NCBI GenBank assembly: GCA_031291305.1
Contig: JARLJH010000063.1
Coordinates: 62,001 to 126,000, forward strand
DNA: 64,000 nt
Origin: Rhodoferax sp.
GTDB lineage: Bacteria; Pseudomonadota; Gammaproteobacteria; Burkholderiales; Burkholderiaceae_C
Direction: 5' to 3'
Shown piece after piece: positions 1-64,000 of this stretch. The position numbers and the translations under genes were made by a program. The number at the start of each line of letters is the position of its first letter. Positions within the stretch are counted from its first letter, which is position 1. The notes below the pieces were generated by a model. That model did not search any database. It saw only the letters and a program-made list of their open reading frames with translations, and was not told the DNA's origin.

Positions 1-810
1 CTTAGAGAAGGTCGCCTTGTAAGCATCCAAACTACGGTAGAACTGGGCGAATTGCGGGTCACGGCCAAAGGCCTCGGTATAGGTGCGAGCGGCTTCAGCA
101 TCACCTTCACCCTTGATTTTCTGGGCATCACGGTAAGCATTGGCCACCGTCACCTCACGCTGGCGGTCAGCATCAGCGCGGATTTTTTCACCTTCGGCGG
201 CTCCGGTGGAGCGCAATTCATTGGCAACGCGCTTGCGTTCGGCCTCCATACGTCGATACACCGACTCGGTGATAGCGTCCACATAGTCAACGCGGGTAAT
301 GCGTACATCCACCACATCAATACCCCAAGGTTTGGCACCACGCACCTGGCTGAGCACTTCGTTTTTGACGTCTTCCATCAAGGTTTCACGCTTGGCCGAC
401 AGCAGCTCCTGAACCGTGCGCTTGTTGATCTCTTCCTGGAAGGCATTACGTACCACCCGATTCAGCTGACTGGCGCCCGCTGCCTCATTGGTGCCGACAT
501 TACGGATGTACTCGGTAGGCTCGGAAATACGCCAGCGCACATACCAGTCAATCACCACACGTTGCTTTTCAGCAGTCAACACCGGCTCGTTGTCAACACT
601 GTCGAGCGTGAGCAGTCGCTTGTCGATGTATGACACATTTTGGAATGGCGGCGGTAACTTGAAGTTCAACCCAGGCTCGACGATAACTTCCTTGATTTGT
701 CCTAGCGCGAAAACGACACCAAACTGACGTTGATCGACCACAAACAAGGTGGAATTGGCCAATAGCAGCAATAGCAAGACGGTAGAGAAAATAAAACCTA
801 AGCGATTCAT
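1..810 (-). CDS. hflC: HflC, SPFH-domain modulator of FtsH protease (3' end cut by window)
   Basis: HflC pairs with HflK in a membrane complex that surrounds FtsH and tempers its proteolysis. The 270 visible codons begin MNRLGFIFSTV, followed by a hydrophobic anchor (about residues 5-22) and an SPFH/band-7 domain with the family string VVDQRQFGVVFALGQI. The frame is open to base 1, so the C-terminus lies outside the window; the family is usually near 300 residues. The start is ATG at 810, ten bases after the hflK stop. The Shine-Dalgarno AGGAG overlaps that stop codon (TAGGAG), which points to translational coupling with hflK. The identification rests on the sequence and on the hfq-hflX-hflK-hflC order. 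Confidence 0.93.
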   Translation of the reverse strand, partial: MNRLGFIFSTVLLLLLLANSTLFVVDQRQFGVVFALGQIKEVIVEPGLNFKLPPPFQNVSYIDKRLLTLDSVDNEPVLTAEKQRVVIDWYVRWRISEPTEYIRNVGTNEAAGASQLNRVVRNAFQEEINKRTVQELLSAKRETLMEDVKNEVLSQVRGAKPWGIDVVDVRITRVDYVDAITESVYRRMEAERKRVANELRSTGAAEGEKIRADADRQREVTVANAYRDAQKIKGEGDAEAARTYTEAFGRDPQFAQFYRSLDAYKATFSK

Positions 811-820
811 CTGGGAGCTC

Positions 821-2221
821 CTAGCGGGTTTCGCGCGTACGTGAACGGGCAGCGTCTCGGCTGCGGGCATCAACGGCGTTTGCTAAAGCATCCGTCACTG
901 GAGGGCTGGAAGCTTGTATCGGTGCTGTCGTCACACTTGGCGCTTCCTGCGCCACCTGACTGGTCATCTGCATGATCTTGTCAAGCGGCAAGTAAAGCAA
1001 GTTGGAGCCCTGTTTAGAGTCCACCATGACTTTGGTCACACTGCTGTAAATTTGCTGCATGGCATCGATATACATGCGGTCACGCGTGACTTGTGGTGCT
1101 TTCTGGTATTCGGTCAGAACGGATTTGAAACGCTGCGAATCACCTTGTGCCTGAGCCACGATGCGTGCTTTGTAGGCGTCAGCTTCTTCTTTCAGGCGCG
1201 ATGCGGCACCCACGGCGCGAGGAATCACGTCGTTAGCATAAGCTTGGGCCTCGTTCTTGGCACGTTCGCGTTCTTGACCGGCTTTAAGCACGTCGTCAAA
1301 GGCTGCCTGGACTTGTTCAGGGGGGCGAACACCGCCTTGTTGCAAGTTGATACCCACCACCTCAATGCCGACTTTGTAACGATCCAGAATTTTCTGCATC
1401 AACACCCGCACCCTGGGCGCGATCTGATCGCGCTCGTCAGACAAAGCGCTGTCCATACGCATCTTGCCGACAACTTCACGTACCGCCGTCTCGGCGGCCT
1501 GAACCACGGCGTCGGTCGGATTTCTGCTTTCAAACAAAAAGGCACGTGCGTCACTGAGCCGGTATTGCACGGCAAACTTGATTTCAACGATATTTTCGTC
1601 TTCGGTCAGCATGGCTGATTCACGCAGTCCGGTTGCCTTGATGATTACGTCGCGCCCCACATCCACCGAGCGAATCTGCGTAACAAAAACCAGTTCGTGG
1701 CGTTGAATGGGGTACGGTAGACGCCAATTAAAACCGGCCCCTACTGTTGAGTGGTACTTGCCAAATTGTGTGATGACGGCCTGCTGACCCTCTTGCACGA
1801 TGAAGAAACCGGTACCCAACCAGATCAACACGGCTACACCGGCTATCAAACTCGCACCAATACCAGCCGTTTTCATGTCAGGTTGAAAACCGCCAGGCCC
1901 ACCATTGCCACCACCTGAGTTGCCCCCGCCGGAGCCTCTCTCAGAAGGTTTGGCATTGCCAAACAGACCACCAAGCTTGCGATTGAAGTCACGCCACAAC
2001 TCATCAAGATCAGGAGGGCCCTGGTTGACTGAACCCCGAGATGGGCGATCCTCACTCCTTGGTGACTCGGAGTCCTGGGACTGAGGTCGCTGCTCATCAC
2101 CTGCTTTGCCCTCCGACGGTTTGTCATCACTACGCCCCCATCGCGGATCGTTGAGGTTGAGCATTCCCTGAAGGCGTCGCGGCAAAAGCGCCGAGCTAAA
2201 AGTAGGTAGTTGAAGTTTCAT
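821..2221 (-). CDS. hflK: HflK, SPFH-domain modulator of FtsH protease
   Basis: HflK is the partner of HflC in the periplasm-facing complex that controls FtsH. The 466-residue product has a low-complexity cytoplasmic N-terminus rich in Gly, Ser and Pro (about residues 30-110), one membrane segment (about 122-145, GASLIAGVAVLIWLGTGFFI) and then the SPFH domain beginning near VQEGQQAVITQFGKY. The start is uncertain. ATG 2221 has an AAGAG-like ribosome site, whereas ATG 2164 (protein starting MLNLNDPRWGRSDD) matches the usual N-terminus of relatives but has poor Shine-Dalgarno spacing. It lies between hflX (39-base gap) and hflC (10-base gap). Confidence 0.93.
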   Translation of the reverse strand: MKLQLPTFSSALLPRRLQGMLNLNDPRWGRSDDKPSEGKAGDEQRPQSQDSESPRSEDRPSRGSVNQGPPDLDELWRDFNRKLGGLFGNAKPSERGSGGGNSGGGNGGPGGFQPDMKTAGIGASLIAGVAVLIWLGTGFFIVQEGQQAVITQFGKYHSTVGAGFNWRLPYPIQRHELVFVTQIRSVDVGRDVIIKATGLRESAMLTEDENIVEIKFAVQYRLSDARAFLFESRNPTDAVVQAAETAVREVVGKMRMDSALSDERDQIAPRVRVLMQKILDRYKVGIEVVGINLQQGGVRPPEQVQAAFDDVLKAGQERERAKNEAQAYANDVIPRAVGAASRLKEEADAYKARIVAQAQGDSQRFKSVLTEYQKAPQVTRDRMYIDAMQQIYSSVTKVMVDSKQGSNLLYLPLDKIMQMTSQVAQEAPSVTTAPIQASSPPVTDALANAVDARSRDAARSRTRETR

Positions 2222-2260
2222 CGCATCAGCTCTTGTCTAATAGGGGTCGATTGTGCCGAA

Positions 2261-3475
2261 TCAGACGGCGGCCTCATGATCTGGAGGGAAATCCAGAGTG
2301 CCTGTGGCAGGGCATCTGGCGAGAACGGCTTCAGCGAGCAGTTGACGCAAACCAACCACTCCTTCACCGTCTTGTGCACTCAGAAAAATTCTGGGGGTTT
2401 GTATTCCACCAAGTTCATAGCTATCCCTCAGCAATAGCGGGCGGTGATCAGGCGCCACTGCATCCAGCTTATTGAAGACAAGAATCTGCGGGATGTCGTT
2501 CGCGCCAATCTCTTTGAGCACACGTTGCACTTCGGCGATCTGGTTGACATGGTCGTCGCTGGAAAAATCAACCACATGCAATAGCAGATCCGCATCCACA
2601 GCTTCCTGCAGCGTGGCTTGAAAGGCATCAATCAGTCCATGTGGCAAATCTCGAATGAAACCAACGGTATCAGACAAGGAAATCATGCGACCAATGTCAC
2701 CCAGATACAACTGGCGCGTGGTGGTGTCGAGTGTGGCAAACAATTGGTCTGCGGCATAGGCACGTGCTTTCACCAGGGCGTTGAACAATGTAGATTTGCC
2801 AGCATTGGTATAACCAACCAGTGAAATGTTGAATGCTTCGCGCCGATCACGCTGACGGCGCTGGGTGGCTCTTTGCCTCTTGACTTTGGCAAGACGTTCC
2901 TTGATGCGTTTGATGTTGTCTCCAATCATCCGGCGATCCAGTTCAATCTGGGTTTCGCCCGGCCCACCCCGCATTCCGATACCCCCACTCTGTCGCTCCA
3001 GATGTGACCAACGCCGCACCAGTCGGGTGCTCAGGTATTGCAAACGCGCCAACTCAACTTGCAATTTGCCCTCGTGACTGCGGGCACGTTGGCTGAAAAT
3101 TTCAAGAATCAACAAGGTGCGATCATTGACGGGCAGTTCAAGATGCCGTTCAAGATTGCGTTGCTGCGCCGGACTGAGACTTTGGTCAAACAGAATTTCC
3201 TGCGCACCCAGCTGAGTCGCCAGCAATTTGATTTCGTCCGCCTTGCCGCTACCAATGAACAAGGCTGCATCAGGCGCACGACGTTTACACGTCACCCTCG
3301 CCACGGGATTTAGCCCCGCAGTTTGGGCTAGCAATCCAAGCTCTTGGAGTTCTACATCAAAGTGGGGAAGACCAAAGTCAACGCCCACCAAAATGGTGGG
3401 TGCCCTATTGAATTCAGGCTGTGGCAGGCTGATCACCCTCAGTGGCTGAGAAATTGACCGCACGTCCTGGGACAA
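2261..3475 (-). CDS. hflX: HflX, ribosome-associated GTPase
   Basis: HflX is a GTPase of the Obg-HflX superfamily that binds the 50S subunit and splits stalled or hibernating ribosomes. The product has the N-terminal HflX domain with the glycine-rich segment [19 protein letters not shown], then a G domain with Walker [10 protein letters not shown], the [13 protein letters not shown] switch region and NKLD. At 404 residues it is of normal length. The open frame starts with TTG at 3475, which overlaps hfq by 62 bases. A GTG at 3436 (protein starting [13 protein letters not shown]) gives a more usual overlap and may be the true start. It belongs to the hfq-hflX-hflK-hflC operon. Confidence 0.94.
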
Positions 3476-3662
3476 TGGTCGAAATGGCGTGCTTATAGAC
3501 CATCTGGGTCACTGTATTACGCAGTAGGACCACATACTGATCGAATGACTCGATCTGACCTTGAAGCTTGATTCCGTTGACCAGATAAATGGATACAGGC
3601 ACATGTTCTCGACGCAAAGTGTTGAGAAACGGGTCTTGTAGCAGTTGGCCTTTGTTATTCAC
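3414..3662 (-). CDS. hfq: Hfq, RNA chaperone
   Basis: Hfq is an Sm-like hexamer that helps small RNAs pair with mRNAs. The 82-residue product carries Sm1 ([10 protein letters not shown] to [20 protein letters not shown]) and Sm2 ([13 protein letters not shown]). The conserved YKHA motif and Q8-type contacts of the proximal RNA-binding face are present. The C-terminal tail after GRAVNF is short, as is common in betaproteobacteria. The start is GTG at 3662, supported by GGAGAA five bases upstream. The 119-base gap to der should hold the hfq promoter, but I could not assign one. The 3' end overlaps hflX. Confidence 0.97.
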
Positions 3663-3781
3663 GATATTCTCCGTGTTCGGATAATTAAAGAAGAGAGCAC
3701 GATAACACAGGCCAGCGCCGCAATTTCTTCAGGACACACAAAACCACAATAAATTTGCCGTTTGTGTTATTGACACTTCAT

Positions 3782-5119
3782 TCAGTCAGTCTTGTCAGCG
3801 AAGGGATTAGCCGACGTTTTCAGTTCAATGCGCAAAGGCGTTCCGACGAGGTCAAAGGCCTGGCGGAAACGTCCCTCCAAGAAGCGCTTGTAAGCGTCTG
3901 TCACATGTTCCAGCGAGTTACCGTGGATCACGATGACAGGCGGATTCATACCACCCTGGTGAGCGTAGCGAAGCTTGGGACGGTACATGCCCGCGCGTTT
4001 TGGACTTTGAAATTGCACCGATTCCAATAGTAAACGAGTTAGTACTGGTGTGGACATCTTGCAATTGGCGGCCTTATGCGCCTGAATGATGGAAGCCCAC
4101 AGCGGCCCTAATCCCTGGCGTTTTTGGGCAGAGATCAAATGCATGTTAGCAAACTTCAGAAAGCCCAGTCGCGTCTCTATGGATCGTTTCACCAACTCAC
4201 GCTGGTACTCATCCACAGCATCCCACTTGTTCACTGCCAGCACAACGGCGCGGCCATTTTCAAGAATATAGCCCGCAATATGCGCATCCTGATCAGTCAC
4301 ACCCTGGGTGGCATCTATCAATAACAAGACAACATTCGCAGATTCAATCGCCTGCAATGTTTTAACCACCGAAAATTTTTCAATCGCCTCGAACACCTTG
4401 CCACGGCGGCGCAATCCAGCGGTGTCAATCAACTCGAATTTTTGACCTTCACGCTCAAACGGAACTGAAATCGCATCGCGGGTCGTGCCAGGCAAATCAA
4501 AGGCGACCAGACGCTCTTCTCCCAACCACACATTAATCAGTGTCGACTTGCCGACATTGGGGCGACCTGCAACAGCGAGTTTGATCACGCCCGGAACTGC
4601 TTCTTCTTCGTCAGTAGAGTCCCCAAGATTCAAGGGCTTCAACGTCAGATCCAGTAGTGAGCGAATCCCCTGTCCATGGGCCGCTGAAACAGGCAACACT
4701 TCGCCCAAGCCCAACTCGTAAAACTCGACGAGCTGTACGCCTTCAAGCATACCTTCGGCCTTATTTGCGACCAGTAGACAAGGCTTTCCCAAGCGCCTCA
4801 GGTACTTGGCGATGTCGTGATCCTGCGCAGAAACACCTCCACGCGCATCGACAACAAAGATAACCGCATCAGCTTCCGCTACCGCCTGACGGGTTTGTTT
4901 GGCCATCTCCTTGTAGATACCGGTGGTGGCATCCGGCTCAAAGCCACCGGTATCGATGACGATGAACTCCTGCTTTCCATGCTTGCCATTGCCGTAGTGA
5001 CGGTCACGCGTCAAACCAGCATAGTCAGCCACGATCGCATCGCGCGACTTGGTCAGCCGGTTGAATAGCGTTGATTTACCCACATTGGGGCGCCCCACCA
5101 GGGCCAATACGGGCTTCAT
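3782..5119 (-). CDS. der: Der (EngA), double-domain ribosome biogenesis GTPase
   Basis: Der is a tandem GTPase required for 50S subunit maturation. Both G domains show the identical Walker [10 protein letters not shown] (near residues 9 and 190 of the 445-residue form), each with a DTxG switch (IDTGGF, IDTAGL) and NKxE/NKWD specificity motifs. A KH-like C-terminal domain follows. The open frame extends to 5176, but ATG 5119 ([17 protein letters not shown]) is the family start. It is preceded by an AGAAAGA ribosome site and lies just downstream of the bamB stop, so I use it. The bamB-der neighbourhood is conserved in beta- and gammaproteobacteria. Confidence 0.96.
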
Positions 5120-5144
5120 GTCGATCTTTCTGCCAATAGTGACG

Positions 5145-6284
5145 TCATTCAGGCTGGAAACCGAAAACGCCGCCATTGTGGGTTACAGCGACAAGGGTGG
5201 TTCCGGCAACCACCGGAGCAGCGGCGATGGAAGAACCATCGGTCGATACACGTGTCAGCGGCGTTCCGTCGATCCGCGACACAAAATGAAGCAAGCCCGT
5301 ACCATCGCCCACAACCACGGATCGACCCAATACTAAAGGTGCACTCAATTGCCGATAGCGCAGGCGGTCAGAGGTCCAAACAGCCTCACCATCAATCAAT
5401 CTCCAGGCCATTAATTTTCCGTCGCCTTCTACACCATAAACCTGCTTATCATCCCCACCTAAACCGACAGCGCCAGATGCCGAATGCTTCCAGATGACAT
5501 TTCCCCTCTCGGTATTGACACAACCTACAGCCGCTTGAAATGCCCGCACACAGACTACCTCGGCTTCGCGGCTGACACCAGCCACCAGATCCACCAAACG
5601 TTCGATGTCATTTGTACCGCGCGGAGTGGCAACCGGTGCATCCCACATCACATTGCCGTTGAGTGGATTGAGTCCCACCAATCTTCCGGTCAATCCAACA
5701 ACCAACGTGTTCTTCACCGGTAAGAGCACGCCAGCTTGACGCAAGACCAAGGCCTCACCTGGGCGCTGATTGGACCAAAGCTTTTTGCCTGTTCGGGCAT
5801 CATATGCGGACACAACACGGTCTGCACCCAGCACAAATACGCGCTCACCTGCCACCAAAGGTGCGGTAAATACCTGGCTTGGCAGGCGCGAACGCCACAA
5901 CTCATGGCTACCCTCGATCGTCACCAACTGGTTGTCGCGTGTTACAACCGCAGCGTAGTGTCCGTCACTTCCCACCCCTGCAGCAATCCGCGCCCCCACA
6001 TTGATGTGCCATAGCACCGCGCCCGTGCGCGCATCAAGTGAGGTGATGACGCCATCCGAGCCAGCCAATGTCACAGCAGTATCTGTTGTGACAACATTCA
6101 AAGGAAAATCAACCTTGCCAATCTGGCTTGTCCAAGCAGTTCTAACCCCCAGCAGTGCAGGGTTAGGGCCTAGTTCTGCGGGTAGTGGCGCTTTGCTCCC
6201 GCTGGCACACCCGCCGAGCAACCCCATGGATAGTGCAATCAGTCCAGTTTGAATGAGTCGATTCACGGCAAAAGCAATCGTCAT
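5145..6284 (-). CDS. bamB: BamB, outer-membrane assembly lipoprotein
   Basis: BamB is a beta-propeller lipoprotein of the BAM complex that folds outer-membrane proteins. The 379-residue product has a lipoprotein signal with lipobox LGGC near residue 26, then repeated PQQ-like blades such as [33 protein letters not shown] and [16 protein letters not shown]. It lies three bases downstream of the yfgM-like gene and 25 bases upstream of der, so these genes are probably co-transcribed. The ATG at 6284 gives a complete signal peptide. Confidence 0.95.
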
Positions 6285-6287
6285 GGA

Positions 6288-6965
6288 TTATTTTCCTTGC
6301 GCAGTGTCCGTTGGAGCACTAGTTGTTACGTTCACGCCCAACGCACTGAGCTTGACTTCGACCAGGCGCCGGTAATTGGTAAGTGGTTCGAATAATTGAT
6401 ATGCTTTCTGATATTCCTCAATCGCCTTTAGCTTGTCATCCTGCAACGCGAAGATATCTCCTTTTCGATCAGCGGCCAAAGCTTCAAACCCAGCTGGAAA
6501 AACGCCGTTCAACTGGTTCAATGCCCCTGTATAGTCTTTCGCGTCCATTAGTAGACCAGCTAGTCTGAGTTTTGCAACAGACTGGTACCCAACATCAGAA
6601 GACTTTTCAGCCACCCAGGTGAGTGCCGCTTTGGCTGCATCGGCTTTTCCTCCCGATGCATATTGCTTGGCCACCAGCAGCCCCGATTGTTGCGCATAGG
6701 CTGTAGCGGCAAAGCGCTCCTTCATGTCCGAAAATACCCGATCAATTTTGGTGGCATCACCAGACTGGATAGAACGTTCGACTTCATCAAACAATGCCGC
6801 AGCTTGGTTAGCCTGACTACGCTGCCAATAGTTGTAAAAATTCCAGCTTGCAAAGCCCGCCAAGACCACAATCAAGGCCCAAGTGATGGCGTTGCCGTAT
6901 GTACTCCAGAAATGCTTGATCTGGTCAAGCTGTTCCTGTTCTTCAAGATCCAATTGATTTGCCAT
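6288..6965 (-). CDS. YfgM-like membrane-anchored TPR protein
   Basis: The product resembles YfgM, an inner-membrane protein with a periplasmic tetratricopeptide region that works with PpiD and the Sec translocon in Escherichia coli. The 225-residue form has a charged N-terminus rich in Glu and Gln (MANQLDLEEQEQLDQIKHFW), one transmembrane segment (ITWALIVVLAGFASWNFYNYW) and helical TPR-like repeats to the C-terminus. The open frame reaches 7007, but that start would overlap the end of hisS; ATG 6965 gives a clean 11-base gap. The hisS-yfgM-bamB-der order strongly supports the assignment, although sequence identity in this family is usually low. Confidence 0.85.
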   Translation of the reverse strand: MANQLDLEEQEQLDQIKHFWSTYGNAITWALIVVLAGFASWNFYNYWQRSQANQAAALFDEVERSIQSGDATKIDRVFSDMKERFAATAYAQQSGLLVAKQYASGGKADAAKAALTWVAEKSSDVGYQSVAKLRLAGLLMDAKDYTGALNQLNGVFPAGFEALAADRKGDIFALQDDKLKAIEEYQKAYQLFEPLTNYRRLVEVKLSALGVNVTTSAPTDTAQGK

Positions 6966-6976
6966 GAGGTAGTTCG

Positions 6977-8290
6977 CTAAATGTTTGATTGTAGGGTTGG
7001 TGCCCAAGCAGCCAGACTGGCCAGAGGACGGGTAACTTGTGGAGCAGAGATGTCGCGCAACGGCTTGATAGTGACGTTTCCCGCCAGAATTTCATCATGC
7101 CCAAATATCAGTGCGTAGCGCGCGCCACTGTTGTCAGCCCGCTTAAATTGGCTTTTCATGCTTCCCATGCCGTCGACTGAACTGGTGTGCATTTGAACGC
7201 TGACACCAACATTGCGTAAAGATTGCAGCGTTGACAGAACCAGCGGCATCGCCGACACGTCAGTCACAACGGCATAGGCATCCAATAGTGAAGCGTTGAC
7301 AACATGTCCGGCTGTTTTGGCCAATTCCAATACTCTGTCCACGCCCAGCGCCCAGCCCACGGCAGGAGTCGGTTTCCCCCCGAGTTGCTCAAACAAGTAG
7401 TCATAGCGGCCGCCAGCGCAGACGGTGCCTTGCGAACCTAGTCGATCCGTGGTGAATTCAAAGACACTCAGGTTATAGTAATCCATACCACGCACTAGGC
7501 GCGGGTTCACGGTATAGGCTACACCATTGACTTCCAATATCGACCTCAAAGTATTGAAGTGCAAAAGCGATGCTTCACCCAGAAAATCAAGCAGCTTGGG
7601 TGCCTCATTGACGAGGCCTTGCATGAGCGGGTTCTTGGTATCCAAAATACGCAGGGGATTGCTATACAGACGTCTGCGCGCATCCTCATCAAGAGCTTCC
7701 ATATGCTGCTCAAAATAGGCAACTAATGCTTTGCGATGCGCTAATCGCTCTGATGGCTGGCCCAGACTATTGATCTCCAAACGTACATCGGTCAAACCAA
7801 TTTCAGCCCAAAGCGCTGTGGCCATCAAAATCAACTCTGCATCTACCTCGGCACCCGGGAAACCCAAGGCCTCTGCACCAATCTGGTCGAACTGCCGGTA
7901 GCGCCCTTTCTGTGGACGCTCGTGACGAAACATCGGGCCCATGTAATACAGGCGCTTGCCTCCGTCATACAACAAACTATGTTCAAGTGCCGCGCGCACC
8001 ACACCGGCCGTGGCCTCGGGCCGCAGGGTCAGAGGATCGCCATTGAGGCGATCCTCGAAGCAATACATCTCCTTTTCAACAATATCCGTCACCTCGCCTA
8101 AGCCACGCACAAACAGTGGCGTACGCTCAACAATGGGGGTGCGGATGTTGCGGTACGCGAAACGAGCCATCAAGCCTCGCACTTTGGACTCGAACCACTC
8201 AACAGCGGAAGAATCAGGAGGTAACAAGTCATTCATGCCTTTGACGGCAGTCAGCTTGCTCACGGGTAGGGCAGATACTTTGTCAGTCAT
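6977..8290 (-). CDS. hisS: HisS, histidyl-tRNA synthetase
   Basis: This is a class II aminoacyl-tRNA synthetase that charges tRNA-His. Motif 1 is near the N-terminus (GMNDLLPP onward), motif 2 is [15 protein letters not shown], the histidine-specific loops are [15 protein letters not shown] and GGRYDYL, and motif 3 is [17 protein letters not shown]-terminal anticodon-binding domain follows. At 437 residues it has the usual length. I use ATG 8290; a TTG at 8305, overlapping the ispG stop by four bases, is an alternative. Neither start has a clear Shine-Dalgarno sequence, which fits translational coupling to ispG. Confidence 0.95.
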
Positions 8291-8301
8291 GGAGGATTCG
8301 G

Positions 8302-9573
8302 TCAAACTCTGGCATCCACTCGCGTGCCAAAACGTTTTTCAACATAGTCTTCAACAAGGGCCTGAAATTCTTCAGCAATAGCGTCACCACGCAGGGTCAT
8401 GCGCTTTTCTCCATCGATGAACACAGGCGCTGCTGGCGCCTCGCCGGTTCCTGGCAAGCTAATACCTATGTCAGCTTGTTTGCTTTCGCCAGGGCCATTC
8501 ACAATGCATCCCATCACGGCGACCTTCAGTTTTTCTACGCCGGGATACTTGCTGCGCCAGTGTGGCATCTGCGCTCGCAAGAAACCCTCAATACGTTGCG
8601 TCAATTCCTGAAAGGTGGTGCTGGTGGTTCGACCACAACCTGGGCAAGCGGTCACACTCGGCACAAAAGACCGTAACTCAAGGGCCTGCAATATCTCTGC
8701 GGCGATCACCACTTCCTGGGCTCTTGACTCACCGGGTTGTGGCGTTAACGATACCCGAATCGTGTCACCAATCCCCTCTTGCAATAAAACCGACAGAGCG
8801 GCGGCGGACGCAACCGCACCTTTGGTGCCCATGCCAGCCTCAGTCAACCCCAAATGCAGGGCAAAATCACAACGCTTTGAAAGCTCGCGGTAAACGAAAA
8901 TCAGGTCCTGGACCCCACTCACTTTGCAGGACAGGATGATTTGGTTGGAATCCAACCCCAACTCAACTGCCTGCTGGGCGGAATCCAGCGCCGAGGTAAT
9001 CAAGGCCTCATACATCACGTGCTTGGCATCCAAAGGAGTTTCCTGGTGACTATTTTTGTCCATCAGATGAACCAATAAATCCTGATCCAGACTACCCCAG
9101 TTCACGCCAATGCGTACTGCCTTGTTCCAACGCACAGCAGCTTCAATCATCAAACCGAATTGCCGATCACGCTTGTCGCCTTTGCCCACATTGCCTGGGT
9201 TGATCCGATATTTGGACAGGGCTTGAGCGCAATCGGGAAACTCCGTCAACAAACGATGGCCGTTGTAATGAAAATCACCAATCAACGGCACATCAATGCC
9301 CATGCGGTCCAGCTGTTCACGTATGTACGGCACAGCCTGGGCAGCCTCAGGGGTGTTAACGGTCAGACGCACCATTTCAGAGCCAGCCAATGTCAGCTCC
9401 TTAACCTGAATGGCAGTGCCGATCACATCGACCGTGTCAGTGTTGGTCATGGACTGGATCCGCACCGGGGCACCCCCCCCCACTGTGACCACCCGACTAC
9501 CCCAAATCACCTTAGCCTGGCGGGTCTTACTAGACTGCGCATTCGCTTCAGCAATGGGCATGCGTGTATTCAT
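8302..9573 (-). CDS. ispG: IspG, 4-hydroxy-3-methylbut-2-enyl diphosphate synthase
   Basis: IspG is the iron-sulfur enzyme of the penultimate MEP-pathway step, converting the cyclic diphosphate MEcPP to HMBPP for isoprenoid synthesis. The N-terminal TIM-barrel segment has the signature [12 protein letters not shown]. The C-terminal cluster-binding domain contains TACPGCGRT and [10 protein letters not shown], which supply the three cysteines and the glutamate ligand of the [4Fe-4S] cluster. At 423 residues it is the longer form seen in proteobacteria. The ATG at 9573 shares one base with the rodZ stop (TAATG), a sign of coupled translation. Confidence 0.96.
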
Positions 9574-10463
9574 TACTTCACCTCAAATCGAGCGACATTG
9601 TCGCGGGCCAGAGTGGTCAGATCCATCGGCTTTCCGCGTACGGAAACTGTCACCAAGTCGGCGCGACCAATGGTTACGGAAAGCGGCAGTTGTCCGGAGA
9701 CACGGATGATCTCGCCACTCTGCATTAGCTTACGCAAGCGGGGCTGACCCGCCCCATCGGTAACGTCAACCCATGACTCACCATGACCAATCAACTCAAG
9801 AACGGACGACACGGCAACTGCATTTGGTGTCGCTGCAACAACCGGACTATCCCCAACCTCTTGCTTGCTTGACTGCACCACCGCAGTTGGCGCAGTAACA
9901 GCACTAGCAACATCCGTTGCCCCTGGCAAGACCAGAGGTGGCTGGACATTCTGCACATCCTTCGCCACCACCGACGTCGAGGTATCTTTGGTGACAACAG
10001 ATACGCTTTCCGACAAGGGCTTCTTCGGCCAAGCCAAAATCACGGCGATGGCAACAACCAATAAGAGCACACCAAGACCAATGGGACTGGAAATTTGAGC
10101 CGTCAGACCACGGTGAGACGCTCCAGCACCATCCTTGAAAGTGGTATTCAAGCCCGCTTCGCTGATCTTGAATTGATTGATGTGAGGTTCAGGCAGGCTT
10201 TCCATCACCAATGCAGGATCAATTCTCAGCGCACGGCAAACACTCAGCGCGAGCGAACGGACAAACACCATGTCTGGCAATTCTTCAAAACGACCAGCCT
10301 CCAGAGCTTCCAACTTCTTAACAGGCACCTTCAACGCCACAGCCAAGGCGGCAATATGCAGCCCCTGTGCCTCACGAGCTACCCTTAGCAAAACGCCAGC
10401 CTGCACGGTCCCACCTGAAGTGACCGCATCCATTACATTGCACTCAAGATCATGATCACTCAT
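9573..10463 (-). CDS. rodZ: RodZ-like helix-turn-helix membrane protein
   Basis: The product has the RodZ layout. An Xre-type helix-turn-helix occupies about residues 20-90 ([36 protein letters not shown]). It is followed by one transmembrane segment (about 137-156, [16 protein letters not shown]), a Ser/Thr/Val-rich periplasmic linker and a C-terminal DUF4115-type domain ([22 protein letters not shown]). RodZ links MreB filaments to the cell-wall elongation machinery. ATG 10463 is chosen over the in-frame TTG at 10466 and overlaps the pilW stop by eight bases. The pilW-rodZ-ispG order is conserved. A purely regulatory role cannot be excluded from sequence alone. Confidence 0.85.
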
Positions 10464-11280
10464 CAAATGCTCCGCGCTGGTACAACCCTGTCTCGGGTGA
10501 CTGGGGAAAGCGCTTGATCAACTGCACAGCGAGTTGGTTCATTGCCTCAGAATTGCCCATGCGCCGCTCAATTTTGATACCCAACCATAGCGTTTCGGCA
10601 TTGGCCAACTCGGTATTGTTCAAGCGCCGGATGTAAAACAGTGCCCGCACAAAATCTTGACGTTGATAGAGCACATTGGCTAGGTTGTAACCCGTCACCG
10701 GATTGCCCGCGTCATAGCCATAAGATTTACTTAAGCTGGCCTCAGCTTCGGGCAATTGCCCTGCCTTGATCTGGCACAAGCCCTGGGCCATATATGTTTT
10801 TGCGCGCTCGGCATAGAGTGGATTGGCCAGAGCTTGAGCAAAATAATCCATGGATTGTGCGAAGTGCCCTTCTTGGCATTTCAACCAACCCATGTTGTGC
10901 AACACATTGCTATTGTGCGGCTTGAGTGACAGTGCCTTATTAAAACTTTCTTCTGCAATGGGGAAATCATTCAAGCGCATATAAATCAAACCGCGCAGGC
11001 TGAATGCGTCCGAGTATGTCGGGTCAATAAGAATCACTTGCTTGATTTCATCCAAAGCAATAGTGACTTTGCCTTGCTCGAGATACCCCAGTGCCAGCTG
11101 CATCCGGATGTGTGCACGCTTACGTTCAGCAGTCTCATCAGATTCCGTGATGATGTCGTCATGCATCTCACCAACGCGACTCGCTCCAGTCGGCCCCGCA
11201 CAACCACCTAAGGTTATCCAAGTGCAAAACACACAGGCAGAAAAAACCAACTCAAGATAACGCATCGACTTGTTTTTCAT
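10456..11280 (-). CDS. pilW: PilW/PilF type IV pilus biogenesis TPR lipoprotein
   Basis: PilW (PilF) is an outer-membrane lipoprotein that helps assemble the PilQ secretin. The 274-residue product has a lipoprotein signal ending in LGGC (about residue 28) and at least five tetratricopeptide repeats (for example YSDAFSLRGLIYMRLNDFPI and NSNVLHNMGWLKCQEGHFAQ). It lies between rlmN and rodZ, as in other proteobacteria, and the 15-base gap from rlmN suggests one transcript. No other pilus gene is in the window. The call rests on the TPR lipoprotein architecture together with this conserved position. Confidence 0.88.
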   Translation of the reverse strand: MKNKSMRYLELVFSACVFCTWITLGGCAGPTGASRVGEMHDDIITESDETAERKRAHIRMQLALGYLEQGKVTIALDEIKQVILIDPTYSDAFSLRGLIYMRLNDFPIAEESFNKALSLKPHNSNVLHNMGWLKCQEGHFAQSMDYFAQALANPLYAERAKTYMAQGLCQIKAGQLPEAEASLSKSYGYDAGNPVTGYNLANVLYQRQDFVRALFYIRRLNNTELANAETLWLGIKIERRMGNSEAMNQLAVQLIKRFPQSPETGLYQRGAFDE

Positions 11281-11295
11281 CGTGGCTTTCGTTGT

Positions 11296-12516
11296 TCAGA
11301 TTTTCGTATTGGGTGGAATGGTCGCCGAGATAGACTGGATATCAATACTGCGTTGACGCGCGATTCGAACGGCGACCCGGGTCCGATCCACCACATCACC
11401 GGCCAGCTGTCCGCAAGCGGCGTCAATATCATCGCCACGTGTCTTGCGAATGGTTGTGGTAATACCCGCATCGCTCAATATTTTTGAAAATGCCAGAATG
11501 CGATCAGGCTTGGATCGGCGCAAGCCGGAGGCTGGAAAAGGGTTGAACGGGATCAGATTGAACTTGCACCATGTCACCGAGCGACCATAGTGTTTGATGA
11601 GTTGAACCAGTTCCCGAGCCTGGTCGTCACCGTCATTGACGGCATCAAGCATGCAATATTCAATAGTGATGAAATCCCTGGGAGCATGCTTCAAATAGTT
11701 CACACAGGCGGGCATCAACTCCTCCAGCGGATGCTTGATGTTGAGCGGCACAAGATTGTCGCGTAAAGCATTGTTTGGCGCATGCAGCGATACCGCCAGC
11801 GCAACCGGGCATTCAAGCCCTAGCAAATCCATCTTATTGACCAGACCCGATGTCGATACCGTGACGCGGCGACGTGACAACCCGTACCCATGGTCATCAA
11901 GCATCATTCGTAAAGCAGGAATCAGCGCCGAATAGTTTTGCAGCGGCTCGCCCATGCCCATCATCACCGTATTGGAAATAACCCGTTCATCACGCCCTAG
12001 ATGTTTGCGCAAAAAATGCTCAGCGAACCATAGCTGACCGATGATCTCGCCCGTGGTCAGATTGCGGCTGAAACCTTGGTGTCCGGTCGAACAAAACCGG
12101 CAACCCATAGCGCATCCTGCTTGGGTTGAAATGCAAAGCGTACCACGATCATCTTCGGGGATGAACACTGACTCAATGGCGTTGCCTGCACCCACATCAA
12201 ACAACCATTTGATGGTGCCATCTGCAGAGATATGCTGCGACATGACTTCCATCGACGTGACGTGCGCGACACCTTGAAGCTTGGCGCGCAAAGATTTCGC
12301 CAGATCGCTCATGTCATCAAAATTCGAGCAACCTCTTTGATGGATCCAACGAAACAGCTGTATCGCCCGAAAACGCTTCTCACCAAGAGACTCGCATAGG
12401 GCCGTCAGACCATCCAGATCGAAGTCAAGCAGATTGACCGTCGAACCAGGCACCAACGTCATCTCACGCCGTCTAGCCGAGGCGTGAAGTTCATCATGCG
12501 CTATTTCAACGGTCAT
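11296..12516 (-). CDS. rlmN: RlmN, 23S rRNA/tRNA adenine-C2 methyltransferase
   Basis: RlmN is a radical-SAM enzyme that methylates C2 of A2503 in 23S rRNA and of A37 in some tRNAs. The motif CAMGCRFC (CxxxCxxC) binds the [4Fe-4S] cluster. GMGEPLQNY is the SAM-binding GGE-like region, and a C-terminal cysteine (DAACGQL) supplies the methyl-carrying residue of the family. At 406 residues it is slightly long. The frame starts at ATG 12516, but ATG 12462 ([15 protein letters not shown]) would match typical relatives better at the N-terminus. It is encoded directly after ndk, with an eight-base gap. Confidence 0.95.
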
Positions 12517-12524
12517 GCCAGACG

Positions 12525-12950
12525 TCAGCGAGAAAAAATGCTCATACCAGGAAAAAAGAAGCTAACTTCGACGCTAGCCGTCTCAGTAGCATCTGAACCG
12601 TGCACAGCGTTGGCATCAATGCTGTCTGCGAAATCAGCACGGATGGTTCCAGGCGCTGCCTTTTTGGGATCAGTGGCGCCCATCAGTTCGCGGTTTTTCA
12701 GGATAGCGTTCTCACCTTCCAGCGCCTGAATCATGACTGGGCCAGAAATCATGAAGTCCACCAGATCCTTGAAAAAAGGACGCTCTTTATGCACAGCGTA
12801 AAAAGCCTCGGCTTCACGACGGGACAGGTGTGCCATTTTGGACGCCACGATTTTCAAGCCAGCGGCCTCAAAACGAGCGTAGATTTGACCGATCACGTTT
12901 TTGGCAACAGCATCAGGTTTGATGATAGAGAGAGTGCGTTCGATAGCCAT
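12525..12950 (-). CDS. ndk: Ndk, nucleoside diphosphate kinase
   Basis: Ndk balances nucleoside triphosphate pools by transferring the gamma phosphate through a histidine. The 141-residue product starts [15 protein letters not shown], has the nucleotide-binding segment [20 protein letters not shown], and His in NAVHGSD is the phosphorylated residue. It is full length. The ATG at 12950 is preceded by AAGGAAA at good spacing. It heads the ndk-rlmN-pilW-rodZ-ispG-hisS-yfgM-bamB-der run. The 94-base gap to rluB probably holds a promoter, which I could not assign. Confidence 0.97.
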
Positions 12951-13044
12951 GTAATTTCCTTTTGAATAAAAAATGGGGTCATTCGACCAAAACCGTTGAT
13001 CTTAACCTGAGCCAGCTTCCAAGGCATCAGGCCAGCATTTGCTT

Positions 13045-14187
13045 TTATCTGTTGCGTCCGCCTGGCCTGCGTCCTGATCCGATGCTTCCGCCACGCTTTT
13101 TACCGGCTTCCTGGCGTTGCCTGGAAAAGCTGTCCGCACCGATATACCCTACAGATGTTTTCAACGGGTCCGGCTGTTTTGATGCTACTTGTTCCGGGGA
13201 CGGGGATCGAATGGCCCCCCTACCCAGCTTGTTTCGGTTGCGCGCTGGCACGCCTGTGCCGGGCACTGTATGTTGTGCAGACCTCCGCGATTCATGAACA
13301 CCCGCGTCCTGCACTTGTGAGGCCCGGGTCAACAAACGAATGTCGGCATCATCAAGTTCCACCCAGGCGCCACGCTTCAAACCTCGCGGTAACACCATGG
13401 AACCATAACGAATGCGGATGAGTCGGCTGACAGCATGCCCTACTGACTCGAGCATGCGACGCACTTCGCGGTTGCGTCCTTCAGAAATGGTCACGCGGTA
13501 CCAGCAATTCGAACCCTCGCCACCACCTTCTTCGATGGAACCAAAATGCGCCATGCCGTCGTCGAGCCGAACGCCATCTAGAAGCTTGTGCTTTTCTTCC
13601 TGTGTCAGAGCACCCAACACCCGCACGGCGTATTCACGCTCCAGCCCAAAGCGAGGATGCATCAGGTTGTTTGCCAGTTCGCCAGAACTGGTGAATAGCA
13701 GCAAACCCTCAGTATTCAAGTCCAGACGACCAACCGACTGCCATTTGCCCTGAAACAACTTGGGCAATTTACGAAAAACCGTCGGCCGGTTCTGTGGGTC
13801 ATCATGACTAACAACTTCACCGGCAGGTTTGTGGTAAGCAAGTACACGCGCAGGAGGCGGTGCGATCTTGAAACGAATGGGCTTGCCGTTAACTTTGACA
13901 TGATCCCCAAACTGAACACGTTGTCCAATATGTGCTGGCTCATTGTTGACGGTAATACGCCCCTCTAGAATGAGTTGTTCCATCTCTAGTCTAGAGCCCA
14001 TGCCCGCCTGAGCAAGAACTTTATGTAGCTTGGGAGATTCGGGCTGAGGGGGCAAGACACGCTTGAGTTCAGAGGCTTCAATGTCGCCTTCCGCAGCATC
14101 AAACACACCGGATACAACGTCTTCAAAACGAATGACGTTGCTATTGCCTGTAACAGGCATGGACGGCTCAGTGGAAAGTTCAGTCAT
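13045..14187 (-). CDS. rluB: RluB-type 23S rRNA pseudouridine synthase
   Basis: This is an RsuA/RluB/RluE-family pseudouridine synthase, probably acting on U2605 of 23S rRNA. After a roughly 45-residue acidic leader comes an S4 RNA-binding domain ([20 protein letters not shown]) and the catalytic domain with [12 protein letters not shown], whose Asp is the nucleophile. [15 protein letters not shown] is a further family motif. The C-terminus (after about residue 290) is a basic tail rich in Arg, Gly and Pro without domain similarity, a common extension in betaproteobacterial RluB. The start overlaps the scpB stop by four bases, and the scpB-rluB pairing is widely conserved. Confidence 0.92.
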
Positions 14188-14879
14188 AGTGTGTCCTGTT
14201 CAGGTGCAGATGCAAGCGGGCTCTTGCCCATGTTGGGGTCGGCGGACCAATTCAGTTCTGCAGTACTCGAATCAACGGATGCCACAGCAACAGATTTGTG
14301 TGTCGGCTCAAGGCCTGCCACGGTTAGTTCCTGGGCCAACAGCGTTTCCAATGCGTCTGTTGACCGAGTTGGCGACGCCAGAAGCGGCAATTGATCGAGC
14401 GAATCGAGCCCCAGGTCGTCCAGGAAATGTCTGGTAGTCGCAAACAAAGCAGGTCTCCCAACGGTATCACGGTACCCGATGGCCTCAATCCAGCCACGGT
14501 CTTCGAGCTGTTTAAGGGTCAGGGAATTAACGGTCACACCACGTATATTCTCGATATCCCCCCGAGTAACGGGCTGCTTGTAGGCAATGATGGCCAGAGT
14601 CTCCAGCGTGGCACGGGTGTAACGTGGCGGCTTTTCGGGATGCAGACGGTCCAGATAAACCCGCATCTCAGGCCGACTCTGAAACCTCCAGCCATTGGCA
14701 ACAGACACTAGTTCGAGGCCGCGATCTGACCAGTCCACCTGTATTTCGTCGAGCAGGACATCAACAACGGCAGAGCTAAATTCATCCCCTAACAGGACGC
14801 GCATATCCCGAACGGGCATAGGTTGCTGCGCACAAAGCAATGCTGTTTCCAGGATACGCTTGGCATCCACCGTGTTCAT
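14184..14879 (-). CDS. scpB: ScpB, condensin-associated segregation protein
   Basis: ScpB is the winged-helix (kite) subunit that works with ScpA and SMC in chromosome condensation. The conserved region includes [20 protein letters not shown] and the following [10 protein letters not shown], then [19 protein letters not shown]. The rest is a variable acidic tail. The open frame begins with TTG at 14921, but ATG 14879 ([15 protein letters not shown]) gives the standard N-terminus and 231 residues. No scpA lies in the window, so the pair is split here or scpA sits elsewhere. It overlaps rluB by four bases. Confidence 0.9.
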
Positions 14880-14992
14880 GGTTGGCAAACTCAGATCAAA
14901 ACACACCCTTTGGGGCGGCAAAAAGATTTGGAAGACGTGATCAAGACCGACAAGTCATCGGTGGCACGTTAATACGCACTGCAAGTGCAGCG

Positions 14993-16009
14993 CTAAAAAG
15001 AGTCACTATTGTAATTGAGACCCCACGCGACAAGTGCTGCCGAAAAATCTGCGGGAAGTGGTGCCACAAAAATCAAATTGTTCAATGTTACAGGGTGAGC
15101 AAAAGCCAACTTGGTGGCATGCAGAGCCTGCCGTTGCATACCCGCCGCAGCCAAGCCGCCATAAACCTGATCACCCACCAAGGCATGCCCTATAGATGTC
15201 AGGTGCACCCTGATCTGATGCGTTCTACCGGTGTGCAAAGTGCACTTGAGCAAACACCCCCGGTCAACATTGACAAGACACTCAAAGTCAGTTTGGGCCG
15301 CTTTACCCGCGTGCGCGGCCAGATCAACCACCGCCATACGCAAACGGTTGCCTGGGTCACGGCCAATAGGTGCATCCACATGCTGGGAGAGACTACCCCG
15401 CCATTTGCCATGAGCCAGGGCCAGATACTGACGCTTGACCGTGCGTGCGGCAATAGCCTGCACCAACGCGTCCATCACCTTGCGAGTGCGCGCCACCACC
15501 ATCAATCCACTTGTATCTTTGTCGAGTCGGTGAACAATGCCTGCTCGTGGCAAATTAAAAGCTTGGGCGTCGTGACCCAATAAGCGATTCATCAACGTCC
15601 CGCTCCAGTTACCGGGGGCAGGATGCACTACCAATCCCGCAGGTTTGTTGATCACCAGCAGATATTCATCCTCAAAAACAATATCCAGTGGTAGGTTCTC
15701 GGCCTTGAAAGCCTGGCTCTGGGGCGTCGGCCTTAGTTCAATTTGACCAACATCACCGGCCTTGGCCTTGACGGAGGCCTTTTTGACCACCTTGCCATTG
15801 ACTGACACGCCGCCTAGATCAATCAACTGCTGCAAGTAGCTGCGGGAAAACTCGGGCACCAGATCAGTCAGCGCCAGATCCAGACGCATGCCGTGATGTG
15901 CTTCGTCAAAAAACAATGCCCGCAGTTCAACATCCTGACCGGCCTCTTCTGCAGCCTCGCTATCCTGGGATGCAAGGGCGGTCGATATAATTTGTTGAGT
16001 GTTCTTCAA
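14993..16009 (-). CDS. rluD: RluD-type 23S rRNA pseudouridine synthase
   Basis: RluD makes the conserved pseudouridines at 1911, 1915 and 1917 of 23S rRNA. The S4 domain occupies about residues 38-100 (RLDLALTDLVPEFSRSYLQQ), and the catalytic domain carries GIVHRLDKDTSGLMVVA with the nucleophilic Asp. HTGRTHQIRVHL is the RluA-family motif. The 338-residue frame begins with TTG at 16009, supported by AGGA about ten bases upstream. The next ATG (15889) would cut into the S4 domain, so the rare start is likely real. It diverges from bamD with only 14 bases between start codons. Confidence 0.92.
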   Translation of the reverse strand: MKNTQQIISTALASQDSEAAEEAGQDVELRALFFDEAHHGMRLDLALTDLVPEFSRSYLQQLIDLGGVSVNGKVVKKASVKAKAGDVGQIELRPTPQSQAFKAENLPLDIVFEDEYLLVINKPAGLVVHPAPGNWSGTLMNRLLGHDAQAFNLPRAGIVHRLDKDTSGLMVVARTRKVMDALVQAIAARTVKRQYLALAHGKWRGSLSQHVDAPIGRDPGNRLRMAVVDLAAHAGKAAQTDFECLVNVDRGCLLKCTLHTGRTHQIRVHLTSIGHALVGDQVYGGLAAAGMQRQALHATKLAFAHPVTLNNLIFVAPLPADFSAALVAWGLNYNSDSF

Positions 16010-16023
16010 GAAAGCTGTCCTAC

Positions 16024-16830
16024 ATGCCTGATGTCAAATTATCTGCTGCCCGCGCCTTGATGCTTGCGTGCGGTGCCCTGCTGTTAGGCGCTTGCTCCAC
16101 CACACCCACCGATCCAACTGCGGGCTGGAGCCCCAACAAAATCTACGCTGAAGCCAAGGACGAGCTTAGTACCGGCGCATATGACAAGGCAGTCCCCTTG
16201 TTTGACAAGCTCGAAGGCCGCGCCGCTGGTACACCCCTAGCGCAACAAGCCCAGCTGGACAAGGCCTACGCGCAGTTCAAAAACGGCGAGCCCGTGCTGG
16301 CTGTTGCCACGCTGGACCGCTTCATGAAGCTGCATCCGGCGAGCCCTGCGCTGGATTACGCGCTATATCTTAAAGGCATTGCCAATTTCAACGACGACTT
16401 GGGTTTGTTCGCCTTCCTGACACGTCAGGATCTTTCGGAGCGTGACCAACATGCGGCCAAAGAATCGTTCGAGTCCTTCAAGGAACTGGTTACGCGCTTT
16501 CCGGACTCCAAGTACGCAGTCGATGCCAGTGCGCGCATGAATTACATTGTGAATTCGCTGGCTGAGTCTGAAGTGCATGTGGCGCGCTATTATTATCAGC
16601 GTGGCGCCTACCTTGCGGCCATTAACAGAGCGCAGACAGCCATTACGGACTACCAAGGCGTACCAGCTCTGGAAGAAGCGTTGTTCATCATGGTGAAGTC
16701 TTACGATGCGCTGAACTTGCCACAGTTGCGAGATGACACCAAGCGAGTGCTTGAGAAGAACTATCCTCAGACCCTTTACCTGACGCAAGGCTTCAAAGCC
16801 AAAACGCAGCCTTGGTGGAAATTTTGGTAA
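16024..16830 (+). CDS. bamD: BamD, essential outer-membrane assembly lipoprotein
   Basis: BamD is the essential TPR lipoprotein of the BAM complex. The 268-residue product has signal and lipobox LLLGACS (Cys near residue 24), then TPR units covering about residues 35-245, with strings such as KIYAEAKDELSTGAYDKAVP, DYALYLKGIANFN and RQDLSERDQHAAKESFESF. The length is typical. It is divergently placed to rluD, a pairing common in beta- and gammaproteobacteria, and is followed five bases later by a PP2C phosphatase gene on the same strand. Confidence 0.96.
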   Translation: MPDVKLSAARALMLACGALLLGACSTTPTDPTAGWSPNKIYAEAKDELSTGAYDKAVPLFDKLEGRAAGTPLAQQAQLDKAYAQFKNGEPVLAVATLDRFMKLHPASPALDYALYLKGIANFNDDLGLFAFLTRQDLSERDQHAAKESFESFKELVTRFPDSKYAVDASARMNYIVNSLAESEVHVARYYYQRGAYLAAINRAQTAITDYQGVPALEEALFIMVKSYDALNLPQLRDDTKRVLEKNYPQTLYLTQGFKAKTQPWWKFW

Positions 16831-16834
16831 AGGC

Positions 16835-17599
16835 ATGAGCACCCAAGGTTATCGAGTCACGGCATCAACCGGCATTCACAAAGGCGACCGGGATTACCAG
16901 CAGGATCAGGTGAGTCTGATGAGCCACCACCACGTCAAAGGGTGTGTGATGGCTGTTCTGGCTGATGGTATGGGTGGACGCAGTGGTGGACGCAAAGCCT
17001 CAGACCAAGTCATGATGACCGCGCGGCAACTGTTTGATCGCTACTCACCCAAAGACGATGATCCTGTTGCCATGCTGAGTCAACTGGTCATGGAAGCGCA
17101 TATGGTGATCAAACTGACGGCTATCTCTTCAGAGGAGGAGCCGCACAGCACCATCGCCGTTTTCATCCTGAACCCCGATGGAAGTTGTCATTGGGCTCAT
17201 GCAGGCGACTCGCGGATCTATCACTATCACGGCAAGCAGCTGGTCAAGCGCACCCGGGATCACTCTTACGTGCAAACGCTAGTGATCAAGGGGGAGCTCA
17301 CCGAAGAGCAGGCCAATGTTCACCCACAGTCCAATATCTTGATGGGTTGCCTGGGTACAGAAAAAGAGCCGCCCATCAATGTCCACTCCATCGCCAAGTT
17401 GCAACCAGGTGACACGCTCATGGTTTGCAGTGACGGCTTGTGGCACTATTTCACCGAGGCGGAACTGGGCTCCGTGCTGGCCGCATTGTCCGCTCGTGAA
17501 GCCACGGAGTTCCTGATTGACAAGGCGCGCTTGCGCGCCAAAGGCAGTGGTGACAACCTGTCATTGGCCATCGTCAAGGTCGAAGCCGCACCCGCTTGA
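16835..17599 (+). CDS. PP2C-family serine/threonine protein phosphatase
   Basis: This is a metal-dependent (PPM) phosphatase of 254 residues. Metal-binding motifs are visible in order: RDYQQDQ, LADGMGG, HAGDSRIYHY, CSDGLW and GSGDNLSLAIV, with the invariant aspartates present. There is no signal peptide or membrane segment, so it should be cytoplasmic. It follows bamD by five bases and is probably co-transcribed. No partner kinase gene lies next to it, although PPM enzymes are often paired with Hanks-type kinases. The substrate cannot be inferred. Confidence 0.9.
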   Translation: MSTQGYRVTASTGIHKGDRDYQQDQVSLMSHHHVKGCVMAVLADGMGGRSGGRKASDQVMMTARQLFDRYSPKDDDPVAMLSQLVMEAHMVIKLTAISSEEEPHSTIAVFILNPDGSCHWAHAGDSRIYHYHGKQLVKRTRDHSYVQTLVIKGELTEEQANVHPQSNILMGCLGTEKEPPINVHSIAKLQPGDTLMVCSDGLWHYFTEAELGSVLAALSAREATEFLIDKARLRAKGSGDNLSLAIVKVEAAPA

Positions 17600-17626
17600 A
17601 CTTTTTGCCGCTGTTTGACGCTTTGG

Positions 17627-18010
17627 TCAGCGAGGTATATCCGTTGGTTGAACGGAAGTGCCTTGTTGTTTTTGTTGCTGTGCCGCCAAATTGGCTTCAA
17701 TGCGCTTGAGCGCCTCCTGCGCGTTGGTTTGGCGATCCAAATCATTCAAAATTAGCTCCTGGCGACGTAATTCATCCATCGCCAATCGGCGGTTCTTGCG
17801 GGCTGCACGCAAACAGTCTGACACTGCAAAACGGCTGTAGCACTCGCGTTCTGCCTGCAAATAGACAGCTTCGTGGTCGGCACGCTCTTGAGCGATGCGC
17901 TGGCGTTCGGCCTGTGCATCCAGCGGCAAAGGCGGCTGCTCAGGGACTTGAGCCGTTGCCAGAAACTGCCAGAAGACCAGCATCAGCCCCACCAATTTTT
18001 TTAATCTCAT
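17627..18010 (-). CDS. Small secreted coiled-coil protein of unknown function
   Basis: I do not recognise a family. The 127-residue product begins with a clear signal peptide (MRLKKLVGLMLVFWQFLATAQ), so it is likely periplasmic. The mature part is highly charged and rich in Ala, Arg, Gln and Glu, with two cysteines (ECYSRFAVSDC) that could form a disulfide, followed by a predicted helical region and a Gln-rich tail. It overlaps the zapE stop by four bases, so it is co-transcribed with zapE. Its end converges on the PP2C gene with a 27-base gap and no terminator that I can see. Confidence 0.75.
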   Translation of the reverse strand: MRLKKLVGLMLVFWQFLATAQVPEQPPLPLDAQAERQRIAQERADHEAVYLQAERECYSRFAVSDCLRAARKNRRLAMDELRRQELILNDLDRQTNAQEALKRIEANLAAQQQKQQGTSVQPTDIPR

Positions 18011-19104
18011 GTCAGTCGCGTGTCCACATTGCGACGCTCCAGCGCCAAAAACTCACCTGTTTGCATTTCCTTGATGCGCGACACGGTTCGCGCAAATTCG
18101 TTGGCCAACGGCCCCTCGGTGTACAACTGGTCTGCCGCCACCTCGGCTGACATGATCAGATTAACACGCCGATCGTAAAGCACATCCACCAGCCAGGTAA
18201 AACGTCGAGCCTCAGCGGCCATACGCGGGACCATTTGCGGCACATCACTGAGCAAAACGGTGTGGAACTGGGTGGCCAGTTCCAGGTAATCGTTTTGCGA
18301 ACGCGGGCCACCGCACAGGGTTTTGAAGTCAAACCAGACGACGCCACCTGCCCGTCGGCGCGCGTGGATCACGCGTGACTCGATTTGCAACACCGGATCT
18401 TCGTTATGCTGCTCAGCCAGACGCGTAAATGCATCCATCATGGCCGCATCCGAGGCAGCACCCAGTGGCGTGTGATACAGCTGCAACTGGTCAAAGGTGA
18501 GCCCTCGGTAGTCAGTACCGTTATCCACATTGATCACCTGCAACTGCGTTTTCAGCATCTCAATCGCTGGCAGCAGGCGGTCACGATTGAGCCCGTTGGG
18601 GTACAGATCATCCGGCTTGAAGTTAGAGGTGGTCACCATGCCCACACCGTTGTCAAACAGGGCTTTGAGCAGTCGATGCAGGATCATCGCATCGGTGATG
18701 TCCGACACATGAAATTCGTCAAAACAGATCAGGCGGTATTTTTCGGCCATGTGCTTGGCCAGCCGGTCCAACGGGTTTACCGTACCCTGCATGGCAGCCA
18801 ATTCGCGGTGCACCTCACGCATGAACTCATGAAAATGCAAGCGCGTCTTGCGCTTGAGTGGCACTGCCGTGTAAAAGCAGTCCATCAGGAAACTCTTCCC
18901 CCGCCCTACCCCGCCATACATGTACACGCCACGTGGAATTGGAGGGTGGTTGATGAGTTTCTTCAGTGCGTTGGAGCGCTTTTCTTTGAAATGACTCCAT
19001 TCACGCGCACAGATTTCCAGCGTCTGAACCGCACGCAGTTGTGCCGGGTCAGACGTGAATCCACGCACGGCAAGTTCTGCCTGATAAATCTTCTTAACCG
19101 TCAC
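18007..19104 (-). CDS. zapE: ZapE/AFG1-family cell-division ATPase
   Basis: ZapE is an AFG1-like ATPase that associates with the Z-ring and can destabilise FtsZ. Walker A is GGVGRGKSFLMD, Walker B ICFDEFHVSDITDA, and sensor-type residues are in TTSNFKPDDLYP. The open frame reaches a TTG at 19149, but that codon lies inside an intergenic palindromic repeat (19119-19172). I therefore favour GTG 19104 (VTVKKIYQAELAVRGF), which matches the usual N-terminus. Neither start has a strong ribosome site. It sits downstream of sucA-odhB-lpdA, an arrangement common in betaproteobacteria. Confidence 0.9.
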   Translation of the reverse strand: MTVKKIYQAELAVRGFTSDPAQLRAVQTLEICAREWSHFKEKRSNALKKLINHPPIPRGVYMYGGVGRGKSFLMDCFYTAVPLKRKTRLHFHEFMREVHRELAAMQGTVNPLDRLAKHMAEKYRLICFDEFHVSDITDAMILHRLLKALFDNGVGMVTTSNFKPDDLYPNGLNRDRLLPAIEMLKTQLQVINVDNGTDYRGLTFDQLQLYHTPLGAASDAAMMDAFTRLAEQHNEDPVLQIESRVIHARRRAGGVVWFDFKTLCGGPRSQNDYLELATQFHTVLLSDVPQMVPRMAAEARRFTWLVDVLYDRRVNLIMSAEVAADQLYTEGPLANEFARTVSRIKEMQTGEFLALERRNVDTRLT

Positions 19105-19118
19105 GGCTGCGTCATTTA

Positions 19119-19172
19119 CTATAGATAATAGAGCTAACTTCCCTTGCAAAACAAGGGCTAGAAGTCATTTTT
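19119..19172 (-). repeat. Palindromic repeat copy upstream of zapE
   Basis: On the plus strand the copy reads CTATAGATAATAGAGCTAAC through CAAGGGCTAGAAGTCATTT. Its core is the hairpin CCCTTG/CAAGGG (19141-19157, loop CAAAA). It fills most of the gap between lpdA and zapE and contains the alternative TTG start of zapE. It has the same orientation as the aceF copies. Confidence 0.65.
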
Positions 19173-19180
19173 ATGCTCAA

Positions 19181-20608
19181 TTAAAAATTCAACGTCCGCT
19201 TGTCAACTGCCAGCGCCGCTTCCTTGGTGGACTCGCTCAAAGACGGGTGTGCATGGCAAATGCGGGCGATGTCCTCGCTGCTGGCACGGAACTCCATCGC
19301 CATGACACACTCGGCAATCAACTCGCTGGCCATGGGGCCGATGATGTGAACACCCAGAATTTCGTCGGTGGCCGCATCGGCCAGCATCTTGACCATGCCA
19401 GTGGTGTCACCTAAGGCACGGGCGCGGCCATTGGCCAGGAACGGGAAGGTGCCCGCCTTGTAGGCGACGCCATCGGCCTTGAGCTGTTGCTCGGTACGAC
19501 CAACCCAGGCAATTTCGGGGCTGGTGTAAATCACGAACGGAATGGTGTTGAAGTTGACATGCCCGTGTTGACCGGCAATACGCTCAGCCACCGCCACGCC
19601 CTCTTCTTCCGCCTTGTGTGCCAGCATCGGGCCGCGCACCACGTCACCCACCGCCCAGACGCCGGGAAGGTTGGTACGGCAATCGGCATCGACCACAATC
19701 GCGCCGCGCTCATCGAGCTTCAGGCCCACGGCCTCGGCATTCAAGCCAATGGTATTGGGCACGCGGCCAATGGAAACGATCAGCTTGTCAGCCTCCAGCG
19801 TTTGTGCTTCGCCCTTGGCATTGGTCCAGGCCACATTCACGCCTTTTTTGCTGACTTTGACTTCACCAACCTTGACGCCCAACTCGATCTTCAAGCCTTG
19901 TTTCTCAAAGACTTTTTTAGCCTCTTTGGCGATTTGCTGGTCCACGGCTCCCAAGAAGTCTGGCAAGCCTTCCAGAATCGTCACCTCAGCGCCCAAACGC
20001 CGCCAGACCGAGCCCATTTCCAGCCCGATCACCCCGGAGCCGATCAAGGCCAATTTTTTGGGCACGGTGGTGAGGCGTAACGCACCTTCGTTGGACAGGA
20101 TGTTTGCTTCATCAAAGGGTGTACCAGGCAAAGCGCGGGCGTTCGACCCGGTGGCCACGATGATCTGCTGGCCCAGTAGCGTTTCTTCAGCGGCACCGCT
20201 CACCTTGATCTCGTAGCCACCTTCAGCCACTTTGACGAACGAGGCGCGACCATGGAAGAAGTTGACCTTGTTCTTTTTGAACAGGTAAAGAATGCCGTCG
20301 TTGTTCTGCTTGACCACCGCATCCTTGCGCGCCACCATCTTGGCAGCATCCATCTTTAGGCTGGACACCGAGATGCCGTGGTCCGCAAAGTGGTGGCTGG
20401 CTTGCTCAAAATGCTCGCTGGACTGCAGCAAGGCCTTACTGGGAATGCAGCCCACGTTGGTGCAGGTGCCACCTGGTGCCGGGCCGCCTGTGCTGTTTTT
20501 CCACTCGTCCACACAGGCCACGTTTTTGCCCAACTGGGCGGCACGAATGGCGGCAATGTAGCCACCGGGGCCGCCACCAATGACGATCACATCAAATTGT
20601 TTGCTCAT
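19181..20608 (-). CDS. lpdA: LpdA, dihydrolipoyl dehydrogenase of the 2-oxoglutarate dehydrogenase complex
   Basis: This E3 flavoenzyme reoxidises lipoamide and reduces NAD. The N-terminal FAD site is VIVIGGGPGGYIAAIRAAQL, the redox disulfide is GTCTNVGCIPSKALL, the NAD site IGSGVIGLEMGSVW and the second FAD motif WAVGDVVRGPMLAHKA. The catalytic His-Glu pair is in HAHPSLSESTKEA. At 475 residues it lacks the N-terminal lipoyl domain found in the second E3 of this window (52497-54359). It follows odhB, so it probably serves 2-oxoglutarate dehydrogenase. The 160-base gap to odhB contains a repeat-derived hairpin. Confidence 0.96.
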   Translation of the reverse strand: MSKQFDVIVIGGGPGGYIAAIRAAQLGKNVACVDEWKNSTGGPAPGGTCTNVGCIPSKALLQSSEHFEQASHHFADHGISVSSLKMDAAKMVARKDAVVKQNNDGILYLFKKNKVNFFHGRASFVKVAEGGYEIKVSGAAEETLLGQQIIVATGSNARALPGTPFDEANILSNEGALRLTTVPKKLALIGSGVIGLEMGSVWRRLGAEVTILEGLPDFLGAVDQQIAKEAKKVFEKQGLKIELGVKVGEVKVSKKGVNVAWTNAKGEAQTLEADKLIVSIGRVPNTIGLNAEAVGLKLDERGAIVVDADCRTNLPGVWAVGDVVRGPMLAHKAEEEGVAVAERIAGQHGHVNFNTIPFVIYTSPEIAWVGRTEQQLKADGVAYKAGTFPFLANGRARALGDTTGMVKMLADAATDEILGVHIIGPMASELIAECVMAMEFRASSEDIARICHAHPSLSESTKEAALAVDKRTLNF

Positions 20609-20706
20609 AAAAATTCCGCCTTTTGAAGTATGTCTGGAAGCGACCAGCCAAGCACAGTCCTGCTGTGTTGGTGATCGTCCTGGGACATCCTGGGTTATGA
20701 AAGTAA

Positions 20707-20743
20707 GATATAAAAATAAGAGCGTTATACATAGGTATAACGC
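20707..20743 (-). terminator. Terminator-like hairpin between odhB and lpdA
   Basis: Two perfect nine-base arms, GCGTTATAC and GTATAACGC (20722-20730 and 20735-20743), flank a four-base loop. Read on the minus strand they are followed by the T-rich stretch TCTTATTTTTATAT. This could act as a weak intrinsic terminator or attenuator that lowers lpdA expression relative to sucA-odhB. The stem is AT-rich, so efficiency may be low. The hairpin is the core of one copy of the intergenic palindromic repeat. Confidence 0.45.
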
Positions 20744-20760
20744 GGGCTACAGGCCAATTT
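20709..20760 (-). repeat. Palindromic repeat copy between odhB and lpdA
   Basis: On the plus strand the copy runs from ATATAAAAATAAGAGCG to GCGGGCTACAGGCCAATTT. The right part GGGCTACAGGC is identical to the matching part of aceF copy 2. Its central hairpin (20722-20743) is annotated separately as a possible terminator. Confidence 0.65.
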
Positions 20761-20768
20761 CTTATAAA

Positions 20769-22067
20769 TCAGATATCAAACAACAACCGAGCCGGATCTT
20801 CCAGCGCTTCCTTCATCGCAACCAGACCCAACACAGCTTCGCGACCATCAATGATGCGGTGGTCGTAGCTCATGGCAAAGTAGTTCATCGGGCGCACCAC
20901 CACCTGGCCGTTTTCGACCATGGCGCGGTCCTTGGTGGCGTGCACGCCCAGAATGGCACTTTGCGGCGGGTTGATGATGGGGGTGGACATCATCGAGCCG
21001 AAGGTGCCACCATTGCTGATCGAGAAGGTGCCACCCGTCATTTCATCCATGCCCAGCTTGCCGTCGCGCGCCTTGGTGCCGAATTCGGCAATCTTCTTCT
21101 CGATGGCCGCAAAGCTCATCTGGTCGGCGTTGCGCAGAATCGGCACCACCAAGCCACGGGGTGAACCCACCGCGATACCAATGTCAAAGAAGCCGTGGTA
21201 AACGATGTCGGTGCCGTCCACCGAAGCATTGAGCACAGGAAACTTCTTCAAGGCGTGAACCGCTGCCTTAACAAAGAAGCTCATGAAACCCAGCTTGACG
21301 CCATGTTCTTTCTCGAAGCGCTCCTGCATGCGCTTGCGCATGTCCATCACCGGCGCCATGTTGATCTCGTTGAAGGTGGTCAGGATGGCGTTGGTGCTTT
21401 GTGACTGAATCAGACGCTCGGCCACACGAGCGCGCAGGCGACTCATGGGGACGCGCTGCTCCGGGCGGCCAGCCAGCTCAGCTGCCAAATTACTGGCGGG
21501 CGCTGCAACCTGAGGCAATAAAGTGGCTGGAGCCTTTGCAGGCATTGCGGTGGCAGCTGCAACTTTAGGTGCGGCTGCCGACGCTGTTGCACCGCCTGCC
21601 ACGGCAGCCAGAACGTCGCCCTTGGTCACGCGGCCATCTTTGCCCGTGCCTGCAACCGAGCCTGAGGCGAGCTGGTTGTCTGCCATCAGCTTGGCTGCCG
21701 CCGGCATGGTGACACCGGCCATTGAAGCGCTAGCGGATGCCGCTGCAGCCACAGGTGCTGCCGCTGCCGCTGATACAGCCGCCATGGCCTGCATCACAGG
21801 TGCCACCGATACGGCACCAACCACACCTTCTGTGTCAATGCGGGCAATGAGCTGGTCAGCCGCCACGGTGCTGCCGTTGGGTTCAACGAGTTCAACGATC
21901 ACACCAGCCGATGGCGCAGGAACTTCCAGCACCACCTTGTCGGTCTCCACATCGATCAGAATTTCATCCACGGCGACGGCGTCACCGACTTTTTTCTTCC
22001 ACTGCAACAGGGTGGCTTCTGCCACGGACTCGGACAGTTGCGGGACTTTGACTTCTACGATTGCCAT
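20769..22067 (-). CDS. odhB: OdhB, dihydrolipoyl succinyltransferase (E2 of 2-oxoglutarate dehydrogenase)
   Basis: The E2 core transfers the succinyl group to CoA. One N-terminal lipoyl domain (about residues 1-80) carries the lipoylated lysine in [14 protein letters not shown]. It is followed by a long Ala/Val/Pro linker, a peripheral subunit-binding domain ([20 protein letters not shown], then GRVTKGDV), a second Ala-rich linker and the catalytic domain ending [12 protein letters not shown], with the His-Asp pair. The linker DNA at 21480-21540 bears a faint likeness to the repeat found in the aceF linkers. The gene is 58 bases downstream of sucA. Confidence 0.96.
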
Positions 22068-22125
22068 AACAATTCTTTCAAAAATATTCTTGAGGTTTGC
22101 GCTTGATACGTCTTGAAGAGCGCGC

Positions 22126-24996
22126 TTACTTGGTCAGGACAAAGCCTTTGAGCTTGCCAAACGCGCCGTCTACCAGCGCTTTTTGTTGCTCCTGGTGCAG
22201 GTGCGAATAGCCCACTGCCGGCGAGGCCGAGGCCGCGCGGCCCGAATAGCCAAGCTTCTGACCCTCAAGCATGTTTTCGTGAATGTAGTGCTGCACATAG
22301 AACCAGGCCCCCTGGTTTTGCGGCTCGTCTTGCGTCCACACCACCTCGGTGGCGTTCGGATATTTTTTGAGTTCGCTGGCAAATGCCTTGTGCGGAAACG
22401 GGTACAGCTGCTCCACGCGGATGATCGCCACATCGTCAGCGCCTCTCTCCTCACGCTTCTTCGACAGATCAAAATAGACCTTGCCAGAACACACTACCAC
22501 ACGCTTGACCTTGTCGGCCTTGAGCGCCTTCTGGTCAGGGATGATGGTCTGGAAGCTGCCTTTGGTGAACTCGGACAGCGGTGAAGCCGCATCCTTGTGA
22601 CGCAACAGCGACTTGGGCGTGAAGATGATCAACGGCTTGCGCAAGCTGCGGATCATCTGGCGGCGCAGCACGTGGAAGATCTGGCTCGCCGTGGTAGGTT
22701 GTACCAACTGCATGTTGGTATCAGCCGCTAACTGCATGAAACGCTCTACCCGCGCGGAAGAGTGCTCTGGCCCTTGACCTTCATAACCGTGCGGCAACAT
22801 CAGCGTGATGCCATTGACGCGGCCCCACTTCACTTCCCCTGAAGCAATGAACTGGTCAATCACCACCTGCGCACCGTTGGCAAAGTCGCCAAACTGGGCT
22901 TCCCAGATCACTAGCGTGTTGGGGTCATTGGACGCATAACCATATTCAAAGCCCAGCACAGCCTCTTCCGACAGGATGGAGTCGATGACATTGAAAGGTG
23001 CCTGGTTATCAGCCACATTGGACAAGGGCACATAGGTACCCGTGTCCCACTTTTCACGGCTCTGGTCATGAATGACCGCATGACGGTGGGTAAACGTGCC
23101 ACGGCCACAATCTTCGCCGGACAGGCGCACCGGGTAGCCGCTGGCCACCAACGAGGCGAATGCCATGTGTTCACCCATGCCCCAGTCCACCGGAATATCA
23201 CCCCGCCCCATGGCGGCACGGTCGTCATACACCTTCTTGACCAACGGGTGCGGGTGCACTGAGTCCGGAATCGAGGTGAGCTTGTCGGCCAGCCGTTTCC
23301 ACTCTGCCATGGGAATGGCCGTGTCGCCCGCGTCGGTCCACTTCTTGTTCAGGAACGGAGCCCAATCCACCGCGTACTTGCTTTTGAAATTGGTCAGCAC
23401 CGGGTCCACCGTATGGCGGCCAATGTCCATGGCCGCGCGATACGCCTTGACCATCTGGTCACCCAGATCAGCGCCCAGACTTTGTGCTGCCAGTTTGTCG
23501 GCATACAGCTTGCGCGTACCAGGGTGCTGGGCGATTTTCTTGTACATCAGCGGCTGCGTCAGCGCCGGAGTGTCCTGCTCGTTGTGACCCAGCTTACGGA
23601 AGCAGATGATGTCCAGTACCACGTCCTTGTGGAACTCCATACGGTAGTCCAGCGCCCATTGCGTGGCCATCACCACGGCCTCTGGATCATCGCCATTGAC
23701 GTGCATCACCGGTGCTTCAATGCCTTTGACGATGTCGGTGCAATACAGGGTGGAGCGATAGTCGCGCGGGTCCGAAGTGGTGAAACCGATCTGGTTGTTG
23801 ATGATGATATGCACGGTACCGGCTGTGGTGTAGCCGCGTGTTTGCGCCAGCGCCAGGGTTTCCTGGTTTACACCCTGACCAGCGAACGCAGCATCTCCAT
23901 GCACCAACACCGGCAACACCTGACGACCGGTCGGGTCGGCGCGGCGGTCCATACGCGCACGCACGGAGCCTTCAACCACCGGGTTGACAATTTCGAGGTG
24001 AGACGGGTTGAACGCCAAGCTCAAATGCACCGGGCCACCAGGCGTTGTGACATCAGAGCTGAAACCTTGGTGGTATTTCACATCGCCTGCTGGCAGATCC
24101 TCCGGTGCGGTGTGATCAAACTCAGCAAACAACCCACCGGGCATCTTGCCCAAGGTATTCACCAGCACATTCAAGCGGCCACGGTGAGCCATGCCAATGA
24201 CGATTTCCTGCACGCCACGTGCACCTGCGCGCTGGATCAGCTCGTCCATAGCGGCGATGAAGCTCTCGCCCCCTTCCAGCGAGAAGCGCTTTTGCCCTAC
24301 ATACTTGGTATGCAGGAAGCGCTCCAGACCTTCTGCGGCAGTCAAGCGATCCAGAATGTGTTTTTTCTGCTCCACGCCGAAGCTGGGCTTGCTGCGCACG
24401 CTTTCCAGCTTTTGCTGCCACCAACGCTTTTGCGCCTGATCGCTAAGATACATGTATTCAGCACCGATGGAACCGCAATAAGTCTCACGCAATGCATTAA
24501 CAAGATCATGTAAAGACATGATTTCTTTGCCAAAAAACGTATTGCTTGTGTTAAATACCGTTTCAAAGTCAGCGCTTGAGAATCCGTAAAACGCTGGGTC
24601 AAGCTCAGGAATATGGTCCCGTTCGGTCCGCTTCAGCGGGTCAAGATCGGCCCAGCGAGCACCCACATTGCGATAAGCGGCGATCAATTGCTGAACTGCG
24701 ACGCGTTTGCGTCCCAAATCGGAGTCCGCACCGGATGCCATAACCACCGCAGTCCCACCTTGCTTGGCGCGCTCGGCAAAGGCATTGATGACGGGTTGGT
24801 GCGGCACATCGCGTGTGTTGCTGCCATCCACTGCAGGCACATGCTGCAACGCATCAAAGTAATCGCGCCAAGTGTCTGGAACGCTACCGGGATTGGTTAG
24901 ATAGTTTTCGTACATCTCCTCGACGTACGGGGCGTTCCCACCAAAAAGGTAGGTGTTGGCCTGATAGGCCTGGTAAACCGAGTTGCTCTCACTCAT
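22126..24996 (-). CDS. sucA: SucA, 2-oxoglutarate dehydrogenase E1
   Basis: E1 decarboxylates 2-oxoglutarate using thiamine diphosphate and is the first component of the TCA-cycle complex. The 956-residue product has the family N-terminus ([20 protein letters not shown]), the active-site segment [20 protein letters not shown], a ThDP-binding region around [18 protein letters not shown], and C-terminal transketolase motifs such as [20 protein letters not shown]. It starts at ATG 24996 and heads the sucA-odhB-lpdA-zapE operon. The 186 bases upstream contain two short hairpins but no promoter I can name with confidence. Confidence 0.97.
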
Positions 24997-25027
24997 ATAT
25001 TTCGCTGACTTTCACTCCCCTTCAGGG

Positions 25028-25151
25028 AGCTTTAGCTGGTTAAAGCTGGGTTAGTTAACCTTCCGCGTCACGGCTTAACCGTTTGGCGGATGCGACAGTG
25101 GCGTTGGAAGGGCCTTTGCGAAGCGCGATTGTGCCACCGCCAAGGTGGCAC
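25028..25151. repeat. Two short inverted repeats upstream of sucA
   Basis: In the gap between the propionyl-CoA synthetase stop and the sucA start there are two hairpins. One has seven-base arms AGCTTTA/TAAAGCT (25028-25047). The other has eight-base arms GTGCCACC/GGTGGCAC with a GCCAA loop (25131-25151). Neither has a T-run on either strand, so they are not standard intrinsic terminators. They may structure the sucA leader, or the second may mark the end of the upstream transcript. Confidence 0.35.
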
Positions 25152-25182
25152 CAAACTTACAGGGGGCTTAATTCAACACCGA

Positions 25183-27078
25183 TCAGGCAGAAATCATGTC
25201 CTTGATTTGTTGCAGAGCGGCTGGGTCGTCCATGGTGGTCAGATCGCCCGGGTCACGGCCTTCACAGACGGCCGCAATGGCGCGCCGCAGGCACTTGCCG
25301 CTACGGGTTTTGGGCAACACGGTCACGAAACGCACACGTGCCGGGCGAGCCACGGCTCCCAAATCACGGTCGACAATTTTGAAAACCTCAGCCTCCAAAG
25401 TCAGGGCGCTGGCGTCATCCGTCACCAGCGCGGGGTTTTTCAACACCGCAAACGCCATGGCCACCTGTCCTTTGAGCTGATCAGCCACACCCACGACGGC
25501 CACTTCGGCAATGTTTGGGTGGGCCGCAATGCTCTCCTCGATTTCGCGGGTGCCCAGCCGATGACCTGCCACGTTGATCACATCATCGGTTCGACCAAGT
25601 ATGAAATAGTAGCCGTCTTCGTCACGAATGCCCCAGTCAAAGGTGCTGTAAACCAGCTTGCCCGGCACGCTCTTCCAGTAGGTATTCACAAAACGCTCAT
25701 CGTCACGCCACACGGTTTGCATGCAGCCTGGAGGTAACGGGCCTTCGACGGCCACGACACCCTTCTGGTTGGGACCCTTCAGTTCTTCGCCGGTCTGGTC
25801 GTCCAGCAGTTTCACGTCATAGCCATAGACCGCTTTGCCCGGCGAACCAAACTTGGAAACCGCCTTTTCGACGCCATTACACAAAGACAAGATTGGCCAG
25901 CCAGTTTCGGTCTGCCAGTAGTTGTCAATGATAGGTTTGCCCAGACCTGTACTGATCCACTGCGCAGTGGGCTCATCCAGTGGTTCACCCGCCAGAAATA
26001 GCGCCCGCAAAGATGACAAATCATATTTGGTCAGTAGCGCTGGGTCTTGCTTCTTTAGCACGCGTACTGCCGTGGGTGCACTGAACATCACCGTGACCTT
26101 GTACTTTTCGACCAGGCTCCACCAGATTCCGCCGTCTGGGCGCGTCGGCAGGCCTTCGTACATGATGGTCGCCATGCCAGAGATCAATGGGCCATAAATG
26201 ATGTAGCTGTGGCCCACCACCCAGCCAATATCGCTGGTGGAGAAATAGGTTTCACCGGCATTGCCTGCATAGATGTGTTTCATGCTGGCAGCCAGCGCCA
26301 CGCAATAGCCACCGGTGTCGCGTTGCACGCCCTTGGGCTTGCCGGTCGTGCCGCTGGTATATAGCGTGTAGCTGGGGTGGGTGGCATCGACCCACTCGCA
26401 CGGCACCACCGTGTTGAGGTTCTTTTCCCGCAGTGGAGCCCACAGGTGATCGCGACCAGCCACCAAGTCCATGGGTGCCATGCCACGGTCCACCAGTAAC
26501 ACCGCCTCTGGCTCGTATTTGGACAGGCGAAGCGCCTCGTCCAGCAAGGGCTTGTAAGACACAGCTTTACCACCGCGTGAGCCAGCATCGGCGCTGACCA
26601 CTACCTTCGGCTCAGCGTCTTCAATACGCGAAGCCAGCGACCCGGAAGCAAAACCGCCGAATACCACCGAGTGAATTGCACCAATGCGTGTGCACGCCAG
26701 CATGGCAAAAGCGGCCTCGGGAATCATGGGCATATAAATCAACACACGGTCGCCTTTTTGCACCCCCAGCTCTTTGAGAACGGCAGACATTCGTTGAACT
26801 TCAGCGTGCAACTCTTTGAAAGAATAGACTTTTTCAGTATTCGTCTCAGTCGAAACAAAAATCAGTGCAGCCTGATCAGGCCGCGTCACCAAGTGCCGAT
26901 CCACCGCGTTGTGACACAGGTTGGTGACACCACCCACAAACCATTTGGCAAACGGAGGATTGCTGTAATCACATATCTGCTGCGGGGGAACTTTCCAGTC
27001 CACCAACTGTGCTTGCTCACCCCAAAAACCGTCCCTGTCAGTGAGCGAGCGTTGATGAAATTCGGCGTAGCTTGTCAT
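25183..27078 (-). CDS. prpE: Propionyl-CoA synthetase (PrpE-like acyl-CoA synthetase)
   Basis: This ANL-superfamily ligase activates propionate (possibly also acetate) through an acyl-adenylate. Motifs are TLYTSGTTGKPKGVQRDTGG (phosphate loop), YWQTETGWP, TFDWGIRDEDGYYFILGRTDD and the C-terminal catalytic lysine in PKTRSGKCLRRAI. At 631 residues with MTSYAEFHQRSL at the N-terminus it resembles PrpE more than Acs. The open frame continues to 27180, but ATG 27078 has GGAGA six bases upstream and the family N-terminus. No 2-methylcitrate genes are nearby, so substrate preference is inferred from sequence only. Confidence 0.88.
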   Translation of the reverse strand: MTSYAEFHQRSLTDRDGFWGEQAQLVDWKVPPQQICDYSNPPFAKWFVGGVTNLCHNAVDRHLVTRPDQAALIFVSTETNTEKVYSFKELHAEVQRMSAVLKELGVQKGDRVLIYMPMIPEAAFAMLACTRIGAIHSVVFGGFASGSLASRIEDAEPKVVVSADAGSRGGKAVSYKPLLDEALRLSKYEPEAVLLVDRGMAPMDLVAGRDHLWAPLREKNLNTVVPCEWVDATHPSYTLYTSGTTGKPKGVQRDTGGYCVALAASMKHIYAGNAGETYFSTSDIGWVVGHSYIIYGPLISGMATIMYEGLPTRPDGGIWWSLVEKYKVTVMFSAPTAVRVLKKQDPALLTKYDLSSLRALFLAGEPLDEPTAQWISTGLGKPIIDNYWQTETGWPILSLCNGVEKAVSKFGSPGKAVYGYDVKLLDDQTGEELKGPNQKGVVAVEGPLPPGCMQTVWRDDERFVNTYWKSVPGKLVYSTFDWGIRDEDGYYFILGRTDDVINVAGHRLGTREIEESIAAHPNIAEVAVVGVADQLKGQVAMAFAVLKNPALVTDDASALTLEAEVFKIVDRDLGAVARPARVRFVTVLPKTRSGKCLRRAIAAVCEGRDPGDLTTMDDPAALQQIKDMISA

Positions 27079-27190
27079 TGTTGTCTCCGGTGGTGTTGGC
27101 TGAACTGAATTCATAATTATGTTCCGCGAACTTGCATTAGGCTGACTGCAAGCCCCACTTGCGATGCTCATTGCGCTCAAGTTTCTCCTG

Positions 27191-27240
27191 AATCAATAGC
27201 TTAATACCATTGATCAATGAGGGCTAGCAAGCTATTTTAT
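27191..27240 (-). repeat. Palindromic repeat copy at the end of the isochorismatase-fold gene
   Basis: The copy reads AATCAATAGCTTAATACC to GAGGGCTAGCAAGCTATTTT. It can fold through outer arms AATAGCTT/AAGCTATT (27195-27202 and 27229-27236) and an inner ATTGATCAAT. The stop codon and last codons of the gene at 27232-27834 lie inside it, so the element provides the natural end of that protein. Confidence 0.6.
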
Positions 27241-27834
27241 CAATGACTGCACAGCTTTGAACTGCGGGTGTTCGGCCGAGCGTAGCCATTCAAAGGCCAC
27301 CATCTCGGTTGTCACCAGTTCTACGCCCGCACCGGCCAGTCGGTCAAACGCAGCATCTCGATTACGTTCGGTGCGTGAACTGCAGGCATCTGTCACCACC
27401 CAGACATCAAACTCATCTTCCAGCAGATGCAGCGCGGTTTGCAACAAACACACATGCGCCTCACACCCGGCAATCACGATGGTGCTGCGCTCAGTGGGTG
27501 TGTTGGACGGCTTTTGCAGATGTTTGGGCAGGCTGCGTGCATTGCCCGCTGGCGGTTTGACGGGTGGACGTAACCATTCACCCAAACCCTCTTCGACGCC
27601 ACTGAACTGCATCTTGGCCAGCGTGCGTTGACAAAGGGCTTTGATCTCTGGCGCGTTTTCACCCAACCGTGAGGGGTTTTGCTCAGTACCCATTACCGGC
27701 ACGTGCAGCATTTGGCCCATCTGCGCAAGTCGCAGGGCATTGGCCAACACCAGCGGCGCTTCAAAGATGGCAGGCATCAAGCGCGCCTGGTAATCGACCA
27801 GTACGAGTTGGGATAGTTCAGCTTCTAGCAACAT
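27232..27834 (-). CDS. Isochorismatase-fold cysteine hydrolase
   Basis: The 200-residue product has the isochorismatase-like hydrolase fold: Asp in LVLVDYQARL, Lys in LAKMQFSG and the nucleophile region IAGCEAHVCLLQTALHLLE. Members include nicotinamidases, ureido hydrolases and hydrolases of unknown substrate; this one resembles the uncharacterised YcaC-like and isochorismatase-family group. An extra stretch of about 25 residues rich in Pro and Lys interrupts the middle of the domain (PPVKPPAGNARSLPKHLQKP). Its last codons and stop lie inside an intergenic palindromic repeat. The true substrate is unknown. Confidence 0.8.
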   Translation of the reverse strand: MLLEAELSQLVLVDYQARLMPAIFEAPLVLANALRLAQMGQMLHVPVMGTEQNPSRLGENAPEIKALCQRTLAKMQFSGVEEGLGEWLRPPVKPPAGNARSLPKHLQKPSNTPTERSTIVIAGCEAHVCLLQTALHLLEDEFDVWVVTDACSSRTERNRDAAFDRLAGAGVELVTTEMVAFEWLRSAEHPQFKAVQSLIK

Positions 27835-28068
27835 GGCAATCTTTCATGATGAGTTCTGGAAATGCGCGTCGGCAATATTAGACAGCAGGAGGCAATTCAT
27901 TTGCGCCCACACAAGGTTCGACGAGCGAGTTTTTGCCCTGCTTGGCAAGCCACGCAATGACATCAAAATAATTTTTATATAAATCAATTGGTTACAGGCA
28001 ATATCTCGAAAAATTATTAGCCAAAAAAAACATTGACACAAATGCTGTTGCACCAGTAAACTCCCGCG

Positions 28069-28686
28069 ATGCGTTTTTTTACCCTCTTTTGTAGCCTGCT
28101 CTTAGTCAGCGTTTCACACGCTGCACCGGTAGAGGCTCCAAACGAAACCGGATCAGGTTTGACCGTTCAGCCGGTTATCCAACAGATACAACTCGCCGGG
28201 CAGCAAATCCAGATTGCAGGACAACAACTGCAACAGACCGGCCAAACCGTGAGCACAAAAGCTTCCAAGCTGGTTGTCAATGCATTGGGCTTCCTGGGTG
28301 TACCCTATCGGCGCGGTGGCACTTCAGCAGAAACTGGGTTTGATTGCAGTGGATTTGTCAAGACTGTCTACGAAGAAGCCGTTGGACTCGTGTTGCCGCG
28401 CCAAGCAGCCCAGCAAGCCGCAGATTCAGAAAAAATCTCGCGTGCTGACCTTAAACCAGGCGACCTCGTGTTCTTCAACACCATGCGTCACACCTTCAGT
28501 CATGTCGGCATTTACATCGGTGACGGCAAGTTTGTGCACTCCCCCAAACCAGGTGAGGAAGTACGCGTTGAGAGCCTGAGTGTGGCTTACTGGACGCGTC
28601 GCTTCACTGGTGCTCGTCGCGTGTTGACGGGCGCCGACGACAATGCCGCACCAACCGCAAGCCTGATAGAGCCTGCCATCCGCTAA
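28069..28686 (+). CDS. NlpC/P60-family secreted peptidoglycan endopeptidase
   Basis: A signal peptide (MRFFTLFCSLLLVSVSHA) precedes a Gln-rich stretch built of seven-residue repeats (QQIQLAG, QQIQIAG, QQLQQTG; about residues 38-58) and an NlpC/P60 domain. The catalytic triad is visible: Cys93 in FDCSGFVK, His145 in HVGIYIGDG and His157 in FVHSPK. Such enzymes cleave stem peptides of peptidoglycan in the periplasm. There is no Shine-Dalgarno sequence before ATG 28069. A TTGACA at 28033-28038 with AGTAAA 16 bases later would place transcription almost at the start codon. The gene stands alone on the plus strand. Confidence 0.9.
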   Translation: MRFFTLFCSLLLVSVSHAAPVEAPNETGSGLTVQPVIQQIQLAGQQIQIAGQQLQQTGQTVSTKASKLVVNALGFLGVPYRRGGTSAETGFDCSGFVKTVYEEAVGLVLPRQAAQQAADSEKISRADLKPGDLVFFNTMRHTFSHVGIYIGDGKFVHSPKPGEEVRVESLSVAYWTRRFTGARRVLTGADDNAAPTASLIEPAIR

Positions 28687-28942
28687 AGGCACTTCGCCAT
28701 TCATAGTGGTTGTGTGACTTTACCCGACGCTTTCGGGACCAGCAACAGCGAGCATTCGCTCAACTTATCGCCAAGCTTGGCCTTGCGCCGTTTCAGCAAA
28801 CCGTCTTGACTCGTTGGAGTTTCATCGAGGCATTGTCGGATTTGACGGTAGCATTCAGGGGTTCGAATGCACACACCCCAGCTTCGCGCTTTCCCGACAG
28901 CTGCGGCCTTACACCCACAAGAACAGCACACCGTATTGATTG

Positions 28943-30202
28943 ATGCCAACACACGAAATAACAAACTGGAGTCTGGTGGCGATATTTGTTACGGTCTACT
29001 TGGGCATGATTTTGGGTGGTTTGCCGCGTCTGAAACTAGACCGCTCGGGCGTGGCGCTGATCGGGGCCATTGCGATCCTGGGCCTGGGGGCCATGCGCAC
29101 CGAGCAGGCGGTCGGCGCCGTGGATTGGCCGACAGTGTTGCTGCTGTTTTCATTCATGGTTCTGTCGGCTCAGATGCACCTGAGCGGCTTCTATACCGCG
29201 GTGACTCGACTGATGACTACGCTGCCATTGACGCCCAACACTTTGCTGGGAGCCCTGATTGCGGTGGCGGCAGGCTTGTCAGCGGTGTTTTCCAACGACA
29301 TAATTTGTCTGGCCCTGACCCCGATGGTGGCACAACTGTGTTTGCAGCGTGGGCTAAACCCCGTGCCATTTTTGCTGGGGCTGGCGTGCGCGGCCAACAT
29401 TGGCTCGGCCGCCACACTGATCGGCAACCCGCAAAACATGTTGATTGGCACGGTGCTGCACTTGCCGTTTGGTGCTTACCTGCGTCATTCTTTGCCACCG
29501 ACAGCGCTTAGTTTGCTGGGGTTATGGGCCTGGCTGGTGTGGGGGCCAGGCACCGGCATGCGCCCCAAGCAAGCCAACGAACCGAACCGGCTCAGAGAGT
29601 CCCCTCCTGCCCAGCCGCTGCCCGGCCCACCGTTTGATGCCTGGCAAACCAGCAAAGGCCTGCTGGTGGCAGGTGCGTTGATGGGGGTGTTTTTGTTCAC
29701 TGACTTGCCACGTGAAGTGGCAGCGCTGGTGGGCGCCGCAGTCTTGTTGCTGAGCCGACGGCGGCACTCCTCCCATGTCATGGGACTAGTGGACTGGCCA
29801 TTGCTGGTACTGTTTGTCGGCTTATTTGTGGTGAACCACGCCTTTGAATCGACTGGATTGGCGGCGCAGGCGGTGGCCTGGCTGGCAACCCAGGGCGTGC
29901 ATCTGGCCGACCCCGGCCCTCTGCTGGTCGCCAGCGTGGGCTTGTCCAACCTGGTTTCCAACGTGCCCGCAGTGATGCTGTTACTGCCACACCTGAAAGG
30001 CATGGAGTCAGGCCTGACGCTGGCGCTGGTCAGCACCTTCGCCGGTAACTTACTGCTGGTGGGGTCGATTGCCAACCTGATCGTGGTTGATCTGGCCCAA
30101 AGAAACGGCATCACCATCGACTGGCGGCTGCATGCCCGGGTCGGTGTCCCCGTCACGATATTGAGCTTGGGGGTGGTCTGGGTTTGGCTCCGCTGGCACT
30201 GA
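28943..30202 (+). CDS. ArsB/NhaD/SLC13-type ion transporter
   Basis: This is a polytopic membrane protein of 419 residues with about ten to eleven hydrophobic segments. The family signature GSAATLIGNPQNMLIG and the paired half-site GNLLLVGSIANLIVV (inverted-repeat architecture of the ion transporter superfamily) are present, as is FSNDIICLALTPMVAQL. Relatives include arsenite pumps, Na+/H+ antiporters and dicarboxylate or anion transporters, so the substrate is open. An in-frame TTG lies just before ATG 28943. The molybdopterin oxidoreductase gene follows 85 bases later on the same strand, so a functional link is possible but unproven. Confidence 0.82.
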   Translation: MPTHEITNWSLVAIFVTVYLGMILGGLPRLKLDRSGVALIGAIAILGLGAMRTEQAVGAVDWPTVLLLFSFMVLSAQMHLSGFYTAVTRLMTTLPLTPNTLLGALIAVAAGLSAVFSNDIICLALTPMVAQLCLQRGLNPVPFLLGLACAANIGSAATLIGNPQNMLIGTVLHLPFGAYLRHSLPPTALSLLGLWAWLVWGPGTGMRPKQANEPNRLRESPPAQPLPGPPFDAWQTSKGLLVAGALMGVFLFTDLPREVAALVGAAVLLLSRRRHSSHVMGLVDWPLLVLFVGLFVVNHAFESTGLAAQAVAWLATQGVHLADPGPLLVASVGLSNLVSNVPAVMLLLPHLKGMESGLTLALVSTFAGNLLLVGSIANLIVVDLAQRNGITIDWRLHARVGVPVTILSLGVVWVWLRWH

Positions 30203-30287
30203 TTCCTCAAGATTGAGCGGTCACCGATGTGCTGTACAAGCCCACCCCACTGAACGTCAATCCCTCCTTTTTTCAACGGAACCTGCC

Positions 30288-32501
30288 ATGACCGAGGCCT
30301 CCCACCACCGCATTTGCCCCTTGTGTGAAGCCTGCTGCGGGCTTGAAATCACCGTCAAAGACGGCCGAGTCGCCCAGGTGCGCGGTGACGCCCAAGACCC
30401 GTTCAGTCTGGGCTACATCTGCCCCAAGGCGGTGGCGCTGAAAGACCTGCACAACGACCCGGACCGGCTGCGCACCCCCCTCATCAAACGCAACGGTCAG
30501 CATGTGGAGGTCACCTGGGACGAGGCGTTTGCCGAGATCGCCCGCCGTCTGCAGCCGCTGCAAGCCGAGCATAGTCGCCACGCTGTGGCGGTGGCAGTGG
30601 GCAACCCCACCGCGCACAAGTACGGCTTGATGACCTACTTTCCCAGACTGGCACGCGCCCTGGGCACACGCAACGTGTTCTCGGCCTCCAGCCTGGACCA
30701 GATACCCAAACAGCTCGCCTGCGGGCTGATGTTTGGTCACTGGATGACGGTGCCACTGCCTGACATCAGCCGCGCCCAACTGCTGATCGTGCTGGGTGCC
30801 AACCCGCTGGCCAGCAATGGCAGCATGTGGACCGTGCCCGACTTCAAAGGCAAAGCCCGCGCCTTGCAGGCACGCGGGGGCCGCCTGGTGGTGATTGACC
30901 CGCGCCGCACCGAAACCGCCGCCGTGGCCGATGCCTACCACGCCATCCGCCCCGGTGCCGACGTGTTTTTGCTGGCCGCCATGGTCAACACCTTGTTGGC
31001 CCAGGGCTGGGTGCGGCTTGGCGCGATTGAAGACTGGGTGCAAGGCGTGGCGGAGGTGCAGCAAGCCGTCGCGGCCTTCACCCCCTTGGCAGTGGCCGGG
31101 CGCGTTGGTATGACGGCACACACCATCGTGAGCCTGACGCGCGAGCTGGCGCACACCGAGCGCGCCGCGCTGTATGCCCGCATTGGCACCTGCACCCAGA
31201 GCTTTGGCACCCTGGCCAGCTGGCTGGTGGAGGTGCTCAATGTGCTGACAGGCCACCTGGATACCCCCGGCGGCGTGATGTTTGCCAAGGCCCCGGCGTT
31301 TGCCAGCAACACCCTGGGCAAAGGCGGCAGCGGACGCGGCATTTCCACCGGTCGCCATCACGCGCGCGTGAGCGGCGCGCCCGAGGTGATGGGTGAACTG
31401 CCCATCACCTGCCTGGCCGAAGAGATTGAGACCTCCGGCACCGACCAGGTCCGCGCCCTGATCACCGCCGCCACCAACCCGGTGCTGTCCGCCCCCAACG
31501 GTCAGCGTCTGGCGCGGGCGCTGGCATCGCTGGACTTCATGGTCAGCATCGACATCTACCTGAACGAAACCACGCGCCACGCCGACGTGATTCTGCCGGG
31601 CCTGTCGCCGCTGCAAGACGACCACTATGACCTGAACTTTGCCCAACTGTCCTGGCGCAACAATGCCCGCTACAGCGCGCCGGTGCTGCCGCCGGATGAG
31701 CGCCCCGCCGAATGGCAAATTCTGCTCAAACTGGCGGCCATTGCCCAGGGGCAAGCGCCTGACGTGGATGTGAATGCACTTGATGACGCGCAGTTCGAAC
31801 AAGACCTGCAGCGCCTGTTTGGCCCTCACGCCAGCGCCGTGCAAGCGACCTGCCAGGGCCTGAGCGGCCCGCAACGCCTGCTGGAAGTCGCCTTGCGCAG
31901 CGGCCCCTACGGAGATGCGTTCGGCCAAAAGCCCGACGGCTTGACCCTGGCCAAAGTCATGGCAGCCAACGGCGGCCTGGATTTGGGTGAACTGCAACCG
32001 CGCATTCCTGAAGTGCTGCGCACACCCAGCGGCAAGGTCGAACTGGCCCCGCCGATGCTGCTGGCCGACATGGCCCGCGCCGCGGCGGACTTGGGGCAGC
32101 CGGTGCCCGAGCTGGTCGTCATTGGTCGGCGCGATCTGCGCAGCAATAACAGTTGGATGCACAACCTGCCAACGTTGGCCAAAGGGCCGTATCGCTGCAC
32201 CGCGCTGGTTCACCCGACGGATGCCGCGCGGCTGAAACTGACTGACAGCGCGCTGGCGCAGATGCACAGCGAGGTGGGCAGTATTGAGGTACAGGTTGAA
32301 ATCAGCGCCGACATGATGCCCGGCGTGGTCAGCCTGCCGCATGGCTGGGGTCATGACTTGCCCGGTGCGCGACTGAGCCTGGCGGCCCAGCGCCCTGGCG
32401 TCAATCTGAACGCGCTGCTGAGCGACCAGGCGCGCGACCCGCTGTCTGGCAATGCGGTGCTGAGCGGCGTGGCAATTCGCATGACAGCCTTGGGTGCTTG
32501 A
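30288..32501 (+). CDS. Molybdopterin (bis-MGD) oxidoreductase, formate dehydrogenase/nitrate reductase superfamily
   Basis: The 737-residue product has an N-terminal [4Fe-4S] motif with Cys10, Cys13, Cys17 and Cys45 (CPLCEACC and GYICPK) and the molybdopterin-binding domains of the DMSO reductase superfamily (LLIVLGANPLASNGSMW, VVIDPRRTETAAVADAYHAI, and a C-terminal MopB_CT-like part from RRDLRSNNSWMHNLP). There is no Tat signal, so it is probably cytoplasmic. The usual Cys/Sec metal-ligand position reads SSLDQIPK here, with no cysteine. No electron-transfer or chaperone subunit is encoded beside it, so the reaction is unknown. ATG 30288 is preferred to an upstream in-frame start at 30213. 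Confidence 0.87.
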   Translation: MTEASHHRICPLCEACCGLEITVKDGRVAQVRGDAQDPFSLGYICPKAVALKDLHNDPDRLRTPLIKRNGQHVEVTWDEAFAEIARRLQPLQAEHSRHAVAVAVGNPTAHKYGLMTYFPRLARALGTRNVFSASSLDQIPKQLACGLMFGHWMTVPLPDISRAQLLIVLGANPLASNGSMWTVPDFKGKARALQARGGRLVVIDPRRTETAAVADAYHAIRPGADVFLLAAMVNTLLAQGWVRLGAIEDWVQGVAEVQQAVAAFTPLAVAGRVGMTAHTIVSLTRELAHTERAALYARIGTCTQSFGTLASWLVEVLNVLTGHLDTPGGVMFAKAPAFASNTLGKGGSGRGISTGRHHARVSGAPEVMGELPITCLAEEIETSGTDQVRALITAATNPVLSAPNGQRLARALASLDFMVSIDIYLNETTRHADVILPGLSPLQDDHYDLNFAQLSWRNNARYSAPVLPPDERPAEWQILLKLAAIAQGQAPDVDVNALDDAQFEQDLQRLFGPHASAVQATCQGLSGPQRLLEVALRSGPYGDAFGQKPDGLTLAKVMAANGGLDLGELQPRIPEVLRTPSGKVELAPPMLLADMARAAADLGQPVPELVVIGRRDLRSNNSWMHNLPTLAKGPYRCTALVHPTDAARLKLTDSALAQMHSEVGSIEVQVEISADMMPGVVSLPHGWGHDLPGARLSLAAQRPGVNLNALLSDQARDPLSGNAVLSGVAIRMTALGA

Positions 32502-32938
32502 GATATCCCCTGAAGTTAGGTATATTTTCCGCCTCTAGCCCAGGTAGACACTTGGTATACAGCTCTTAATTGAATAGTGCTTGGCAACCCTGCCCCGCTC
32601 TATTCCAGTTGCATTGCCACCTGGCTGCGCACGGACCTCTCGTGTCGCGGGGTTTGATCAGGAAATGACGCATCAGCGTTACGCCAATCCGCTGGTCGGG
32701 ACAACGTTTTTTGCGCTCTCCTTGAACAGAATCCCGCAGGTAAACGGACCTGCCGACCCAAATACCGCGAGCCCTCTCAAATCTGCATGGCCTTGAGCTT
32801 GTCCACGATGCTGCCTAACTCTGTGCGCCAACGAACAGAACATCCTGCGATGTAGCGAGACACTGCAATGAGTTCACAAAAAACCAGGTTGCCGAAGCCA
32901 AACGGCGACACACCTTCAACTCCAAAAAGGACCATGTC
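32502..32938. other. Gene-free stretch before the redox operon
   Basis: I see no convincing gene in these 437 bases. The first third holds one copy of the intergenic palindromic repeat (32521-32582). A minus-strand open segment ending at 32777 encodes a plausible-looking tail (SRYIAGCSVRWRTELGSIVD...KLKAMQI) without a start nearby, which might be a decayed gene end. The promoter of the downstream operon must lie in this stretch, but no strong sigma-70 boxes stand out. AAGGA at 32926-32930 serves as ribosome site for the next gene. Confidence 0.5.
32521..32582 (+). repeat. Palindromic repeat copy after the molybdopterin oxidoreductase gene
   Basis: The copy is in the opposite orientation to the others on this list except the one near 48.7 kb: TTTTCCGCCTCTAGCCCAGG to CAGCTCTTAATTGAATAGTGC. 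It starts about 20 bases after the stop codon of the oxidoreductase gene and may mark or contribute to transcription termination, although no T-run follows. Confidence 0.6.
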
Positions 32939-34321
32939 ATGAGCTACCAAAGCATTAACCCCTACAACGGCAAAACTCTGAAAACTTTCGATCGACTGAC
33001 TGACAACCAATTGGAAGTGAAGCTCGCAACGGCTGCGACCTGCTTCGAGACCTGGAAAAACAAAACCTATGCCGAGCGCACGGTCATCGTTGCAAAGGCA
33101 GCTGCCCTTATGCACGCTCACGTCGACGACTTTGCCAAGCTGGCGACGCTGGAGATGGGCAAGCGCATTGATGAGGCGCGGGGCGAGGTGAATTTCAGCG
33201 GCAATATCCTCGACTATTACGCCAAGAACGCGGCAAGCTTTCTGGCGCCAGTAAAGTTAAATCCGGCACATGGTGAAGCGCACATGGAAAGCAGCCCGAT
33301 TGGCATTGTTTTCTGCGTTGAGCCATGGAATTTTCCTTTCTACCAACTGGCGCGTGTCGCCGGTCCGCATTTGATGGCAGGCAATGTCATTGTGGTGAAG
33401 CACTCCAGCAACGTGCCGCAATGCGCGATGGCTTTTGAGAAACTTTGGATTGATGCGGGCGCGCCGGCAGGTCTGTATACCAATCTGTTCATTTCGCACG
33501 AGCAATCCAACCATGTCATTGATGATCCGCGCGTCAAGGGCGTGGCACTCACCGGCAGTGTCGAGGCTGGACGAAAGGTGGCAGCACGGGCCGGGCAGAC
33601 CCTCAAGCCTTCATCGATGGAACTCGGTGGCAGCGACGCCTTCATCGTGCTCGACGATGCCGACCTCGAGAAGACCATTCCGTGGGCCGTTTGGGGCCGC
33701 ATGTACAACCAAGGTCAGACATGTTGTGCCTCCAAGCGCTTCATCGTCCTCGATTCCATCGCCGACAAATTCCTGGAAAAATTTCAGGCCGCACTCGCGC
33801 TACAACGGCCGGGCGACCCGATGGATGAAAAAACCACCAAGGGTCCGATGTCCCAGGAGGTTGCGTTGCTCGATTTATTGAAGCAGGTGGACGGTGCAGT
33901 GGCTCATGGTGCCAAGGTGTTGATGGGTGGCAAGCGCATCGAAAGACCCGGCTCATTCATGGAAACCACGATTCTTGCGGATGTCTCGCCGAAAAATCCG
34001 GCCTTCCGGCAGGAATTCTTTGGCCCGGTGGCCATGTTCTTCCGTGTCAAGAATGAGGATGAAGCGATTGCTCTGGCCAATGACTCCGATTTCGGTCTGG
34101 GTGGCTCTGTCTTTACCAAAGACCTTGAGCGAGGCAAGCGCGTGGCCAGTCGGGTGAACACCGGCATGATGTTCATCAACAACATCGACTGGACGGATGC
34201 CGAGCTCCCCTTCGGCGGTGTCAAGGACTCGGGTTATGGTCGCGAACTGGGCGATATGGGCATCCAGCAGTTCGTCAACAAAAAGCTGGTTCGCGTCAAT
34301 GCCATCGACGCGCCAGCGTGA
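32939..34321 (+). CDS. NAD(P)-dependent aldehyde dehydrogenase (succinate-semialdehyde dehydrogenase type)
   Basis: This is an ALDH-superfamily enzyme of 460 residues that oxidises an aldehyde to the acid with NAD(P). Motifs are PWNFPFYQLARVAGPHLMAG, the glutamate in LKPSSMELGGSDAF, the catalytic cysteine in NQGQTCCASKRF, and the C-terminal VNTGMMFINN with LPFGGVKDSGYGREL. It is closest in appearance to the GabD/Sad short form of semialdehyde dehydrogenases. It opens an eight-gene plus-strand operon that also encodes a transhydrogenase and two alcohol dehydrogenases, so a broader role in alcohol/aldehyde oxidation is plausible. Confidence 0.88.
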   Translation: MSYQSINPYNGKTLKTFDRLTDNQLEVKLATAATCFETWKNKTYAERTVIVAKAAALMHAHVDDFAKLATLEMGKRIDEARGEVNFSGNILDYYAKNAASFLAPVKLNPAHGEAHMESSPIGIVFCVEPWNFPFYQLARVAGPHLMAGNVIVVKHSSNVPQCAMAFEKLWIDAGAPAGLYTNLFISHEQSNHVIDDPRVKGVALTGSVEAGRKVAARAGQTLKPSSMELGGSDAFIVLDDADLEKTIPWAVWGRMYNQGQTCCASKRFIVLDSIADKFLEKFQAALALQRPGDPMDEKTTKGPMSQEVALLDLLKQVDGAVAHGAKVLMGGKRIERPGSFMETTILADVSPKNPAFRQEFFGPVAMFFRVKNEDEAIALANDSDFGLGGSVFTKDLERGKRVASRVNTGMMFINNIDWTDAELPFGGVKDSGYGRELGDMGIQQFVNKKLVRVNAIDAPA

Positions 34322-34344
34322 AACGCTGCAAAGCTTGACACGCC

Positions 34345-35529
34345 ATGTACGTCAATATCGCCGTCGTGAAGGAAACGCAGCCCCATGAACGGCGGGTTGC
34401 GCTGGTGCCCGACGTTGCCGCCAAGCTGATCAAATTGGGCGGCAAGCTGCACATGCAGTCGGGCGCAGGCGACGCCATCCAGCTGGCTGATGCTGCCTTC
34501 GCGGATGTCGTCTTCATGGACGACCGCCAGGAAATGGTGAAGGATGCCGATGTGGTTCTCGCCGTGCAGCCGCCAGCCTTGGAAGTGGTTGATGCGATGA
34601 AGGAAGGCGCGATTCTGATTTGCTTCATCTACGCGGGTAAGGAGCCGACCTTGGTGCAGCATTTGCTGGACCGCAAGATCACCTGCTTTGCGATGGAGCG
34701 TGTGCCGCGCATCACGCGGGCGCAGGCGATGGATGCCTTGTCCAGCCAGTCCGCCTTGGCGGGCTACTACGCTGTGCAACTCGGCGCGACCCATCTGACC
34801 CGCATCCTGCCCAAGATAACCACGGCAGCCGGTGCGATTGGCCCGGCCAAAGTGCTGGTCATGGGGCTCGGTGTGGCTGGTCTGGAAGCCATTGCCACGG
34901 CCCATCGTCTGGGCGCGGTTGTCGAGGGGTATGACGTGCGCCCGGAAACACAGGAGCAGGCCTTGTCGCTGGGAGCAAAGTTCGTCGATACCGGCGTGGA
35001 TGCCACCGGCAAGGGTGGTTATGCGCGCGAACTCAGTGCCGAAGAAAAGACCAAGGTGGCCGCCGTGCTGACCGAGCACATCCAGGCTGCCGATCTCATC
35101 ATCACCACGGCAGCCATTCCGGGCAAGCCATCGCCCAAGCTCATCAGTCACGCGCAGGTTGCGGGCATGAAAGCCGGTGCCGTGATCGTGGACTTGTCGG
35201 CCGAGGGTGGCGGCAATTGCGAGGACACGCTACCGGGTGAAACGGCTCAGATCGGCCAGGTGACCATCGTCGCCCCACTGAACGTGCCGTCGCTGCTTGG
35301 TGAAGACGCCAGCGAGCTCTATGCCAAGAACCAGTACAACCTGCTGGCACTGATGATGAAGGACAACGTCATCGAGATCGACTGGAGTGACGAGGTTCTG
35401 GCGGGCACTGTCCTCACCCATGCCGGTAAAAACATGGCCGCTGCGAGCGACAAGGCAGCCAAGGACAAGGCCCCCGACAAATCGCCACCGGCCAAATCGG
35501 CCCAATCCGCAACTGCAGCAGCGGCATGA
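34345..35529 (+). CDS. pntAA: PntAA, NAD(P) transhydrogenase subunit alpha part 1 (NAD-binding domain I)
   Basis: This is domain I of the proton-translocating transhydrogenase, which binds NAD(H). The 394-residue product has the alanine dehydrogenase/PNT fold with KETQPHERRVALVPD at the N-terminus, the Rossmann motif VLVMGLGVAGLEAIATAHRL and DLSAEGGGNCEDTLPGE. The C-terminal 30 residues are a Lys/Pro/Ala-rich tail with no domain. Alpha is split into pntAA and pntAB here, as in Rhodospirillum rubrum, rather than fused as in Escherichia coli. It is 23 bases downstream of the aldehyde dehydrogenase gene. Confidence 0.94.
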   Translation: MYVNIAVVKETQPHERRVALVPDVAAKLIKLGGKLHMQSGAGDAIQLADAAFADVVFMDDRQEMVKDADVVLAVQPPALEVVDAMKEGAILICFIYAGKEPTLVQHLLDRKITCFAMERVPRITRAQAMDALSSQSALAGYYAVQLGATHLTRILPKITTAAGAIGPAKVLVMGLGVAGLEAIATAHRLGAVVEGYDVRPETQEQALSLGAKFVDTGVDATGKGGYARELSAEEKTKVAAVLTEHIQAADLIITTAAIPGKPSPKLISHAQVAGMKAGAVIVDLSAEGGGNCEDTLPGETAQIGQVTIVAPLNVPSLLGEDASELYAKNQYNLLALMMKDNVIEIDWSDEVLAGTVLTHAGKNMAAASDKAAKDKAPDKSPPAKSAQSATAAAA

Positions 35530-35548
35530 GCCGACCCAGGAGAACCCT

Positions 35549-35902
35549 ATGGAATTCCAGATCAGCATCAGCGGCTTTGTCGCCTTGTATATCTTCATGC
35601 TGGCCGCTTTCGCCGGTTGGGTGATCATCGGCGGCGTGCCGGCCATTCTGCACACGCCCTTGATGTCCGGCTCCAACTTTGTGCACGGCATCGTTGTGGT
35701 CGGCGGGATCTTTGCGCTGCTCAATGCGGTGACAGTACAGGAGCAGGTGATCGGCTTTTTCGCAGTGCTGTTTGGCGCGGGCAATGCTGCTGGCGGCTAT
35801 GCCGTGACGGATCGCATGCTGGCCATGTTCCAGGTCAGCGCACCCCAGAAAAAACATGCACGAACCAGCCACGTGAAGGCTGTTCACGCCAAGAAAGCTT
35901 GA
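35549..35902 (+). CDS. pntAB: PntAB, NAD(P) transhydrogenase subunit alpha part 2 (membrane domain)
   Basis: This 117-residue protein is the small membrane part (domain II) of the split alpha subunit. It has three to four hydrophobic helices (FVALYIFMLAAFAGWVIIGG, FVHGIVVVGGIFALLNAV, VIGFFAVLFGAGNAAGGYAV) and a short basic C-terminus. The longer open frame from 35387 would overlap pntAA in another frame. ATG 35549, with AGGAG eight bases upstream, is clearly right. pntB follows after nine bases. Confidence 0.93.
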   Translation: MEFQISISGFVALYIFMLAAFAGWVIIGGVPAILHTPLMSGSNFVHGIVVVGGIFALLNAVTVQEQVIGFFAVLFGAGNAAGGYAVTDRMLAMFQVSAPQKKHARTSHVKAVHAKKA

Positions 35903-35911
35903 GGCCCCGAC

Positions 35912-37363
35912 ATGTTGGCGATGATGTCTCAACTGACGATTGGCGTGGTCGACCTCGCGGCCGCCTTTCTCTTCCTGTACGGCCTCTTGCGCATGGCGTC
36001 GCCGGTGACGGCGCCGTCGGGGATTTTCGTGGCCGGGCTGGGCATGCTGGGTGCCATCGTTGCCAGCTTTCTGTACGCCTTCAGCGTCAACGCTGCGGCC
36101 CAACCCCATTTGCCAGTCAATACTGCGCTGGCACTGGTCGCCCTGGCTATCGGCGGCGGTGCCGCCTGGTGGAGCGGCAAGAAGGTACCGCTGACAGCCA
36201 TGCCGCAGATGGTGGCGCTGTACAACGGCATGGGTGGTGGTGCTGCCGGTGCCATTGCTGCCGTGCAACTGTTTGGCAACAAGGCGCCTGGCGCCACCGA
36301 ACTGGTTGTGACCCTGATCGGGGCGCTGATTGGCGCCGTGTCGCTGTCGGGCTCGCTGATCGCTTGGGCCAAGCTCGATGGCGTTATTAAGAAACCACTG
36401 CGGGTAGCGGGTCAACAAGCCATCAATGGCGTGGTCATGCTGATGACGCTCGTCGTCGGCGGCTATATCGTCTTTGCAACGCAAGGCGGAGCCGACCCGG
36501 TGATCACCTTGCCGGGATTGATCTACCTGTTCTTCGGTTGTGCGCTGGTCTTCGGCGTGCTGATGACGCTTCCCATCGGCGGCGCAGACATGCCGGTGGT
36601 GATCTCGATCTACAACGCCTTTACCGGACTCGCGGTCGGTCTTGAAGGTTTTGTGCTGCAAAACCCGGCGCTGATGATTGCCGGGATGGTGGTGGGTGCT
36701 GCCGGTCTGCTGCTGACTCTGCTGATGGCCAAAGCCATGAATCGTTCGGTGAGCAATGTTGTCTTCACCAACTTCGGTGCTGCCACCAAACACAAGCAAG
36801 GCGCCATCAAAGGCGAACTCAAACCGATGGCGCCCGGCGACGCTGGTATTGCCATGCGTTATGCCAGTTCGGTGATCATCGTTCCGGGCTACGGGCTGGC
36901 TGTCGCCCAGGGCCAGCAGAAGCTGTATGAGTTCGTCAAATTGCTGCAGGAGGGCGGCGTCGGCGTCAAGTTCGCGGTCCATCCGGTGGCCGGGCGCATG
37001 CCGGGGCAGATGGATGTGCTGCTGGCTGAAGCCGGTGTGCCCTACGACCTCATTTTCCAGCTCGAAGACATCAATGACGAGTTCAGTGACACCGACGTTG
37101 CACTCGTCATCGGTGCCAACGACGTGGTGAACCCTGCGGCACGCAGCGACAAATCGTCACCCATTTTCGGCATGCCCATCCTCAACGCCGACAAAGCCAA
37201 GAAGGTGTTTGTGGTCAAGCGAGGCGATGGCAAGGGCTATGCCGGCATCGTCAACGGTTTGTTTTACGGCGATAACTGCAACATGGTCTACGGCGATGCC
37301 CAGGCCGTGCTGATCAAGATGATTGAGGCGGTGCGGGGTTTGGGGTTACCTGCCGCGGCCTAA
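35912..37363 (+). CDS. pntB: PntB, NAD(P) transhydrogenase subunit beta
   Basis: PntB carries the rest of the proton channel and the NADP-binding domain III. The 483-residue product has about nine membrane helices in the first 270 residues (for example FLFLYGLLRMASPVTAPSG), then the soluble domain with VIIVPGYGLAVAQGQQKLYE, HPVAGRMPGQMDVLLAEAGV and VIGANDVVNPAARSD. With PntAA and PntAB it exchanges hydride between NADH and NADPH, driven by the proton gradient. All three subunits are intact and tightly spaced. Confidence 0.96.
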   Translation: MLAMMSQLTIGVVDLAAAFLFLYGLLRMASPVTAPSGIFVAGLGMLGAIVASFLYAFSVNAAAQPHLPVNTALALVALAIGGGAAWWSGKKVPLTAMPQMVALYNGMGGGAAGAIAAVQLFGNKAPGATELVVTLIGALIGAVSLSGSLIAWAKLDGVIKKPLRVAGQQAINGVVMLMTLVVGGYIVFATQGGADPVITLPGLIYLFFGCALVFGVLMTLPIGGADMPVVISIYNAFTGLAVGLEGFVLQNPALMIAGMVVGAAGLLLTLLMAKAMNRSVSNVVFTNFGAATKHKQGAIKGELKPMAPGDAGIAMRYASSVIIVPGYGLAVAQGQQKLYEFVKLLQEGGVGVKFAVHPVAGRMPGQMDVLLAEAGVPYDLIFQLEDINDEFSDTDVALVIGANDVVNPAARSDKSSPIFGMPILNADKAKKVFVVKRGDGKGYAGIVNGLFYGDNCNMVYGDAQAVLIKMIEAVRGLGLPAAA

Positions 37364-37393
37364 CTGTTTGAAATCCACTCAAAGGAAACTGTC

Positions 37394-38428
37394 ATGACCA
37401 AGAAAATGAAAGTCGCCCAGGTCGAACAATTCGGCCAACCGCTGGTACTGAAGGAACTCGATATTCCAACGCCTGGCCCCGGCCAGATTTTGGTCAAGAC
37501 CGAAGCCTGCGGTGTCTGCCACACCGACCTGCATGCCGCTGGTGGCGACTGGCCGCTCAAGCCTGCACTGCCCTTCACGCCTGGTCATGAGGGCATCGGC
37601 ATCGTCACCGTACTGGGCACCGGTGTGACGGCGGTGAAGGTGGGCGACCGCGTAGGCGTGCCGTGGCTGTACTCGGCCTGCGGGCATTGTGAGTTCTGCC
37701 TGGCGGCCCAGGAGCCGGTCTGCGCCGAGGCACAGTTCGGCGGCTACACGAAAAACGGTGGTTTTGCCGAATACATCGTCGCCGACCCGAATTATGTTGC
37801 GCACATCCCCGCCGGTTTGTCCGCAGTCGACGCCGCACCGTTGATCTGCGCTGGCATCACTTCTTATAAGGGCATCAAAGAGACCCAGGCTCGGCCGGGC
37901 GAATGGGTCGTGATCTCGGGCATTGGCGGGCTGGGGCATCTGGGCGTGCAATACGCCAAGGCCATGGGCCTGCATGTGTGCGCGGTGGACATCGACGATG
38001 CCAAGCTGGATCACGCCAAGCGCCTGGGTGCTGATGCCATGGTCAATGCCAAAAGCGGTGATCCGGTGGCCGCCGTGGTGAAGGCGACGGGCGGCGGTGC
38101 GCACGGTGTGCTGATCACGGCACCCTCCTTGCCGGCTTTTGAGCAGGGCGTGTGCATGACGCGCAAGCACGGCACCTGCGTGCTGGTGGGCATTCCGCCC
38201 GGCGAATTTCCGACCCCGCTGTTTGACGTGGTGGCCAACTGCATCACCATCCGAGGCTCCTTTGTCGGCAATCGGCGCGATATGGCCGAGGCACTGGCCT
38301 TCGCGGCCGACGGCAAGGTCAAGGCCGATATCGAGTTGCAGCCGCTGTCGGCCATTAACACGGTCTTCGAGCGCCTAGCAAAAGGCGAGGTGCCATCGAG
38401 GGTTGTTCTTGATTTCTCCGGTAGTTGA
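37394..38428 (+). CDS. adhP: Zinc-dependent alcohol dehydrogenase, AdhP type
   Basis: This is a medium-chain dehydrogenase of 344 residues. Catalytic zinc ligands lie in EACGVCHTDLH and the GHEGIG motif. The structural zinc site is complete (CGHCEFC...C), and the NAD-binding glycine motif is SGIGGLGHLGVQYAKAM. It resembles AdhP enzymes preferring short primary alcohols such as ethanol and propanol. It lies 30 bases after pntB in the redox operon, so its NADH could feed the transhydrogenase. The substrate is inferred from family resemblance. Confidence 0.92.
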   Translation: MTKKMKVAQVEQFGQPLVLKELDIPTPGPGQILVKTEACGVCHTDLHAAGGDWPLKPALPFTPGHEGIGIVTVLGTGVTAVKVGDRVGVPWLYSACGHCEFCLAAQEPVCAEAQFGGYTKNGGFAEYIVADPNYVAHIPAGLSAVDAAPLICAGITSYKGIKETQARPGEWVVISGIGGLGHLGVQYAKAMGLHVCAVDIDDAKLDHAKRLGADAMVNAKSGDPVAAVVKATGGGAHGVLITAPSLPAFEQGVCMTRKHGTCVLVGIPPGEFPTPLFDVVANCITIRGSFVGNRRDMAEALAFAADGKVKADIELQPLSAINTVFERLAKGEVPSRVVLDFSGS

Positions 38429-38485
38429 AGCGACAAGCGCGCATTCCTGCTTGACCTTGAAATGCATGCTTAACTACATTCGGCC

Positions 38486-39205
38486 ATGAGGAACAAGCCG
38501 CTCGTTGCCAGCAGCCAAGTGGAGATGCATCGAAGTGGACGGGAGGCTTGGTTGCGCGCCGCCGTGCTTGGATCAGACGACGCCATCGTTTCGACCGCAA
38601 GTCTTATGATTGGTGTGGCGGCTTCCTCTGCCTCCAAAGTGGCCATTTTGGTCGCCGGTGTGGCGGGCTTGGTAGCTGGCGCCATGTCTATGGCTGTGGG
38701 TGAATATGTTTCCGTCAGCTCGCAACGCGACGCGGAACAAGCTGACATGGTGCTGGAAAAAAAGGAACTGGCGACTGAGCCGCAAGCCGAATTGCAGGAG
38801 TTGGCCATGATCTACGTGAAACGCGGTTTGGAAGGCACACTTGCGATGCAAGTTGCCAAGCAACTCAGCGCCCATGACCGGCTCGGTGCCCATCTGCGCG
38901 ATGAGCTCGGAATTGACCATGCAAGCCGCGCGCGTCCGCTGCAAGCGGCGTGGATTTCAGCGCTGAGTTTTGCCGCCTTCGCCGTGGTTCCGATTGTTGC
39001 GTTGCTCATGGCACCGGCGACTCTGCGCATCCCCATGATCGCGGCTTGCTCACTGATGAGTCTCGCAGCGCTCGGTGCATTGGGCGGTCACCTTGGTGGC
39101 GCGCCACTCGGCCGTGCCGCATTGCGCGTTACCCTCGGTGGCACACTGGCCATGACGGTCACGGCCATCATCGGTCGTATGCTTGGCGTTTACACGGGCT
39201 CATAG
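38486..39205 (+). CDS. VIT1/CCC1-family iron/manganese transporter
   Basis: The 239-residue membrane protein has the VIT/CCC1 layout. An N-terminal helix with LRAAVLGSDDAIVSTASLMIG is followed by hydrophobic segments, the charged cytoplasmic stretch EKKELATEPQAELQELAMIY and the segment DRLGAHLRDELGID, then three C-terminal helices. Family members move ferrous iron or manganese out of the cytosol in exchange for protons. Its place in a dehydrogenase operon, 57 bases after adhP and two bases before the NAD(P)HX repair gene, is unusual. A metal-homeostasis link to the enzymes is only a guess. Confidence 0.88.
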   Translation: MRNKPLVASSQVEMHRSGREAWLRAAVLGSDDAIVSTASLMIGVAASSASKVAILVAGVAGLVAGAMSMAVGEYVSVSSQRDAEQADMVLEKKELATEPQAELQELAMIYVKRGLEGTLAMQVAKQLSAHDRLGAHLRDELGIDHASRARPLQAAWISALSFAAFAVVPIVALLMAPATLRIPMIAACSLMSLAALGALGGHLGGAPLGRAALRVTLGGTLAMTVTAIIGRMLGVYTGS

Positions 39206-39207
39206 AG

Positions 39208-40671
39208 ATGAACTTTCAAACCGCACTCCTCGATGTCCAGCGAATGGGCGAAGCCGACCGGCTCTCAGTGGCTGCTGGCACGCCGGTGACCGAGCTGATG
39301 GGAAACGCCGGAATCTCTGTCACCGCCGAGATTGAGCGGCGTTGGTCCGTGAGGCCAGTCACCGTGCTGTGTGGGCCGGGCAACAACGGTGGCGATGGCT
39401 TTGCCACCGCCTGGTTGCTGGCAGAGGCTGGCTGGCCCGTGCGCGTGGCCTTGTTGGGCGCACGTGATCAATTGACCGGTGCTGCCCTGCACTACGCCCA
39501 GCGCTGGCAATGGGCCATTGAGCCAATGACAGCGGCCGTGCTCGACGAGGCGGAGTTGGTGGTGGATGCCCTCTTCGGCGCGGGCCTGAGTCGCGCACTG
39601 GAGGGCGCTGCTGCAGACATTCTGGCGACAGCGGCCAAGCGTGGACTGACGATCGTTGCCATAGATGTGCCAAGCGGTGTGATGGGCGACACCGGCGAAG
39701 CGCTGGGGGCTGTGGCGGCGAGGCTGACCGTCACATTTTTTCGCAAAAAACCTGGCCATCTGCTGCAACCCGGTCGACATCTGTGCGGTGAAGTTGTGGT
39801 GGCCGATATCGGCACGCCAGAATCGGTGTTTGAAGCGATCAAGCCTGACACCTTCGAAAACGACCCCGTGCTGTGGGCACACGCGCTGCCGTTGCTGCAG
39901 CCGGACGGCAACAAGTACACCCGTGGCCACGCGCTGCTCTGGGGCGGCTGGCCCACTACCGGTGCGGCCCGGATGGCCGCGCGCGCAGCCGCCAGAATGG
40001 GTGCTGGCCTGACCACGATTGCGGTGCCCGAAGTGGCGCTACCCGTCTATGCCGCAGCATTGACCAGCATCATGGTGAGCCCGGTTGCCCGGCACGAAGA
40101 CCTGCAGCAGTTGTTGGCTGACCGCCGCTACACCGGGTTGTTGATCGGCCCGGGCGCAGGCATCGGGCCCGACACCCTCGCCCGAGTGCTTGCCATGCTG
40201 GCGACCGGTCGGGCCACCGTACTCGATGCCGATGCGCTCACAACGTTCGAGAACGATCCGCCTGCGCTTGATCAGGCCATCATCGGCCCCTGCGTCATCA
40301 CACCGCATGACGGCGAGTTCCGTCGCTTATTTGATGCCAGCGGCGACAAACTGACCCGAGCACGCGCCGCCGCGCGCCGCTGTGGGGCGGTGGTGATTTT
40401 GAAGGGCAGCGATACAGTGATTGCTGCGCCAGATGGCCGGGCGATCATCAATGCCAACGCGCCGCCGACCTTGGCCACCGCTGGTGCAGGCGATGTGCTG
40501 GGTGGCATGGTGCTTGGGCTGATGACGCAAGGCATGGAGCCCTTTCTTGCCTCAGCGGCTGCGGTCTGGCTCCACGGGGCAGCTGCCGCCGACTTCGGCC
40601 CCGGTCTCATGGCAGAGGATTTACCGGACTTGATACCGGGTGTATTGCGCCGTCTTGTTAACGAGCCCTAG
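39208..40671 (+). CDS. nnr: Bifunctional NAD(P)H-hydrate epimerase/dehydratase
   Basis: This repair enzyme returns damaged NAD(P)HX to NAD(P)H. The N-terminal YjeF epimerase domain (about residues 1-205) has CGPGNNGGDGFATAWLL and VDALFGAGL. The C-terminal ribokinase-like ADP-dependent dehydratase has NKYTRGHALLWGG, VITPHDGEFRRL, VVILKGSDTVIAAPDGR and TAGAGDVLGGMVLGLM. The open frame extends to 38950 across the VIT gene, but ATG 39208 gives the family N-terminus and 487 residues. Encoding it beside transhydrogenase and dehydrogenases fits a nicotinamide-cofactor module. Confidence 0.94.
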   Translation: MNFQTALLDVQRMGEADRLSVAAGTPVTELMGNAGISVTAEIERRWSVRPVTVLCGPGNNGGDGFATAWLLAEAGWPVRVALLGARDQLTGAALHYAQRWQWAIEPMTAAVLDEAELVVDALFGAGLSRALEGAAADILATAAKRGLTIVAIDVPSGVMGDTGEALGAVAARLTVTFFRKKPGHLLQPGRHLCGEVVVADIGTPESVFEAIKPDTFENDPVLWAHALPLLQPDGNKYTRGHALLWGGWPTTGAARMAARAAARMGAGLTTIAVPEVALPVYAAALTSIMVSPVARHEDLQQLLADRRYTGLLIGPGAGIGPDTLARVLAMLATGRATVLDADALTTFENDPPALDQAIIGPCVITPHDGEFRRLFDASGDKLTRARAAARRCGAVVILKGSDTVIAAPDGRAIINANAPPTLATAGAGDVLGGMVLGLMTQGMEPFLASAAAVWLHGAAAADFGPGLMAEDLPDLIPGVLRRLVNEP

Positions 40672-40687
40672 GAGAACTCCGCAAGCG

Positions 40688-41662
40688 ATGGTTCTGAACA
40701 AGATTGGAGCCGCCCTGGAATGGACGCAGCTCCCTGACCGACCCCCCGGACCGGGCCAGATTCGAATCAAGGTCGGTGCCTGCGGTGTCTGCCGAACGGA
40801 CTTGCATGTCGTCGACGGCGAGTTGCCCAATCCAGTATTACCCATCATTCCCGGGCATGAGATCGTCGGCCGCATCGATGCTATTGGGCCCGGCGTTGAG
40901 GGCTTGAGCATTAGCGAGCGCGTTGGCGTGCCATGGCTTGGCCATACCTGCGGCGTCTGCCCCTATTGCGTGGAGCAGCGGGAAAATCTTTGCGATCACC
41001 CACTCTTTACCGGGTTCACGCGCGATGGCGGATTTGCCACGGCGACGATTGCTGATGCGCACTTTGCGTTTCCTCTCGGCGAAGTCGGCAGCGACGAGGC
41101 GCTGGCGCCCTTGCTGTGTGCTGGCTTGATTGGTTGGCGCTCGCTGGTGCTGGCTGGGAAAGGCAAGAAGCTGGGTCTCTATGGTTTTGGCGCCGCCGCC
41201 CATATCGTGGCCCAGGTCGCCAAATGGCAGGGGCGAAGCGTCTTTGCTTTCACGCGGCGCGGCGATACAGCGGCCCAGGACTTCGCCAGAAGTCTTGGCG
41301 CAGCATGGGCGGTTGCTTCGGATGAATTACCGCCTGAGCCGCTGGATGCGGCGATCATCTTTGCGGCGGTCGGCGATCTGGTACCCCTGGCACTGAAGGC
41401 AGTGCATAAGGGCGGGCGCGTGGTTTGCGCGGGCATCCACATGAGCGACATTCCGAGCTTTCCCTATGACCTGCTGTGGGAAGAGCGCCAGCTTGTCTCG
41501 GTCGCCAATCTCACGCGCCAGGATGGCATCGACTTCTTGCGCCTAGCACCGCAGATTGGCATTGTCACCAAGACGACTGTCTACCCGCTCAAGCAAGCCA
41601 ACCAAGCGCTGGCGGATTTGCGCGCCGGGCGGTTTGTGGGTGCTGCGGTTCTTGTGCCCTGA
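40688..41662 (+). CDS. Zinc-dependent alcohol dehydrogenase, second copy
   Basis: This is a medium-chain alcohol dehydrogenase-like enzyme of 324 residues with the catalytic motif GACGVCRTDLHVVDGE, PGHEIVG and the structural zinc cluster CGVCPYCVEQRENLC. The cofactor-binding glycine motif is shortened and altered (LGLYGFGAAAHIVAQVAKW), as in the AdhA-like group that also includes Mycobacterium and Rhodococcus enzymes. ATG 40688 is chosen over the longer frame at 40640, which overlaps the preceding gene; AGGAG lies 11 bases upstream. It is the last gene of the redox operon and converges on marC. Confidence 0.9.
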   Translation: MVLNKIGAALEWTQLPDRPPGPGQIRIKVGACGVCRTDLHVVDGELPNPVLPIIPGHEIVGRIDAIGPGVEGLSISERVGVPWLGHTCGVCPYCVEQRENLCDHPLFTGFTRDGGFATATIADAHFAFPLGEVGSDEALAPLLCAGLIGWRSLVLAGKGKKLGLYGFGAAAHIVAQVAKWQGRSVFAFTRRGDTAAQDFARSLGAAWAVASDELPPEPLDAAIIFAAVGDLVPLALKAVHKGGRVVCAGIHMSDIPSFPYDLLWEERQLVSVANLTRQDGIDFLRLAPQIGIVTKTTVYPLKQANQALADLRAGRFVGAAVLVP

Positions 41663-41733
41663 AAGCACGGACTCAACAACACGAAAATCAGAAATTCGGC
41701 CGATGTGCAATGGCGATTGCGATGATCGTGAAA

Positions 41734-42414
41734 TCAGCCATGGACACCCACTTGTGCTAACAGCGATTTGATGCCATCCCAACTGATCCCAACCCCAATA
41801 CACAGCATGATGAACGCTGACAGCCGTACCAGCACCATCATGCCGGTGTGGCCGATCTTGCCGCTGACACGATGTGCATAGCGGTACGTCAGCAAAATGC
41901 AAAGCGCAATAATTGCAGAGCCGATGACGGACGCAAGCAACTGAATCACCGTGTTTTTGAACGAATTGGCGTGAAAAGCGCCGACAGTGATCGCCACCGA
42001 GATGGCCCCCGCATCGATGGTCATCGGCAAGGTCAGAGGCGTGATGGCTCTTCCCAGGGCGATGAGCCTGGCTTGAGGCGCGTCCGGTATCACGTCGGCG
42101 GCTTTGGGGGCGTCGCCCAGAACCTTCCAGGCGAGCGCACAGACCACGGCGCCGCCAGCCACCTGCACCACAGGTATCGACAAACCGAACATTGCCAGGA
42201 CGAAAGAGCCAAACAGCAAAGACCCGAGAATAAAGAAGAATGCATAGAACGCGATGCGCCGCGCCAGAAACGCACGGGTTACCTCGTCACAGCCGGGCGT
42301 CATTCTCAGGAAAATTGGAGCGTCGCCCAGTGGGTTGACCACAGGCAGAACGGCACCAATGATCAAAAGAATCGCCCCGATAAGTTGGGAGAGATCTGAC
42401 CAGATCAATTGCAA
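41734..42414 (-). CDS. MarC-family integral membrane protein
   Basis: The 226-residue product has six hydrophobic segments and the UPF0056/MarC signature VLPVVNPLGDAPIFL near the N-terminus, with AITPLTLPMTIDAGAIS in the middle. The function of this family is not established; despite the name, MarC itself does not confer multiple antibiotic resistance. The only start giving a complete first helix is TTG 42414 (or TTG 42408), without a clear ribosome site. The gene converges with the redox operon at its 3' end. Confidence 0.85.
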   Translation of the reverse strand: MQLIWSDLSQLIGAILLIIGAVLPVVNPLGDAPIFLRMTPGCDEVTRAFLARRIAFYAFFFILGSLLFGSFVLAMFGLSIPVVQVAGGAVVCALAWKVLGDAPKAADVIPDAPQARLIALGRAITPLTLPMTIDAGAISVAITVGAFHANSFKNTVIQLLASVIGSAIIALCILLTYRYAHRVSGKIGHTGMMVLVRLSAFIMLCIGVGISWDGIKSLLAQVGVHG

Positions 42415-42828
42415 AGTTCGCCAGCAAGCATCTGCATTGCCGACACCAAGTTATGGAAAATAGGTTTCATGATTCGCATGCCCATGAGGGGACGTCAGCA
42501 GTTATTTAATGTCATCGATTTACTGTTGACGAGTTGTATGCCCATCAAGCAGGTTTGTTTGTTCGGCAGCGCACGTTGGGCAGCGTCGTTGTAAGGGTGC
42601 ATTGGACAGCTCACATGCCAAACAGGTTTTTCAGCCCGATACCTAGACGGTCCCCAGCGATGCGCCTGCACCCGTGCCTACACCCGGCACACGGCGGTGC
42701 CAATCGCCGCTCCCAATAGGGCGCAGCGCGTGAGCGACACCTGTGGCTCAGCATGCCGCGCGGTAAACCCAACGTGGAATATTTTCATCAGTGCGTTGTC
42801 CAACAAACACAGTAGACTGGCAATATCC
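42415..42828. other. Gene-free stretch between marC and the HD-GYP regulator
   Basis: No supported gene is visible in these 414 bases; short open frames on both strands have no recognisable products or ribosome sites. The HD-GYP gene ends at its right edge and marC starts at its left edge, so it should contain the marC promoter on the minus strand and the terminator of the signalling operon, but I could not identify either. It contains no copy of the palindromic repeat. Confidence 0.5.
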
Positions 42829-43848
42829 TCAAAACGTAAAATTTTTCTCACGGAACAATCTGAGCGCAGCATCAACGACAACTTGGTCGTACAAGATGCC
42901 GCGTTTGTCGCTGATTTCTTTCAAGGCGGCCTCAATGCCATGTCCAGGACGGTAAGGGCGGTGCGAAGCCATTGCCTCAATGACATCTGCTACAGAGATG
43001 ATGCGTGCTTCCAACTGGATTGCATCGCCTTTGAGGCCATGCGGATAGCCCGAGCCATCCATGCGTTCGTGGTGCTGCAGCACAAATTGCGCAATCGGCC
43101 ACGGAAAGTTCACTTCTTTCAGGATGTCATACCCAGCCTGTGAGTGTTGTTTGATGAGGGCAAACTCAAGTTCATTGAGAGTGCCCGGTTTGCTCAGGAT
43201 TTCTGCGGGGATCTTGACCTTCCCCACATCGTGGACGACGCTTGCCAGGTAAATGCCTTCCATTTGATGTTCCGGCAGGCCAAGTTCACCGCCAATCGCT
43301 TTTGCAATTTGTGCGACGCGTCGCTGATGTCCGGCGGTATAGGGATCGCGCATCTCGACGGTTGCCGCAATAGCCGAGATGGAGTCAAGCAGGCTGGTTT
43401 TGAGCTTTGCTTCGCTTTCCATGAGTGACCGGGTGCGTTCCTCCACCATTTCTTCCAGACGATGGCGTAGCCGGTGTAATTCCAGATGCGTATGCACGCG
43501 CGCCAACAGTTCTTCTCGCTGGAAGGGCTTGGTGACATAGTCCACCGCACCCAGTTCAAAGCCCTTCAACTTCTCCACGGTTTCAGACATGGCGCTCACA
43601 AATATCACTGGCACTTCACGCGTTTGAGGCTGCTTTTTCAATTGCTGACAGACTTCAAATCCGCTCAAGCGAGGCATATTGATGTCCAGCAGTATCAGCT
43701 CAGGCGGCTGAGCCGTTGCGGCGTACAGCGCCAGTTCCCCGCTGATGGCTGAACGAACCTCATAGCCTTCGGCCTTCAATATGTCGGTCAGGAGCCTGAG
43801 CGATGCCGGTGTGTCATCGACTGCGAGTATGTAACCCTTGCTTTTCAT
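42829..43848 (-). CDS. Response regulator with HD-GYP c-di-GMP phosphodiesterase domain
   Basis: An N-terminal receiver domain (phospho-acceptor Asp55 in LILLDINMP, Lys in YVTKPF) is joined by a coiled helix (about 120-150) to an HD-GYP domain. The latter has the metal-binding His-Asp in VVHDVGKVKIP (206-207) and the intact HHERMDGSGYPHGL motif (259-272). Such proteins hydrolyse cyclic di-GMP when phosphorylated. At 339 residues it is complete. Its start overlaps the stop of the hybrid histidine kinase gene by four bases, so the kinase is its probable partner. Confidence 0.93.
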   Translation of the reverse strand: MKSKGYILAVDDTPASLRLLTDILKAEGYEVRSAISGELALYAATAQPPELILLDINMPRLSGFEVCQQLKKQPQTREVPVIFVSAMSETVEKLKGFELGAVDYVTKPFQREELLARVHTHLELHRLRHRLEEMVEERTRSLMESEAKLKTSLLDSISAIAATVEMRDPYTAGHQRRVAQIAKAIGGELGLPEHQMEGIYLASVVHDVGKVKIPAEILSKPGTLNELEFALIKQHSQAGYDILKEVNFPWPIAQFVLQHHERMDGSGYPHGLKGDAIQLEARIISVADVIEAMASHRPYRPGHGIEAALKEISDKRGILYDQVVVDAALRLFREKNFTF

Positions 43849-45992
43849 ATGGTCCTGGGTTGATCACTGGCCGCTTCACTGAGTGCGTCAAGAATAGCCG
43901 GGTAATTGAAATACTCCACAAGGCTAGTCAGTGTATGCCCCAAATTCGAGTCAATTTCCCCCACCTGTCCAACTATCGCGGTGATGCGTTCGTTATCCAG
44001 GTTTTCCAGTGCTGCTTTCAGTTCGTTGCGCAATGAAAAAGGTAACAAGGCTAGCATAGCCGGTGTCAATTCTGCGGGTGCGGCGTGTTGCACTTCATCG
44101 GTCTGATAGACGAATATCACACCCAGTTGACGAGCCAGGCAGTCGTAGATTTCAGAGAAGCGGTAAGGTTTGCGCACGAAGTCGTCCATACCTGCATCAA
44201 ACAATTCCTGCTGCTGTTCCTTGAAGGCAGATGCCGTCACCGCAACAATTTTCACGCTGTGCCCCTCTGGCAACTTGCGTATGCGTTGTGTTGCCTCGAT
44301 CCCGTCCATCACGGGCATGCGCCTATCCATCCAGATGAGATGCGGGTGCCACTCCTTGAAAGCCTCCACACCTTGCAAACCGTCTTGCGCAACTTTAGTA
44401 TCCAACCCGATATTGCACATCAACCGTTGCAGCAACAGTTGGTTTTCGAGCTGATCTTCGACAATCAGTATGCGATAAGAAGGTTGACCCGGCGCTAATC
44501 CAAGCACCTCGCCGTGCCCCTCGCTTTCGGCTGTTGGAAGATCGGCAGTGCTCGCCAACTCAAGTGGTAGATTGACACGAAAGAGAGACCCCTTGCCCAC
44601 CGTGCTTTCAACAGTGATGTCACCATCCATCAACTGGACGAACTGGCGGGTGATGGTCAGCCCCAAACCCGTTCCGCGCTGTGCGGCACCTTCGGCCAGT
44701 TGCACAAAGGGCTCAAACAGACGTGCCTGGTCTTGCGCCGAGATACCCGGACCGGAGTCCTCCACTTCGATCAACAGATGTGCTTTGGCGTTCTGCTTGA
44801 CGCCCAAACGCAGCGTGACGCCGCCATGTTCGGTGAACTTAACCGCATTGCTGACCAGGTTGACCAGAATCTGGCGCAGCCGCGCCTCGTCACCCTTGAT
44901 GTAACGGGGAAACTCAGAGGTCTGGTCGATCAGCAGTTGCAGTCCTTTTTCATGGGCGCGAATCTGCATCATGTCAACCACATCGCGCACCATACTACCG
45001 AGGTCAAACGGCGCGATTTCCAGTTGCATGCGCCCAGCCTCGATCTTGGCGACTTCCAGCACGTCGTTGATCAGGGTCAGCAGATGTTCGCCGCTGCGAT
45101 TGATGATATCGAGGTTGCCATACTGACTGGCAGGCACGCCGGGGTCACGACGCATCATGCTGGAAAACCCGAGAATCGCATTCAGCGGGGTGCGCAGTTC
45201 ATGGCTCATATTCGCCAGGAACGCACTCTTGGCTTTGTTGGCAGTCTGTGCCGCATCACGCGCCAGCAACAGTTCCGCCGTGCGTTGCTGAACGGTGTCT
45301 TCCAGTTGATTTTTGTAGCGCTGCAGGGCCATCTGGTTGTCATGGATCGCGGCGCGCATCTCGGAAAAACGGTCAACGAGACGGCTCACTTCGTCATCTC
45401 CAGACTTTTCCAGGGGCCGGCCTTCGAACCGGTTTTGAGCCAGTTCGGTGGCGGCTTTACTGAGTGCATCCACCGGCCTGATAACGATTCTCTCAAGCAC
45501 AAACCACGCACTCAGGATAAAAGCCAATATCACGACGAACATGATCGCGGCCAGCTGATGGTGTTCTGTCTCGATTTGTGAAAGCCGGTGAAAGAAGTCG
45601 ACCTTGACGGTCAGTGTGCCCAGATCAATGCCCAGATAGATGATCTTTTTTTCCAGTACATGGACTTCTTCTCTGGGTGATGCAACTGTCTGCGCCGGAG
45701 GTTTTGTCAGAGGGTACAGCCCCCTACCCTGTGCATCATCGAGTTCGATGCTTGTCCAGTCGCTGTTTTGATCTCGCAGTGCATCGAGATTTTCGTAGAT
45801 CGTGTCGAGTTGATGGCCGAGAAGCAGCGGTGTCAATCCGACGATAACGCTATCCAGATGACGCTCTGTCGAACTGCGATATTCCGCACGAATATCTTCC
45901 AGCGAATGTGGCATCCAGTAGCCATAGAGATATCCCATCAGCAGGATACCGAAAAAGCCCAACGGCAACAACACTTTGGTACGCAAACTCAT
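43845..45992 (-). CDS. Hybrid sensor histidine kinase with C-terminal receiver
   Basis: This is a 715-residue membrane kinase. Transmembrane helices at about 8-26 and 148-168 frame a periplasmic sensor region of about 120 residues. A HAMP domain follows (171-225), then HisKA with the phospho-histidine His264 (FLANMSHELRTPLNAIL), HATPase (NLVSNAVKFTEHGG, EDSGPGISAQ, GTGLGLTI), a receiver with Asp556 (LIWMDRRMPVMDG) and a helical C-terminal segment of about 90 residues that may be a degenerate histidine phosphotransfer domain. It lies six bases downstream of a PhnD-like binding protein gene and overlaps the HD-GYP regulator gene, forming a three-gene signalling operon. Confidence 0.93.
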   Translation of the reverse strand: MSLRTKVLLPLGFFGILLMGYLYGYWMPHSLEDIRAEYRSSTERHLDSVIVGLTPLLLGHQLDTIYENLDALRDQNSDWTSIELDDAQGRGLYPLTKPPAQTVASPREEVHVLEKKIIYLGIDLGTLTVKVDFFHRLSQIETEHHQLAAIMFVVILAFILSAWFVLERIVIRPVDALSKAATELAQNRFEGRPLEKSGDDEVSRLVDRFSEMRAAIHDNQMALQRYKNQLEDTVQQRTAELLLARDAAQTANKAKSAFLANMSHELRTPLNAILGFSSMMRRDPGVPASQYGNLDIINRSGEHLLTLINDVLEVAKIEAGRMQLEIAPFDLGSMVRDVVDMMQIRAHEKGLQLLIDQTSEFPRYIKGDEARLRQILVNLVSNAVKFTEHGGVTLRLGVKQNAKAHLLIEVEDSGPGISAQDQARLFEPFVQLAEGAAQRGTGLGLTITRQFVQLMDGDITVESTVGKGSLFRVNLPLELASTADLPTAESEGHGEVLGLAPGQPSYRILIVEDQLENQLLLQRLMCNIGLDTKVAQDGLQGVEAFKEWHPHLIWMDRRMPVMDGIEATQRIRKLPEGHSVKIVAVTASAFKEQQQELFDAGMDDFVRKPYRFSEIYDCLARQLGVIFVYQTDEVQHAAPAELTPAMLALLPFSLRNELKAALENLDNERITAIVGQVGEIDSNLGHTLTSLVEYFNYPAILDALSEAASDQPRTI

Positions 45993-45998
45993 CGACGC

Positions 45999-46868
45999 TC
46001 AGTCTTTATTGAGAGGTTGCCAATATTTCTCTAGACCCCAGTCACGCATGACACCGTAGTCATCGTAGCTCACCGGAACAAACTGTCGGACGGGAATATT
46101 ACGCAGCATTTCCTTGCCTTGCGCAGTCGTACTCATGTCAAGCAGCGCCTGACGCACTTTTTCCTGGGCCGCTTTGGGAACACGTGGATGCGCTGCAACC
46201 GGATGAGACGGGCATGGGCGGGTCGTATAAATCACACGCAGCTGCGAGCGAATGGATTCATCCTGCTCCTGCAAGGTCTTTTCCACACCGCCTCCGGCTG
46301 CAGCCAGATCTTTGATCACGTGCAGGTAAACTGAGCTGTGCGTGGTGACATAGAGCGGTGTCACCGTCGTATGAAAAATATTTTGCAGGTCTGCGCGCAC
46401 CAGCAGCGATGCACCCAGTGCATTGGGCGATGGAAAAGCAACCGTTTTGCCGTTCAGGTCTTCTGGCTTACTGATTGCGCTGCCCTTGCGCGCCACAAGG
46501 ATGCCACGCACCGGGATATCGTCAGTGACGAGCGGAACATACCCCTGGGCATCATGTACCTGGATGAGATGATAGGGGTTGACGTAGACAAAATCGAATT
46601 TTCCTTGCGCAATCGCTTTCTCGAAGTCTTGTATCTTGAGTGCCGTGACCAGATTGAACTTGAGCCCAGTACGCGTCTCCAGATTATCGACAATGGGTTT
46701 CCAAGTTGCGTAGAGCTTGCGTTGCTCGAACTGGGGAACGACCCCAAAACTGTAAGTCTTGACCTCTGCGGCAAACGCCTGCTGTGGCTGACTCCCCGGA
46801 AAATAACCAAGGATTGGCGCAAGGAATACTGCGAATACTCTGACGCCCAGAATAAGTGCTCGTTTCAC
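45999..46868 (-). CDS. PhnD-like periplasmic phosphate/phosphonate-type binding protein
   Basis: A signal peptide (to AFAAEV, about residue 34) precedes a type 2 periplasmic binding fold of the PhnD/PtxB/PstS-like family, with FGVVPQFEQRKLYATWKPIV, GKFDFVYVNPYHLIQ and LNGKTVAFPSPNALGASLLV. The start is GTG 46868 with a strong AAGGAGG six bases upstream. No permease or ATPase genes are nearby. Instead it is immediately followed by a hybrid histidine kinase gene, so it probably delivers a ligand signal to that kinase rather than importing solute. The ligand is unknown. Confidence 0.88.
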   Translation of the reverse strand: MKRALILGVRVFAVFLAPILGYFPGSQPQQAFAAEVKTYSFGVVPQFEQRKLYATWKPIVDNLETRTGLKFNLVTALKIQDFEKAIAQGKFDFVYVNPYHLIQVHDAQGYVPLVTDDIPVRGILVARKGSAISKPEDLNGKTVAFPSPNALGASLLVRADLQNIFHTTVTPLYVTTHSSVYLHVIKDLAAAGGGVEKTLQEQDESIRSQLRVIYTTRPCPSHPVAAHPRVPKAAQEKVRQALLDMSTTAQGKEMLRNIPVRQFVPVSYDDYGVMRDWGLEKYWQPLNKD

Positions 46869-47094
46869 TTCTTCTTCCTCCTTTTGCGAATAGATCTATA
46901 TCTTTTCAACCAGGTAAAAGCAAAAGCCATGATCCGAAATACCGGGCTGCAAATTCGGCAACGCCACGTCAGTTTATGCGTATGTGCAGTATAGGCCTGC
47001 TCAAGTGAGTTATGAGTCTAATGCCGATCCTTGAGAGTCACCATGAAAGCGAACAAAGACTACTTCAGCCAGCTAGCGTCAGGCGCATGCCAAT

Positions 47095-48558
47095 CTATAG
47101 TTGCAGGCGTCGCTCCATCTGGCTCTCTTGGTAGTAGCGGCTTTTCTCCTCGTACATGGCGCGGTCAGCCCGGTGCAGCGTGGCCTCCAGTTGGTTACCG
47201 ACATGGCAGGTCGCGGCGCCGATGGCCATACTCAGCTTGTGACCAGAGTAGAACTGGTTGTTCAGCTCCAGAATGGATTGGATGCGCTCCATCACGGCTT
47301 GGGCGCCGCGCTCATCGGCCCCAGGCAGCAACATGGCAAATTCATCGCCTCCGGTCCGGGCGACGCAGGCATTCGGACTGTTGACCTTGCCCAGTACCTC
47401 ACCGGCGCGACGCAGTAATGCATCTCCAGCGACGTGGCCGTCTTCGTCGTTCACTCGTTTCAGGCCGTTGAGATCAATCACCAGCACGCTCAGTGGCCAA
47501 GGTCCCTTGCGCGACAGGCGGTTTAACTCGTCCATATAGAAGGCACGGTTGCGCAGCTGGGTCAGGGAATCGTGCTTGCCCAGGTATTCCAGATAGGCCT
47601 CGGCTTTTTTACGGGCGGTGATGTCCACCAGCGACACCAGCACCAGGTCCCAGTTGGCCAGATGGTCTGGTAGCACGGCGAATTGCATGTGGATGTTGAT
47701 CAGATCGCCGCTTAGCCGGTAGTTGACCACCTCGCGCATCAGCGTGGTCTTGCCCTGCCACAGCTCGATCAATTGCTCGGCAAACGAATCCTGCATTTCT
47801 CCCTGGAAGACGTCGCTCAGGCGGGCCAGCAACTCGGCCTTGTTCTGCGCGCCAAACATGGCAAGCGTCTGGTGATTCACATCAATGACGCGGATCTCCT
47901 GCATGCACCGCGACACAAATTCTGGATGCACATTGATGAAAGTGCGAAAGTCTTCAATGCCGCGCCTGCGCAGATCGTCCAGCAGCAGCTTGACCGCGCT
48001 GAAATCCTCAACCCACAGCGATACCGGGGAATAGTCAAACAGGTCGCGCGCATGCTGCTCGCTGGCCTTGAGCAAACGAGCGGTCTCCAGCTCGTGCGTG
48101 ATGTCTTCCAAGGACACCATGACGCGGGCCCAGGTATCTTCATGGCCCTGCAGTACGCGGGCCTGGACTTTCACGTCCAGCCGCCGCCCGTCCAGGCTGT
48201 AGTTCACCGTTTGCACAGAAAAACCCAGAGCGCCCTCCCACATGGGTAAAAGTTGCTCCACCAGCTTGCCCAGCATGTCACCTCGGAACACCCGGTCCAG
48301 GTTCGCTAGCAGCTCGTCCTGACTTCGCGCACCGAAAATCTCCAGGCTACGCGCGTTCACCTGCAGCACCTGCAAGCACGCAGCGCACTCTGAAAGGCTA
48401 TCCGGATGCGCCTGGACGTGCGCCTGCAGATCGGTCACACCCTGGCTGCGCCAGCGTTCAAACAGGCGCTTGAGCGCGCTGAAATCTTCCAACCACAAGG
48501 AAACAGGGGCCAACTCAAACAGTTGTGCGTAATCGGCCGGGAATGAGACATGGGACAC
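47095..48558 (-). CDS. Diguanylate cyclase with two tandem homologous sensor modules
   Basis: The 487-residue protein contains two consecutive copies of a PAS-like module of about 155 residues. Each starts near a PVSLWxEDFSA motif (APVSLWLEDFSALKRLFERW and SPVSLWVEDFSAVKLLLDDL) and contains VNxxxLxxFGA and ELLAxLxxVFxGxM. A GGDEF domain follows with an intact RTGGDEFAMLL active site, so it should make cyclic di-GMP. No transmembrane helix is seen, so sensing is cytoplasmic. The open frame begins at 48669, but GTG 48558 has a perfect GGAGG seven bases upstream and is clearly the start. A repeat copy lies just upstream. Confidence 0.9.
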   Translation of the reverse strand: MSHVSFPADYAQLFELAPVSLWLEDFSALKRLFERWRSQGVTDLQAHVQAHPDSLSECAACLQVLQVNARSLEIFGARSQDELLANLDRVFRGDMLGKLVEQLLPMWEGALGFSVQTVNYSLDGRRLDVKVQARVLQGHEDTWARVMVSLEDITHELETARLLKASEQHARDLFDYSPVSLWVEDFSAVKLLLDDLRRRGIEDFRTFINVHPEFVSRCMQEIRVIDVNHQTLAMFGAQNKAELLARLSDVFQGEMQDSFAEQLIELWQGKTTLMREVVNYRLSGDLINIHMQFAVLPDHLANWDLVLVSLVDITARKKAEAYLEYLGKHDSLTQLRNRAFYMDELNRLSRKGPWPLSVLVIDLNGLKRVNDEDGHVAGDALLRRAGEVLGKVNSPNACVARTGGDEFAMLLPGADERGAQAVMERIQSILELNNQFYSGHKLSMAIGAATCHVGNQLEATLHRADRAMYEEKSRYYQESQMERRLQL

Positions 48559-48690
48559 AGCAAAACCTCCTGACGGGTATTGTGCAGGGTCCCAACAACC
48601 CTGAACAAACTTTTGAACGAATCCAGCGCCCAGAACTGAATACGCAACGCTTTTCGCCGCCCCGGTCACAACACTGACTGAGTTCGAGGC

Positions 48691-48752
48691 AAAACAAAGC
48701 CCTAGCCCCTACAAAATATGCCAAGATAGCTATAACTACAATAGCATTCTGA
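48691..48752 (+). repeat. Palindromic repeat copy upstream of the diguanylate cyclase gene
   Basis: The copy reads AAAACAAAGCCCTAGCCCCT through AGATAGCTATAACTACAATAGC, in plus orientation. It lies in the 204-base gap between the hemerythrin-GGDEF-EAL gene (ends 48763) and the diguanylate cyclase (starts 48558), so it may end one transcript or lie in the leader of the next. Confidence 0.6.
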
Positions 48753-48762
48753 TGACCCTGTG

Positions 48763-51700
48763 TTAAAGCAAGCTAAAACCAGGAATCGGCCCTTCTGCGT
48801 CTGGCCTGGCTTGACGCATCATGCGCATCGCGTCATGCATTTGCTGGCTGTGGGCATCCATGTCAGCCAGAAGCTGGGCAACCTGTTCATGCGCCGCACC
48901 GGCACGGATGTGATCCAACAAGAGGTCGGCCTGCTGGTGCAGCCGCGCATGCACCGTGGTCACCGTGGCAAAACCGGCATGCTGCGCAAAACGCTGTTGT
49001 GTAGCCGGTTTGGTCAGCCATTGGCCAAACCGGCAGATCTGACCGGCAGCGGGCTCCACTGTGGTCTTTCCAGTAGCAAAGGCGTACAACTTGTGGAGAC
49101 AGGCTTGGTGTTCCACTTCCGCCAGCAAGATAGACATATCGCCTGGGCTCACGGCTTCGCTATGGGCCCAGCTGTCGGGCGCGTGCCACTGCGCCAGCCA
49201 ATGCGCCACCTCAGCACTCGGCATGGGGCGGGCAATGGCGTAGCCCTGGCCATATTCACAACCAAATTCAATCAGCATTTGGCCAAGTGCTTCGGTTTCC
49301 ACCCCTTCGGCCAGAGGACGACGGTCAAAGTTGTGCGCCAGCCCCAACACGCTGTAAACGATGGCTGCATGTTCAGCATCGTCTTGCATACCCCGCACAA
49401 AACTCTGATCAATCTTGATGGTGTGGGCTGCCAGCTGTTTCAGGAAGGTCAGCGACGAGTAACCGGTGCCAAAGTCGTCCAGTGCACATTCAATACCCAG
49501 CGCTTGCAGCCGACCAATCAGGGCCGACACATGGGGCATGTTCTCCAGCGCGCCGGTTTCCAGAATCTCCAGTTCGAGCTGGCTCGGTGACACCGTGGGT
49601 TGCTGGCGCAACTGGCCTTGCAGCCGCTCTACAAAATCGGGGTCATGCAACTGCATGCCATCGATGTTGACGCTGACCACCGTTCGGATGCCTTGGGTCT
49701 GCCACTGGGCGAGTTGAGCCAAAGCGGTCTCGATCACCCAGTTGCCCAGCGTGATGGCCAAAGGATGGCGCTCCAGCAAGGGAATGAACAAACCCGGCGG
49801 CACCAGCCCGCGCTCTGGTTGTTGCCAGCGGATCAAGGCCTCAAAACCGATCACCTCGCCGCTCTTGAGATGCACTTTGGGCTGGTAAAACAGCACAAAC
49901 TCCTGGTTCACTAGCGCTCGGCGGATTTCACCCAGGCGTAAAAACTGCTCGCGCGTGGTTTCGTCCTTGACCGGGTCAAACACCCGGAAGCAGTTTTTTC
50001 CCGCCAGTTTGGCCTGGTACATGGCTTGGTCGGACTGTCGCAACAACTGTTCGGCATCCACCTTGTCGTTTTGCGGGTAGAGCGTGACCCCGATGCTGGC
50101 GGTAACGCTCAGGCTCAACCCGTCGAGTTCAAGTGGTTGGGCGACCGCCGTGAGCAGGCGGCTGGCCTGCACGACGTGGGCATCGGTCTGATCCAACCCG
50201 CCCAGAAGTACAGCAAACTCATCACCCCCAATGTGGGCCAGGTACTGGCTGTCAAGCAGGCCCCCCACCAATCTGCGACCAAGTTCCACAATCAACTGGT
50301 TACCCAACTCCTGGCCATGGACATCGTTGATGGCAGCAAAACCATCCAGATCCAGGTAGGCCACACCCAGATGTTTATGCGGTGCGGCGCAGCGGCACAT
50401 GGCCAGGGCCAGCGTTTCGACAAACAGCTTGCGGTTAGGCAGGCCCGTCAGGGCATCGTGCTGGGTGAGGTATTTGAGCTGCGCCTGATGCGCCTTGTGT
50501 TCACTGATGTCGATGATGATGCCCGCAACCAGCCGGGGCTGGCCTGTGGCATCGCGTTGTGTCACACGCCCCAGGCAGCGGCACCAGACCCAGTGGCCGT
50601 CCTGATGCGGCAGGCGCATTTCAGCTTCAAAACGTGGCGACTCACCGCACATGTGTTGGGTGATCGACTGCTGCACACGCACCCGGTCTTCGGGGTGAAT
50701 GGATGCGACGTATTCGTCATAGCCTCTTTCACGCACCTTGTCCTGCTCATACCCCAACATGATGGCTGTGCGTTCGTTGAACAGAATCAGGCCAGCGGTG
50801 AAGTCTACCTCCCAGGTGCCCGCCTGGGCCGCTTCGATGGCGTTTTGCAGGCGCAGTCGCTCCACCTCCAATGCAGCTTCCGCGGCTCTGCGCTCAGTGA
50901 TGTTGTGGCTGATGCCCAAGACTCCGAGCAACTGCCCATCCGGGGTGCGCATCGGTACCTTGGTGGTTTCCATCAGTGCGCCCTGACCGCTGTCGGCAAA
51001 GGTGAGCCATTCTTCATTCACCGTTGGGCCGCCGACGGTCATGGCGGCGCGGTCATTCTCGCGAAAGGAATCAGCCAGTTCCTGCGGCACAAAATCGTAA
51101 TCTGTCTTGCCTACGATAAAGGCCTCTGGCACTCCATACAAACGCTCAAAGGCCGGGTTGCAGGACAGGAAGACGCCATTGACATCCTTGAGCCAGATCA
51201 AATCCGGGATGGTGTTGACCAGCGTGCGCAGGTGCAACTCGCTGGCCTGCATAGTCGCTTTGGCGGCTATGCGTTCGGTCACATCGGTATAGAGCGACAT
51301 CGCGCTGACCTGTCCTTCAAACTCGATCGCTATCCTCTCAACGTAGCAGATGAATTGCGTGCCATTTTTACGAACGAGAGGCAACTCCAGCCCGACTTTT
51401 CTATTGTCGACAGTCAGACTTGGAAATTTGGCTTGCAGGACGACCAAGTCTTCAGGCCGATGAATGTCCTTTACTGGTAGCTTCAGCAACTCATCCTGGC
51501 TGTAGCCCAGCATCTGACAAAACCAGGGGTTGACGAAGATAAAGCGGTGGGTCGTGTTGTCCACCACAGCCAGTCCAGCCGGCAGGTTGTCGATCAGCGT
51601 GCTCAGATTTCTTTCCAGAGTTGAGCCACTTGCTTGTGCCTGAGCGCTGCGACTCAACAGGAGACGCCAGCGCCCCTCGTTGCTGCGCAGGGCTTCTTCG

Positions 51701-52140
51701 GCGCGCTGGTGAGCGGCCTCCAGACCCAAGCCGTCCTGCAAAGCCAGCACCACCAAAGCCATCCGTTTGTCCTTATCCAGGATGTGGTGAGCCAGCCATT
51801 GGGTCAAAAAAGGAAAAAGATCGCACAACACGGCCTGGAGAGGTCGATCGCCAGAACGCAGCTCGGTGATATGGGCAAAAAACCGTTGGTGATTCTGCAC
51901 GTGCTCATCCAGCCAGGCATCACCGCTCAGATGGGTTTGCCAGATGCCTTCTTCGCTGCGAAAGTGGTAGTCGGCATAGTCGGACAGTTCGCCCAAAATG
52001 GCGTTGGTTTCATGCTCCGAGGCACCCTCTATGTATTGCTGTACCAGGCGGTTCAGCAAACCGACCAGCATGTGATGTTGCTCGTCAATCAGCGTTATGC
52101 CTGTCTCAAGATGGGGGCCCCAGGGGAAAATTTCAAACAT
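48763..52140 (-). CDS. Hemerythrin-PAS(3)-GGDEF-EAL-CZB multidomain c-di-GMP protein
   Basis: This is an 1125-residue cytoplasmic protein. Domains in order: a bacteriohemerythrin domain (about 1-135; iron ligands suggested by LIDEQHH, YHFRSEE, EHVQNH and AHHILDKD), three PAS domains (about 180-545), GGDEF with intact IGGDEFAVLL, EAL with catalytic residues present (GFEALIRW, LDDFGTGYSS, EGVETEA, GQGYAIARPM), and a C-terminal zinc-binding CZB-like domain (CRFGQWL with flanking histidines). It probably senses oxygen or redox state through the diiron site and adjusts cyclic di-GMP. ATG 52140 is chosen over TTG 52155. Confidence 0.9.
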   Translation of the reverse strand: MFEIFPWGPHLETGITLIDEQHHMLVGLLNRLVQQYIEGASEHETNAILGELSDYADYHFRSEEGIWQTHLSGDAWLDEHVQNHQRFFAHITELRSGDRPLQAVLCDLFPFLTQWLAHHILDKDKRMALVVLALQDGLGLEAAHQRAEEALRSNEGRWRLLLSRSAQAQASGSTLERNLSTLIDNLPAGLAVVDNTTHRFIFVNPWFCQMLGYSQDELLKLPVKDIHRPEDLVVLQAKFPSLTVDNRKVGLELPLVRKNGTQFICYVERIAIEFEGQVSAMSLYTDVTERIAAKATMQASELHLRTLVNTIPDLIWLKDVNGVFLSCNPAFERLYGVPEAFIVGKTDYDFVPQELADSFRENDRAAMTVGGPTVNEEWLTFADSGQGALMETTKVPMRTPDGQLLGVLGISHNITERRAAEAALEVERLRLQNAIEAAQAGTWEVDFTAGLILFNERTAIMLGYEQDKVRERGYDEYVASIHPEDRVRVQQSITQHMCGESPRFEAEMRLPHQDGHWVWCRCLGRVTQRDATGQPRLVAGIIIDISEHKAHQAQLKYLTQHDALTGLPNRKLFVETLALAMCRCAAPHKHLGVAYLDLDGFAAINDVHGQELGNQLIVELGRRLVGGLLDSQYLAHIGGDEFAVLLGGLDQTDAHVVQASRLLTAVAQPLELDGLSLSVTASIGVTLYPQNDKVDAEQLLRQSDQAMYQAKLAGKNCFRVFDPVKDETTREQFLRLGEIRRALVNQEFVLFYQPKVHLKSGEVIGFEALIRWQQPERGLVPPGLFIPLLERHPLAITLGNWVIETALAQLAQWQTQGIRTVVSVNIDGMQLHDPDFVERLQGQLRQQPTVSPSQLELEILETGALENMPHVSALIGRLQALGIECALDDFGTGYSSLTFLKQLAAHTIKIDQSFVRGMQDDAEHAAIVYSVLGLAHNFDRRPLAEGVETEALGQMLIEFGCEYGQGYAIARPMPSAEVAHWLAQWHAPDSWAHSEAVSPGDMSILLAEVEHQACLHKLYAFATGKTTVEPAAGQICRFGQWLTKPATQQRFAQHAGFATVTTVHARLHQQADLLLDHIRAGAAHEQVAQLLADMDAHSQQMHDAMRMMRQARPDAEGPIPGFSLL

Positions 52141-52496
52141 GGTGTTGCTGATCAAGGGACGCTGGCCAAAGCGCGGGGTTCATCTCGTGTGTTGGGGATC
52201 TCAATGAAGGCTGGCACCGCAGTGGAATATTACACGACGGCTGTGTTTTGATGACAAGGCGCGGCCTGGTTCGCGGCACCAGATTTGGGATGCGGTGCTA
52301 GGCGCGAATCCCGCCGTTTAGCTTTGCTCAACAAGCGATTTGCAACGACGCAATGCGCCCAAAGATCGGCAGGGAAAAGTACAACTTATCGCTTTGCAAG
52401 CCATACAGCATTTGATGCATTCCATATCGCTTAAGCAGACAGCACAAAGCCCGAACCGTTACCAGTTCGGGCTTTGTGTCAGGATGCAGCCTTGAA
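52141..52496. other. Intergenic region upstream of the c-di-GMP protein and downstream of lpd
   Basis: These 356 bases hold no supported gene. The right part contains a strong inverted repeat that I annotate separately as a terminator. The left part must contain the promoter of the hemerythrin-GGDEF-EAL gene; no clear boxes or ribosome site are visible before ATG 52140. No copy of the palindromic repeat is present. Confidence 0.5.
52443..52478 (-). terminator. Intrinsic terminator after lpd (perfect 14-bp stem)
   Basis: Arms CACAAAGCCCGAAC and GTTCGGGCTTTGTG (52443-52456 and 52465-52478) form a perfect 14-base stem around an eight-base loop, 18 bases after the lpd stop codon. The AAAGC...GCTTT ends provide short A and U tracts on either strand, so it may work in both directions. 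Only minus-strand transcription from the aceE-aceF-lpd operon is expected to reach it. Confidence 0.75.
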
Positions 52497-54359
52497 CTAC
52501 TTGCGCGTCGGCGGCACATCCGTGCAACTGCCATGCGCAATCTCCGCCGCCATGCCAATCGATTCACCCAGCGTCGGGTGCGGGTGGATGGTCTTGCCGA
52601 TGTCCACCGCATCCGCGCCCATCTCAATCGCCAGCGCCACTTCACCAATCATGTCACCCACATGCGTGCCGACCATGCCACCGCCCAGAATCTTGCCGTG
52701 GCCGTGGGCTTCGGGGGAATCATCAAACAAGAGCTTGGTGACACCTTCGTCGCGGCCATTGGCGATGGCGCGGCCGGAGGCGGCCCAGGGGAACAGGCCC
52801 TTTTTGACCTTGATGCCTTGGGCTTTGGCCTGGTCTTCTGTGAGGCCCACCCAGGCGACTTCGGGGTCGGTGTAGGCCACGCTGGGGATGACGCGGGCGT
52901 TGAAGGCTGCTGCGGCCAACTCCTTGTTGCCTTGGAGTTCACCGGCGATGACTTCGGCGGCCACATGCGCCTCGTGCACCGCCTTGTGCGCCAGCATGGG
53001 CTGGCCGACGATGTCGCCGATGGCGAAGATGTGGGGCACGTTGGTGCGCATCTGGATGTCGACGTTGATGAAGCCTCGGTCGGTGACGACCACGCCAGCC
53101 TTGTCGGCGGCGATTTTTTTGCCGTTGGGCGTGCGGCCGACGGCTTGCAGCACCAGGTCGTAAGTTTGCGGCTCGGGCACTTTCACGCCCTCCTCTGCCG
53201 GGGCAAATGTGACCTTGATACCTTCTGGAGTTGCCTCGGCAGCAACAGTTTTTGTTTTCAACATGATGTTGTCAAACCGTGGCGCGTTCATCTTCTGCCA
53301 GATCTTGACCAGGTCACGGTCGGCACCTTGCATCAGGCCGTCGAGCATTTCGACCACATCCAGGCGTGCGCCGAGCGTGCTGTAAACCGTGCCCATTTCC
53401 AGGCCGATGATGCCGCCGCCCAGGATCAGCATGCGCTTGGGGACTTCTTTCAGCGCCAAGGCGCCAGTGCTGTCCACCACGCGCGGATCGTTGGGCATGA
53501 AGGGCAGGCGCACGGCTTGGCTACCGGCGGCGATGATGGCGCGCTTGAAAGCAATGACCTTCTTGCTGCCGGTTTTCTCTTGCGCCGTACCGCTGGTTTC
53601 TTCGACTTCCACGTGGTTGGCCCCGACAAACGCACCGTAGCCGCGCACGATGGTGACCTTGCGCATCTTGGCCATGGCGGCCAGGCCGCCGGTGAGTTTG
53701 CTAATGACTTTTTCTTTGTGACCGCGTAGTTTGTCGACGTTGACCACCGGTTTGCCAAAGTCCACGCCCAGGTCGCCCAGGTGGGCCACTTCGTCCATGA
53801 CGGCGGCCACGTGCAGCAGTGCTTTGCTGGGGATGCAGCCGACGTTCAGGCAGACACCGCCGAGCGTGGCGTAGCGTTCAACGACGACGACCTTGAGGCC
53901 GAGATCGGCGGCGCGGAAGGCTGCCGAGTAGCCGCCGGGGCCACCGCCCAAGACCAGCACATCGCAGTCCAGATCAGCCGCGCCACCGAAACTGGCGGCA
54001 TTGGGGACTGGTGCCGTAGCGGGTGTTGCTGCGGATTGTGTAGCTACCTGTGCAGTTTTCAAGGGGGCTAGAGGCTGATTTTCCTTGGTAGACGGTGCAG
54101 TTACGGGCTGTGCCGCATCACCCGCAGCCTCCAGCACCAGCAGCAGCGTGCCTTCGGAAACTTTGTCGCCAATATTGATCTTGAGTTCTTTCACCACGCC
54201 GCCGTGGCTGGAGGGGATTTCCATCGAGGCTTTGTCGCTCTCGACGGTGATCAGGCTTTGGTCAGCTTTGATGGTGTCGCCGGGTTTGACCAGCAGCTCG
54301 ATCACGGTAACTTCGGCGAAGTCGCCGATGTCGGGGACTTTGATGTCGATAAGTGCCAT
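52497..54359 (-). CDS. lpd: Dihydrolipoyl dehydrogenase (E3 of pyruvate dehydrogenase) with N-terminal lipoyl domain
   Basis: This 620-residue E3 begins with a lipoyl domain (about 1-80; lipoylated Lys in VESDKASMEIPSS), then a linker (about 82-128) and the flavoprotein part with LVLGGGPGGYSAAFRAADLG, the redox disulfide GGVCLNVGCIPSKALL, GGGIIGLEMGTVYS and the active-site HPHPTLGES. The lipoyl-E3 fusion is characteristic of the betaproteobacterial pyruvate dehydrogenase. The linker includes an in-frame copy of the palindromic repeat (residues about 93-112, ENQPLAPLKTAQVATQSAA). The gene is 215 bases downstream of aceF, separated by a large palindrome. Confidence 0.95.
   Translation of the reverse strand: MALIDIKVPDIGDFAEVTVIELLVKPGDTIKADQSLITVESDKASMEIPSSHGGVVKELKINIGDKVSEGTLLLVLEAAGDAAQPVTAPSTKENQPLAPLKTAQVATQSAATPATAPVPNAASFGGAADLDCDVLVLGGGPGGYSAAFRAADLGLKVVVVERYATLGGVCLNVGCIPSKALLHVAAVMDEVAHLGDLGVDFGKPVVNVDKLRGHKEKVISKLTGGLAAMAKMRKVTIVRGYGAFVGANHVEVEETSGTAQEKTGSKKVIAFKRAIIAAGSQAVRLPFMPNDPRVVDSTGALALKEVPKRMLILGGGIIGLEMGTVYSTLGARLDVVEMLDGLMQGADRDLVKIWQKMNAPRFDNIMLKTKTVAAEATPEGIKVTFAPAEEGVKVPEPQTYDLVLQAVGRTPNGKKIAADKAGVVVTDRGFINVDIQMRTNVPHIFAIGDIVGQPMLAHKAVHEAHVAAEVIAGELQGNKELAAAAFNARVIPSVAYTDPEVAWVGLTEDQAKAQGIKVKKGLFPWAASGRAIANGRDEGVTKLLFDDSPEAHGHGKILGGGMVGTHVGDMIGEVALAIEMGADAVDIGKTIHPHPTLGESIGMAAEIAHGSCTDVPPTRK
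54025..54082 (-). repeat. In-frame palindromic repeat copy inside the lpd linker
   Basis: The DNA encoding residues about 93-112 of the E3 protein matches the intergenic repeat family. The coding strand reads AATCAGCCTCTAGCCCCC at its start and then ACAGGTAGCTAC. It encodes ENQPLAPLKTAQVATQSAA, similar to the peptides from the three copies in aceF. It is in the same orientation as those and keeps the reading frame. Confidence 0.75.
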
Positions 54360-54397
54360 GTTGTTCTTTCGGTTAACTTGGAATAACTGTGCGTGAT

Positions 54398-54519
54398 GCG
54401 GGTGCTGTCTGATTTCACCCGCAGCGTGCGCTGGGTGTCTGACGCAGCGGAATCAAGGAGGAGGTTTGGGCCAAGCCCAAACCGGGGGACATCCGCGGAG
54501 TCAGACACCCAGCGCACGC
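54398..54519. repeat. Nested large palindrome between aceF and lpd
   Basis: The outer arms 54424-54451 and 54492-54519 match at 26 of 28 positions, including a perfect 20-base core (GCGTGCGCTGGGTGTCTGAC and its complement). The loop contains a second hairpin with nine-base arms GGTTTGGGC/GCCCAAACC (54463-54483) around CAA. A third hairpin, GCGGGTG/CACCCGC (54398-54422), lies next to it. None has a T-run, so this is not a standard terminator. It may be a small non-autonomous mobile element, or an mRNA structure that stabilises or processes the aceEF-lpd transcript. Confidence 0.8.
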
Positions 54520-54574
54520 CGCTAATCGTTGTCGGGGCGATTTCATAGGTTGAGGTCGCGGTTAGCCGAAATTT

Positions 54575-56353
54575 TTAGAGCAGGACCCTACGGAAATCAC
54601 CAAGGATCTGGCCGAGGTACACGTTGAAGCGTGCGGCAGCCGCGCCATCGATGACGCGGTGGTCCCAGGTCAAACTCAGCGGCAGCATCAGGCGCGGCTG
54701 GAAGGCTTTGCCGTCCCAAATGGGCTCGATGGTGGAGCGGCACACGCCCAGAATGGCGACCTCGGGCGCGTTGATGATGGGCGTGAAGTAACGCCCACCA
54801 ATGCCGCCCAGGCTGCTGATGGTGAAGCTGGCACCGGTCATTTCCGCCGGACTCAGTTTGCCGTCACGCGCCTTTTTGGCCAGCTCGCTCATTTCCTGGC
54901 TGATCTGGAAAATGCCTTTTTTGTCGGCATCCTTGATCACAGGCACCATCAGGCCGTTGGGTGTGTCGGCGGCAAAACCGATGTGGTAGTACTGTTTGTA
55001 GACCACCGCATCACCGTCCAACGAGCTGTTGAAGTCGGGGAACTTCTTCAGTGCGGCCACGCAGGCTTTGATCAGGAAGGCCAGCATGGTCACTTTCACA
55101 CCACTCTTCTCGTTCTCTTTGTTGGTGGAGACGCGGAAGGCTTCCAGGTCGGTGATGTCGGCGTCGTCATGGTTGGTGACGGCCGGAATCATGATGGCGT
55201 TACGCAGCAGGTTGGCGCCGCTGATCTTCTTGATGCGGCTCATCTCCTTGCGCTCGATCGGGCCGAACTTGGCAAAGTCCACCTTCGGCCAGGGGATCAG
55301 GCCCAAACCTGCGCCGTCGTTGGCGGCAGCGGCGACAGGCTTGGCAGCTTGCTGCGCGGCAATGGCGGTGGTTTGCACCGCGCCGCTCATCACCGAGCGG
55401 GTGAAGGCTTGCACGTCGGCATCGGTAATACGGCCTTTGAGACCCGTGCCTTTGACCTCGACCAGCGGTACACCCAGCTCACGGGCGAACTTGCGCACCG
55501 AAGGCGAAGCATGCGGCAAACCCAATGGTGCGCTGGTGGGGTTGTGGGCAGGCATCGCCGCAGCGGCGGTAACCGGCACTTGAGTTGCTACAGAAGTAGC
55601 AGCTACTTGCCCAGGTGAAACAAGGGCTGGAGCCTGTTTTTGTTCAGATGTTTGGTCAGAAACAGAAGCTGGTGTTGGTGTCGGCGCGGTCGCCTGCCCA
55701 ACGGACAAACCTGCTGCTGGCGCAGTGCCTTGCACAATGAGCAGCAAGTCGCCAATGTTGACCGTGTCACCCAACTTGACCTTGAGCTCCTGCACGACCC
55801 CGGCTGCGCTGGACGGGATTTCCATTGAGGCTTTGTCAGACTCGACGGTGATCAGGCTTTGCTCCAGCTTGATACTGTCGCCGACCTTGACCATGACCTC
55901 GATCACGGTCACGTCCTTGAAGTCGCCAATATCGGGCACGCGTACTTCCACCGTGCCACTCGCTACAGAAGGAGTAGCTGCTTGCACAGGTTCCTCCTGG
56001 GCTACAGGCTGATTGGATGCAGAAACTGGTGCAGCAGCCTCGCTCGCTACAGAGGTAATAGCTGCTTGCGCTTGATTGACGGGGGCTACAGCCTGATTTG
56101 ATGTTGATGCCTCGTCCGCCACTTCCAGCAGCAATACCAGCGAACCTTGCTTAACCTTGTCGCCCAGGGCGACTTTGAGTTCTTTGACCACACCGGCGTG
56201 GCTGGAGGGAATTTCCATTGAGGCTTTGTCGGACTCAACCGTCAGCAGGGACTGTTCTGCACGCACCGTGTCGCCGGCCTTGACCAGCAGCTCGATCACC
56301 GACACTTCGTCGAAGTCGCCAATGTCGGGCACTTTGATTTCAATAGTTGCCAT
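54575..56353 (-). CDS. aceF: AceF, dihydrolipoyl acetyltransferase (E2 of pyruvate dehydrogenase)
   Basis: E2 transfers the acetyl group to CoA and forms the complex core. Two lipoyl domains (about 1-80 and 134-212) each contain VESDKASMEIPSS with the lipoylated lysine. A subunit-binding domain follows (HASPSVRKFARELGVPLVEV), then the catalytic domain ending TWDHRVIDGAAAARF. Linkers between domains carry three in-frame copies of the palindromic repeat (residues about 84-103, 112-131 and 238-258). At 592 residues it has two lipoyl domains, against three in Escherichia coli. It lies 20 bases after aceE. Confidence 0.96.
   Translation of the reverse strand: MATIEIKVPDIGDFDEVSVIELLVKAGDTVRAEQSLLTVESDKASMEIPSSHAGVVKELKVALGDKVKQGSLVLLLEVADEASTSNQAVAPVNQAQAAITSVASEAAAPVSASNQPVAQEEPVQAATPSVASGTVEVRVPDIGDFKDVTVIEVMVKVGDSIKLEQSLITVESDKASMEIPSSAAGVVQELKVKLGDTVNIGDLLLIVQGTAPAAGLSVGQATAPTPTPASVSDQTSEQKQAPALVSPGQVAATSVATQVPVTAAAAMPAHNPTSAPLGLPHASPSVRKFARELGVPLVEVKGTGLKGRITDADVQAFTRSVMSGAVQTTAIAAQQAAKPVAAAANDGAGLGLIPWPKVDFAKFGPIERKEMSRIKKISGANLLRNAIMIPAVTNHDDADITDLEAFRVSTNKENEKSGVKVTMLAFLIKACVAALKKFPDFNSSLDGDAVVYKQYYHIGFAADTPNGLMVPVIKDADKKGIFQISQEMSELAKKARDGKLSPAEMTGASFTISSLGGIGGRYFTPIINAPEVAILGVCRSTIEPIWDGKAFQPRLMLPLSLTWDHRVIDGAAAARFNVYLGQILGDFRRVLL
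55582..55642 (-). repeat. In-frame palindromic repeat copy 3 inside aceF
   Basis: This copy encodes about residues 238-258 of AceF (QKQAPALVSPGQVAATSVAT), in the linker between lipoyl domain 2 and the subunit-binding domain. On the plus strand it shows the element landmarks TTGCTACAGAAGTAGCAGC and CAAGGGCTGGAGCCTG. It is the most diverged of the three aceF copies and keeps the frame. Confidence 0.75.
55961..56018 (-). repeat. In-frame palindromic repeat copy 2 inside aceF
   Basis: This copy encodes about residues 112-131 of AceF (SNQPVAQEEPVQAATPSVAS), just before lipoyl domain 2. Plus-strand landmarks are CGCTACAGAAGGAGTAGCTG and GGGCTACAGGCTGATTGGAT. It is separated from copy 1 by only about eight codons, so the linker is built almost wholly of two repeat units. 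Confidence 0.8.
56044..56103 (-). repeat. In-frame palindromic repeat copy 1 inside aceF
   Basis: This copy encodes about residues 84-103 of AceF (SNQAVAPVNQAQAAITSVAS), directly after lipoyl domain 1. Plus-strand landmarks are CGCTACAGAGGTAATAGCTG, CTTGCGCTTGATTGACG and GGGCTACAGCCTGATTTGAT. Of the four coding copies it is the closest to the intergenic members. Confidence 0.82.
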
Positions 56354-56373
56354 GTTGTGTCTCTTTTCTGGGC

Positions 56374-59076
56374 TCAGGCGTGAAGGGGGTTGACCTTGTC
56401 AATGTCGATGCCGTATTTGGCAATGGCCTCGGCCACACGTGCCACCGGCACGGTGCCGTCTTCGCTCAGCGCCTTGAGCGCCGCCACCACGATGTAGTAG
56501 CGGTTGATCTCAAAGTGCTCGCGCAACTTGCTGCGGAAATCACTGCGGCCAAAGCCGTCGGTGCCCAGCACCTTGTAGGTGCGACCTGCCGGGATGAAGG
56601 CACGAATCTGCTCTGCGTAGGCCTTGATGTAGTCGGTGGAAGCGACCACTGGGCCACTGTGATCTTGCAATTGCTGCGTCACAAACGGCACCACCGGCGC
56701 GTCTGTGGGGTGCAGCAGGTTCACGCGCTCGGCCGCCTGGCCGTCGCGGGCCAGTTCGTTGAAGCTGGGGCAGCTCCAAACATCGGCGGTCACGCCCCAG
56801 TCCACCGCCAGCAGTTTTTGCGCCACCAGGCTTTCGCGCAGGATGGTGCCCGAGCCCAGCAGTTGCACGCGTGGTCCTGCGGCGCCTTCGGCACCAGGTT
56901 GACACATGTACATGCCTTTGATGATCTGCTCTTCGGTCCCTGCCATCAGGCCGGGCATGGCATAGTTCTCGTTGAGCAGGGTCAGGTAATAGAAGACGTT
57001 GTCCTGCTTTTCAACCATGCGCCTCAATCCGTGGTGCAGGATGATGCCGACTTCATGCGCGAAGGTCGGGTCATAGCTGACGCAGTTGGGAATCGTGCCA
57101 GCCAGGATGTGGCTGTGGCCGTCTTCGTGCTGCAGGCCTTCGCCGTTGAGCGTGGTCCGGCCAGACGTGCCGCCCAGCAAAAAGCCGCGCGCCTGCATGT
57201 CACCCGCCGCCCAAGCCAGATCGCCAATGCGCTGGAAACCGAACATCGAGTAGTACACGTAGAACGGCACCATGATGCGGTTGCTGGTGCTGTAGCTGGT
57301 GGCCGCAGCAATCCAGCTGGCCATGCCGCCGGCCTCGTTGATACCTTCCTGCAGGATCTGGCCCTTGACGTCTTCCTTGTAGTACATGACCTGGTCTTTG
57401 TCCACCGGGGTGTATTGCTGGCCGGCCGGGTTGTAGATGCCAATCTGGCGGAACAGGCCTTCCATACCAAAGGTGCGTGCTTCGTCCACCAGAATCGGCA
57501 CCACGCGTGGGCCCAGAGCCTGGTCACGCAGCAGTTGCGTGATGAAGCGCACATAAGCCTGCGTGGTGGAAATCTCGCGACCCGGCGCCGTGGGCTCCAT
57601 CACCGACTTGAAGGTCTCAATGGATGGCACGGTAAACGATTCGTTGGCCTTGGTGCGACGGTGTGGCAGGTAGCCACCCAGTTCCTGACGGCGGGCGTGC
57701 AGGTAACGCATTTCGGGCGTGTCGTCGGCGGGCTTGTAAAACGGAATGTCCGGCAGTTGACTGTCCGGAATCGGAATGTTGAAGCGGTCCCGGAAGGTTT
57801 TGATGTCGTCGTCGGTGAGCTTCTTGGTCTGGTGAACGTTGTTCTTGCCCTCGCCCGCCTTGCCCATGCCAAAACCCTTGACGGTCTTGATCAGCAACAC
57901 CGTGGGTTGGCCGGTGTGGTTGACAGCGGCGTGGTAGGCGGCATAGACCTTTTGCGGGTCATGGCCACCACGACGCAGGTTCCAGATGTCGTCATCGCTC
58001 ATCTTTTCGACCATCTTCGCGGTTTCGGGTGAGCGACCAAAGAAGTTTTTGCGGACAAAGGCACCGTCATTGGCCTTGAAGGCCTGGTAATCGCCGTCCA
58101 GCGTGTCCATCATGATCTTGCGCAGCGCGCCGTCTTTGTCGCGCGCCAGCAGAGGGTCCCAATTGCCGCCCCAGATCAGCTTGATCACGTTCCAGCCCGA
58201 GCCACGGAACTCGCCTTCCAACTCTTGAATGATCTTGCCATTGCCGCGCACCGGGCCGTCCAGGCGCTGCAGGTTGCAGTTGACCACGAAGATCAGGTTG
58301 TCGAGCTTCTCGCGCGCCGCCAGACCAATGGCGCCCAAGGATTCGACCTCGTCCATCTCGCCGTCGCCGCAGAACACCCAGACCTTGCGGTTGCTGGTGT
58401 CGGCTATGCCGCGGGCATGCAGGTATTTCAGAAAGCGGGCTTGGTAGATCGCCATCAGCGGCCCCAAGCCCATCGACACGGTGGGAAACTGCCAGAACTC
58501 GGGCATCAGCTTGGGATGTGGGTAGCTTGACAAGCCCTTGCCACCGGTTTCCTGGCGGAAATGCAGCAACTGCTCTTCGGTCAGACGGCCTTCGAGGTAA
58601 GCGCGGGCATAAACGCCGGGTGCCACGTGGCCCTGGATGTAGATGCAGTCGCCGCCGTGGTTCTCGCTCTCGGCATGCCAGAAGTGGTTGAAGCCTGCGC
58701 CAAACATGTGCGCCAAAGAGGCAAACGAGCCAATGTGCCCACCCAAGTCCCCACCGTCTTCAGGGTGATGGCGGTTGGCTTTGACCACCATAGCCATAGC
58801 GTTCCAGCGCATATAGGCGCGCAGGCGTTCTTCAATTTCAATGTTGCCGGGGCAGCGTTCTTCCTGCTCTGGCTCAATCGTGTTCACATACGCCGTGTTG
58901 GCTGAAAACGGCATGTCCAGGCTGTTTTGGCGGGCATGTTCCAGCAGCTGCTCCAGCAAGAAGTGGGCACGTTCAGGGCCCTCGCTCTCAATGACGGCGC
59001 TTAAAGCGTCCATCCATTCACGGGTTTCCTGGCTGTCCGCGTCGATGGCTGCGCGGTTGTCGGGTAATGCTGACAT
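56374..59076 (-). CDS. aceE: AceE, pyruvate dehydrogenase E1 (homodimeric type)
   Basis: E1 decarboxylates pyruvate with thiamine diphosphate. The 900-residue product has the homodimeric AceE layout: DGGDLGGHIGSFASLAHMFG, the ThDP site FCGDGEMDEVESLGAIGLAA followed by VVNCNLQRLDGPVRGNGKII, and the transketolase-like C-terminus with LLGGTSGRTTLNGEGLQHED. It starts at ATG 59076 and heads aceE-aceF-lpd. A sensor kinase gene diverges upstream across about 165 bases that contain a palindromic operator-like site. Confidence 0.97.
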   Translation of the reverse strand: MSALPDNRAAIDADSQETREWMDALSAVIESEGPERAHFLLEQLLEHARQNSLDMPFSANTAYVNTIEPEQEERCPGNIEIEERLRAYMRWNAMAMVVKANRHHPEDGGDLGGHIGSFASLAHMFGAGFNHFWHAESENHGGDCIYIQGHVAPGVYARAYLEGRLTEEQLLHFRQETGGKGLSSYPHPKLMPEFWQFPTVSMGLGPLMAIYQARFLKYLHARGIADTSNRKVWVFCGDGEMDEVESLGAIGLAAREKLDNLIFVVNCNLQRLDGPVRGNGKIIQELEGEFRGSGWNVIKLIWGGNWDPLLARDKDGALRKIMMDTLDGDYQAFKANDGAFVRKNFFGRSPETAKMVEKMSDDDIWNLRRGGHDPQKVYAAYHAAVNHTGQPTVLLIKTVKGFGMGKAGEGKNNVHQTKKLTDDDIKTFRDRFNIPIPDSQLPDIPFYKPADDTPEMRYLHARRQELGGYLPHRRTKANESFTVPSIETFKSVMEPTAPGREISTTQAYVRFITQLLRDQALGPRVVPILVDEARTFGMEGLFRQIGIYNPAGQQYTPVDKDQVMYYKEDVKGQILQEGINEAGGMASWIAAATSYSTSNRIMVPFYVYYSMFGFQRIGDLAWAAGDMQARGFLLGGTSGRTTLNGEGLQHEDGHSHILAGTIPNCVSYDPTFAHEVGIILHHGLRRMVEKQDNVFYYLTLLNENYAMPGLMAGTEEQIIKGMYMCQPGAEGAAGPRVQLLGSGTILRESLVAQKLLAVDWGVTADVWSCPSFNELARDGQAAERVNLLHPTDAPVVPFVTQQLQDHSGPVVASTDYIKAYAEQIRAFIPAGRTYKVLGTDGFGRSDFRSKLREHFEINRYYIVVAALKALSEDGTVPVARVAEAIAKYGIDIDKVNPLHA

Positions 59077-59177
59077 AGGTGTCTCCTGTGTGGTGGCCGG
59101 GGAATGTTAGTGGGTTTGGCCATTTTTGTCGCGAGGCGGATTCTAAAAGCATTTTTAGATTTTTCAAATTGTGTTCT

Positions 59178-59209
59178 ATGGATTCATATTATGAAATATG
59201 TGAATCCAT
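59178..59209. promoter_or_regulatory. Operator-like dyad between aceE and the divergent kinase gene
   Basis: Perfect nine-base arms ATGGATTCA (59178-59186) and TGAATCCAT (59201-59209) are spaced by 14 bases, and an inner palindrome TTCATA-T-TATGAA lies at 59183-59195. The region is AT-rich within a GC-rich neighbourhood and lies about 100 bases upstream of aceE. This looks like a binding site for a dimeric regulator (GntR, IclR or LysR type are all possible) controlling aceE, the kinase gene or both. The regulator is unknown. Confidence 0.5.
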
Positions 59210-59240
59210 TATCGACCTCAAACGCCATACACTTCCGTCC

Positions 59241-61796
59241 ATGCCTGCGCCCAATTCTTCATCGTCTGTGAGCCCTGTTCGGCTCCGCCCCACCAATCGC
59301 TTGCGCCGATGGTGGAAAGCACAAACCGCCCAGCGCCAGGATCGCTTGGCGATGCTGGCACCCTTGGCGGCTGTCGTGATTTTTCTGGTGACCATCCTCT
59401 TCGCCTTTGTTTATCTCCGACTCCAGGAAATCTCCCGCGAGCAGGAGGCCATTCACCGTGACGTGGAATACACGCAGCAGCGCTTGCGGATCCGCCTTTT
59501 GGAGCAACAAGAGCAGCTGATGCGTTTTGCCCGGGAAATGGCGGGGCGTGAAATCTCGATAGATGATTTTTTAAAACGCGCCGAAGCCTTTGCCAACCTG
59601 TTTCCCGAAATCCAAAGCCTGACCTGGATCGACGACAGCTACTCCGTCAAGGCCAGTTTCGACCCCAACGAGGTGGTGGTGCGATCCTCGCGAATCAGCA
59701 GCCTCGTTCGCCGTGACGCTGAAGATACCGCGAGTAGCTTCCGGCTCGCCCGCGATGTGCTGATGCCAATCTATTCCAGCCCACACCAACTGGACAACGG
59801 CTCCACCGAAGTCCAACTGCATTTGCCTCTCATCGACAAGACCCGATTCAAGGGTGACTTGCTGGTGAAATACTCTGTGGACGCCATGTACCGCTATGGC
59901 GTTCCCAACGAAATCACGTCCAAGTACGCAGTCTCTTTGCTTGATGCTGATGCCAAGGTTCTGGCGGGTACGGCATTGACCGAAAAGTCTCTGACGCGTA
60001 ACGTTTTTCCATGGGCTAACCCGATCAATGCTTACCAGTTACCCGTATCTCCCGTAGGCAATGGTCTGGATATCCGAGGGCAGGCGTACCGCACATCGCT
60101 GGGCGTGATCGGTAGCGCCCTGTTCTGGCTGGTGATGGTGCTCAGCGCAATCACTGCGTGGCTGTTGGTCGCCAACTGGCGCCACACGCGCAGGCGTATC
60201 CAGGCGCAAGACGCCTTGATACGCGAGACAGCCTTTCGCCGGGCGATGGAAAACTCCATGCTCACCGGCATGCGAGCGCTGGACATGCAAGGGCGCATTA
60301 CCTATGTGAACAAGGCTTTTTGTCAAATGACCGGCTGGAAAGAAAGCGAACTGGTGGGCCAAACTGCGCCGTTTCCCTATTGGCCCGCCGAAGACTTCGA
60401 CATGCTGACTAGCCGCTTGAAAGAAGAAATTTCGGGGCGAATTCAACCCAGTGGCGTGCAGTTTCGTGTGAAACGCAAGGATGGCGATATTTTTGAGGCA
60501 CGCCTCTACGTCTCGCCGTTGATCGATGCCTTTGGTGAGCAAGCGGGCTGGATGACGTCGATGACCGACATCACGGAGCCAACTCGCGTCCGTGAACAAC
60601 TGGCTGCCTCGCATGAGCGCTTTACCGCCGTGCTCGAAGCCCTGGACGCCTCTATCTCGGTAGCACCGTTGGGCAACAACGAGCTGCTGTTTGCCAACAA
60701 GCTGTATCGGCTGTGGTTTGGCACCGAAGCGCAGGGCCACCTGCAACTGGTTGCCGAGGCGGGCGTTCCTTCGCTGACGCACAGTGACGAAACGCAGGAT
60801 GCCGTTGACGCTTTTGCCGGTTTGCCCACCAACCAGTTGTCTGAAAAAGAAGCCGAAAGCGCCGAAATCTATCTAGGCAGCTTGGGGCGATGGCTGGAGG
60901 TGCGCACACGCTATATGAGTTGGGTCGATGGCCGTCTGGCACAGATGGTGATTGCCACCGACATCACCGCGCGTCGCATGGCTGAAGAACAGGCCGAAGT
61001 GCAGGCCGAGCGCGCTCAGGCGTCCAGCCGCCTGATCACCATGGGCGAGATGGCTTCCAGCGTGGCACATGAACTCAATCAGCCGCTCACCGCCATCAAC
61101 AACTATTGCAATGGCATGGTGTCGCGCATCAAGAGCAGCCAGATCACGCAGGACGAGTTGCTCGGGGCGCTGGAAAAAACCGGTCGCCAGGCGCATCGCG
61201 CGGGTCAGATCATCCAGCGCATCCGCTCTTTTGTGAAGCGTAGCGAGCCCAATCGCACCATTGCCAACGTCTCCACCATGGTGGCTGAGGCCGTGGAACT
61301 GGCCGAGATTGAGCTGCGTCGGCGCAACGTCAAGCTGACGCAGTATGTCGCCCCCAACCTGCCCCATGTGATGGTGGACCCGATCCTGATCGAGCAGGTC
61401 CTGCTCAACCTGCTCAAGAATGCGGCAGAGTCCATCGACACGGCTCAAAAGCCCACAGCGCTGCGGTTGGTGAAACTGCGGGTGGCACCGGCGTTGGTTG
61501 ACGACAAGCAAGTGATCGAGTTCAAAGTATCGGATTCGGGACAGGGCATTGCGCCCGAGGTTATGGCACGGCTGTACGAGGCTTTTTACTCCACCAAGTC
61601 CGAAGGCATGGGCATTGGTCTGTCCTTGTGCCGCTCCATCGTGGAGTCCCATCTGGGCAGAATGAAAGCCGAGAACCTCTACAATGGCGAGGTAGTCATT
61701 GGCTGCTGCTTCACCTTCTGGATTCCCCATCCAGACCCATTGGCGGCATCCGCTTCGCTGCAATCGGAACAACCAGGATTTCAGGTATCGCCATGA
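59241..61796 (+). CDS. PAS-domain sensor histidine kinase
   Basis: This is a membrane kinase of about 851 residues. Two transmembrane helices (AMLAPLAAVVIFLVTILFAF near the N-terminus, and about 295-316, LGVIGSALFWLVMVLSAIT) frame a large periplasmic sensor region. Two PAS-like domains, a coiled coil and a kinase core follow; the core has the phospho-histidine in MASSVAHELNQPLTAINNYC, NLLKNAAESID, DSGQGIAPEVM and GMGIGLSLCRSIVE (HPK4-like, FixL/DctB type). The start is uncertain: the frame is open to 59079, ATG 59178 lies inside an operator-like palindrome, and ATG 59241 is preferred. The FixJ-type regulator gene overlaps its stop by four bases. Confidence 0.88.
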   Translation: MPAPNSSSSVSPVRLRPTNRLRRWWKAQTAQRQDRLAMLAPLAAVVIFLVTILFAFVYLRLQEISREQEAIHRDVEYTQQRLRIRLLEQQEQLMRFAREMAGREISIDDFLKRAEAFANLFPEIQSLTWIDDSYSVKASFDPNEVVVRSSRISSLVRRDAEDTASSFRLARDVLMPIYSSPHQLDNGSTEVQLHLPLIDKTRFKGDLLVKYSVDAMYRYGVPNEITSKYAVSLLDADAKVLAGTALTEKSLTRNVFPWANPINAYQLPVSPVGNGLDIRGQAYRTSLGVIGSALFWLVMVLSAITAWLLVANWRHTRRRIQAQDALIRETAFRRAMENSMLTGMRALDMQGRITYVNKAFCQMTGWKESELVGQTAPFPYWPAEDFDMLTSRLKEEISGRIQPSGVQFRVKRKDGDIFEARLYVSPLIDAFGEQAGWMTSMTDITEPTRVREQLAASHERFTAVLEALDASISVAPLGNNELLFANKLYRLWFGTEAQGHLQLVAEAGVPSLTHSDETQDAVDAFAGLPTNQLSEKEAESAEIYLGSLGRWLEVRTRYMSWVDGRLAQMVIATDITARRMAEEQAEVQAERAQASSRLITMGEMASSVAHELNQPLTAINNYCNGMVSRIKSSQITQDELLGALEKTGRQAHRAGQIIQRIRSFVKRSEPNRTIANVSTMVAEAVELAEIELRRRNVKLTQYVAPNLPHVMVDPILIEQVLLNLLKNAAESIDTAQKPTALRLVKLRVAPALVDDKQVIEFKVSDSGQGIAPEVMARLYEAFYSTKSEGMGIGLSLCRSIVESHLGRMKAENLYNGEVVIGCCFTFWIPHPDPLAASASLQSEQPGFQVSP

Positions 61797-62419
61797 GTCT
61801 CATCCCCAAAAAAGGCACTGTTTATGTCATCGACGACGATGAGGCTGTGCGTGATTCGCTGCAATGGATGCTGGAAGGCAAAGATTACCGGGTGCGCTGC
61901 TTTGACTCCGCCGAATCGTTCCTGAACCGCTACGACGCGCGCGAAGTGGCCTGCCTGATCGTTGATATCCGCATGCCGGGCATGACCGGGCTGGAACTGC
62001 AAAACCGCCTGCTTGATGCCCGCTCACCGCTTCCCTTGGCGTTCATCACCGGGCATGGCGACGTGCCTATGGCGGTGGACACCATGAAAAAGGGTGCCAT
62101 GGACTTCATCCAGAAGCCTTTCAACGAAGAGCAACTGGTGCCGCTGGTGGAGCGCATGCTCGACCAGGCCAAGGAATCCTTCTCCGAATACCAACACACC
62201 GCGGCGCGCGACGCCCTCATGGCGCGCCTGACCTTGCGCGAATCGCAGGTGCTTGAGCGCATCGTGGCGGGTCGCCTGAACAAGCAGATTGCCGACGATC
62301 TGGGCATCAGCATCAAAACGGTGGAGGCGCACCGCGCCAACATCATGGAAAAGCTCAACGCCAACACCGTGGCCGATTTGCTGAAAGTGGCCCTCGGCCC
62401 CAATGCTGCCAAAGCCTGA
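61793..62419 (+). CDS. FixJ-family two-component response regulator
   Basis: The 208-residue regulator has a receiver domain with the phospho-acceptor Asp58 in LIVDIRMPGMTG and Lys in FIQKPF, and a LuxR-type helix-turn-helix (LTLRESQVLERIVAGRLNKQ, then IADDLGISIKTVEAHRANIM). ATG 61793 is inside the kinase stop (ATGA overlap), so the two are translationally coupled and form a cognate pair. The target genes are unknown; divergence from aceE makes the pyruvate dehydrogenase operon one candidate. A repeat-derived terminator follows. Confidence 0.93.
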   Translation: MSLIPKKGTVYVIDDDEAVRDSLQWMLEGKDYRVRCFDSAESFLNRYDAREVACLIVDIRMPGMTGLELQNRLLDARSPLPLAFITGHGDVPMAVDTMKKGAMDFIQKPFNEEQLVPLVERMLDQAKESFSEYQHTAARDALMARLTLRESQVLERIVAGRLNKQIADDLGISIKTVEAHRANIMEKLNANTVADLLKVALGPNAAKA

Positions 62420-62438
62420 TCAAACCCGCTTTCTCTTT

Positions 62439-62496
62439 GCTATTTTAAAGATAGCTACATATGCCCGCACCATAAGGACTAGCGGGCTTTTTTATT
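62439..62496 (-). repeat. Palindromic repeat copy between the FixJ-type regulator and folD
   Basis: The copy reads GCTATTTTAAAGATAGCTAC through GGACTAGCGGGCTTTTTTA. Compared with other copies, the GC arms are extended and followed by six Ts, turning the element into a credible intrinsic terminator (62463-62496). Confidence 0.65.
62463..62496 (+). terminator. Intrinsic terminator after the FixJ-type regulator
   Basis: GCCCGC (62463-62468) and GCGGGC (62482-62487) form a six-base GC stem with a 13-base loop, followed at once by TTTTTTATT. This is a good rho-independent terminator for the kinase-regulator operon. It is formed by the right half of a palindromic repeat copy, so this copy appears to be used as a terminator. 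The folD start codon lies 13 bases beyond the T-run. Confidence 0.75.
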
Positions 62497-62508
62497 AATG
62501 GATCAAAA

Positions 62509-63378
62509 ATGAACACTTCTGCCCACAGCGCCCAGATCATTGACGGCGTCGCCTTGTCCAAAAAGCTGCGCATTGAGGTGACCGAGCGCGCATCGGCCCT
62601 CAAGGCGCGTGGCATCACGCCCGGCCTGGCGGTGATTCTGGTGGGCGAGAACCCGGCCAGCCAGGTCTATGTGCGCAACAAGGTCAAGGGTTGTGAAGAC
62701 TGCGGCTTTCACTCGGTGCTGGAGAAATACGACGCCTCGTTATCGGAAGCCGAACTACTGGCGCGCATCGCCACCCTGAATGCCGATCCGACAATTCACG
62801 GCATTCTGGTGCAGTTGCCAGTGCCCAAACACATCGACGCCAGCAAAGTGATCGAGGCAATTTCCCCGGCCAAGGACGTGGATGGCTTTCATGTCGCCAG
62901 CGCTGGCGCCTTGATGACCGGCATGCCGGGTTTCTGGCCCTGCACACCGTACGGCTGCATGAAAATGCTCGAATCGATTGGCTACGACCTGCGCGGCAAG
63001 CACGCCGTCGTGATTGGCCGCAGCAACATCGTCGGTAAACCCATGGCATTGATGCTGCTGCAAAAGAGCGCCACCGTCACCATCTGCCACAGCGCTACCG
63101 CAGATTTGAAAGCCATGACACTGCAAGCTGATGTGATCGTGGCCGCCGTCGGCAAGCGCAATGTGCTCACCAAAGACATGGTCAAACCTGGTGCCGTGGT
63201 GCTGGACGTGGGCATGAACCGCAACGATGAAGGCAAGCTGTGTGGCGATGTTGACTTTGAAGGCGTGCGCCAGGTCGCGGGCTACATTACCCCGGTTCCG
63301 GGTGGGGTAGGCCCCATGACCATTACCATGTTGCTTGTCAACACCCTTGAAGCTGCCGAACGCGCTGCAAACCAATAA
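62509..63378 (+). CDS. folD: FolD, methylenetetrahydrofolate dehydrogenase/cyclohydrolase
   Basis: FolD interconverts methylene-, methenyl- and formyl-tetrahydrofolate with NADP. The 289-residue product has the catalytic lysine region [33 protein letters not shown], the aspartate in PAKDVDGFH, and the Rossmann motif [18 protein letters not shown], ending with [23 protein letters not shown] 62509 follows the terminator closely. I see no good ribosome site (AATGGATCAAAAATG), so a promoter or start may be unusual here. Confidence 0.96.
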
Positions 63379-63382
63379 CATG

Positions 63383-63502
63383 GCGGGACAGACCGCAGTA
63401 CGCAAAGTGACCCTGCTCTGCCCTCGACTAACCTGAAACTTTGCGGGACAGACCGCAGTACACGAAGTGACCCAGCTCTGTCCTCAACTGATTAATATGA
63501 CC
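63383..63502 (+). repeat. 60-bp tandem duplication with REP-like inverted ends
   Basis: Two 60-base units (63383-63442 and 63443-63502) share GCGGGACAGACCGCAGTAC, AGTGACCC and GCTCTG. Within unit 2, GGACAGA and TCTGTCC form seven-base inverted ends about 24 bases apart; unit 1 has one mismatch. The second unit runs six bases into the prlC coding start, so the repeat sets the leader of that gene. The form recalls REP or BIME elements, often mobilised by Y1 transposases, but no such transposase is in the window. Confidence 0.7.
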
Positions 63503-64000
63503 AATCCCCTGCTCTCTTTTGACGATTTACCACTGTTTGACCAGATTCGACCGGAGCACGTTGAACCGGCTATTGACCAACTGCTGACACGTGCCAATCA
63601 GGCCTTGGAAGTAGTGACCGCACCAACGTTTGCGGCCAGTTGGGATGCCATGGCCCGCGTACTGGACGTCGCCACCGAACAGCTATCGCGCGCCTGGGGC
63701 TCGGTCAGCCACCTCAACAGCGTGGCAGACACACCGGAACTGCGCGCCGCGTTCAATGCCGCTCTGCCAAAAGTCACCGAGTTTTACACCCGCCTGGGTG
63801 CCGATGAGCGTCTGTTCGCCAAGTACAAGGCCATCGCAGCCGAAACGCTCAACCCCGAGCAACGCCAAGCGCACAAGAACGCACTGCGCAACTTTGTGCT
63901 CGGGGGCGCTGAACTGCAAGGCGCTGCCCGCGAGCGCTTCGCCGCCATTCAGGAACTGCAGGCCGCTGCCAGCCAGAAATTCAGCGAAAACGCGCTGGAT
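63497..64000 (+). CDS. prlC: PrlC/oligopeptidase A, M3 metallopeptidase (5' part only)
   Basis: The 168 codons to the window edge encode the N-terminal helical part of an M3-family oligopeptidase (MTNPLLSFDDLPLFDQIRPE, HVEPAIDQLL, RAWGSVSHLNSVADT, NPEQRQAHKNALRNFVLGGA). These match oligopeptidase A, a cytoplasmic zinc peptidase that degrades signal peptides and short peptides. The catalytic HExxH motif lies beyond the window. The start ATG 63497 lies within the second unit of a tandem repeat and has no clear Shine-Dalgarno sequence. The identification is from the N-terminal region and the folD neighbourhood. Confidence 0.85.
   Translation, partial: MTNPLLSFDDLPLFDQIRPEHVEPAIDQLLTRANQALEVVTAPTFAASWDAMARVLDVATEQLSRAWGSVSHLNSVADTPELRAAFNAALPKVTEFYTRLGADERLFAKYKAIAAETLNPEQRQAHKNALRNFVLGGAELQGAARERFAAIQELQAAASQKFSENALD

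Follow-up and report, generated by a model that had tools for sequence, protein, structure and literature searches.

In Haemophilus and Neisseria, natural transformation favours the uptake of DNA that bears a characteristic motif (the USS and the DUS, respectively), and to our knowledge uptake-type sequences have been recognized only in the Pasteurellaceae and Neisseriaceae. Other bacterial repeats are palindromic: Rickettsia palindromic elements are inserted elements that are read in frame within genes, and REP/BIME elements form many short copies, often in intergenic DNA. USS have been described as arising by point mutation and as under-represented in constrained coding DNA (PMC7811141), and DUS as having dialects (PMC3630211).

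The motif described here lies in a 64,000-nucleotide window (the whole stretch of DNA that was analysed) from Rhodoferax sp. It resembles USS and DUS in having hundreds of copies on both strands, within genes and between them but rarer in coding DNA, in having arisen by substitution in place at the tested coding sites, in its species dialects, and in being a signal of host genomes that is rare in a viral collection. It differs in size, for in place of a core of 9-12 bp it presents a quasi-palindrome of 57-67 bp that carries ~45-53 bits and occurs about once per 6 kb. Like the Rickettsia elements it is a palindromic repeat read in frame within genes, but orthologues that do not carry it show no gap at the three tested genes. 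Like REP/BIME elements it is present in many short palindromic copies, often intergenic, but it has no conserved stem-loop, lies wholly within called genes in 26 of 66 sampled cases, and originated in place at the tested sites. With a motif several times longer than USS or DUS, and with sister species that are rich or poor in it, one can test directly whether drive or selection is at work and what reads the signal.

A piece of the motif is already in print without interpretation. One report (PMC5217627) gives the spaced pairs GCTTAT(N)5AAGCG from Acidovorax ebreus and ATAGCT(N)22CAAAAG from Polaromonas naphthalenivorans, describes such pairs as unexplained and mostly intergenic, and finds the largest number of significant pairs (140) in Rhodoferax ferrireducens T118. 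The Acidovorax pair is exactly positions 16-21 and 27-31 of our motif, in its GCG dialect, and the Polaromonas pair appears to match it as well. We found neither the full motif nor its in-place origin, dialects or linker copies in the accessible text of that report, and found no description of the linker copies among the open-licence papers that our searches brought up.

One motif in pyruvate dehydrogenase linkers and in intergenic DNA

The gene aceF (54575..56353, minus strand) encodes pyruvate dehydrogenase (PDH) E2 with two lipoyl domains, an E3-binding domain and a catalytic domain, and lpd (52497..54359, minus strand) encodes dihydrolipoamide dehydrogenase (E3), which has a lipoyl domain at its N terminus, as assigned from open reading frames and Pfam. 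The original prediction held that four linkers in these proteins share a repeat with six intergenic palindromes of the window. We scanned the window with a 57-column position weight matrix derived from 27 strings at 26 places, all on contigs other than that of the window; every training string was chosen by a perfect core, and one nearly perfect palindrome entered the matrix in both directions. Exactly ten matches exceeded 30 bits, with the next best at 10.1, and the maximum in six Markov-resampled windows, one strand of each being scanned, was 6.9 bits.

Four of the ten matches fall within the linkers; they share a single frame, and all are on the minus strand. Linker 1 of aceF contains two, the first at 56044..56100 (SNQAVAPVNQAQAAITSVAS; 52.7 bits) and the second, 84 nt away, at 55960..56016 (SNQPVAQEEPVQAATPSVAS; 32.0 bits). 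A third, at 55585..55641 (QKQAPALVSPGQVAATSVAT; 42.1 bits), lies in the linker between the second lipoyl domain of aceF and the E3-binding domain, and the fourth, at 54026..54082 (ENQPLAPLKTAQVATQSAA; 41.8 bits), in that between the lipoyl and FAD domains of lpd. The 56044..56100 copy was also recovered with a sequence-only model (R1) from which the linkers had been left out, at a genome-wide E value of 4.5e-10 in a search that scored 150 of 1805 candidates.

The six remaining copies all match the profile (30.2-44.7 bits), and four of them are intergenic as predicted: 20705..20761 (minus, 33.7 bits), which adjoins the 2-oxoglutarate dehydrogenase E2 gene, 62437..62493 (minus, 32.3), 32524..32580 (plus, 32.1) and 48691..48747 (plus, 30.2). 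The other two overlap called gene ends, by 34 nt at 19116..19172 (minus, 44.7) and by 4 nt at 27182..27238 (minus, 38.4), the latter being essentially intergenic. Linker and intergenic DNA thus carry one motif, as had been proposed, and its forward frame gives the predicted kind of peptide, a stop-free Asn/Gln-Pro/Ala-Val-Ala reading.

This linker-like reading is what favours a coincidence at the peptide level, whereby Ala/Pro/Val/Gln linkers merely resemble the repeat, an explanation that we regard as almost certainly wrong. When each linker peptide was synonymously recoded with the codon usage of the genome, none of 20,000 recodings reached the score of the real DNA at any of the four linkers, so that the match exceeds what the peptide accounts for, a point on which the original prediction could have failed. 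The 2-oxoglutarate dehydrogenase E2 of the window (20772-22067, named from NCBIfam), whose linkers are similarly Ala-rich, contains no copy (best 10.1 bits), and linkers read from 15 motif-poor genomes show no match. A specificity of the motif for PDH linkers is not supported, for it also occurs inside catalytic genes, and a lipoyl E2 that is encoded elsewhere than in the PDH operon has it as well.

Form, number and distribution of the motif

The consensus is roughly TTATAnG..AAATnGGCCTCTAGC(C/G)CTTgT..AA..AAG(G/C)GCAAGnAGCTATtaATTTTGTAGC, a long arrangement that has two-fold symmetry and blocks of AT. Its information content in 57 columns is 45.5 and 52.9 bits, somewhat inflated by the selection of copies with a profile. 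The genome of the window contains 220 exact instances of the core TAGCSC-N19-AGCTAT but only 2 of the reversed pattern. We counted 76 copies above 18 bits in a 464-kb sample of this genome and 71 above 20 bits, on mixed strands, in 400 kb of a congener (G010). Extrapolation from the 464 kb gives roughly 700-800 chromosomal copies, of which the four linkers hold four. Of 66 copies in the same sample, 26 fall entirely within called genes, as against 84% of the sample called as coding, so that coding DNA is depleted of the motif without being free of it, contrary to a restriction to intergenic DNA and PDH linkers; these counts are approximate, as the gene caller was a simple codon model, and they include the four linkers of the window. 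The viral collection yielded only 30 stretches that fit the exact 15-letter core pattern. Among 250 sampled genomes of one family the motif is abundant in 45 (counted by eye). In a tree of 18 genomes, those poor in the motif occupy three separate positions.

The quasi-palindrome and the many intergenic copies near gene ends might suggest a transcription terminator or another hairpin-forming RNA or DNA element, but we consider this very improbable. RNAalifold returned no consensus structure, pairing across the axis exceeded that of shuffled sequences (p<0.05) at 4 of 21 position pairs in the set from the window's own genome and at none in that from G010, and the copies wholly within genes also argue against it. 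A search for Rfam matches in positions 52000-57000 of the window found none.

Strong coupling between adjacent bases, with little hairpin covariation, favours a motif that is read as DNA. One such reading, a rival to the explanation preferred below, is that selection maintains hundreds of binding sites for a chromosome-organising or nucleoid-associated protein at the level of DNA, and that these evolve in place with their binder, with no role in uptake. The long symmetry, the AT blocks, the base coupling, the lack of a conserved hairpin and the spread of copies over both strands all fit this reading, but repeated absence from whole genomes would be odd for a chromosome organiser. A replichore polarity of the motif was considered and rejected, minus-strand copies being found among plus-strand ones and strands being mixed in the 400 kb of G010; this too speaks against an organiser, which we hold to be unlikely.

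Linker copies follow the motif content of the genome

Wherever the locus could be read, motif-rich congeners had copies in the linkers (12 of 12), and motif-poor ones had none (0 of 15; Fisher 5.8e-8). The scan covered the coding strand only; certain motif-poor E2 loci took in just a portion of the linkers, and others stopped short of lpd. Linker copies therefore track the motif content of the genome, and the proposed relation between linker and repeat withstood this comparison, since the linker sequence was not retained in relatives poor in the repeat.

The lengths of the linkers bear on how the copies arose. The possibility of a mobile palindrome that entered the linkers in frame and became domesticated, as the Rickettsia elements would suggest, draws support from linkers that are on average longer in motif-rich genomes. 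Linker 1 spans 40-45 aa in six motif-poor genomes, 53-62 aa with two copies, and with one copy 55, 59 and 63 aa in G019, G032 and G024, respectively; the E3 linker spans 53-62 aa in motif-rich genomes versus 41-53 aa in motif-poor ones. Because of this difference, insertion or duplication may have occurred at the linkers. However, linker 1 with one copy is only 42 aa long in both G023 and G025, so that a copy can fit in a linker of ordinary length, and lengths do not increase in fixed steps with copy number. In G000, G005 and G010 a distance of exactly 84 nt separates the two copies in linker 1, which may record an old tandem duplication. In L034, private variants are common to the E2 and E3 linkers (as judged by eye), on which account exchange between linkers is possible. 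The original idea that the repeat was spread or exchanged between linkers is tenable as far as these variants go.

The motif was written in place in three conserved genes

Three genes with motif copies could be compared with orthologues in relatives. In the RlmI-like gene, eight motif-bearing relatives score 23.4-45.0 bits over the same codons, and the eight motif-poor relatives scored reach at most -1.2. The corresponding values are 24.2-40.2 bits in seven motif-bearing relatives and at most 7.4 in nine motif-poor ones for PurK, and 29.7-47.5 bits in seven and at most 5.6 in nine for AroE, G019 having no match to either of these two proteins. With the exception of one truncated ortholog, the stretches inspected are gap-free, and against curated models the proteins are of nearly model length. 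Since the stretch is also present, uninterrupted, in motif-poor relatives, the motif at these three genes was written by substitution and not inserted, through letter changes in place with no change in length.

That the element is in general an inserting mobile palindrome, as had been suggested, is therefore not supported. In-frame lengthening of the host gene is seen at none of the three genes, and copies tend toward the dialect of their species, a further point against mobility. Spacers do offer such an explanation something, as intergenic spacers that contain the motif are often longer; that between pnp and QOR is often shorter in motif-poor genomes (lengths by eye). Together with the longer linkers, these lengths leave room for insertion at intergenic sites and linkers. 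As an account of the linker copies, a domesticated mobile element nonetheless seems to us improbable, and we consider it very likely that the motif is a DNA sequence that arises in place and is driven or selected.

Species dialects extend to many coding copies

The share of copies with TAGCGC divides the genomes: it is 0-4% in G000, G004, G005, G019, G024, G025, G031 and G032, 63-73% in G002, G010, G022, G023 and G033, and intermediate (28-44%) in G013, G020 and G026. Among linker copies, excluding those below 18 bits, G occupies the variant position in 0 of 21 from low-share genomes versus 7 of 13 from GCG-dialect genomes (p 3e-4), and among orthologous gene copies in 0 of 16 versus 6 of 9 (p 5e-4); the cells of these tests are not phylogenetically independent, and six of the 19 genomes (G008, G011, G013, G014, G020 and G026), which provided no E2 or gene locus, were left out. 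GCG-dialect genomes still have C in 6 of the 13 linker copies, among them the three that G023 has in all, and in 3 of the 9 gene copies. Species dialects thus reach orthologous coding copies, but incompletely.

Such dialects, like evolution in place, fit a DNA-binding protein that co-evolves with its sites, including a chromosome organiser, equally well. Concerted dialect shifts would also be expected from templated rewriting, in which ectopic gene conversion, or an abundant single-stranded template, imposes the motif on DNA that already partly resembles it; hundreds of similar copies within one genome and the private variants in both linkers of L034 point the same way. Coding copies, however, retain residues common to their motif-poor orthologues, and the dinucleotides TT, CC and AG occur as alternatives at profile positions 18-19, which argues against one template. 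We give templated rewriting little credence.

A possible uptake signal in Comamonadaceae

The explanation that we favour, if only slightly, is that of a long motif written in place, probably recognized by a protein and perhaps spread by uptake drive, for which the linkers would be permissive ground. The motif would be read as double-stranded DNA by a protein; DNA that bears it would be preferentially taken up in natural transformation and then recombined, so that copies accumulate. DNA uptake as the driver, proposed by analogy with USS and DUS, is the more tentative part of this explanation. Its much greater length than that of a USS or DUS counts against it. So does the distribution of competence genes: every one of the 36 genomes of the genus that were searched has ComEC (in 34 the match exceeds the cut-off), even where the motif is scarce, and GspH-family pilins, which we take to be FimT-like here, were detected in 24 of 25 genomes, with no relation to the motif. 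Tried as partners of the motif, these genes yielded no candidate. Verminephrobacter eiseniae, which also belongs to Comamonadaceae, has pilus-dependent transformation with evidence of selective uptake, according to one study (PMC4212676).

With similar reserve, and stopping somewhat short of calling it probable, we propose that self-recognition sequences of bacteria include a third kind, independent of the other two and proper to Comamonadaceae: a quasi-palindrome of 57-67 bp that serves as a signal for uptake or recombination, has species dialects and was lost repeatedly. One base after another, it may have entered hundreds of genes, with changes to their proteins, and have shaped the swinging-arm linkers of PDH E2 and E3. 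Coding DNA would take the motif wherever the protein tolerates it, and the PDH linkers may be unusually permissive because the motif, read in its forward frame, gives a peptide like an Ala/Val/Gln/Pro linker; further copies may have come from linker DNA that expanded or was duplicated. The motif also shows that a force acting on DNA writes stretches of peptide and alters residues of housekeeping enzymes, and conservation of a linker or loop should not be taken straight as a sign of protein function. Two further copies lie in loops, a DapF-like copy in one that is 11 residues longer than in PDB homologues and a GlmU-like copy in one that is 7 residues longer, lengths that count against the explanation favoured here.

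Shared DNA of the linkers and dispersed copies

The genes for E2 (aceF, 54575-56353) and for an E3 carrying its own lipoyl domain (lpd, 52497-54359), both assigned to the minus strand by ORF calling and Pfam, lie in the window, which is positions 62001-126000 of contig C30 of a 4.98-Mb genome. The closest named relatives of this E2 come mostly from Rhodoferax genomes, so the host is probably Rhodoferax-like and a member of the Comamonadaceae. By alignment, the four linker segments (56044-56100 and 55960-56016 in aceF linker 1, 55585-55641 in aceF and 54026-54082 in lpd) form a single family of 61-nt direct repeats. A 57-column weight matrix, trained on core-matching strings of contigs C1-C7 (27 strings from 26 places), detects ten sites above 30 bits in the window, namely the four linkers plus six copies elsewhere, with the next best at 10.1 bits; the original prediction that linkers and non-linker copies share DNA is thereby borne out. 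The maximum in six Markov-resampled windows, one strand each, was 6.9 bits. When each linker peptide was recoded synonymously with genome codon usage, none of 20,000 recodings attained the real score, and thus the linker DNA matches the profile better than the peptide alone would require. A sequence-only covariance model trained on 32 non-linker copies and run genome-wide matched the first linker-1 copy at E 4.5e-10 (150 of 1805 candidates scored). Two of the six non-linker window copies run into the ends of called genes, over 34 and 4 nt.

The 2-oxoglutarate dehydrogenase E2 (20772-22067; above the NCBIfam cut-off) has similar Ala-rich linkers and no motif copy (best 10.1); its gene adjoins an intergenic copy at 20705-20761. 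The aceF-lpd intergenic space holds an inverted repeat (54421-54522; 31-nt arms, 90% complementary, spaced 40 nt) for which an Rfam search gave no match, and at 63370-63489 a 60-bp unit occurs twice, head-to-tail, 83% alike.

Abundance inside and outside genes

Across the genome, the core TAGCSC-N19-AGCTAT is matched exactly 220 times, compared with 2 for the reversed pattern. In a 464-kb sample (the window plus twenty 20-kb stretches, with genes from a simple codon-model caller and a called coding fraction of 84%), 76 copies exceed 18 bits and 66 exceed 25 bits. These 66 comprise 27 intergenic copies, 13 across a gene edge and 26 wholly inside called genes, the window's four linkers included, so the motif extends beyond intergenic DNA and the pyruvate dehydrogenase linkers. 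Twenty of the 26 lie at least 150 nt from both gene ends. Extrapolation from the sample suggests roughly 700-800 copies genome-wide; 400 kb of the related genome G010 contains 71 copies above 20 bits, on mixed strands.

Motif-bearing genes include those for RlmI-like (under its model cut-off), PurK, AroE, DapF, GlmU, RNB and aminopeptidase proteins. A second lipoyl E2 of the same genome (locus L174, 1-738, minus strand, cut by the locus end) also carries a linker copy, at 33.1 bits; it occupies residues 77-97, in the stretch that joins the lipoyl domain (5-77) to the E3-binding domain (162-196). Among the 26 intragenic copies, 13 are read in same-strand frame 1 and 7 in opposite-strand frame 1, a dominance that we read as following stop-freeness.

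Origin at orthologous sites

In the RlmI-like gene, the motif occupies identical codons in all 8 motif-rich relatives searched (23.4-45.0 bits), and the eight scored motif-poor orthologues reach at most -1.2, a ninth being truncated. The corresponding values are 24.2-40.2 in seven motif-rich relatives versus at most 7.4 in nine motif-poor ones for PurK, and 29.7-47.5 versus at most 5.6 (again seven and nine) for AroE, with G019 lacking a match at both. Because protein alignments across the three sites are gap-free except for the one truncated ortholog, the motif is written there by substitutions; the idea of an inserted element fails at these sites, where motif-poor orthologues show no gap. 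The AroE of locus L271, from motif-poor G006, shares the stretch CTGCAAAAAACAGAG with its motif-rich sister G032; at 5.6 bits, it is possibly a decaying remnant.

An intergenic copy upstream of a quinone oxidoreductase-like gene, whose upstream neighbour we take to be pnp-like, is present in eight motif-rich relatives (21.5-55.9 bits) and absent from eight motif-poor ones (among these, G030's site is perhaps a different neighbourhood). The spacer is frequently, not always, shorter in motif-poor genomes, and insertion or later deletion may have occurred there. The DapF and GlmU copies fall in loops that exceed those of PDB relatives by 11 and 7 residues, respectively, and the alignment of the RNB protein to structure at its site is not clear.

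Distribution among relatives

Core matches number 18-239 in 18 of the 35 same-genus genomes and 0-3 in the remaining 17; in 24 genomes drawn from the order's other families the range is 0-2. An E2 search of 30 same-genus genomes (13 motif-rich, 17 motif-poor) succeeded in 27, the exceptions being motif-rich G013 and motif-poor G017 and G018. All 12 motif-rich genomes with the locus bear an E2 or E3 linker copy, each genome's best being at least 27.8 bits, versus none of 15 motif-poor genomes (maximum 14.0; coding strand only, some loci covering the linkers partly; Fisher 5.8e-8). The presence or absence of linker copies in relatives therefore tracks genome motif content.

In a tree of E2, RlmI-like and PurK proteins from 18 genomes, motif-poor genomes occur at three places: G003 with G021 (pairing 0.76), which a fully supported branch (1.00) sets apart from the remaining motif-poor genomes and which group with motif-rich G010 and G033 at only 0.41; G006 next to motif-rich G032 (0.98); and a single clade of six (0.996). 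Given these positions and the motif common to orthologous sites, the pattern reads as repeated loss, to which recombination could contribute. Across the family, 45 of 250 genomes (eye count, own genome and G010 included) have at least 20 matches of TAGNNC-N19-AGCTAT, every control total being 18 or lower, and in several genera motif-rich and motif-poor species stand side by side. An exact core pattern occurs in only 30 stretches of a viral collection, so this search gives no sign of phage origin.

Linker lengths and the insertion alternative

In the six motif-poor genomes that show linker 1, its length is 40-45 aa. Among motif-rich genomes, those with a single linker-1 copy above 18 bits have lengths of 42 (G023, G025), 55 (G019), 59 (G032) or 63 aa (G024), those with two copies 53-62 aa (G000, G005, G010, G031, G033), and those with none (G002, G004 and G022) 44-49 aa. 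Motif-rich genomes have a linker 2 of 50-83 aa and an E3 linker of 53-62 aa (nine genomes for E3); the motif-poor values are 48-74 aa for linker 2 and 41-53 aa for E3 (three genomes for E3). Motif-rich linkers are thus longer on average, but an ordinary-length linker of 42 aa can hold a copy, and there is no fixed length step per copy. Because of the greater average length, insertion, duplication or expansion may have occurred at the linkers, where an in-place origin is only a candidate explanation, and the originally proposed mobile palindromic element inserted in frame is rated slightly higher on this account, though still very unlikely. An interval of exactly 84 nt separates the two linker-1 copies in G000, G005 and G010, which may represent an old tandem duplication.

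At least 21 of 80 named loci have E2/E3 linker matches above 20 bits, at least 34 copies by eye count, a lower bound since the matrix reflects one dialect; strand and frame are identical throughout the 34. The 81-aa E2 linker 2 of locus L145 (G033), between the second lipoyl and E3-binding domains, contains an unrelated repeat-like peptide, FNPPPLGEGRVG...SPPPQPSPSGGGS, which has the appearance of a genuine in-frame insertion, here of another palindromic repeat.

Dialects and motif shape

Dialect was measured in 19 genomes as the TAGCGC share among TAGCSC cores. The share is 0-4% in G000, G004, G005, G019, G024, G025, G031 and G032 and 63-73% in G002, G010, G022, G023 and G033; the other six (G014 2%, G011 5%, G008 9%, G020 28%, G013 38%, G026 44%) offered no E2 or gene locus for comparison and were left out of the tests. 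The variant base G occurs in 0 of 21 linker copies above 18 bits from low-share versus 7 of 13 from high-share genomes (p 3e-4), and in 0 of 16 versus 6 of 9 copies when the three gene sites are pooled (p 5e-4), p values that are indicative only, as copies are non-independent. At the RlmI-like site the base agrees with genome dialect in 9 of 9 cases, and the amino acid is altered. Mismatches include all three G023 linkers, the PurK gene in G033, and the AroE genes in G010 and G002.

In a logo drawn from copies above 25 bits (66 own, 67 from G010), the motif reaches ~67 bp, with the approximate consensus TTATAnG..AAATnGGCCTCTAGC(C/G)CTTgT..AA..AAG(G/C)GCAAGnAGCTATtaATTTTGTAGC. Information over 57 columns is 45.5 bits (own) and 52.9 bits (G010), somewhat inflated because copies were profile-picked. 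Adjacent positions are strongly coupled at 18-19 (TT, CC or AG), 27-28 and 2-3. In the own set, four position pairs (3-43, 18-28, 19-27, 20-26) show more cross-axis pairing than shuffled sequences do (p <0.05); the G010 set has no such pair, and RNAalifold predicts zero pairs. The adjacent coupling, scant axis pairing and lack of RNAalifold pairs point to double-stranded DNA recognised by a protein, not an RNA hairpin.

Upkeep of the motif

We are highly confident that this is a genome-wide DNA motif that evolved in place and is maintained by drive or selection. By analogy with uptake sequences, the likeliest upkeep and driver would be uptake drive, to which we give somewhat less than an even chance; the main rival, a binding site of a chromosome-organising protein, is unlikely. 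To our knowledge, all uptake sequences described are far shorter than this motif of 57-67 bp. Also against uptake drive, ComEC is present in all 36 genus genomes tried, and the GspH family does not track motif content. Uptake signal sequences (USS) are reported to evolve through point mutation and to be less frequent in constrained coding DNA (PMC7811141), a likeness to the substitutions at our three gene sites; they are also located in genes with orientation bias (PMC2346458). DNA uptake sequences (DUS) show dialects (PMC3630211), and recombination may also contribute to their origin (PMC2397512). In the host's own family, Verminephrobacter eiseniae is reported to transform via type IV pili, with excess foreign DNA inhibiting only to a limited extent, and Acidovorax temperans to yield transformants only from same-species DNA (PMC4212676).

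In the published literature on the motif, we found no interpretation, in-place evidence or linker connection, and the available sections of the Rhodoferax ferrireducens metabolic genome paper name repeats only as CRISPR (PMC2755013). Acidovorax ebreus has 114 copies of GCTTAT(N)5AAGCG and Polaromonas naphthalenivorans 125 copies of ATAGCT(N)22CAAAAG, both pairs reported as unexplained in a study where Rhodoferax ferrireducens T118 is the genome richest in significant pairs (PMC5217627). The first pair fits our motif exactly, and the second probably fits it as well.
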